NCBI GenBank assembly: GCA_002224055.1
Contig: AZLU01000155.1
Span: 1 to 42,505, forward strand
DNA: 42,505 nt
Direction of reading: 5' to 3'
DNA from: Pezizomycotina sp. ARF18
Taxonomy: Eukaryota > Ascomycota
In this document: one piece after another, positions 1 to 42,505 of the stretch
Layout: each line of letters starts with the position of its first letter
Position numbering within the stretch: the first letter of the stretch is position 1
Translations under genes and position numbers: made by a program
Notes under the pieces: generated by a model
Database searches by the model: none
What the model was told of the DNA's origin: nothing
What the model saw: only the letters and a program-made list of their open reading frames with translations

Positions 1-552
1 GCGGCCATATTATCCGAAGAAGGGACCCGGCAAACGCAGGTCGAAGTGCTCTCATGCAGTACGACCCTTTCACACTGGTTGTTGTTCTCGACGACGCTGT
101 AAGTTTCACCTTTAAACGTTGATATATTATTTTTATAACGTGCCGTTTTACTAACATGGCTATCTTTCTCTCTAGGGGAACGCTGAAGGCTACTCTACGT
201 CGATGACGGTGAAAGCTTTGACTACCGGAAGGGCCAATTCATTCCACGCTCCTTCAAAGATGGACGGCAAGTCGAAGAACGTCTTCGTCTCTTCATAAAG
301 AAGGTGAAAATTCTGCCTTCGTCAAGAAGATGAAGGGTGTCAGGGTCGAGAAATCATCGTCGTTGGTCTCCAGAGCAACGGAAAGAAGAACGTTGCATCA
401 ACCAAGGCAAAAGAACTGGGATACGAAGATCGATTTCCAGAAGGCCGTCACTGGTACCCATTACGCGATTGTTAGGGATCCAAAGGCAAGAGATTGGAAG
501 TGATTGGGAGATTGAACTTTTCTTAAATTCCTTACTAATTCTTTGGTGGTGA
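1..552 (+). CDS. Glucosidase II alpha subunit (GH31), C-terminal part
   Basis: This is the 3' end of a glycoside hydrolase family 31 alpha-glucosidase, closest to the ER glucosidase II catalytic subunit, which trims glucose from N-glycans. The first exon reads GHIIRRRDPANAGRSALMQY followed by DPFTLVVVLDDA. After an intron at 99-175 (GTAAGT, CTAAC at 151-155, TAG) it continues as LYVDDGESFDYRKGQF. These are the distal beta-sandwich blocks that follow the GH31 barrel, so the catalytic domain lies left of the window. The tail VRDPKA...SDWEIELF resembles the usual family end. At least three single-base frameshifts are needed (near 188, 350 and 490). The stop at 550-552 is the first in the last open frame; with one more indel, translation would end near 523. 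Family is seen directly; assignment to the ER enzyme rather than another GH31 is inferred. Confidence 0.8.
99..175 (+). other. Intron in the GH31 gene
   Basis: The donor is GTAAGT, the acceptor is TCTAG, and a CTAAC branch site lies 21 nt before the acceptor. Splicing joins VVVLDDA to GNAEG, matching the GH31 family. It serves as a model for introns throughout the window. Confidence 0.8.
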
Positions 553-868
553 AAAAAAAAAGGAAGATATCAAAAACTGGGAGGTTGTTTATTCTTTCAT
601 TCTAGAGAAACCGTTCCTAGACCTAGCATGATCAATAGTGTTGATGAGTGCTGTATTATTTATTATTATTCAATGCTCGTAGACTACAGATCTGCGAAAA
701 CTGCTACGTCAATGTATTCTTAGGTATACACTACCATACACATATACACATATATAGTTTGTTTTTTTAAGTAATCATCACATTCTTTAATCTTTACGAT
801 TTTAGTAAACTTTCTTTGTATTGTACGCTACACTTACAAGGTATGAGCAAAAGAAAAGCAAATAGGTT
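553..868. other. Convergent intergenic spacer
   Basis: AT-rich 3' sequence lies between the convergent GH31 and D-2-hydroxyglutarate dehydrogenase genes. It holds an A10 run just after the GH31 stop, short TTATTA repeats and a CATATACACATATATAT stretch. It probably carries both polyadenylation regions. No coding signal is seen. Confidence 0.6.
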
Positions 869-2818
869 CTAGGTTGGCTTCGTGCGTCGAGCTACGACTT
901 TGATACAGGAATATAATTTGTACGGTTCATTATACCAGCGATCGAAGAGATTCTTGATCTTGCGCATAAGATCAAGAGAGACGTCTCGTCGCGCGTGTAC
1001 TCACAAAATTCTTTCTTCTGCAGGCCGAGACCGTGCTCCGCGCTTATACTGCCCTTCTTGCTTGATCCACTCGAAAACCCAGGGTTCTAAACAGCTTCTC
1101 TACTTCCTTCTCGTACCTCGTACGGCGATGTTCAGGTGTAAGTTCTGGTCTCCATGTGGCCGTATCGACTACTTCTACGACGGGCTTGTCTGCCGTCGTC
1201 GTCTTCCGAAGCCACGACGCCAGCTTCGTTTAACCGTTTCCGGGTATCTTCGATGAAGCGCGTAGAAGTCGGCTAAGGTAGCGAGACGTCGTACTATAGG
1301 TACGCCGTGGTGCTGCATAGCCTCGGGGATGCCTTCCCAGGTCCAAGCGCCTTCGCCTGCGTCTATCCTGCGCGAGCACGCCGTCGAACGATCTCCTCCT
1401 CCATCACGCTCTCGAGAAACCTCTCCAGCTTCTCCATGTCGTGGTCTGACTTGATCGCTGGTCCGATGAGGATGTAGACGGGTACCGCTCGCTGAGCGGG
1501 AAGTTCTTCCCTGTAGTCTGGTGAACCATATTCTGGCCGTACCCGTCCATCATTTCGAACGCCGATAGGATCTCTCCAAGATCTTTCTTCGCTTTCACGA
1601 AGGCGAGCTTGACGTGGTCGAACGAACTGGAGGCCAAAGTACGCCACGTTGACTGCCTTCGAGCGCTGCGGGCACTGTATCGACGCGCCGTGATGATACC
1701 TATCGAGCCCTCGGATCCGATGAAAAGCTGCTTGAGTCGAAGCCCGTATTGTTTTCCGTAGAACCATCAGGTCGTCCACGATCGTGCCGTCGGGAGAGGA
1801 CGGCTTCGATACCCAACACGGAGCCGTGGAAGGTTTCCGTACCGCAGGAGGCGTAGACCGCCGGCGTTTAGTGGCGAGGTTGCGCCGACGTGGCAGGATC
1901 CCTTGGCCGAGGTCGAGGGGGAAGATGTGGCTTTTTCGGCGAGGAAGTTGTCGACGACTTCGAGGATGCAGCCAGCGTCGCAGACCAGTGCGCCGGATAC
2001 ATCGTCGAAGCTGCGGATCTGGTTCATGGCCGACAGCTGAGGATTACCTCGTCAAAGACGGGATCGAACCGCCTGTTCATATAAAAAAGTTAGACTTTAG
2101 TAAGCAAAGCAAGATATAAGTAAATATATACCACAAATCGTGAGATTCGTTGTACCAACCAAACCCGTATTTCCGCCCTGCGGCACGACGGCCAGCTTCT
2201 TCTCCGTGCAGTACTTCATGATCTTGCTAACTTCTTCGGCAGACTTTGGCTTCAGACTACCTGGACTGGCCGCGACTTGCGCATCCAATCCGTATTGAAC
2301 CTTCCAAGTCAGCGGCGGACGACTCGTTCCAGCCATCCACTACGGCCGTCTCGCTTTGAAGTATGCTCCGGAAGTGGTCTAACATCCTCTTTGGTCAACT
2401 ATAAAAAATAAAAAATCGTATGAGCAAGCTTTTTCAGACACTAATTGGCAGATTATCTCGTCGGAGAAAACCTCAGCGAACCTGGATCCGTTTCAAAATT
2501 GGATACCTGCAAAATTTCGATGCGACTTAGAGGTTAGCTTTAAAAAAGAACTTCAACAAGAATAACTTCTGTGCAAAGACAAGGTAAAGAAAAGGCGCAA
2601 CGTACGTCTCCAATGTAATATTGAACCTCTTTGACGTGAGTAGTGGGGTCGAAGAGAAGCATCGTAGGAAGTCTCGTGGGGTGAAACAGGCCATGTGGGT
2701 GTAGCGTGGTTGTTCGTGTGCGCAAAGCGCGAAGCTTCCCAAGCGCGCTAATCCAGCGAAGCTTTCACGAGCTCACGAGACAGCTGGTTCCTTGCCGCGA
2801 CGAAGCCATCGAAGCCAT
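869..2818 (-). CDS. DLD2: Mitochondrial D-2-hydroxyglutarate dehydrogenase (FAD-linked)
   Basis: This FAD-dependent 2-hydroxyacid dehydrogenase oxidises D-2-hydroxyglutarate (or D-lactate) to the 2-keto acid, probably in the mitochondrion. Blocks in order are [35 protein letters not shown] (FAD-binding PCMH loop), then [51 protein letters not shown] and GIMN before the C-terminus. This order is that of human D2HGDH and yeast Dld2/Dld3. Introns near 2525-2605, 2400-2510 and 2070-2130 are supported by reading-frame breaks with GT-AG ends. The start is placed at the first ATG ([10 protein letters not shown]), followed by an Arg-rich stretch fitting a presequence, but the N-terminus is frameshifted and uncertain. 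At least six single-base indels interrupt the conserved frame. The gene converges with GH31 and diverges from the ferredoxin gene. Confidence 0.9.
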
Positions 2819-3326
2819 TGTTCTTCTATGGCCCGGATACTAAAGCAATTGGTGAACGAAGGGACCTTTTTAAGAATTAGTTAGATGGATGTAGAGGTAG
2901 CATTAGGACGGGTCCGAAAGATTTTCGGTGGTTTCGGATGACGGCACAGGATATCCTTGGGGGCCTTGGAGGCGTGAACATTTGATTGACCAAGGGCCAA
3001 TGCGACCCCGCCCCTCATTGCCACACTTCATACCACTCACAGTTTCAAAGAAATAAGCTCCCCTCCAAAAAAAAAAAAAAAAAAACCGAAAGGACTTGGC
3101 TTTCAACTGCGACAGTGCGGCAGCCGTCAAGCTGCAAAAAACTCTCCGAAGCTAAGGGTTGTCTGAAAGCATGCGGCATGGTGATATTACTTGTTTTCAA
3201 TTTCCCCAATTTCGCACGAAGTAAACTACTCATTCATCTTGTTACACTTCTTGCTTCCCGCACATTGTGCAGGAGATAGCCCTCACCTTCATACCACAGG
3301 CGCGCGCAATCAAACTCTGCAAAACG

Positions 3327-3363
<37 letters not shown>

Positions 3364-3366
3364 ACC
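2819..3366. promoter_or_regulatory. Divergent promoter region, dehydrogenase / ferredoxin
   Basis: This is a 550-bp spacer between two divergently transcribed mitochondrial genes. It contains an A19 tract (3067-3085) and an A36 tract (3327-3362) that ends four bases before the ferredoxin ATG. Open frames here are short and low in complexity and look like chance. A shared promoter is inferred from gene orientation only. Confidence 0.5.
3327..3362 (+). repeat. A36 tract immediately before a start codon
   Basis: There are thirty-six consecutive A residues, then CACC, then the ferredoxin ATG at 3367. If transcribed, this would be a genome-encoded poly(A) leader. The exact length is probably unreliable for a homopolymer this long. 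Confidence 0.8.
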
Positions 3367-4291
3367 ATGTCGACGCAGTGGACAATAATCGCTAGGCATG
3401 GAAGACCTCTGACTCGTCTCCGGAGCGAGCGGCTACGAACCCTTGTCGTAAAACCGCCTCGCCGAGCTTCCGGCGCAGCTACTACGTCCATCCAGCTTGA
3501 GCGCCCGGCGGAAAAGCCTAGCTGGGACTTGCTTGCCTATACATTATTTGCTAGTGGCATTTGAGTGGTTTACGGTGGACCGGCCTTTTCAAAGCCCACG
3601 GAGAACGTTTTGGAGTACACCGCAAGCACGGCACGGCGACATAACGCCCGCGGCCAGAGAGAAGAGTGAATAGACACTCGCGCATACGAACCTTTATGTG
3701 AAACCTCAGAGAGGAGACAGCTGAGAGAAGATTTCAGGATTCAGAAGCTAATGGCTGCAAATTGGTTTTTTTTTTTTTTTTTTTTTTTGCACAGGGTTCA
3801 CGTTACGTTCGTAACCAAGGAGGGAGAAGAATTCACATTCGAAGTATGCGAAGGTGACAACCTGCTGGAATCGCGCAGGCGAACGATTTAGAAATGGAGG
3901 GTGCGCAGATGTCCATCTTGATTCAACGCTAGCTCCTATAATCCCCAAGCAATCAAAATACTTATTTACATTATAGGCGCCTGCGGCGGTTCCTGCGCTT
4001 GTTCAACATGTCATGTCATCGTTGAGAGATCAGGATATGTACATAAGCTCGAAGAACCGGACGACGACGAGAACGACATGCTGGATCTAGCATTTGGACT
4101 GACGGAGACGTAAGACTTCTCCCTAAATCAAAACCTGCGCTTCATAATATACGGTCTCACTAACGCCAATTCTTGACTTTAATAGGTCCGCCTAGGCTGT
4201 CAGGTCAAAATGTCGAAAGATATTGATGGAATGAAGTACGGCTGCCGGCTATGACCAGAACTTGCAAAGCAGCGATTTCCAAAAGAAATAG
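3367..4291 (+). CDS. YAH1: Mitochondrial adrenodoxin-type [2Fe-2S] ferredoxin
   Basis: This electron carrier acts in mitochondrial Fe-S cluster assembly and heme A/ubiquinone synthesis, reduced by ferredoxin reductase. The N-terminus is Arg-rich ([20 protein letters not shown]), typical of a presequence. The conserved core is [32 protein letters not shown], then [16 protein letters not shown] with the first three cluster cysteines, and RLGCQVKM with the fourth. [16 protein letters not shown] and the RLPAMTRN-like end are also present. Introns: one ending at 3796 (after a T23 tract), 3901-3976, and 4110-4185 (branch CTAAC). Exon 4 lacks one C in a CCC run (GTCCGCC at 4186-4192), which otherwise causes a false stop, and there is another indel near 3870. 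Splicing and Cys spacing make the family certain. The exact end of exon 1 (about 3565-3690) is not resolved. Confidence 0.93.
3766..3788 (+). repeat. T23 tract upstream of an intron acceptor
   Basis: Poly(T) followed by GCACAG forms the polypyrimidine tract and acceptor of the first ferredoxin intron. It is one of several long T tracts found inside introns on the sense strand. Confidence 0.7.
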
Positions 4292-4802
4292 ATCCCCTCA
4301 TATATGATATACGATATATTTTATTCGTTTTCTTTGCGGAGGCATGTTCGCTATTTCTCTCTATCGACAGCGAAGCGTCTTAGAGTATAGCCACTGTGCA
4401 TTTCATTTTACTACCCTCTTACAATAAATCTCTTATTCTTCCTTAGAAAAAATGCGAATTTTTCTCCGCATATTTTTTTTTGTATTATAAAAAAGCATGC
4501 TGTCATACCGAATCCCAACCATATATGTTCATTGTACATAGGGAAGGAATGTATATATACATACATTACACCGCTGAAGCAAAATAGATGAATATCTCGA
4601 GGATCGAAAAAAAGAAAAATAGTAAAAGGAAAATCGGACACTTCCGCATTTCTACGCCTTTGCTTGGAACTGGATCGAATGAGGTCGAGGAACCTTGTTT
4701 TGACATTTCCGTAACTATATCGGGATATCAGCCTATATATCAACGTTAATAAACTGACAAGCATTGGTATGAACGGACCTTTCTTGTCACGAGCTTCCAT
4801 GC
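4292..4802. other. Convergent spacer, ferredoxin / RRP15
   Basis: This is a 3'-to-3' spacer with AT-rich sequence (ATATGATATACGATATATTTTATT) and short A and T runs. A 129-codon minus-strand frame (4411-4800) starts just past the RRP15 stop. Its composition is AT-driven, it has no recognisable motif, and it is treated as 3'UTR rather than a gene. Confidence 0.5.
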
Positions 4803-5565
4803 CTACGACACTTTTGACTTTGCTTCCTCCAAAGCTTGCGCGCCGGTAACTTGAGCTGCTCTGACTGCATTGAACAGCTTAATAACACCTATTAAGTTTA
4901 TTAACAATTAGCACTTTGTATGTGTACTAAAGAAGGAATATATTGCTATCGTACCTCTTTGCGCAAGCTTCCGCAGTGCCTTCTCCTTCTCCATCGTAGC
5001 TTTCACTTGATCTCCGTCTGCGTCGTTTGCGGGATCAGGTCCTTTATCCGACCTTTCTCCATCGCTTTCTTGTGCTCAAGCGTCAGCAGCCGCCTCGCTT
5101 TAGCCTCCAGCCTCGACTCGTCGATCTGCTGCGCCGCCTTCTTCGACCGCACGAGGATCGGATCCTTCCGGGCGGTCGTCGTCAAGTGCGATGACAGAAT
5201 CTTCGCCATGGAGGTCGAGAAGGCGTCCGGGTCGTTGCGCTTCCGCTTCTTGCTCTGCTTCCGCAGCGTGAGACCTTCTAAATCATCGGGATCGTCGCCG
5301 CTGCCGCCGGCCTCCGAGCCTGTTCCGTCATCGCTGCCTGCTTCTGCGAGGTCGTATTCGTCCTCCGCGTCGCTGCCGCCGCTCAATTCCGAGCTCGCGT
5401 CGTCATCTGAGCTGGAGGGAGCCTCAGCTGCGGCGGTCGCAGCGGGTGGTTTGGTTTGCTTCGATTTTGTGGCGGTTTTCTTTTGTGACGCTGGTTTCGT
5501 GACAGGGATCGAAGCCGATGCGCTTGTTTTATCAAGCTTCTGCTTTTTAATGCTGGCGCAGGCAT
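4803..5565 (-). CDS. RRP15: RRP15-type ribosomal RNA-processing protein
   Basis: This nucleolar factor is needed for 60S subunit pre-rRNA processing. Order: a basic Lys-rich start, an acidic/Ser-rich linker (SSSDDDASSEL, AEDEYDLAEAGSDD), then the conserved domain with KRKRNDPDAFSTSMAKILSS, RKDPILVRSKKAAQQIDESR and AMEKGRIKDLIP. The second exon GVIKLFNAVRAAQVTGAQAL ends in a stop at 4803-4805. The intron 4889-4954 joins KLAQRG to VIKLFN exactly as in the family. The start at 5565 gives MPAPALK, but an A5 run at about 5545-5549 must be A6 to reach KKQKLDKTSASAS. A different frame stays open further upstream without an ATG. Length (about 230 aa) suits the family. Confidence 0.9.
4889..4954 (-). 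other. RRP15 intron
   Basis: On the minus strand this 66-nt intron starts GTACGA and ends TTAATAG. It splits the codon for G in KLAQRG|VIKLFN. Splicing reproduces the conserved family sequence without a frame correction. Confidence 0.85.
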
Positions 5566-6555
5566 ATTGATGATTGAGGTTGTGGGTGTATATGTCTGGA
5601 TTCCTCGAGGTTCTTATATTTTGCAAAGGAAATGAAACCAGAAAAATTTCTCGAGAACGCCGGCTTAAAAGAGAGTTGGGTTGTGCGGCGAACGGATCGC
5701 AGAACCTCAATTGCTTTTTTTTTTTTTTATGGTTCAGGAAATGGTCCTTCTTCCTAAATCGGACTCTTTCGGTCGGACTCGTGCACGACACATTTTAAAA
5801 AGTTATTTTAGCAGTTGTAAAACGGCTAATCCTCTGCCTCAGTTAAAAGCTTCTTAAAAGTTGAAACCTTCCAAGCAAAGTAACCCTTTTTTTACCGCGC
5901 GGGACTCATCACAGAAGGGATATATATATTTCGTAATAGATTATAGTTAGGGACAATAGTAAGGGAAGGAATCGATAACGATTGAGCTCTCGCGGAATCT
6001 GAATATATACATACACAAAAGGGGGATTTTTTCAACAGGAGGATCTCGACTCAAGGGATTGTTCCCCGAGGGGATTTTTTGCCCCGAGCCTAAAATATAA
6101 GCAATACATTCATCACCTCAAAATTCGAATATTTCCAAAAAAAATATTTCTTTTTTGAAACTGAAAGGGGTTTGAAAAAGAGAAACGTATTTTGATTGCA
6201 CCATGACCATCATAACGCGGCTATCCTTCTAAAGAAAGAAAGAAAAAAAAAAAAAAAAAAAAGGGGAAAGGTCACAATATATATATATATATATAAGAAG
6301 TGCGCGGGGTGAATAAAAAACAGGATCGATACCCTCCCTGTAGAAAACACTGCCAGAAACAGCAATGGACGATGTTGGAAATGTTCGGGGTAATATAGAT
6401 GTGGGGAAGATAGTGGCATTAAGAGGGCATTTAGTCTATAACTCCGGCTTACTCGTACGCCCTCTTATGTACATCAATATTTGCAACTGGATCATTTCAC
6501 CGACGATGAAAAATTCGCTAGCCGTGATACTTGGGAGAGGCTTTATTATTTAAAT
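5566..6555. other. Intergenic region upstream of RRP15
   Basis: About 1 kb of AT-rich sequence without a credible gene. It contains a T14 tract (about 5716-5729) on the RRP15 upstream side, a twofold GGGGATTTTTT motif near 6021-6082, an A20 tract (6243-6262) and an (AT)n run (6277-6295). The T14 tract reads as A-rich leader on the RRP15 sense strand. No conserved coding block seen in six frames. Confidence 0.5.
6243..6295. repeat. A20 tract and (AT)n microsatellite
   Basis: An A20 run is followed within 15 bases by about nine AT dinucleotides. Simple-sequence DNA in an intergenic spacer. Confidence 0.85.
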
Positions 6556-7104
6556 TTATCTAAGGGCCTTTATAAACGATACAATTTGGTTCGTTGTCCA
6601 TTCTGGGCCAAATATTTCATCTACCTTGGGAGGTAGTTCAACATGATGGGTTGATGTACTAGAATGGCAAAGTAAATTTGCATCTGATTGAGAATAGTGT
6701 GAACGTAATACATCGTGGATTGTTCTCCATTCACGGGTAATCCTGCTCCCATCCCAAGCTTTATCGTTCAATAAGGACTTACTGAAGAACTTCTCCTGTT
6801 CTGCTCCGAGCACCGGTAAAAATTACTAGGAAGACTTTGACGAGGGTCGGCATCAAGTGACCCTTCGTCAAACCCACCAGGTGTCTTCAGGGGGAAAGTG
6901 GCACATGCAGCACCCCAAGGATGTTTCGTATACATCAGTTGCAAATCCAAAAGCTGTCGTAACTTATCAAAGTATATTAGCACGAATTCCTTGTCTTCAT
7001 GTTCGGCGAAGATATTTCTTTATTCTTCTAGATCTTTCGACTTCAATTTGCTTACCTCTAGGAGCTTGTTCGGCCGGTCCTAGCTCTCCTTGTTCCGACT
7101 GCAT
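6556..7104 (-). CDS. Orphan protein of unknown function
   Basis: I do not recognise this gene. On the minus strand a small exon could start at ATG 7104 (MQSEQGELGPAEQAPR) and end at a GTAAGC donor at 7055, with an acceptor at 6954. The joined frame continues AFGFATDVYETSLGCCMCHF and stops soon after TWWV. Another frame, open from about 6813 to the TAA at 6556, has balanced composition, including LGAEQEKFFSKSLLNDKAW, REWRTIHDVLRSHYSQSD and PPKVDEIFGPEWTTNQIV. One gene with a frameshift, or two unrelated frames, are both possible. It lies directly downstream of the VTC4 fragment and might represent sequence that replaced the missing VTC4 3' end. No signal peptide or membrane segment is evident. 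Confidence 0.35.
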
Positions 7105-7160
7105 TCTAGGCGGCTGTTGCTCTTGTATATGGAGTTGTTGTCTCTGGTGCTTTTATTGGT

Positions 7161-7663
7161 TCATTGCTCACTGGGAGAACTGATCGGTAAATTGTCGCAG
7201 ACCTTAGTAGTGGTGCCGCAGGCGGGAAGTGAGGAAGCGGTATCTGTGTTGTCTTGCCAAAGCAGGCGGCCGAGGTACAGTTCAAAGTCGTCGTTGTCGT
7301 AGTAGATAGAGGAGATGGCGGTATTTGCGGCTTCGAATTCCTTGTTCGGGTTGAAGACGAGCACGGGCAGGTGTTTTAGGATGATGAGCTTGAGCTCCGT
7401 GATGTTATCGGGGTGGGCTCAGTACTTGGTCGTGTTGCGGACGAAGTTCTGCTGTCCTTCACCAGCGGCAGAGTCTTTTTTCACGGGGTTACCGCGCGTC
7501 CGGGCGGGGTCGTACAGGCGGGAAAGGTTGACGATGAAGGCGTCGTAGTTGTCCTTGAAGAATGGCTTGGCGTTCGGACCCTGATGGTGCCCTTGGTTTT
7601 CTGATTCATCCTCTCGGCGAAGAGGGTAGTTCAGTTCATGAACGTGCGTAAACCTGAACTTGT
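7161..7663 (-). pseudogene. VTC4-like polyphosphate polymerase fragment (truncated)
   Basis: VTC4 is the vacuolar polyphosphate polymerase: an SPX domain, a tunnel catalytic domain and a C-terminal membrane domain. Here only the linker and first part of the catalytic domain can be read: [72 protein letters not shown] and [19 protein letters not shown]. Homology stops at GRL (about 7265); the family then continues into conserved catalytic strands that are absent here and downstream to 6556. Upstream, a short block (about 7630-7663, FTHVHELNY) resembles the SPX end, but no SPX sequence is found up to 9.4 kb. Two or more frameshifts lie inside. Either a gene relic, or a normal gene broken by misassembly. 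Confidence 0.7.
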
Positions 7664-8250
7664 CTCATAGTAAAGCGGGCTTAATAGCATAGTAATAAAG
7701 ATTGTCGTTATAAGTGCTGGTTATAGGTTCCCTTTGCTTCGCAAACTCGGTGGATTCAAAAAAGCCTATGCCAGAAGGGATTAATAACAAACGAGGAACA
7801 AAAGAGAGAAGAAAGGGATTTGGCCCCTCGAGATGAGCTTTGAGTGTTTTTTTTTTTTTTTTTTTTTTAATTCTTGATGAGTCATCAATTTTAAGCCGGA
7901 ATTGTGATTCTGCTATTTTTATTTTTTATTTTATTTTTTTTTTTAATTGCCGCAAAACGAACATGGATTTGCTCGATGGGGCAAAAAAGACTTCTATATC
8001 TTTTCTACACACACAAAGAAATATCCATTGATTGTTCTTCTTATTTAGTATATATATACTTATATATCATCAACAGTCTAAAAGATTATATATTTCCTAA
8101 CATGATCTCCAAAAAGGAGGACGCTCAAAAAAAAAATTTTTTTTCTTGTTTTTTTGGTCCTTGATTTTCCTCTCCCAGTTCTCCATCTGTCTCCACATTA
8201 AATTTTTCTTTTTCATCTCTTCACTCAATCTTGCTCACCTGCTCCAGAAA

Positions 8251-8289
<39 letters not shown>

Positions 8290-8310
8290 ACCCTCAGTCC
8301 TAAATACTAC
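7664..8310. other. AT-rich spacer with T and A tracts
   Basis: This spacer separates the VTC4 fragment from the locus at 8311. It holds a T-tract at about 7849-7868, several T8-T10 runs and an A20 tract (8248-8267) followed by AAAAG repeats and AAAAAAA. No conserved coding block is visible, including no SPX domain on the minus strand. Confidence 0.5.
8248..8290 (+). repeat. A20 tract plus (AAAAG)n purine leader
   Basis: An A20 tract followed by four AAAAG-type units and A7 ends about 20 bases before the ATG at 8311. It resembles the poly(A) leaders found before the ferredoxin and CHY starts. Confidence 0.7.
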
Positions 8311-9480
8311 CATGTCGCGACTCAAAACCGGGGGTCTCAAGGATCTTTACGAGCTTCTTCTCCTCAAGACTCGTGTGGAATATTCCATGAAGGAGGTACA
8401 GGTGCTATATATGTAAGCGCGTTCTCCCGAAGGAACAGCCTTCATCAGGGAAAAGTCAGCCTTTTGTATTCTCGGATAGAGGATGCACATTTTCCATTCT
8501 AAACCGACAATTCCCGAGGTCTTGGAATGGCCTGTTTATCATGCTTAGACGCCACCGATATGGGTGAATGGTATGTCTTCCTTGATTATCGACCCGCTCT
8601 GGCTCGGTGGAACTAAGGGCTGGGCAGACCAGCAAGGTCGTGGGTGCACGAAATTTACATAAATGAGAGCTTACCAACTACGCCGACCTGGTTGTTGTGG
8701 ATCTGGAACCTAGAACCTTCATCGCGTTTACAGTGCATTTCTCCTCCTGCTCAACAAGCGTCCCGAGAGAGGCTGTTCAAAGGTGCTTTCATGCCCAGCC
8801 GACTGACAAGCTCGAAAAAGGAAAAATGGGTTGTTTTAAACCTCCTAAACTTGTTTACATGGGCCTCACGACCTTTTTATTGGTTATGGTGACTGAGAGA
8901 CAGTCTTCCTTGTCGGATACCTGTGGTTATTTTTCGTCTAGCCATCTCATTGAAGCTGCAGAGATGCTCATCACACTCCTTGGAACTTGCTCGGGATGGA
9001 TGGACGGTTATGTCGCTCTTCCGCCAGGTGGATAGGATTTAAGGAAGAGAGACATGTGGAGATGTGAACGCCCGTCATCGCGTATAGAATGACGCTTCGA
9101 AGCGGGCGCTTCAAAAAAAAAAACTTTGCGTCGTGCCGTAGAATCGTAAAACTTGCCTAGCGGATATAAAAGAGGCTCGTAAAGTTCACCCGAAGCGGTG
9201 GGCGCCTTAAAAATTGCTGTCTGCGTTGGGGCACTATCGTAAATTCATGTCCTCCGTGTAAGCACCTCCGCTCGAAAGGAGGCTTGGATGCTCCAACGCC
9301 AGCAACAAGTGCCCCTTTAGACGGCGATTGGATGCTGAAGGAGATTTGCTCGAGCATTCTTCATCAGCTTTTTCCGCTCCTCAATGTTAAACGTCGATAC
9401 TTCATTACCTATATTCGATTATAGGCACAAATTTCCCCACAAAGAAGGATAGCAACCTCAAATTGGCATTCGGATTCGCT
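8311..9480 (+). CDS. Unrecognised interrupted coding locus
   Basis: An ATG at 8311, after an A-rich leader, opens MSRLKTGGLKDLYELLLLKT followed by RVEYSMKE, a helix-like protein start. A GTACAG donor could follow at about 8395. Further downstream, frames with protein-like composition appear in pieces: YADLVVVDLEPRTFIAFTVH (8680-8740), KPPKLVYMGLTTFLLVMVTE (hydrophobic, about 8835-8900) and LIEAAEMLITLLGTCSGWMD (about 8950-9005). Exon boundaries cannot be fixed, several frame changes are needed, and I could not assign a family. The end is arbitrary, placed at a GTAAGC donor-like site near 9492. It could be one gene with a membrane segment or decayed sequence. Confidence 0.35.
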
Positions 9481-10767
9481 TCGACACCAAAGGTAAGCAA
9501 ATATCCCTTTTTCTTTGCTGAATCGCTTCCTTCTACTGAGAGAATCTTTTTCTCCACATCCTATCTATCTTTCTTCCTTATTCTCTCTCTCTCTCTTATG
9601 CACCTATTATCATCGTCCATCGTCCTTTCCCCATTGCCCTTTTTTTTTTTTTTTTTTTCTTTTTTGGTAGATCACCAGGTTTCTCCACCCTTGATATCTA
9701 CCTTCTTTTCTTTTCCTTTTTTTAATATTTTTCGCTAGTGAATTTCACACTAACTTTATTCTTATTACTTATTATTATTTGAAAAGGAAAAAAGGTACCA
9801 AGTTTCGCTCTCGTATCATATGTACAAAAAATAAAAACCGCCCTGGCGCAGATTTCACGCTATCGAGTTTTTTTTTATTTCCTTTTTCTTGGTGTCACTT
9901 CCTTCCCTCTCTATCGCAGAACCTTCAGAAAACCACAACAAAAAAGAAAAGGAAAAAAAAGGGAAACCGCCGCCCGGTTCGCTATCGCCTCTTCATCAAT
10001 AACCATCCCCTCCAGGACCTCAGATAGCACTTCGCATCTTCTTACCCGCTATACGATACTGGTACGACATACAGCGAACCCCAATAGCAGGTTTTCCGAA
10101 CCCGTTGTCTGCTCTCGACACGTCTGCTGCTGATCTTCGAGGGCGGTTTGGTGTTTCAGTAAGGGGATAGCCCGCCTATTTATTTTCTGACCCGAAAAAG
10201 TTCAGACGATTCTGAGGGATGAAAGAGCGAAAAGCTAACTCGACCAACTCTATCGTCAGATCTCCTATCATCGGTTCAGGAGGTTTTATACAATTTGATT
10301 CCTTGTTTGAGAATTTCTGGATTACCTACACGGAAAATAGAGCAGTCGTGCTCGACTGTTCAATAATTGCTTTTCATTATTAAATTTCGCCATTCGCCGC
10401 GGGAATCCCAGTTTTATATTCTCTCTTTTCTAATTAAATTTTTTTTTTCCCACCCAGAATTTTCTTTTTGGTTATTATTCTACTACTTAATTTTTTTTTT
10501 TTTTTTCGGATGGTTCTCAATTTCTTGTCCACCACTTGAGAGATCAAAATCTAGCGAAAGAGAAATCCCTTTTTATTCTTTTAGCAAACAACTATAACTT
10601 TAGAAAAATTCTTCATATTACTAGGGAACCTCTTGAATAACAGGGAATATATCTGAAGATACTTGAACTCAACAATCAGAAAAGCTTTTAGGAGGGTGTA
10701 TCCTCGGATAGCCTCAACTAGTTCAAGACAAAGGAATATTGTTTAGGAACACCTTTTTTTTTCCATC
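9481..10767. other. T-rich spacer and probable CTK1 5' region
   Basis: This 1.3-kb stretch is strongly pyrimidine-biased on the plus strand, with a T18-19 tract (about 9640-9658) and T10-T16 runs near 10440 and 10491-10506. Section 10030-10270 is more balanced in composition and may belong to the 5'UTR of the downstream kinase. No conserved coding block was found. Confidence 0.45.
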
Positions 10768-13700
10768 ATGGGAAAGGTCGTTCAAACCGCAACTGGAGGG
10801 GAGCAAACGGGAACCATAGGGGTGGAAACAACCCAGACGGGCCACAAGACAGAGATAGAAGACGCAACAGTCCGCCACCGTCATCGCGTTCGGGATCGTC
10901 GAGAAGGAAGGATGATGTTTGGATACCTCCAAGCCCCCGCGGGGATGATCATAAGGACTCGGAATCACAACGTGGCAGGCCCAGAGTAAGGACGCCAAGC
11001 GAAGATAGCAAGGTTTCTGGAGGAGGAGTAGGAGCAGGAGCAGGAGGAAGATATCGTTCCAGATCTCCGATCAACCACGCATCAAAGGACGATCATTCTC
11101 GGTCTGGTAGGCCAGATTTCAATGACGATGGGAAAAGATCACGTCCTGCCCCGCACAAGAAAAGACATAGGTCGCCAAAACGAAGACGGAGCCCCTCTCC
11201 GGGATTTCATGGTGGAAGCAAAAGTTTTAAGAAGACTAAGCGCGGGAGGAGCCCTCATTTTGGCGGCGATAGCAGAGACAGAAGACGCTCGGAAGTCCAC
11301 TCCCCAGGCGTGGGGATTCTAGGTCAAAAGACAATAATTCTCCAGCACGTCACGCTTCCCCTGAGCCCCGGCCTGTCGCTCGCGATGATCCGGCAAGCCC
11401 CAAGGCTACTGCTACTACTACTCATGATCGTGCTCACTCGCCGTCCTCCAGCAGACAGAGGTCGAAGTCCCCACAGACTCCCGTTCAGGAAACCGAAACT
11501 TTCAGAAATCGCGATATCGCTCACCTCACGCCGAGGCTCTTCCCCACCAAGGAAATTTGGCCAGTATTCACGGACCAAGAAGGATAAACGTAACGCAAAA
11601 CGGAGGAAACCTTCACCAGGCCGACGTCGCCCAACACCTACCAGAAGCGAACGATCGTTATCACCCCGTAGACGTCGTACTCCATCGCCCTCATCTCCCG
11701 TGAGGAGGCGATCTCCAAGTGCAAACCACGATACGACCAGGAACTCTCGTTCACCAGCCCGCGACACCCATCAGGACGGCTCCACCAGTGCACCAGGGCC
11801 ATCAGGGTCACCACGCTCACCACTTGAGGGCACCTCGTCTAAAAAGGAGGTTACGGATAACAACAAAGACAACAATAACCCGAAAGGAAAAGAGATACTA
11901 GTAGAGAACGCGGAGAATCCCTCGCCGTAGCGATAGGGGAAGATCTGCTTCTCCAGAACGCGAGTTTCGAAGGGGTGGGAAAACGTCCAATTACGATCAT
12001 CGCCGGGATGGGAAGGCCGGGAAAGGAGCCACTCGGTGGTTCTCGCCGTCGTGGGTCCTTTAAGAAAGACCGGGATGTCGATCACTCCTACCCTCAGTAT
12101 CCCACTGGCCCCAAGTTCAACAAAAAGGGGAAAAATAGGAAAAAGAGTAGCCATTTTGATCGGCGAGATGGCCACGGTCGTCGCTCACCCCCTCACGGCC
12201 CCCTTTCACCGGCCCCAACGCCATTCCAAGAGGTCCCGCCAACAAGTCTAAGGCTGAGCCTTCGTTCCGTTCGAAAAGAGGATCCGGCTACGATAACGAG
12301 GAGGCACGCCGCCGCTCCAAGAGTTCGAAGATGTGCTAAAAGAGACACCAATTCCAGGGACGGCGATGGCCATGACGACCCTGACCGTGGCGTAAATGAT
12401 CACTCACAAATGTCACCTTCAGACCACGGCCGCCACCAGTCTCCTCAACGTCGCCAGAGCCAGGATGGTGACTTCAACGCTATGCCGCCCCCGCCTCGGC
12501 CAAATCGCAACGATGGTCACGCTAAAGGTGGCTTCAAAGGCCCGCGCTACTCTGAGTCGGCTCTCGAGGCTCCCCCAAAACCGTAGGGGCGACGATACGA
12601 AGGGTGGAAGGATTCGTTTCAGCTTAACAAGTCTGGAAACAGAAAGACACCTGCGTCACGATCAGAACAAGCCGATGGGTCTGCACGTCGTATTCCAACC
12701 GGGCCTGCAGCCATGCAGATTCCGACGGGGCCGGCTGCTCAGCGCCGCGGTGGTCATCATGCTAGAAATCAGGAAATTCAGCAGCAACACCAACCGCCGC
12801 CACCGTCACCGCCCCAACCTCCTACTCCATGAACAGAGGAGACCTCCGAGACAACTCGGTCGATACAATGGAGGTGGATCTGAATTGGACAGGCAGAAGA
12901 GACAATGCTACGAAAGAGTCACTATGGTCGGCGAAGGCACATATGGCAGAGTATATAAAGCGATCAATAAGGGGACTAAGCAATTTGTTGCTCTTAAGCG
13001 CATCCGGTTGGAGCATGAACGTGACGGCGTAAGTACTATCTTGGCCTTTCGACAAGAAGAGCAAGCTAACAATTTTTATTTTTTAAGTTCCCTATCACTG
13101 CGATGCGTGAGATGCGACTTTTGCAACCTTGGAGCACAGAAACATAGTCTGCCTTCTTGAGACTATGGTCGAATTCAGTGAGTATTCCTCTCATCTCCTT
13201 AATATCACTAATCTTGTGTTTCCCCGTTTTTGTATACCTATTTTTTCCCTTATTTTTCGAGCTTTTTACCTCAGGGAGTGGCTACTTACGAATGTATTTC
13301 TTAGACGAGTTTTACATGGTTTTTGAGTACATGGACCATGACTTGACAGGAATTCTGAACCACCCGACCTTTGTGCTTGAAGAATGCACATCAAACACTT
13401 GGCCCAGCAGTTCTTCGAAGGACTGGGCTACCTTCACCATCGTGGTGTTTTACACAGAGATATCAAAGGCTCGAATATTCTTCTGAATAACGATGGTGAA
13501 CTTAAGATTGCTGATTTCGGACTCGCTCGCCACTACAATAAGAAAAGAAAGGCCTTGAGTATACGAATCGCATTATCACCCTCTGGTACCGTGGGCCTGA
13601 GATTCTTCTTGGTGCAACGACGTATAACGATAAGGTAGATATGTGGAGTGCCGGATGTCTTTTCGCGGAACTTTTTACAAAATCGGCTATCTTCCCAGGG

Positions 13701-14354
13701 AAGGATGAGATAGATCAGCTCGAGAAGATTTACGATGTCATGGGGACGCCAACCCTCCAAATGTGGCCTGCTTTGGGAGAAATGCCATGGTATTCTCTTA
13801 TACGGCATCTGAGCCTTTCAAACCTTGCCGGTTCAAGGAAAGTTTCAAAGACAAGAAAGAGTAAGCTATCCCTCAACTTCAACTCTCAACATTTATTTCT
13901 TTGCTAATGCCTATCCTCCAGAGTCCTACCTGGTCGTGCTTATGATCTTGCAAGGTCCTTGCTTTCTTACGATCCTGACAAGCGACCAAGTTGCGCTGAA
14001 GTTCTTAAGCATCCTTATTTCAGTAGCGATCCGAAACCGGAACCTCCACTTCAGTAAGTTCTCTGCAGAGCGTATCACCAAATCAGCAAGCAACTAATGC
14101 CTTATTGTCATGTCTAGCATTCGCGATCTCCAAGGTGAATGGCACGAGTACGAATCAAAGAACAGGAGAAAGCAAGAAGCAAAGGAGCGTGAACGTGAAA
14201 ACGGGAGCAAGAAAGGATTCTTTACGAGAAGCAGCAGCAGCTTCAACGAGCAGAGCTTCAGCAAGCGCAACTCCCACAGATGCAGATGCTGCAACAAGAG
14301 GCACACCCACAACCACCTAGCGAACAACCAGTGATTCTAAATCAAGCAAGTTAG
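10768..14354 (+). CDS. CTK1: CTK1/CDK12-type RNA polymerase II CTD kinase
   Basis: This cyclin-dependent kinase should phosphorylate Ser2 of the RNA polymerase II CTD with a cyclin K/Ctk2-type partner in the nucleus. The N-terminal half (10768-12850) is a long RS/RRRSPSP/Pro-rich region, as in CDK12/13. The kinase domain shows [11 protein letters not shown] (P-loop), [27 protein letters not shown] (cyclin-binding helix), [30 protein letters not shown] (catalytic loop), [29 protein letters not shown] and [20 protein letters not shown]. Introns: 13029-13087, 13178-13274, 13861-13921, about 14053-14118. A Gln-rich tail ends NQAS. The start at 10768 needs one extra base soon after ATG to give [16 protein letters not shown] replaces the usual WYRPPE or WYRAPE. 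Several indels occur in the RS region and near 13122, 13385 and 13555. If the TAG at 14352-14354 is an error, an open frame continues about 45 codons. Confidence 0.93.
13029..13087 (+). other. Kinase gene intron within the cyclin-binding region
   Basis: GTAAGT donor, GCTAAC branch and TTTTAAG acceptor, 59 nt. Splicing joins ERDG to FPITAMRE without a frame correction, which confirms this boundary. Confidence 0.85.
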
Positions 14355-15506
14355 GAACCGCAGTCTAAGGTAAATTCTGTCTCCGCAGTAGTGAGCGCCA
14401 GTCAAGTGAAGCTCAAAGAGCAGACAAGAATACGATTCCGCAGTCCAACGGTTCTCGAAAACGCAAAGCGGACTGCCAATACACCGAGGGTCAGGTGAAA
14501 AGTATCTCGACCTCATCAATGCGACGCGAAGGAAACTCAGGATCACAACAAAAGCTAGCAAGATTCAAGATGAAAACAACGAAGAATGCAGGATTTCTAA
14601 GAAACAAGAAAGTACTCTGCAATTTAATGCCCGGTGATTTGTTTATCTAACCACCCTAAACGTGTCCCCTGGGGAATTTTTTTACCATGCTTTAGTCGAT
14701 TTTAATGGTTTGGGTTTCTCCTATAAAAAATTACCCCACACAAATATCCTATGTTCTAGGTAGCGCTTATGCATCCCATGTTCACGTCTTTCAGGACTTC
14801 CCATCCCTTTACTCTCTACCGATATTTATTTTCTATACCGGGCACCGCTTATTACATCGATATTTCTTTTTTTTTTTTTTTTTTTTTTTTCACGTTCACA
14901 CAAAGATTTCCATGTCTTTGATATCTCCCTAGCCACAGATTCCCTGCACAAACCCTCTAGCACTATACACGTTTTCGTTATTGAGAATAAATGCATACAG
15001 CACCGGAGTTCATTGATTTTTTCCTTTCTCTTATTTATTTATTTTCTTTTTAAAAATTTTCCTTGTTAGAAGTTTTCAGTGACCAAGGCAATAATTTCAA
15101 AGTCACATCACAAGGGGTTGATTCCCTTCTCTCTCTGTTTTTTTGGTACGACTTGAATTTTTTCCTACCTTTATTTCATAAGAACACATTCTCCTGTAAG
15201 ATAAATCCAGTATTCACATTGTAATAAACGGGTTGGATAAAACAAACGGGGTATATAAATGGTATATATGTCAAATAAAGTATCTGTATCTGTCTATGGG
15301 GGCAGCTTCAGTACAAAACAAATATATATATTAGCGGGACGGAGACACTATATCTATCGAAAGGCTTGCACAACCATCAAACATTATACTACTGTGACCA
15401 CCAAATATTATTCTACTATAAGAGCAATTGTCGTAGGAACCATCGTACATTCAAGTTAGTTATATATAGTAGACTGGTTTTTATGCTTTGTAGAGATCAC
15501 ACGTGG
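14355..15506. other. Convergent spacer, kinase / NADH pyrophosphatase
   Basis: This 1.15-kb 3'-to-3' spacer is AT-rich. The first 150 bases could still encode kinase C-terminal sequence (EPQSKVNSVSAVVSASQVKL) if the stop at 14352 is an error. A T23-type tract lies at about 14868-14890. Remaining short frames look like chance. Confidence 0.5.
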
Positions 15507-16961
15507 TTATATCTTGGAAACGGCGTGGTACTGGTCTTCGACGACTGCAACTAGAAGTTGGTTGGCAATCGCCGTGCTTGGAGGCAATCGCAGGTTGCCC
15601 TGTACGACGGTCACATTACGATATTAGCAGGTTATTTCGCAATGAAAAGAAATAGTAAATAAATAGATATCCCGATGGAAAAATAAACGCAGCGGATCAA
15701 ATTTGTTTCCAATGGCCGCCCACCTCTTATACTCCGGCGGCGGCGGATCCGCCAGCGAACCCGTCGTGTGCTTCAGCGCCTGCCTGACTTCATCCAGCGA
15801 GAACCACTTGGCCGACTCCAACTCCGGGTCGTTCTTCAGGTTTATTGTCTCCCCTTCGGGCGACGCTTCACCGATGCACCCGATCATCAGGTTCGACGGG
15901 TACGGCCAGGGCTGGCTGGAGTGCACAACGCTGTTGGAAACTACGACGCCGGCTTCCTCCACGTTTCCCGCTTGACGGCTTCGTGGATCGATTCTCCGGG
16001 TTCCAGGAAACCCGCGAGGCAGGAGTACCAGTACTTCGGCCACCGCTTTTGCCTACCGAGGAGGATCTTGTCGCCGGTGCTGTTGAGGATGGCCATTATG
16101 ACTGTTGGGTCTGTTCTTGGGAACTATTTGATGGTTATCTTTTGTTAATAAGATGCCTTTTGATTATGCAGATTTTTTTAAATGGGTGTATATGGCACAT
16201 ACGGCGATATTGTGTACACCCTCGCGAACGATACATGGCGGCCTCTTCTGACCCTTATCGAGCGAAGGGCATACCCTTTTACCTCCGGCGTGCGTACCAA
16301 CGTCCGCAGACCGCAGGCACTACAAAACCTCGTGCTGCGGTTCCAATGAATGAAGCTCCTGGCTTGCGATAATACCGCAGCTAGTTCAATTTTTAGCATA
16401 AGCCTAACTTATATATATATATATACATATATTTAATATCAAGTTATTACTCACCTTCATCAGCGACAAGCTTCAAATCCAACCGCGTCTTCTTAAAAGC
16501 CCACGTCGGATTCTTCTCCGCCACATTTTTTACGATCTTCTCCACTTTCTCTTTATTCTGATCGTTCATCGTGATATCTACCGCCCAATGCGGCCTGCCC
16601 TTAAAAGCTTCATACACGAACGCTTCCTTATCTTCTTTATCCGCATTAACAGCGTTCTCATCCACGCCGATAAAACCACGAGCGGTTGTTCGACGCTACT
16701 GTCGAATTGCGCAATAGCCGCTTCCTCGTCAACCTCGAACAGGTCGCCGATGTACTCTTTAACGTCGTCGTAGGTGACGTACGCGAGGTGTTTTTCTGAC
16801 TCCGAGAGCGGGTCGAGGTCCCGCAGCAGCAGGAAGCGGGAGGATGGGTGCCGCAGGGCCGCGCTGAGGAATTTGGTGTTCGCCCGCAGGAACGAGACCC
16901 TGTTTATGTTGGAGCCCGCGAAGTAGTTTACTTTGCCGGGACCGAACTTTTTGCTCAGCAT
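15507..16961 (-). CDS. NPY1: NADH pyrophosphatase (NUDT12/Npy1 type Nudix hydrolase)
   Basis: This enzyme hydrolyses NAD(H), and in eukaryotes removes NAD caps from RNA, often in peroxisomes. The N-terminal domain reads MLSKKFGPGKVNYFAGSNIN then RVSFLR. The zinc ribbon is RFCSACG then GGKRVCPSLDKGQKRPPC. The Nudix core is TVIMAILNSTGDKILLGRQK, YSCLAGFLEPGESI, HEAVKRE with EEAGVVV, and WPYPSNLMIGCIGEAS. SPKW-type residues AKWFSLDEVRQAL follow. The last exon is NLRLPPSTAIANQLLVAVVE with the stop at 15507-15509. Introns: 16454 down to the acceptor before AAVLSQARSF, one before the Nudix core, and one before NLRLPP. One indel lies inside the Nudix box and others near 16300 and 16680. The (TA)n run at 16409-16425 is inside the first intron. 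No clear C-terminal SKL is seen. Confidence 0.9.
16409..16425. repeat. (TA)n microsatellite inside an intron
   Basis: About eight TA dinucleotides lie within the first intron of the NADH pyrophosphatase gene. Confidence 0.8.
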
Positions 16962-17796
16962 GGTGGAAGAGGAATGGTGGAGGATGGATAGTGCGGCAGT
17001 TGTGTGTATGTTAAAGCTCGACCTCGGATACTTAAGCGGTTAAGCTCTATCTCCAATGAAATGTTACACGCGAAGGACCGGGGCTATCCGGTTCGTCCCG
17101 ACTTGCAGAGGAAACTATGAAGCTTAGATGTTAGAAAAGAAAGAATATATATCTAATCTATGTTATTGTAAATACTTACTTGTAAAAATCGGCGCTGATA
17201 AGACTAATACTTGCTCAACAACCCAGACGCAATTACTGCTTTATAAGTAATTCGTTACCCAGGAACACACGCGCATCTCACTTGCATCATCATTCTCCCA
17301 ACGGTCTTGTCTTTTTAGCCGTATTTTGATCCGAGATCCACTTTGCGATTTCAAGGTTTATTGGACTTGGGATAGCCGGATATAAGAAAAAATGAGTTAA
17401 TAAGGAATGAATGTTCAGAAATCTGCAATAGTAAAGCGCTACTAACGCACTAGTAATGCACCAGTAGTGAATCAATAGCAAATTAATAATGATGCGGAGA
17501 ATGACCGCTTGAGAACACGGGAAGCGGAGAAGAAAGCTATTTGCGATGTAAAGAAATAACATGGATACCGCTTAATAGGCAAAATATCCGTAGAATACCA
17601 AACTGCTGGGAACTGTCACGATTCGGAGCGTAGGCCCAGGTAAGCAACAGCCACCGATTGCGACTAAAGCACTTGTAGCGAAATAACTGAACAGACACAT
17701 ATTATTAATAATCTTGGTATCATATATACAGAAATTCTCAAAACATACACAATCATTAATTATTACTAGCTATTAATTATTTTTAATTTTTCCAAG
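16962..17796. other. Spacer between sugar porter and NADH pyrophosphatase
   Basis: Both neighbours are on the minus strand, so this is the porter's 3' region plus the pyrophosphatase promoter. It is AT-rich on the porter side and GC-richer near 17000-17110. A hydrophobic 90-codon minus frame (17290-17562) has no ATG-supported family match and is not called. Confidence 0.5.
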
Positions 17797-20771
17797 TTAT
17801 TCTGTAAAGCCTCTTGGCTCTACAGCGTTGATATCCCATCCCCCTGCAATCTTGCTGCGATCTAACACGGGCTTGGGCACGTTTTTGCGCCTGAATATGT
17901 ACCTCCGTAGGAAGTATTTGCACTGTTCGATGCCGTAGCGCATGTGCTCTGATGACGTTATGCTGAATGTCTCGTCCAGCTGTTCGAGCGTGAGGTCTTT
18001 CGTTTCAGGGACGCTATTTATATTCGTTAGAATCGTAAGATAGGTCTTCTATACCACTGCTCGAGGATAGGAAACATCGAGCTTAATAATGAGGGAAAGG
18101 GATGTATGGATGTATAAAACTTACAAGAGCAATATTAAAACAACCGATGACGCACCAGGCTGCGTACAAGCCCAGTGCGCCAGTCGGTTTGAACGCCTGC
18201 TGGAATTTCGGGAAGCTGATTGTATATTTAGCATTATATAGCAACATAAATAGGTATACAGTAAAAAAAAGAAAAACTTATAATAGATATAAAGATGTTA
18301 TATTTACCTCACAGCGAGTACGAAGTTGAAAAACCAGTTGACCGCCGTGACGACGGACATTCCTAACGCTCGAAGGTACAATGGCATGCTTTCGGCAGCG
18401 TACACGAAAGGTACGGGACCTTCGCCGGGACTGTATGCCACACTGAAGAGATCTAATGAAGAAATTTTAGTTAATTGAGGTATATTCTCTTTGGTGTCGA
18501 GTTAATGGACGGGAGCGTTTGGTCACTTACACATGCTGACGGTAACTAGTACTGTCCTGGCCTCTCCTTGAACAAGAAGGCTAATCCCGTCAGGAATTGA
18601 ATAAAGCCAGAAACGGGAATGTTGCTAGAGAAGATTGCGCCGGCCTATAATACCGGATTGTTGGCTGTAGTGGCAGACTGAGAGGCGGGTATGTGCCTGT
18701 TTTGATATTGTCCTACCTATTGTATCATCGTAAACACTGCTGCAGAGCGAAGACGAAATTAATAATCCCAAAGCCCATACTCAACAGAATGGAAGTCTTG
18801 TCCGAAAAGTCGGCATCTTTGAAGATTTTTGTAGAGTAATACGCGAAAGCATTGACACCGCAGGAACTAAAAGCAGGGCAAGGCCATTAGCGATTAAATA
18901 GCTTATAAAATATGGTTGGGTGAAAGATCGAAATCGGACGCACCTGCTGCATGAACATGACTATGATGCCTATAAATCCAGAAATGACATATTAGTAAAT
19001 AGTCGGAATAACCTTTACAGCAATGAGCCCAGTGCAGTTAAACTACAGCAAAAACAGCCCGACGGTTTCTCGGGATTCTAAAAAGTTCAAGGATCCTGTA
19101 CTTGTGCTCACGCTTTATCCGCTCCTCGCCGTCTAGGAGGTGTGTGAATCAGGAAAAGATCACGGGCAGCAATACATATGAACCTCTCAGGCGGATTAAT
19201 GAGTCAAATGCCTTCTGGTAATAAGAAGTGCGGCCTTGGCGAGCCTTGAGGAGCAGCCACCGTGGCGATTCAGGCAGGCTGAATGTATACATCGCGGTGA
19301 TCAAGGGGAGTAACATGGGACTCGCAAGAGTCAAGCGCCAGTGCAAGCTACACCGGGCGCCAATAATATGTTTCGCGGTTGGTTCTGATTGCACAGGCCA
19401 TGGTTACCGGTGTCCCAACCGCTCAATATCGGACGGAAAACAACAGCTGAGAGGTAGCCGAGCATAATTCCGAAAGCCTTGATTTTTTTTTTGTTAAATA
19501 TTGAATCTTGCGAACTGGGTTCAAATGAAAGCCAACTTACGGTCCAAAGCCTAAAGACAATTATCGTAAGATGCCGAATTTCAATTTAAAGGAAGTAAGG
19601 TCAAAAGCAAAGGTCAAACTCACTGCCAGAACATTACCAAGCCTCCGCGCACGTTCGCAGCAACATTCTAGATTTTTTTGTTAGCTATTCACCATGCGTC
19701 ACAATGATAATATAACAATTTGAAGACTTACCGCCGCATAGATAGGAATCGTAGAACTATACGAGTATTTTTAGCTAAGAGCTCCGGTACATGCATTCAT
19801 TTTACGAGGGATATACCTTTTAGGACCAATACCAAAGCCTTTAAACGAAAAGTCGAAACATTAGCATGATGAGAACCGCAGTAAGTTGTGTTAAATTGCC
19901 ACAAGAATATTTATACATACCTAAGAAAAATCTAGCAATGAAGAGATGCCACCTTTTGAAAAGCCGGTAAGCATGCAACCTTTGATACTCCTTCATCTCT
20001 AAATTATTCGAAACAAACCTACCATGTATTGACGCCTGGCAAACCTTGCAGACGCAGGTTATACTACTAATCAGAATGTCAAGAAAATAGTTCCACGCCG
20101 GCCAAGGTAATTATTTAGGGGATCCGTGAGTAAACACCCGATCACCGCACAACATAGATAGGGAGCGGCGTTAACGATCCAGGCGTCCAGTATTGCTATC
20201 GCCCCCAATACCAAGAGCCCATTGGTACCATATTTGCGCGCCATTCACTGCGGTCGTCCCAGCCTGGACCGCGGCGCCAAGCTGCAAATCGCGACCAATT
20301 TGTACAATTCAAACGGTTGCTTCCATTTCCTCGTCTTTCTCTCTCTAGCTCGTCTAATTCCCTCCGCGTGAATTTGAGGTCCCCTGGTAGAGGGCGGTCG
20401 AATGCGTAAGCCGCATCCTGCGCGAGAAATGCGCCTTTGGTATCTTTTCTTTCCACAGCTCATCAATCTTCGTCTTATCCATGAACCGATTGACTAGACC
20501 GAACATGGCCTTTGGCGTCATGTCCTGGAAGGGGTTTATAAGCTCGCTGTTGATGTTCGGTGCGATAGCTCACGGTGGCTCGCCTCGAGCTCTCCAGCGT
20601 CGTCGACGACGTCATTGGAACGGAAGTGTGTAAACCCAAGGATGTCGAATATCCTATCATATCCCCGCTGTCATAGTCGGGATGATAAGGCCTCCCTGTC
20701 GTGCGACTTAGAGAGGCAGGTTGGTTAGGTCCCCAGGTTGGAGAAGCAATCTTTTCGGAGTCGGAATCCAT
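17797..20771 (-). CDS. MFS sugar porter
   Basis: This plasma-membrane or vacuolar sugar/polyol transporter belongs to the major facilitator superfamily sugar porter family. The N-terminal cytosolic part begins MDSDSEKIASPTWGPNQPAS and includes a block MFGLVNRFMDKTKIDELWKE and KFTRRELDELERERR. Then KLVAICSLA starts TM1, followed by NAAPYLCCAVIGCLLTDPLN and GRRGT (loop 2-3 sugar-porter signature). PESPRWLLLKAR is the signature after TM6. The C-terminus is VPETKDLTLEQLDETFSITS ending VEPRGFTE, stop at 17797-17799. The family's PESPRWLL and PETK motifs are unmistakable. The gene is cut by many short introns (about 18030-18140, 18225-18310, 18450-18535 and several between 18880 and 20110), not all resolved, and carries multiple indels. 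The substrate is not deducible. Confidence 0.85.
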
Positions 20772-22083
20772 GATTGCAAATAGTCGGATACAATGGTACT
20801 TAGTTAGGCAGAAGTGAGCGATTATTTGCGCCTGCACCCGCAAGTATCTCTATCTCAACGTAGATACTCTAACCACAACACCAAACTATTAATATTAATT
20901 TTAATTTTGTGCCGAAAACCTGCATAAGTATTGAAAAGACTGATGGGGGTTATACGAAAAATCATTAAAATGAAATGCGAAAATACATACAAAACAATAA
21001 TGACAAAAATAATCAGTTTGGAGAGGAATAGAGGAAACGCGGAGGATTGAGTGAGCATTGGACGTGCGTACCTGGATCTTGAACCGTTCCTCGGATGAGA
21101 TCAGCGATTGTTGTGCGTATTTCTTCAATGTGTCTCAACTAGCGCTTACTCTGCCAGGCGTAGGCAGCAGAGACGTGAAAATATATTCGCATGTATGTAT
21201 ATATCTAGGTTGAGATTTGAACGACTTCACGTTCGCGGGTTTGTGTCGCTTGCGCTAACTTAACGTTAAGGTTTTTTTGGTCGTCTCGCGAGGAAAACAG
21301 CAATTATCAGATCTGCCCCGAGGATGAGATTCCGGGGTGTATCGGTATTTTTATAGAACGAGATTTATTGTTGATTGATAAGAAATTCGCGTTCAGGATA
21401 TTGAAGAATAAATAATTATAAAGTTCATTTAAGCAATTATTTTCATTGACACTCCTTTCGTAGTGGGCGGTATGATCGTTTTTATGGTTTCTACACCGTG
21501 ACTATACAAGGCTAAGGTTTTTATTCGGAGGATGTCGTCGCAAAGTGAAAAGGCAGTGATCCCTGTTGTGCAATAATCATTATTTTCAGAATCCAAACAC
21601 TCACTCAATCTCTCATCATACACTAAACACTTAAACTTGGTCAGATATTATATAATATTTACTTTTTTGTTTCTTTTTTTTTTTTTTTTTTTCCTTTTTT
21701 TAAAAAAGTGCAAATTGCGCATTGGTTCGTTAGTTTGGTTTAATATGGCTGACTGAACCATCGGAAATAGGAGAGAAGGCGGGGGGAAGGATAACGCCAA
21801 CCCTCCTGTGCTCTAATGATCCACCGATCCTAGTATATCACCGCGAAGGTAGAAGGGGAAAAGGGTAAAGAAAGGAATTGAATAAACAATTAAGTAATGA
21901 ATATTCTTACCTGCTGGGATCGATAAATATTTTTGGAACGAATGTCTATATATATACACTACTGCAAGGGATACTAAGTACTTTTGCAAGAAAACTTGGA
22001 TCGGTAGTATTCGTTTCCATTCGATAACCTGTTATAATTCCACTTCGTCGAATTCGAATGGTTTTCGCTCTGCTCTACGCACC

Positions 22084-22114
22084 TATATATATAATATATA
22101 TATATATATATATT
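22084..22114. repeat. (TA)n microsatellite
   Basis: An almost perfect TA repeat is followed by GAATATATTAATTAATATATTC, so the whole can fold as a short AT hairpin. Confidence 0.85.
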
Positions 22115-22893
22115 GAATATATTAATTAATATATTCTCGTAGAGCTAACTTCCAATAGACAAGGCGAAACCATGCTTTTTAGGCAGCTATTTTCGATACC
22201 TTTGAGGGAGCAATAGGATCGCTCCGTTATCATGAGACTGTTGGTATTTCAGAAGCAGCGCGGCTTACCAGTTGTCGGGACTTTGATACCGTTTTTTCAC
22301 CCCTCCGCTTTTTGTCTTTTCCTTTTTCTTTTTCCTGCTGTAAGATGCGGGTAGCGGGTTGAGGTAATTGAAGATTTCCTATCCAAGGCAACCTTCGCAG
22401 GCCACCATGTCAAAACTGCAAGGCCTATACGTATAGTTAAGGGAAGAAATACTGCATGAGCCTCACTCGAGCGCCAAATTTTTCTCCCCTTCCATTTTAT
22501 TTCTGGGGAAGCAGCGAAAGCTCCAGTTCGACTTTGTTTGGCACTTGGAGCAGTGCGCACTGCCTGCGATTCAGTGGCCCATAGCTCTAGGCTCCTAGGG
22601 CGGTGAACTTGGGGGACCTTGTTCTGTTTTACCCCACCCAAGGACGTCAAAAATAACACTAAAAAAAAAAGACATCCTTTTCGCTAAACCTGACACAGAA
22701 ACTGGCATGGATAGCAAGGGTTGAGCGCTAGTTGGTATACTTTGAAATTAGCACAGGCTTGTTTTTACAAAAGCGAAATCTACAAAAAGCGACAGAAACG
22801 CCGCGGTGCAAGTGAGATGTTCGAATCTTTTGATGGAAAGGACCAGCATTGATGGGAATAGACGAGGAAGGCTTAAACTCCTACACATTACTT

Positions 22894-22944
22894 TTTTATT
22901 TATTTATTTATTATATTTATTTATTTATTTATTTATTTATTTAT
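22894..22944. repeat. (ATTT)n tetranucleotide microsatellite
   Basis: Around twelve ATTT units, interrupted once by TATA near 22912. Confidence 0.85.
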
Positions 22945-23802
22945 CGCTCGCTGTTTACTGCGCGGTAGAGAGGCAATGAGGTCCTAGTCTCGATCAGACT
23001 CTCCACGGAGGAATAACCCTACACGTTCCACAAAAGTATTTGAGCTGCTTCGACTTTTTACTAGGAAATTTAACCCGTTACTAGCGATATATATGCAAGG
23101 TCGGGGGAAGTGCGAATAATCAGAATTAAATAAACGAAAAAATAAAAAAAAATTGTGATAGCCCGCTTAAACCCGTCTCACTTGTCAAGCATTACATTAT
23201 AGCTCGCATAACGGCGTATGATATCGAGACAATTAACGACGTTTATTTTTATCTTCTTAAATATTCCATGAATCCAGATGATTATTTGGCTGATGAAGTG
23301 ATAAATAATATAGAGGAAAGCAGCAGCAAAAGAGCGGCCCGTTTCCGTTTTGGGGCTTTCCGACTACACGAACGGTGAACAGTGAAGTAGACGAACCTCT
23401 TTCCTTTTTTTTTCTCTTCAGTTAGTGGATGACGGCGGTGAGGGATTTTCTTAACCAGAAATGGTGGTTTAACAAAACGAACATACATATTATTATATTA
23501 TCGATAGCAGTAGATTGGTTGACTCACTGGAGCTTGTAGTACGCCTATAGCCTTTCTTTCTCCCAAGACCCAAGTCTATCTATCTGTATTCGGTTTAGTT
23601 AAAACTTCGAACTGAGCCGGCTTCCGGGGAAGACAAATGAAATAATTAGTATGGGGTAATATTAGAGCTGATAGAAGCAAATTCCTGGCGGAGAAGAATT
23701 AAGTAATCAATAATTCGTATAATAATTAATACACGTACCGGTACATGTACGTACAGTGTTAGGAGTAGTTGAGAAGTAGTAGTAATACAGTAGTAATTCT
23801 CT

Positions 23803-23834
<32 letters not shown>

Positions 23835-24070
23835 GGCTGCGATTGATTTTATTTTTTGTCCATTTCTTTTTTACCCCTCAGATCCCTGCCGAATTTAAGA
23901 AAGTGCAGTCAGCCAGGTAGACTGATGGGATAGTAGTATTCTCTCGATCTGATCTGGTTCATAAAAAGAACTTCTCGTTCCCGTTTTGTACTTAGTGGTA
24001 TTTTATTCCTTAAGAAAAATTTTGTCTTTTCATGAATAAATCTATATTATTCTAGGCAGTAGTCCCCCAG

Positions 24071-26790
24071 ATGTCGCACCTGTTAGCATCGTCACCGTCG
24101 TCTCCTTTCAACAACCCAAGGAGCGGCTGTTTGACGACGTCAGCGTCCCTACCCTGAGAGCCCCAAGGATCGTAACTGGTCTGCGCAGTCACCGCCGCAG
24201 CCTGTCGAATTCAGCGCGGTTATCACCTTCCCCTTCCCCTAGCCAGCAACACGCGCATGGCGACCTACCTGATAGTCCCATACCAGTCAGTCCGGCGGAG
24301 TTAGCCCCCGTTCTGGGAATGGCTACACGGTGGATCTTCCGAGAGTGACGGGGGATGGATGCCGTGCGCGCAGTACGAGACTGAAGCCATCGACGAAACA
24401 CTAGACCTCCACAAGACACTCAGCTCCGAATTATCATTCTTATCGCCATCCCACGCAAACGCCGCCCCCGCTGTCGTGGAGAACCAGGCATCTTCCCAGC
24501 AAGAGCAAAAAGAGCAGCGCCGCCTGCATATCCATTTAACGAGGTTCAGCAGGCTCTGAGCCGCCCCCGGCGCAAACACAATCTGCCGGAGGAGATCAGT
24601 GCGATATTCCGACAAGACGCAGGAGACGCCGCTGTCGACCCCAATGTTACCGAATGGTTGAAGTTGGCAACTTGGTGGTTATTGAAATGAGAAGTTCCAC
24701 ATTTATCCCTTTCTCGCTATATCCATATCTTAATGTTATCTTCGACGGTCTTTCTAGTACCTCCTTTTTTTTTTTTTTTTTTTTGAATTCCATTAAATGA
24801 TTGTCCCTCTTTCCTTTTTCAAACCTTGACTTTGATTTTGACCAAATATAAGCTAATCCATAATAATTAACTCTAGTCTAGAGTCGCACTTCATGTATTG
24901 AGACAAGAACGGGATCCAGTGTGCTATAGCATGCACTCAAAATGGATAAGCGAGATATCAGAGACACAGGCCTATGTAGACCTTCTCAAATCTAGTTGGA
25001 TATTCGAGGAGATTATAGTGCCAGTGGCTGCCGTAAAGGATCAGACCCTCCTGAGCTTCAAAATGATGAAAGATCTGATAATGGTATTTGCTACATGCTC
25101 GAGTATCAACCTTGATTGGCTGATAATACGTCTCCCGTCCTCCGAATGCTAACGAATTTTTTCGTCTGTTTGGTATGTTCGCAGGCTTTAAACAAGATCT
25201 TGCAAATTTTACTGCAAATCTTTCGTACTCAAGGTACATACAAGCCGGAATTTTGCAAAGAGAAGGGGATCTGAGACTGCAGGACACTTCTGACCTACAA
25301 CTTCTTTACCCGATCCGGAGAGCATCCCTTCCGAGGTGTCAGATAGAGTTTGACCAGTGTGTTACTGTTGACGCAGTGGAAGCACATCCTACCGTTGGGC
25401 AGATGAGCAAGTTTTATTCCGAACATTCGTTGATATACAGATTGGTGTCAACAATGAACCTCGTATGAAGTCACAAGGCGTGCCGTACTTCCTAGTGCTA
25501 TGGACGAAGAAGGCGAAAGCGAGATATTCATGTCTCTTTTTGACCAACACGAGCATTGGATCTTTCCCATGAAATGACAAGAGAGGACTTGATGCGAGGC
25601 GGGGAAGAAAAATGCGGATGTTCAAGCGCGATTTCTTTGAAGTTTGACATGTGCACGTCGAGGTGAACTTTATTAGCCGGCATGTACGGAACGAGTTCAT
25701 GTCGTTCCCAGTCGCCTTCTTTGATGCTATCCACGAAAATTCCCGCAAGAAGCGAACGACTACTATACCGACGTATAATCAGGAATTTTACACCTCAGTA
25801 TCCTAAACACAAAGCTCATATGACGAAAGTTTTCGAATCGTGCGAGCTACGTCTCTACGAAACGACCGAGGAGCATCGTTGGAAAACAACACGGAGACTG
25901 GTCATTAGTTCATCCGCAAACGATTATCCAAGGCCTTGGTGGTGCAAATCGTACTGGCTACCTTTTAGTCAGATACACGTGAAGTCTGAAAATTCTCAAT
26001 TGGAATTATGCTGGTCAGACTATGCCTGCTTGGAAGTAGGAACCGATGGAAACTACGGAAATCTCTATTCTATGGTTTTCAAGCCGGAGGAACCGAACAA
26101 CAAAATCAGGGTTGCATTCAGAGATGTCCAAGATATTGCAGAATTTAAAGATAACCTGTTGTTTCCTGTCGAGGATTTCCAACACGTTACGGTCCGCGCT
26201 AAGATTCCATTGGTGCTTGATTCAGCTACGGTAATGCCCGACATGCGCATCTACGACATCAACAGTGGCGAGCAGTCATATAGACAAATCGTATCGTTTG
26301 GAAAAAGCGAGATACTCCAATACAAATCCGAGACTTCGATGGTATATCGGGATCTGGATTTGAGATCAAACCGATAGCAGACAGGTTGAGTTTATGAACT
26401 TGTTAGTGCCTTGGTACACTTCCGACATGAAACAACTCAGGCATAAACCGGAAGCGATCCCCTTACTACAGAAAATAATCAAAGTCCCGAAGAACGTTCT
26501 CCTACCTTTTTCATCCTTCGAACACATGAAGATCTTCCTAAAGTTTTTAACTGGCTGGGAATTGAAATCCTTCAAGATGATTTCACGTCTGGTGTTATCG
26601 GAGCAAAGCGCGGCCATTTAAGAAACTTACAAGCAATACGACCAAGTTAAAGGATGCCACGCTTACCTATGGCAGAAAGTTGATTGCGCCCAAGAACTTC
26701 AGATCGAGCACAATGACGACCTCTCTGTCTACGAGCACTGATAGCACCTCCTCGACGCCAAAGCCCCAAGCTAGCGATTCGGCTCTACGG
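24071..26790 (+). CDS. Uncharacterised fungal protein
   Basis: I do not recognise a named family. The start MSHLLASSPSSPFNNPRSG is Ser/Pro-rich. Then come ETEAIDETLDLHKTLSSELS, a basic block KHNLPEEISAIFRQ, DPNVTEWLKLATWWLLK, and after an intron ISETQAYVDLLKSSWIFEEI. Later blocks include DEEGESEIFMSLFDQHEHWI and the long open stretch 25682-26377 with ESCELRLYETTEEHRWKTTR, SSSANDYPRPWWCKSYWLPF, TDGNYGNLYSMVFKP and IRVAFRDVQDIAEFKDNL. The last resembles the end of a PH-like domain (inference). The tail includes KVFNWLGIEILQDDFTSG and a Ser/Thr-rich end. Aromatic-rich, intron-containing architecture supports a real gene. At least five frame changes occur, and the stop is uncertain; a further exon at 26915-27166 (MSGNVAELHDLDVRRGNTID) is possible. 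Confidence 0.55.
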
Positions 26791-27644
26791 TGGTAATCGC
26801 CGATGGCTTACTACGTCATGTAAGTTCTCAATTATAACTGACCAGTCCTGGAATCCAAATCCATCGCGTTCTAACTTATTTCGACCATCTAGTATCGGCC
26901 GTAGATACCCAAGCATGTCAGGTAATGTTGCGGAGCTGCATGATCTGGATGTTCGCCGAGGGAATACTATCGACATCCAAACCATGACCGCCAGCAATGA
27001 CGCCCCTGGTGGTCATAGTAGACAGCTTAGCGACTTACAACCTTCGTCTGCTAAATGGAGACTCGAATTAGCTTTCGTATTTCGATGGTACGAATTTCCA
27101 CCCTGCAATTTGACTCCCCATAAATGGCTAATACCCATGTTACTATATGATGGGCAGATAATCTAGATTTCCTTTCGAATTTGAAGACATGCGAGGTTCC
27201 GTCAACGTTTAAAGTGATATTTTTTGCAGAATTCTTCTTTCGTTTTCGTACAAAATTTTCACGGCATTTTAGCGGGTTCTCATTTCTTCCATTCTAAAAG
27301 GCGTTTTTGACATCCGACTCTAGTAATAATCACAACCCACCTTTTCGTGCTAAAAATTGTAGGTCCCTTTCCTTACAGGGTGCTAGAGGTATGTATGAAC
27401 GAACAAATGCTAATAAACGTATATACTAGATTGCCGCTACGACATAAATCCCTATAGGTACCCCTCCAAAGAAACTAAGTTTCCGGTTGTAAATATTCTG
27501 CTACTTTAAGTGATCTATGATCAGTGGACTGCCATCGACCCTCATTCGTAATACCCTTCAATGAATCTCTCTCCGATTCAATTTCGCGGATTGGAAATTT
27601 TAGAGGCCGCCAAACATTCTTTTTCCATCTTGCAAATTCCGAGC
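26791..27644. other. Convergent spacer
   Basis: This lies between the uncharacterised gene (+) and the eIF2B-like gene (-). The first part, to about 27166, has an open plus frame with balanced composition that may be a last exon of the upstream gene. The rest is AT-rich 3' sequence. Confidence 0.45.
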
Positions 27645-28709
27645 CTATTTCTTTAATTTTCTCCATATAATAACCCCTATCTCAGTTACGTATGCGTGAA
27701 TCTGGTCCGCGGGACCCATTCAAAATATCTGTTTGTGGTAGCCTCCATGAGCTCATTCTTGAATGCTTGGCCTTCAAGTCGCCAGGCGTCAGATACCTCC
27801 TTCGGGTCGTTTTCCTCCACTGTCTCGTAGTTACCGTTGGTGGCATCGTCTGCGCTGTAATTGCTAGATATCTTAGCGGTTTCGGAGACGATTAGTGTCT
27901 TATTGCCGCAATTATTCGCTACGAGTGCGGCAACCGCGCTCCCCACGGCGTTGAGAACGAACCATCGCTAGAAATTCTATCGGCGCCTATTACGAGGGTT
28001 GTACCTGTTTGCTCGCCACCATGACCACTGCGGAGTCGACGGTTATTTTCAAATTTAGGTTATGCCATTTATCTTTGTCGAGTTTCTCCATCACATTTCG
28101 CGCGAGCCAAACGCCGGCGAACATTGGTCTCGACTCCAGCACCGTCAGGTTTATTCTCATATCGTATTCATTGATAGCTTTCACCAAACATGTGACAACC
28201 GTGGAACTCGCCGACAATGTCAGAATATCTACGGTCGATTCGCCGTTTTCTTTACCGCCTTTGCCAACTCCGCTCTGACCACTGAGAACGTCTCGAAATA
28301 TTTCACAAATTCGACTTCCAACTTCCAAATTTCCTCCTCGCACTTTGCCTTTCTTCTTCTAAAGTTTGCAGTGCCACCCGACGCAGGTGGTCAATGCCTT
28401 GCGATTCAGGTAGAGCTTCCTCGTCGCTTGACGAGGCTTTGTCGTCCCATGCGTTCTTTATTCCCTTCAGAGCGCGAAGGACTCGAGTTTTATGGCAGTT
28501 TTCATCGACGGCCGTGCGTTTGCAATACGCATCCCGAGCGACTGAAGTTCGTGGAAGAGCTCTGATATCGATGTGCAGTGGCCTAGCAGCTCATCCGACT
28601 CGAGCGCATGGGAGAGGATGTGGAGCCCGTTCTCCGCCAGGACCCTTGCGCCATGGGTATGGTCTTCTGTAATGCCCGCCAGAAGCTCGGAGATTGTTGG
28701 ATTATTCAT
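27645..28709 (-). CDS. eIF2B-alpha/R15P isomerase family protein
   Basis: This is a member of the eIF2B alpha/beta/delta-like, ISOCOT-fold family, which includes translation factor subunits and ribose-1,5-bisphosphate and methylthioribose-phosphate isomerases. The N-terminal helical part has NNPTISELLAGITEDHTHGA and ELFHELQSLGMRIANARPSM. The Rossmann-like part has VDILTLSASSTVVTCLVKAI, INLTVLESRPMFAGVWLA, VVMVASKQ and VGSAVAALVANNCGNKTLIV then SETAKI. It ends YFEWVP, DQIHAYVTEIGVIIW and KLKK, with the stop at 27645-27647. The ATG at 28709 is the first in frame, with an A-rich leader upstream. Frameshifts lie near 28010, 28350 and 27715. At about 330 aa it is nearer to eIF2B-alpha or the free-standing isomerase-like proteins than to eIF2B-delta. 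Substrate is not known. Confidence 0.8.
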
Positions 28710-29066
28710 CTTTTTTGCCACGCTACAGTCGCAGTAAGAAAAAGGTCCCCTTTCTTCCTTTTCTTTCTTTCTTTCTTTCTTTTTTTTGATGTGTATAAGG
28801 ATAATACGGACGATTTCGGGAAGGTGGCCTTCGGAAATAGGCTAGAGTAATGATAGTAAAACTGTGCGCGAGGTTTATATACTAAAATATAAAGACAGTT
28901 TCAAAGTTCTAGGCCTTTCTTTTTTTTTTTTTCTCTCTTTTACAATCGTAAATCAATCGATCATGAAATCGCTTATGAACAGTAACGTAATAAGAGGTAA
29001 CTTGCATCTGAGGCCAAACATCGTAAACAGATCTACCTAGAAACTTGTGATATATGCGAAATAATC

Positions 29067-29099
<33 letters not shown>

Positions 29100-29257
29100 A
29101 CCGATTGAGGCAAGCAGGATCCCTAGAATGACGAACAAGATAAATTTTTTTAAAAAAGTACTAAATAAAAAGCCAAACCACGTGCGTACCAAAATATTCT
29201 CATACGAAAAAAAAAGGCTTTGAAAATAAGAGTATGTAGCTTATATTCTTGTTCTCT
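28710..29257. other. Spacer with A-tract
   Basis: This separates the eIF2B-like gene's start from the 3' end of the Nudix gene. It contains TTTC repeats at 28761-28785 (A/G-rich leader on the minus strand), a T13 run near 28920 and an A-tract of about 29 at 29070-29098. No gene seen. Confidence 0.5.
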
Positions 29258-29792
29258 TCATTTGCTCTCCCAAACGCTCCTGAACGTTTCCAGCAGCATG
29301 GGCACCGTAGGTCCCGCCACTCGCTCAATACCGCCGCCGTCCTTCAGCACCTCTTTTACAGGTACCCACCTATACTCCACGTGCTCCCAATCGATCTTAG
29401 CTTAACCTCCACCTCTTCTTCTCCTCCTTCCCTTTTTTCAACCTTCCAAAGAAACGGATAAAGTCCAACGGGTCTGCAACCCCTGATCTTCAATAACTAG
29501 CTTCTCACGGCTTTAACGAGTCGCACGTCCCTTCCCCGTTCGAGTTGCGTTTCTTCAAGTATTTCCTGCTCCGCCCTGAATTCGACGTCCGGATCCGAAG
29601 CTTCGCAGCCGCCTGATACCCGGCCCACTTTCCTTGGTGCGTGCGCACTTTGTCGCTGCGCTTGAGGAGGAGGAGTTCGAAGTCGTTGTCACTGTCGTTG
29701 ATATTTTTATCCTTATCGATAGCAACGGCTGCGGCGGCGGGGTTCGGGGGTCTGCGAATTATAAACGACGAAACCACCGATCTCTCCAGCAT
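29258..29792 (-). CDS. Nudix hydrolase
   Basis: A small (about 178 aa) Nudix-fold pyrophosphohydrolase. It starts MLERSVVSSFIIRRP, with FELLLLKRSDKVRTHQGKWA typical of the strand before the Nudix box. The Nudix helix appears as DPDVEFRAEQEILEETQL in a shifted frame, where the usual RExxEE core is read as QEILEE. Further blocks are LVIEDQGLQTRWTL, WEHVEYRWVPVKEVLKDGGG and VPMLLETFRSVWESK, stop at 29258-29260. At least three single-base indels occur (near 29620, 29515 and 29470). A purine-rich leader (rc of 29793-29840) precedes the ATG. Its substrate cannot be told from sequence. It is distinct from the NADH pyrophosphatase at 15507-16961, as it lacks the zinc ribbon. Confidence 0.75.
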
Positions 29793-30229
29793 TTTTCCTG
29801 TTTTCTTTTCTTTTCTCTCTTTTTTGTTTTTTTTTCGGTTGTTTCCGGGTAGTGGGGTCTTTGCTTGAAAAGCTAAAAGTGGATGGAGTAAGTGGTCGCC
29901 CGACCGTTGTTAACTAAAAACCTATTGCTTGATATTGAACGATATCTCGATTTTTTTTTTTGTTTAGAACATTCATTGATGTCAATTGTCTTTCTCCGTA
30001 ATGTCGTAACGAACTGTAAATAAAAACGCCATACCTTGTGAAATGCAAGCTAGGGGCTACGTTGGAACTTGGAATAGGGTCCCTTGATATATATATTGCT
30101 TCTAATTTAAACAAACCCGATATCACGACTTAAAATCACGCCACTGCGTCACTTTCTTGATATTGTTTAATTACTTAAATTTGCATGTTTCGCTGCGAGC
30201 GACACTATCCACCGAAATAGTCCTCTGTG

Positions 30230-30420
30230 TACCACGTGACACTAAAAACTGCTGGTATTCTTCGGTCTGAACGATAGTGATACAAACTAACACGATACGC
30301 TCGCTGGGGCTCGCCATCAGGCTCCCCCCGCCCAAGATGACTCTAGCCTCGTTCTGATTAACCTCGTCCTAACTAATCACGTGCAATTGTATGGATGGTC
30401 CCGTGATTTTCACGTGATTT
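30230..30420. promoter_or_regulatory. Cluster of CACGTG/TCACGTGA motifs
   Basis: Three CACGTG cores occur within about 190 bases, with flanks ACCACGTGAC, ATCACGTGCA and TTCACGTGAT. CACGTG is the E-box bound by fungal bHLH regulators (Pho4, Cbf1 and SREBP type). The cluster lies about 450-620 bp upstream of the Nudix start. Binding is inferred only. Confidence 0.4.
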
Positions 30421-30868
30421 GGCATGACCCTGCTATGCAAATTCTGGTCAGTCTAGAACCCTCCTAAAGTCGGGCAAAGTGGCTTATAAAAATTTCAAAT
30501 CCTCCAAATTTCGACGAAAATTCAAAGGGGAACACTACCATAAATTCTTCAAGAAGAGTATCACGCAAAGATGTTGATTTCGATGGATATTAATGTCTAT
30601 TATAAGTTTCTTTATATATATATCTCAAATGTTTCATTTTTTACTCTTTGATCCTTTAGAAACGCCTCCAAGTCTAACCTGATTTTTTTTTAACAGGAAG
30701 AATATAGAATATAAAAACATAATAAAATATACTTTAAAACATCTAATAAATATTATAACTAGCAAGTCCGCCTCCTCTCCATATCTCCCTTCCTTTGTGC
30801 CTTCAAAGGATGCAGGGAGATAATATATTGTACAAGTTTCCATTAATCAAGTTTTCCTATCGCCGTAA

Positions 30869-30887
30869 ATATATATATATATATATT
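30869..30887. repeat. (TA)n microsatellite
   Basis: About nine TA units in the 3' flank of the 5-phosphatase gene. Confidence 0.8.
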
Positions 30888-30948
30888 GACAAGAAAAGAT
30901 AATAAATAAGATAAACCATTCAGAACGGCGCTTTTGTAACGGAAATTA

Positions 30949-33900
30949 TTATCGCCCCTCCGTCATTTGGAGAGCGTAGACCGCATCTTCGACGTGGTGA
31001 GATTCGTTCTGCAGCGTTTTGTATGCCTGTTCGTAAGGGTATCCGCAGACATTCACGAGGAAATCGAGTCTAGATAGCGATAATTTTAATTAGCAACCAC
31101 GGTTTTTGGATGGGCTATAGCTCAGAATAGAAAAGAAAGAAAACGAGACTTACTTTGCTTCGAGGTTATGCTCCTGTTTAACTTCCTCATATTTCTTCTG
31201 GCAAAATTTGAGCACCTTCTCCCTGCGTTCCTTAGAGACAGTCTTGATCCTGACCAAAAACGTGCCACTGACTGGCCTGTGGTCAGACGTATGCACCTCG
31301 TGTCTCCTATAGTCCAGTTGCTTGATCCTACCGAGACCACGGTAAAGTATACGGTCGCACCAGGCAGGGACCCGCTTCTTCTCGCTCGAATCGTAGTTAT
31401 CCGTTCCGACGTCGTACTTGTACGTCGGCTCGAACTGGATCGCACCTTCGTTGAACGACCTCAGCCTGAAACCCGGATTCCTCCTCCGCTCTATCAGCAG
31501 CTGGTCGCGCTCTAGTAGGCGGTCGATCTCGCCGTGGCGGACCTGTTGGATAACCTGTTCGCGCTGGGGTGATCTATGCGGTAGTTCAGGTCGCCGTTCA
31601 GGATGCAAATCTCGTGGTCGAGTATCATGCTGCCGTCTCCACCTCCAATGTAGCTGTTGTTTCGTATATTGAGATCGCTTTCGGGAGGCAAGCTGTTCGA
31701 TTCAAGAATGTCGGCGATGTCTTTGTTTCGACTCCGGGTCCCAGACTGCCCGGCAGCCAAATGACAATTGATGAAGCAGATAGAACTGTCATCTAAGAGG
31801 AAGCGAATAACAAGCGCGCCCTGTTCAAAATTAGATTAGAAATCAAGTTTGTTTGTGAATTAGTATGTATAAATCTGGCGTAGCCATACCTTGTTGCCGT
31901 GAATCCCACCAAGACCGGTCTTCACGGTGCAAGCACTGACGTTCCGAATATTGCACCTCTCCGAAGCCTTGACATAGATGCAAGTAAACAGACCAACGAG
32001 ATTCGCGGCGTGTAGTAGTTGATATTTAGAGTCACGCGGCATGTTCCTTTCTATTGAACTTGTGAGATACTCTTGCCAAAGGCGATATTGGCGACTCATG
32101 TGTTCTTGAACGCCTTCTTTCATGTGCTTCTCCGATTTTTTGCTCTTGAAGAAACTCTCTATTTAACTTGTCAAAAAATGAAACCATTGCGTAAATCAAT
32201 GAGGATAGATGTACGTACTGGCTGTGACTTTCTTGTTTTCCAAGTCTACTAACTCTTGAAAACCAAAGACTATTATATCGGGCGAGTCGGCGGTCGAAAG
32301 CACATTAGGCAGGAACCGATTATCATTAGCGTAGCTATTAAGGTCGTTCGGTTTCGAGCACCAGCATTCCAAGTACAAATCAAAGCTGTGAGTTTCTGAA
32401 GTCACAGAATTCCACAACGTGCCTCTGCATTTCCTCGGCTATATTGATAAAGTTAGCTTTCAAAATCACCACATGCAAAAAAGGTCCTTTTTTCTTTAAT
32501 CTTACCAAGCCAGTCTTCCTGCAGCATTCCATCCCACACTTTGATTACATTGTCGCTGCTCAACGAAACCACCTGCAACCTATCTATCTTCCATATGCTC
32601 GTCCGGTCGGCGAGAACTTCCTGTACCGGCTTCTCGTGTGCCTTCCAGTCCTTGAGCACCCTCCACGGCCGCTTGCGCACATCGTAAACGTATACCATGC
32701 CAGTCTGAAAGCCCGCCCATAGGTAATCGCCGACCCCAGTCATCGAATTGATCTTGTACACGCTTACGTTTACAACGTCGATGCACGTGAGCGTCTGGGT
32801 CGAATAAATGGAAACCTTGCCGTCGTTGTGGCCGAAAAATACCGTATCACGCACGCTATTCACTATGGCTCCGCATGTAATCTCGCGCATGGTCTTACTT
32901 GTGATATTGGCCGATCGAGCACGTTGAATGGAACACTGACGTCCGAACTAGGTTGATATACGGATATATCCCTCCCCGATGCGATCCAGAGCAGATTACC
33001 TGCAACAATTGAGCAGCTGTGTTTACCAGGAACTCTAAATGTCTTTGGCGAATTCCGGAGGCTGGGTACTCGGGTAGTCATATCCGGCGCCCACAGTTGC
33101 AATTTCCCTCCATCATCCATGCTCCAAGCTCATACCCGTGACGATGTATTTTTATTACCTCCCGTTTCGTGTGAGCACTCCCTCTTGTCTCCACTATCTT
33201 CTGGCTGGGGATATCCACTTCCATCAAGTCGCCAAACGATGTGCCAAGCCACAGCTGCGTCCCTTCGTTCGCTACGTTGCTCGATGGTTTGAATGCTAGT
33301 GCCGTGATTTTCATAGTTTCACCGTGGTGCAAACTTAGGATGTGTTCCCCCGTTCCGAGATCCCACACTTGCGTTACGTGTGACGTTGTGCAGGCGTACT
33401 GTCCGCATACTGCAAATAGCTTCACGTCGTGCTTGCATTGTATCTCCCGCGGGCCGCTCCGGAACAGCGGTTTCTTACGATTCGCTCCAGACGCATCAGG
33501 GTATTCTGTCGAGTCTCCTGCATCCATATCCAAGCTTGTCCGCACAGTTGAATCCGTTGCGTACGTGCTCATGCTAGACGTTGACGGGGAGGAGATGCTA
33601 CCTCTACCAGGGCTAATCGCCTTCAAACTCGAATGTATACGCTTCGGAGGCGGTGGGAACAAAGATGACATTTCGTGGGCGTCCGAAGTAGGCGACGCAA
33701 CAGAGGAAGCTTTTGGTGGCGAGTAACTACGACCTCTGCTCCCTAACATTGACTTTAGAGACTGCGGAACCCCGCTCTGCGGCCTCGCGGGGAGCTGCGG
33801 TCGGGCTTCGTCAATCGAATTCCGCGGCGACCTACCATCCATAGACGACCTACGTGAGTCGATAAGGTGCGGCGGAGGCATGATCTTGAAATCGGGTTTA

Positions 33901-35310
33901 GGAGCTGACGGTCTGGCTTTAGGTGGATTTGGAGGCGGGGGTGGAGGTATAGCCTTGACTCTCCCTCTATCTGTGATAGGTAGTTGCTGAGGCTGTGATA
34001 CTTGTTGTGATACTTGTTGTGATACTTGTTGTGATACTTGTTGTGATACTTGTTGCGATTGTTGCTGCTGCTCCTGCTGGTTAATGCGCAAGGCGGATGC
34101 GGCGCCATCACTGTATGCGGACCGTGGTATCCTTCTGGATGGAAGCGGTGGATCCTCGCCGCCACTCGAGCCCTCATCACTGGCAGGTGGAGTGCTGAAA
34201 GGCGATATCCTATCTGAGGCCGGTGGTGTAGAAGCTTTGAGACCAAGCGTGAGCGGACCCGCCCTGGTCGGCGTACCAAGACCTCTAGGCTTATCGGGTA
34301 TCGGCGGCCTATCTGGCGAACCTGTCCGCGAATTCGATATACTCGCGCGAGCAGAGGTGGAACCGCCGTCCGACGAGTCCCGGGAGAGTGGTGGCGGTCG
34401 TGGTGGTGGCGGTTTTGAGGCGATATCTAAGCTTATCCGTTTTGGCTTTGAAGAGGAAGGGATAGGGGAGGGTTTGAGGGTGGCATGTATGCTTTCTTCG
34501 GCTCAGTGTAGTCTGGTACGGTCGGTGCAAGCGTGTTTTGGAAGAGGGACTGTGAGGGTTTATGTTTGGAGGATGGAATCGGTGGCGGCGGCGTTCTCGC
34601 CGGCGAGGGACCTCGAGATACTCGGGGAGAAGGTGGTGGTGGTGCTGGCCGTCCGCTCAATGGCGATATCGGACTTTGTACGGACATCTTCGGCGGCGAA
34701 CTGGGCGAAATTACCGTCACTGTGGGAGCGCCGGCGCTCGGTGGTGGTGATAAGGACCCGACCGAAAGAGGCCGAGGTTTTTGGCTCTGCTTTTGTAACG
34801 ACGAGATGACATCTTTGTTCGAGCCGCTCGGTATTTCACGCTCGTCACCAAACGGATTTATCGAAGAGTCCTCGGCGGCAGATCGAGCGAAGCTCTTCCA
34901 AACGTCCGGGCTGGTGCTGATTCGAGCTTTATCGAGGCGTCATTCCGGCTTGGTAGATTTGGTGGTTGCTGTTGCTGTTGCGGCTGCGGATGTGGCGGTA
35001 GTGCTGGTGGTTTGGAGTCACTTGCTTGGGTTGCACTCTTTTTATGCGGCAGGGACGGAGCTGTGCTTGTTGTCGGCGTTGGAGGCTGCGGCGTGGTTTT
35101 GAGACCTTCGAACCTCGAGAGGAGAGATGAAACTGATTTCTGCGATGGTAGGTGTTAGGGATTGTTAGCTGGAAGATCATGCATGGGAGCTCGTGAGACT
35201 CTGCAGATGAATTCATATGGAACAGAACAAAGTGAATGAAAAGGCCGTGACGGAATATTCCACCCATCCTTCTGAAAAAGGCACACACTCACCTGGGGAG
35301 AATCGTCCAT
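30949..35310 (-). CDS. WD40-repeat inositol polyphosphate 5-phosphatase
   Basis: This large phosphoinositide/inositol phosphate 5-phosphatase carries an N-terminal WD40 propeller. Exon 1 encodes only MDDSPQ (from 35310). After an intron (about 35155-35292) comes KSVSSLLSRFEGLKTTPQPP, then about 500 residues of Pro/Ser-rich disorder. A (VSQQ)n stretch precedes WD40 blocks: LFAVCGQYACTTSHVTQVWD, LWLGTSFGDLMEVD, LLWIASGRDISVYQ, VFFGHNDGKVSIYS and DNVIKVWDGMLQEDWLG. The catalytic domain has PDIIVFGFQELVDLENKKVT, VKTGLGGIHGNKGALVIRFL, FINCHLAAGQ, CILNGDLNYRID, RVPAWCDRILYRG and HTSDHRPVSGTF, all key 5-phosphatase motifs. The C-terminus (LDFLVNVCGYPYEQAYKTLQ then HHVEDAVYAL) resembles a UBA fold. 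Introns include ones ending near 31822, 32100-32215 and 32435-32505. Several indels are present. Confidence 0.95.
33996..34055 (-). repeat. 12-nt tandem repeat encoding (VSQQ)n
   Basis: There are five perfect copies of TGATACTTGTTG on the plus strand, coding for SQQV repeats on the minus strand inside the disordered region of the 5-phosphatase. The unit is in frame, so copy number can vary without breaking the gene. Confidence 0.95.
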
Positions 35311-35696
35311 GATAATGATGGTGATGGAGAGGATTGCGTCAGCGTCGTTACTTGCTCATACGTAAGGGACGGTATTCGATTCGAACCGTTGAGAAGTAGG
35401 CGAGTTGAAGAAGGTTTTCGAAAAACGCCAGAGCGAGAAGCTGAGACGGAAAGCAAAAAAAATAAAGGTAGCTTTTTTTTTTAATTAACTTTCCCTTCGT
35501 TCGTTCCCTTTTTCAACCCCCCTTCGCCCCAAAACAAGCAACCTTTTTTTTTTTCAGCCTTATGGAAATGCCGTCTCTCTTTAAGTTGTGGGAGAGACAG
35601 CCCAAAAAAAAAAAAAGACATTAATCATATATATACATTTTAAACGATGTACGTTTCTATTAAGCTGTTTCGGAGCATCTGGGAGTTGCCAAAAAG

Positions 35697-35728
<32 letters not shown>

Positions 35729-36906
35729 GTCATCACGTACCTCTCCTGCTAAAGATAGGTCCTCTTTTTTTTTTTTTTTTGGTTGTATACTATGAGCGAA
35801 ATTAAAGATGGCCAACTGCAAGGGGAAGATATGTGTCCATGGAAACGAAACTGGTCGATTTCGTGATAGGGACCAGTTGGAAGGAATGTTCTTTTTGTTC
35901 AAAGGAATAAGAATCTTTTCGCTTTTCTCGATAGCGAGTTCCTTATAGATAGATAGATATCCACGACGACAAAGGACAACAAACGCTGTGAGGCTTTTTT
36001 TTCCCTTCCTGTACGGAGGAAAGGAGGTAGAGCTTTTGAATTTACCGCAGGTTAAATTGATACTGCCCTTGTTAAGGTATTATTATATAAGTAATGACAA
36101 TAATAGGAGGAAGTATAGATGGATGTTGATGCATATCTATCTCTGCTTTTGATGAAAAAAGAATACAATTTCTTTCAATCAATTCGGACAAGATTGAAGG
36201 GAAATTTTTGGTTATTATTATTGTTTTTTTTTTAAAAAAAAAAATTTCTGCACGTAACTCAACTCTTCTCTAGACTTGGACGAAAGTCGTTCCTGAAACG
36301 AGAAGGTAAAGGAAGGCGATGGATGCAATTGGACAGCAGAAATAAGCACACTATGTATGCCCTTTAACAGCGCTCTAAATACTACTATCGCACATGATAA
36401 ATTGATGATAATAATAGTAGTAGTAGTATTATTATTATTGCTGGTACCTTTTCCTCCCCCTTTTCTAGGTTCTAGGTACATTAACTATAAGCAGTAAACT
36501 ACCTACTGGTAGCTTTGGCGGGTCGGTTAATTTAAAGCACTGCAATCCTCAAAGTGCCACAGGCATCTTTTTGCTCCGTGCTCGCATATAGAAAATATAA
36601 CGTAGACAAAGTGGGTCTTCTTTCTTTTCCTTTTCCTTCTTTTTTTTTTTTTTTTTTTTTTTTGCTTTTAATCACCTTTAAATATTTTATCTACTACCCT
36701 TGCCAAGCAGTCGTTCCCGAGTTTCATAGCTCATCAGCTCTTCGCATCCATCTCATCAGCAAAGCCCTTCGTCGAGATAACTCAGATATTTTTTTCCCCT
36801 TCTGCTCCGAACAGAGAAAGTCAATCTCGAGACAAAAAGCTCCGAAAGAATTCAGTATACAGCGACTCCCTGCGTCGAGTTAAAAAAAAAAAAAAAAAAA
36901 AAAACC
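35311..36906. other. Divergent spacer, 5-phosphatase / CHY protein
   Basis: This 1.6-kb upstream region is shared by two divergent genes. It holds an A-tract of about 28 (35697-35724), T runs (35763-35780; 36640-36663), a GATA repeat (TAGATAGATAGATA near 35946), a TAG/TTA trinucleotide stretch (about 36410-36440) and the A23 tract before the CHY start. No conserved coding block was seen. Confidence 0.5.
36882..36904 (+). repeat. A23 tract two bases before a start codon
   Basis: A23 followed by CC and the ATG at 36907. Same arrangement as the A36 leader of the ferredoxin gene. Confidence 0.85.
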
Positions 36907-36911
36907 ATGTG
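36907..36911 (+). other. 5-nt first coding exon (ATGTG)
   Basis: The exon is ATGTG, followed by a strong donor GTACGT at 36912. The acceptor ACATAG ends at 37046, with CTAAC branch sequence about 30 nt upstream. Joining gives ATG TGT AAA CAT GTT, i.e. MCKHV, the expected family N-terminus. Confidence 0.85.
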
Positions 36912-37610
36912 GTACGTTTTAAAAAAGAATTTTAAGGCGAGGTTCCGAGCTCTCGGTTTCGTCTCCCTATTTTCTTCTACAGTGTCGCAAGGCCAGCGGC
37001 AGCTCAGCCTAAGCTAACGACGACGCTTCTTTCGACAACAACATAGTAAACATGTTCTGAACGCTCAAGTCTCCATCCGGTCTGCATGCTGTTAGTTCCA
37101 AAAAAAGCTTCTCTCTCCACGGAACCTTTTTTTTTTTTTCCTTAGGCCTCGAAGAGTTTTCGTGCTAACCACGCGACACCATCCAGGTCGGAAATGGTTC
37201 GATTGCGCCGAATGTCACGCCGAGCAGGAGGACCACCCAATGCTGAAGCGCTTCGAGCTTGTGTTCGCGTGCAAAAAGTGCAAGAAGGCCTTCCGGAAGG
37301 ACGCCAGGGACTTTGACGAGTCGGACGAGTACTGCCCGCACTGCGATAACCACTTCGTCCTCGATGCCGTATCGCCGAAACCGGTGCTCAAGGTGGAAGG
37401 GAGGATATACGGAAGGATTCGAGGTACAGTCTTTCTATTGAAGCTCTAACATGCCTTTTTTTTTTTTTTTTTACTTTATTCGGATTTCGGGGTTCTCTGT
37501 GCTAACGTAACCTACTTTCCAACTTTAGAATTGTCAAGGACGAGCGGATAAAAGGTTTCGACGACGAGTCGATGTACGATGTCGCGAATACGGCAGATCG
37601 ACTTGGTTGA
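36907..37610 (+). CDS. CHY zinc-finger protein
   Basis: This small cysteine/histidine-rich zinc protein is related to the CHY-type finger of yeast Hot13. Exons: 36907-36911 (ATGTG), 37047-37090, 37187-37430 and from about 37530 to the TGA at 37608-37610. Spliced product: MCKHVLNAQVSIRSACCRKW, FDCAECHAEQEDHPMLKRFE, LVFACKKCKKAFRKDARDFD and ESDEYCPHCDNHFVLDA, then VEGEDIRKDSR, IVKDERIKGFDDESMYDVAN and TADRLG. At least ten Cys and four His sit at family spacing. The 5-nt first exon supplies M and two bases of Cys2; without it the gene has no start in frame. One G is missing in the GGG run at about 37399-37401. Poly(T) tracts lie before the second and third acceptors. Function is not established; Hot13 acts in mitochondrial intermembrane-space oxidative folding, but this protein is not shown to. 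Confidence 0.9.
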
Positions 37611-37918
37611 GTTTCATCATTTTTTTTAGTTTGAATATGTACAGTACGAATTTTTCACAAAGCGAAACTGCATTACCATACCATTTTGTCGCATTCTCTA
37701 GAGGAAGCATGAAGTAACAAGCACAACTAGCGGAATTATTTGAAGCTCTTTTCTTTCTTAGCATTAAGTCATCTCTATTTTAGTCGTTTTTTTTTTTGGG
37801 GGGGGATGCTGCTATGAGAAAAAAAAATATATAAACCAATACCATATGCCCCCGTGGATACTGCTGTGTGCAATATAAAATGATTAAAGTAAGAAAGAAC
37901 GACTTTCGATGGCCGCTC
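37611..37918. other. Convergent spacer, CHY protein / proteasome alpha-4
   Basis: A 308-bp 3'-to-3' spacer with T9 followed by G8 (about 37789-37806) and A-rich sequence. Nothing coding is seen. Confidence 0.6.
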
Positions 37919-39259
37919 TCAGGAATGGTATATCAATATTTTTGCTTCGTCGACATTATCTTGGGTGCTCGTCCCCGTTGCTCCCGCACCTCTTCCTTGC
38001 TTCTTCTTCGCCGCTTCCGCCTGCTTCTCTGCTTCGATTTCCTTGACGTAGCCTTCTATCGCTCGACACCCAGCCACTAAATAAGACGAATATGTTAGCT
38101 ACCGTATAATTACATTCTTCATTAAAGCCTCAGTGAGAGAATTCTTACCTCAACTTTCTGGCCCGGTGCCATAAGAGCAATCTCTATATTCTTCGCTCCC
38201 GTCTGCACAACCTCGAGCAGCGACTTGACCGTAAGCTTCAGGGTCTCCTCGCGGTCCATCTCCTCCTTGTAGTTACGCTCCAGGAACTCTCGGACGGTCT
38301 TGCTAGATCTGCCAATAGCATTCGCTTTCCTAATAAAACCCCACCGCAATTTCTCACATCAGCTACCGACCTTCAAGTTTTCCGAGAGTGAGGTCTCCAT
38401 CCTAGCAAGCAAGCAGCAAAACTCACCACGCCGATATATACCCGAAGGCTCAGTCTGGTACAGCCTGGGCTGCTTGTCGTTGGCGTCGAAGCCGATGATC
38501 AGAGTACTGATGCCGAACGGCCTAACGCCTCCGCTCTGCGTGTACCGCTGCTGGACGCCGGCGACGTACTTTCGTGATGTACTCCACCGTGACGGGTCCT
38601 CGACGGTGAGCCGGTGCGACTGGGCCTCGACGCGGGCACGGTCTATGAGGATGCGGGCGTCGGCGTTGAGGCCGGCGAAGGCGAGGCAGACGTGCTTGTC
38701 GACGAGGCCGATCTTCGAAGGGGTGATGCGGGTGTCTTGGAGCTTCACGGCCGAGCGCTTCTCGCAGCCGAGTACGACGACGTCTTTGCCCTTGACGCCG
38801 ACGGCGCAGGTACCTATATAGAGTAAAGAAGAGAAGTTTAGCCGTGAGTCTTTGAAAGTGTTGGGCTTGCTGGGGATGAATCGCTATCTCCTGTACATCG
38901 GGTGGTAGCTGTGCATTGTGTGTGCTTGTTGTAAAGGCATTCGTGTAATAAAGCAATGGAATGGAGCTCCAAGATTGAGGGTTCGATCGTTTTTGATAGT
39001 TCTCGTACCTCTCTTTACTGCTTCGAGAGCATATTCAACCTGGAAGACGTGACCGTCGGGACTGTAGATAAGAAGAGAAACCGTTAACAAAAAAATCCTT
39101 CCTAGTACGTAGCGTTAAAGAAAGCCGGAGGATGTCTGAATATGCACCTGAAGACTGTTTGCGAGTAAAGATGTTAGCCTAGCTACTTCTTGTCTAGATA
39201 GATAGGATGAATAGCTCGACTAGTATACCTGAAAGCGCGCGGTCGTATGAGCCAGCCAT
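37919..39259 (-). CDS. PRE6: 20S proteasome subunit alpha-4 (PSMA7/Pre6)
   Basis: This is an alpha-ring subunit of the 20S proteasome. Exon 1 (39229-39259) [10 protein letters not shown]; exon 2 (39148-39154, 7 nt); exon 3 (to 39061) [19 protein letters not shown], the alpha-type signature; then [99 protein letters not shown] and [20 protein letters not shown]. The Lys-rich tail [15 protein letters not shown] marks the alpha-4 class. The end is KILIYHS with stop at 37919-37921. About 255 aa matches the family. Conserved PVTVEYITK is read as PSRWSTSRK because of two compensating indels near 38570 and 38595. A base is also missing near 38432 (IYSAW). It shares a divergent promoter with thymidylate kinase. 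Confidence 0.97.
39148..39154 (-). other. 7-nt microexon in proteasome alpha-4
   Basis: On the minus strand TCTTCAG is flanked by an acceptor (CAAACAG) and a donor (GTGCAT). Joining exon 1 ending TCA G, TC TTC AG and T CCC GAC gives [13 protein letters not shown], the near-invariant proteasome alpha N-terminus. Skipping it would lose VFS and shift the frame. Confidence 0.88.
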
Positions 39260-39608
39260 TATTCTGATCGTCAAGCACAAGGACTTCTTCTATTTGTAGT
39301 TTTTATAGAGGTCGTATTGGCTTGACTTCGGTCGTTATATTTGCTCGTCGTAGGAAATAGCAGCTCAAAAAGAGGTGGGTTTGGTTTGGTTTGGGTGAGC
39401 TTTTTCGGTGGAGGACGCGCGGAAGTTTAGTAGTGTTGGACAGCAAAGATTATGTAGTGGGGCACGTTTTTTGGCTGCAATTTTTTAATTAGAGCTCGAA
39501 GCTTTAAATAACGTGGGAGCTATCTATCCACTTATCTATCTGCACGACACCTCACATTCGACATATATCAGCTACACATTTTCGACAATTTTCACTGCAT
39601 TGCTTCAG
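39260..39608. promoter_or_regulatory. Divergent promoter, proteasome alpha-4 / thymidylate kinase
   Basis: About 350 bp separates the proteasome start from the thymidylate kinase leader. It contains a GTGGGTTTGGTTTGGTTTGG repeat (about 39375-39397) and GGACGCGCGG (about 39413), one base from the MCB ACGCGT element used by MBF for S-phase genes. No GGTGGCAAA proteasome element was found. Regulation is inferred. Confidence 0.45.
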
Positions 39609-39676
39609 GTAACTATCGAAACACTCTAGAACATACTGAAACTCCAATTCTAATCTCTAAGTTAAAAAAATTCTAG
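39609..39676 (+). other. 5'UTR intron ending exactly at the thymidylate kinase ATG
   Basis: GTAACT donor after TTCAG, and an acceptor TTCTAG directly adjoining ATG at 39677; 68 nt. The intron carries no coding sequence, so its removal is supported by signals only. Confidence 0.5.
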
Positions 39677-40552
39677 ATGTCATCTACATCAGCTATGAGA
39701 GGCGCGCTGATCGCCGTTGAGGGTCTTGATAGAGCTGGGAAGTCTACACAATGTAGCTTGCTCGTGGACCGATTAAAAGCTGAAGGCGTCCCCGTCGTCC
39801 TTCAGAAGTTTCCAGGTGCCTAACTCATTGGATAAACAAAAATTGCGCAATCACCTCGGAGCTATTAGCTTCATCCAGGTTGCCAGGGAGAAAAAGAAAG
39901 CGTAAAATTTAACAGGGTTTTGCGTTCCCTGGGGTCAGGATAGATAGGACCACGCAGATCGGGCTCATGATCAACTCCTACTTGCAAAATGCGGAAAACC
40001 TGGACGACAGGGCTATACACTTGCTGTTTCTGCGAACCGGTGGGAAGCATGGTAATACTTGCCATTTTTTCGATCCAACGTATATCCGTTTTTCCTTGCG
40101 GGTCGCAAAAAACCGAGGCTAATGGGATGATATATTATTTTATATTCTTTCTTGCTCATATATATTTGAAACGCTAGCGATAAAATAAAATCCTCATCGC
40201 TTCCGGGACGACGTCGTCATGGACCGGTACGTCTATTCCGGTATCGTCTTTTCCGCCGCCAAGGAAGCGAACCTACCCATCGAATGGTGCCGGGCGCCAG
40301 ACATTGGCTTGCCGCGGCCGGACGCTGTGATCTTCCTGTCTATATCGCAGGAAGAAGCCGCGAAGCGGGCGGGCTTTGGAGACGAAAGGTACGAAAACAA
40401 AGAGATGCAGGATAAGGTGCGGAAGCTATTCGAGTCTTAAGTAAAGATCCCAGGACGAAGGGGACTGGTGCGTTGTAGATGCTGCGGAGAGCCTGGAGCA
40501 GGTTTCAGAGGCGGTATGGAAAGGCGTCGAGGTGGGAGAAAGAGGGCTGTGA
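39677..40552 (+). CDS. CDC8: Thymidylate kinase (dTMP kinase)
   Basis: This enzyme phosphorylates dTMP to dTDP for DNA synthesis. Exon 1 (39677-39815): MSSTSAMRGALIAVEGLDRA, GKSTQCSLLVDRLKAEGVPV and VLQKFP, with P-loop GLDRAGKST. Exon 2 (39944-40051): DRTTQIGLMINSYLQNAENL, DDRAIHLLF then SANRWEA after correcting one missing T. Exon 3 (from 40178): SGTT, VVMDRYVYSGIVFSAAKEAN (DR motif), LPIEWCRAPDIGLPRPDAVI (substrate-specificity loop and DxGLPxPD), RAGFGDERYENKEMQDKVRK (lid region) and DWCVVDAAESLEQVSEAVWK. The stop at 40550-40552 follows GERGL. About 215 aa, as usual. Frameshifts near 40031, 40213 and 40437-40460. Acceptor 39943 and donor 39816 restore FP|DRTT exactly. Possibly cell-cycle controlled through the near-MCB upstream. 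Confidence 0.95.
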
Positions 40553-41687
40553 AGGTTGGTTTAAGGCAGTTCGCGTAAGATGTGAATGTAAATATCATAC
40601 ATAATATCGTTTGGGATTTAGAGATATCGATAAGAAGTATAGCCGATATCTTTTGCTTTTGTGTTCTATTCGAGCATGCGCACTTTAACTTTTTGGATAT
40701 CGCTAGGTATTTTCCAGCCGATGTATTAACAATATGAAGACAATGATAAGTATTATAATCAAGCGAAAGTTGTTAATCCTGACGATTATCGAGGACACAC
40801 ACTGCTGCTCAGGTAAGCGCGTGTTAAATAGATTTTACAGATATTCTTAGGAATATTATCATTGTTGACTTATATGCTTGAACGTTATTGGCTCGTTTGA
40901 TATCGTAGAATCTTTTTGCCATATCTTGATCTATATGCAGAGTTAAGGTAATAGGAACATAGTTGTCTGATTATCAAAGATGTTGTCTACACTCCTTATG
41001 CAGCTTGTATTGGAGATAACTGGTAAAGCTTTTCTAAAGGCGATTTGTATAGGACAAAATCGCCGAATAAGACAAACTTAAAAGAATATATATATACTTC
41101 AGTCACTACGGTAGAGTAGTGATTTTTATTCATATATAAAGTACCCTTTCCACCAGAGATACTGACTAACAGAACCATTGTGAAACCAGAAAAAAAAAAA
41201 AAAAAAAAGGTTAAGGAACAAAATAAAAAGACAAAGTACTGGTAATTGGCCACCAACCCAAATATGCGAAAGATAAATAGAGAGAAAAAAAGTTCGTAAC
41301 ACCACTTAAATGTAGGTAGGTAATGCTTAGGTAATAGCCAATGAAAGGAAATGAAGAAGTCGCCACGCTACAGAAATTGTTTTTTCATAGTTTACAATAT
41401 ATATAGAAAAAGGACGGAAAAGAAGAGAAATACATAACATTACATACCAACCGAAGAATAAAGGTTTCATACTTATGGCCAGCACCGAAAATATATCGAT
41501 AATTTTTCTCCCGCTAATAGGAATTTAAATCAGATAAGAAGAGGAAGAGAGAGAGGAGAAAGTGTAGACTTCATGACGGAAGAAACCGTGTCAACATGAC
41601 ACTAGAAATCCTTCCTCATGGATAAATGAGATTCGTTAACAATAACGTTATAAGACCCATGTTATACTACCGAATGCCCGTTTTGTT

Positions 41688-41727
<40 letters not shown>

Positions 41728-41740
41728 GTGCAAAAGAATA
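40553..41740. other. Convergent spacer, thymidylate kinase / eIF4E-2
   Basis: A 1.2-kb AT-rich 3'-to-3' region holding an A-tract (about 41190-41208) and the A37 tract (41690-41726) just past the eIF4E-like stop. Short open frames here are not credible genes. Confidence 0.5.
41690..41726. repeat. A37 tract in the 3' flank of the eIF4E-like gene
   Basis: Longest homopolymer in the window. On the minus (sense) strand it is T37, 14 bases past the stop. It is not a retro-inserted poly(A) tail of this gene, since it reads T on the sense strand. Confidence 0.85.
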
Positions 41741-42505
41741 CTAGTTGTTAGATTTGTTGCCCTGGTTAGAATGCTTTGTTGCTGGCTTTGGTGAAATTCC
41801 TTTCGTGCGCAATGGACTCGTCGTTGGACTTGAAGCCATGACGGTGTCCGGTGGGAATGCCAAGACGCGTTTGATAGTTTCACTAGTGAAAGAATTGAAG
41901 TTAGCGGGATCTTGAAGTAACCAAAGGATACAAGGAGTAATAAAGAAGGGAACCTACCGGATTTTCAAGTTGGCGCCGGTCTCGATACGAGTCAACACTC
42001 AAGACATCCTGCACTACGGATGTTAAGACGGCGCCACAGAGATCCTCTCGCTCTCACCAAACTGATCGCCAATGATCGCCAACACAAGGTCTTTCCCAGT
42101 AACGAGTCTAACGCCTTTTTAAGACGTATGATCCACTTGCCGCCCTTTATTTTTCTGTCTTCCCAAACTGGTCGAATACTTTCTTTGAAAGATGGTAATC
42201 CGAAACGTGCGGGAGTTGATTTGGCTCTTCAGGTGGAATAAACGGTCCAAAATTCCTCGACGGTCGAAAAAGATGCTATCTTTTGCGTAGATTTCTCATA
42301 GTCTTGAAACTTCGTCCCTGGCGACCTGTACCATACGACCCAAGTGTAACGTAGGGGTGGGGTTGAATTTCACCCATTGCAGGTTCTTTCGTCGCAGTGC
42401 TATTGGCCGCCGCGGAAGCAAATGTCGGAGGCTTGAGGTCGTATAGTGGTACTGGGCAGCGTAGAAGGAACTGGACACATTACTGGAAGTATTGGAGGCT
42501 ATAGG
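41741..42505 (-). CDS. eIF4E type-2 (4EHP-like) cap-binding protein, N-terminus off the edge
   Basis: This mRNA cap-binding protein belongs to the eIF4E family. Visible blocks: HP followed by TWVVWYRSPGTKFQDYEKS, TQKIASFSTVEEFWTVYS, FKESIRPVWEDRKIKGGKWI then IRLKKA, and an IGDQFGE segment followed by ICGAVLTS-like sequence. The PVWED and KGGKW motifs carry the cap-stacking and phosphate-binding positions. WVVWY in place of WxLWF and the pattern FKESIRPVWED fit metazoan eIF4E2/4EHP better than canonical eIF4E (inference). The last exon DPANFNSFTSETIKRVLAF then PPDTVMASSP ends in a Ser/Lys/Asn tail, stop at 41741-41743. The intron is about 41895-41960. Several indels. The start codon is not in the window or not resolved. 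Confidence 0.85.

Follow-up and report, generated by a model that had tools for sequence, protein, structure and literature searches.

The locus discussed here raises the question of how the N-terminal signature of a proteasome alpha subunit is encoded when the stretch TCTTCAG, only seven bases long, appears to stand between two introns. Either these bases form an exon in their own right, or the signature is reached through some other arrangement of introns and exons. With high confidence, the reading that accounts best for the DNA is that two ordinary U2-type introns lie seven bases apart and split the codons for VFS in the N-terminal signature of alpha-4. The assignment of TCTTCAG as a real, frame-essential internal microexon is well supported by the sequence, and its inclusion is likely to be constitutive.

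Layout and identity of the alpha-4 gene

The window, meaning the whole stretch of DNA that was analysed (42,505 nucleotides), comprises positions 1-42505 of contig 155 in a 46.4-Mb assembly of Pezizomycotina sp. ARF18 with 408 contigs. A fungal source is indicated by the alpha-4 protein, whose best solved relatives are yeast PRE6 chains, and the intron style (short, with GCTAAC-like branch sites) suggests an ascomycete. It carries a proteasome alpha-4 (PRE6-type) gene on the minus strand, running from 39259 down to approximately 37900, with the following elements:

39229..39259, minus strand: exon 1, coding part; 31 nt, ten codons and the first base of a Val codon, ungapped to PRE6 from residue 4
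39155..39228, minus strand: intron 1; 74 nt, CAG/GTATAC...AAACAG, with a branch-site-like GCTAAC 20 nt before the acceptor
39148..39154, minus strand: putative microexon TCTTCAG; 7 nt, phase 1 in and phase 2 out
39062..39147, minus strand: intron 2; 86 nt, CAG/GTGCAT...CTACAG, with a branch-site-like GTTAAC 23 nt before the acceptor
39009..39061, minus strand: exon 3; 53 nt, the last Ser base, 17 residues and the first base of the next codon, with a PF10584 match
38814..39008, minus strand: intron 3; 195 nt, GTACGA...ATATAG
38427..38813, minus strand: exon 4 (proteasome fold); PF00227 match, three apparent frame switches, the third near the end of the exon
38149..38329, minus strand: exon 5; 60 residues
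37900..38076, minus strand: last exon, approximate; begins WLGVER, one apparent frame switch

The preliminary description had read CAAACAG, TCTTCAG and GTGCAT in direct succession on the minus strand, together with a 31-nt first exon. This arrangement is indeed present, with the 7-mer at 39154-39148, the first coding exon at 39259-39229 and the next exon starting at 39061. TCTTCAG contributes the remainder of the Val codon, the Phe codon and two Ser bases of VFS, and the three-exon model joins as ...GCGCTTTCAG-TCTTCAG-TCCCGAC.... The further statement that no frame correction is needed holds for the first ~310 coding bases, microexon included, which contain no frame break, but fails beyond them, where four apparent frame switches occur (three in exon 4 and one in the last exon).

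The identity of the gene was examined by a search with the first 104 residues only against solved proteasome chains. The best matches are to yeast alpha type-4/PRE6 (phmmer, E 2e-52), followed by mammalian alpha type-7 (E about 4e-42), which we take to be the orthologue of alpha-4/PRE6, and by yeast alpha-5 (about 5e-23). The best match among solved chains and the presence of the alpha N-terminal signature (PF10584, PF00227) place the gene in the alpha-4/PRE6 group. As had been proposed, the joined exons match the alpha-subunit N-terminus: the phmmer alignment to yeast PRE6 spans all three exons and crosses both microexon junctions without a gap, and the three-exon model scores 49.5 bits against PF10584 over all 23 positions (1-23).

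Upstream of alpha-4, a gene whose translation, inspected by eye, looks thymidylate-kinase-like starts near 39677 on the plus strand and is divergent from alpha-4; the pair has a common upstream region of ~420 bp (39259-39677).

Alternative exon structures

To compare the three-exon model with other ways of reading the same bases, all GT-AG structures from the ATG to the end of exon 3 were enumerated. Each could contain a single additional exon no longer than 120 nt, or none, and introns shorter than 40 nt were disallowed; the first donor had to lie no more than 60 nt from the ATG, and exon 3 could begin behind its own acceptor AG or any earlier one. Under these limits 11 of 68 structures are open, and the model with the 7-nt exon ranks at the top, with 24/26 residues identical to yeast PRE6 and a BLOSUM62 score of 131, while the runner-up reaches 19/26 and 97; the score takes no gaps and is anchored to exon 3, and penalises rivals with inserted residues even if their flanks match. 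When introns of at least 30 nt are admitted, the number of open structures rises to 15 of 114 and the winner is unchanged. The runner-up (22/26, score 113) then has DKN where the winner has VFS. Chance was assessed by dinucleotide-preserving shuffling, in which the interval kept its outer donor (39228) and outer acceptor (39061) in place and the 40-nt lower limit on introns applied. A frame-restoring AG-exon-GT of 1-40 nt whose protein score was at least as high arose in 48 of 40,000 shuffles, a count that leaves splice-site quality aside.

The frame gives the seven bases their weight. Without TCTTCAG, as upon skipping, the product stops early after 25 residues, and the three retention forms (intron 1, intron 2, both together) all stop early as well. 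Taken out as one intron, 39228-39062 would carry off the seven coding bases and throw the following exon out of frame. At 7 nt, with coding exons on either side, TCTTCAG has the size and position of an internal microexon, for which the upper size limit ranges from 15 to 51 nt across the literature, as far as the available text of the sources goes.

A structure that would dispense with any small extra exon while keeping the frame joins exon 1 through a single intron to a longer exon 3 starting at 39101. It is the sole open single-intron structure, whether the lower limit for introns is set at 40 or 30 nt, and is one that a gene finder might draw. It keeps the residues that flank the insertion (YDRALS, and SPDG onwards), and its PF00227 score is nearly equal to that of the three-exon model (70.1 versus 70.5 bits). 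However, it swaps the VF of the alpha signature for 13 unrelated residues, its match to PF10584 drops to 36.9 bits over positions 7-23, compared to 49.5 bits over 1-23, and its ungapped identity to yeast PRE6 is 19/26 instead of 24/26. Moreover, it offers no account of why TCTTCAG stands with splice borders at the correct place and in the correct frame. A single intron is thus very unlikely, and a 7-nt internal microexon between two introns, as originally proposed, is favoured by its frame, its donor scores and its protein match. Given the frequent frame breaks in the assembly, a base-level error near the microexon junctions is conceivable.

Splicing of the microexon and integrity of the gene

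Both introns carry the signals expected of introns flanking an exon, namely GTATAC...GCTAAC...CAG and GTGCAT...GTTAAC...CAG. A self-trained genome-wide splice model was dropped, the long open frames being too few for a useful coding model: 242,505 bases contained 36 open frames of at least 250 codons, or 25 after removal of overlaps. It gave way to 13 introns derived by hand, and the donor score was trained on 11 of these. This donor matrix is a small, hand-picked set from the same genome, derived from protein joints in alpha-4, alpha-6, alpha-3, alpha-7 and a CHY zinc-finger gene; an alpha-1 intron seen by eye was left out. The donors of introns 1 and 2, with 7.05 and 5.59, outscore the six other GTs evaluated in the interval (8 in all), and both fall inside the leave-one-out range of the 11 comparison introns (0.01 to 8.64). 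In a 200-kb sample, both strands included, 1.8% of GTs score as high as the donor of intron 1 and 5.7% as high as that of intron 2. Both introns have A at donor position +5 instead of the commoner G, which is also absent from 3 of the 11 comparison introns. The branch-site-like motif discriminates poorly: of the 13 introns, 12 carry one within their last 50 nt, and only intron 3 of alpha-4 does not.

By analogy with related fungi, we infer that the microexon is spliced by intron definition. In Schizosaccharomyces pombe and filamentous ascomycetes, splice sites are described as pairing across short introns (PMC6616335, available text). Each of the two short introns would then be recognised across itself, and no spliceosome would have to assemble over the 7-nt exon. 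An intron-defining spliceosome should need no minimum exon length, so that closely spaced short introns could be removed in succession. Removal is probably sequential, since two spliceosomes would hardly fit around seven bases simultaneously. No hint of a special splicing factor was seen in the sequence. Because the skipped form and each retained form truncate the protein, inclusion is likely constitutive, and the microexon would be present in essentially all productive mRNA.

As a sub-case of this explanation, the microexon might be regulated, with skipping acting as an off switch that tunes proteasome levels. Skipping would give a frameshift and an early stop, presumably followed by nonsense-mediated decay, although the same frame shift would follow from skipping every internal exon with a length not divisible by three. 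The alpha-4 subunit is part of an essential complex required at all times, which counts against regulated skipping. A precedent is available in the 20-nt microexon of Trichoderma virens Xlr2 (PMC11121469, available text). In alpha-4, however, no sign of regulation was seen in the sequence, and both microexon donors are normal compared to the small intron set of the genome. The chance that the exon serves as a switch is accordingly slim.

The preferred reading of a constitutively included microexon also has to accommodate the four apparent frame switches further downstream. Apparent single-base frame breaks were also observed in other proteasome genes, such as those on C20 (alpha-6), C131 and C15 (names by eye). 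A search at the DNA level with 401 bases of alpha-4 found no second copy in the genome, and one scan of the viral contigs found no alpha-4 orthologue. The pattern of breaks suggests base-level insertion/deletion errors of the assembly, not gene decay. A decayed gene, in which the four switches mark a pseudogene and the microexon is not in use, is very unlikely given the lack of a second copy by DNA, the comparable breaks in other proteasome genes, the continuation of proteasome-like protein in another frame past each break (read by eye) and the fact that assembly base errors account for all frame breaks together. The other matches of the proteasome-fold search were identified in part, and a diverged second copy of alpha-4 might conceivably be among them.

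Origin of the introns and comparison with known systems

Once the exons are joined, the coding sequence reads TTCAG^TC TTCAG^TC across the two intron positions (marked by ^): one 7-base unit stands twice in direct succession, with an intron at the equivalent place in each copy. Microexon skipping thereby equals the loss of one such unit. Introns favour CAG^ sites, and the repeat may merely reflect this preference. The residues encoded by the microexon are part of a signature common to yeast PRE6 and PF10584, so that the seven bases probably predate the introns, which would have been inserted on either side of them. A more elaborate scenario holds that intron 2 was inserted, for example by reverse splicing, into the neighbouring copy of the intron 1 target, creating the microexon, which was then kept as a skip-prone switch of proteasome supply; this is improbable. 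Introns 1 and 2 show no likeness beyond chance, with a local score of 14 that was reached by 444 of 1000 shuffles, a comparison in which an old insertion would not show. An introner-type repeated intron was rejected, neither intron having a match other than itself in a genome search at E up to 1, which passes over simple repeats and very frequent words. A stwintron was rejected as well, since both introns have complete signals and none of these is interrupted by the neighbouring intron.

Introns in or near the N-terminal signature were also seen by eye in alpha-6 (interrupting the Phe codon), alpha-3 (before TTIF), alpha-7 (before VEY) and alpha-1 (within VEY), all genes named by eye, each at a different place; in alpha-7 a further intron seems to precede the signature by a few codons. 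No microexon was seen at the N terminus of alpha-1, -3, -6 or -7 in this inspection by eye, which did not cover alpha-2 and alpha-5.

The preliminary description had counted two extreme microexons within 2.3 kb, the second being a "CHY exon" that is taken here to be ATGTG at 36907-36911. The CHY zinc-finger gene (named by eye) occupies 36907-37449 on the plus strand, and begins as follows:

36907-36911, plus strand: ATGTG, the five coding bases held by the first exon
36912-37046, plus strand: intron, 135 nt
37047-37090, plus strand: exon, 44 nt

The ATGTG adjoins a long A run and lies 2.2 kb from the alpha-4 microexon. Since the first exon, which ends in these five coding bases, would also include 5' UTR, it is not an internal microexon. 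The suggestion that the spliceosome of this organism handles tiny exons routinely does not follow from the one internal microexon that is left.

An obligatory 7-nt exon in a core proteasome gene would be a clean natural test of fungal intron-definition splicing, and, if kept in relatives, would help to date both intron insertions. It is likely to be misannotated: a gene finder could settle on the single-intron structure, which is open, and read mapping that takes no account of the microexon would presumably show a 7-base insertion at the junction.

Tuber melanosporum is a filamentous ascomycete with exons that are smaller still. Its NACHT-ankyrin genes contain 3-bp mini-exons (Iotti et al. 2012, as cited in the available text of PMC3689799 and PMC9815663). 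These mini-exons are codon-sized and alternatively spliced, and occur by the dozens in a gene superfamily, where they serve diversification (PMC3689799, PMC9815663). Unlike them, the alpha-4 microexon is a single exon in a core gene, with a length that is not a multiple of three. In Xlr2 of Trichoderma virens, also a filamentous ascomycete, a microexon near the start of the coding region likewise changes the frame and was overlooked by the public gene model (PMC11121469); it is longer (20 nt) and glucose-switched, whereas in alpha-4 no sign of regulation was seen. According to the available text of the same source, experimental tests of fungal microexons had previously been confined to Schizosaccharomyces pombe. 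Among fungi, exons down to 6 bp are also described in Phanerochaete chrysosporium P450 genes, but these belong to a basidiomycete gene family (PMC1184071, available text). The stwintrons of filamentous ascomycetes resemble the alpha-4 case in that two introns are almost superposed in an ascomycete gene; in a stwintron, however, a splice signal is split by the inner intron, (PMC6616335, available text), while in alpha-4 each intron has its full set of signals and the two are separated by a coding exon. The mention of microexons in the available text of PMC3990503 concerns read mapping only. Among the matches listed from open-licence literature, as represented by titles and abstract openings, none describes a microexon in a fungal proteasome gene.

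The ultra-short microexons of plants are like the alpha-4 case in being internal, at most 15 nt long and placed between two introns (PMC8831610, available text). They include microexons of 1 nt in APC11 and VPS55, and most of the ultra-short ones are not annotated (PMC8831610). The plant microexons are shown by RNA-seq, RT-PCR and cross-species conservation (PMC8831610), while that of alpha-4 is predicted from sequence. The alpha-4 microexon belongs to an established class of exons, within which its size is unusually small; its mechanism is not new, and the understanding of splicing is unchanged by it.
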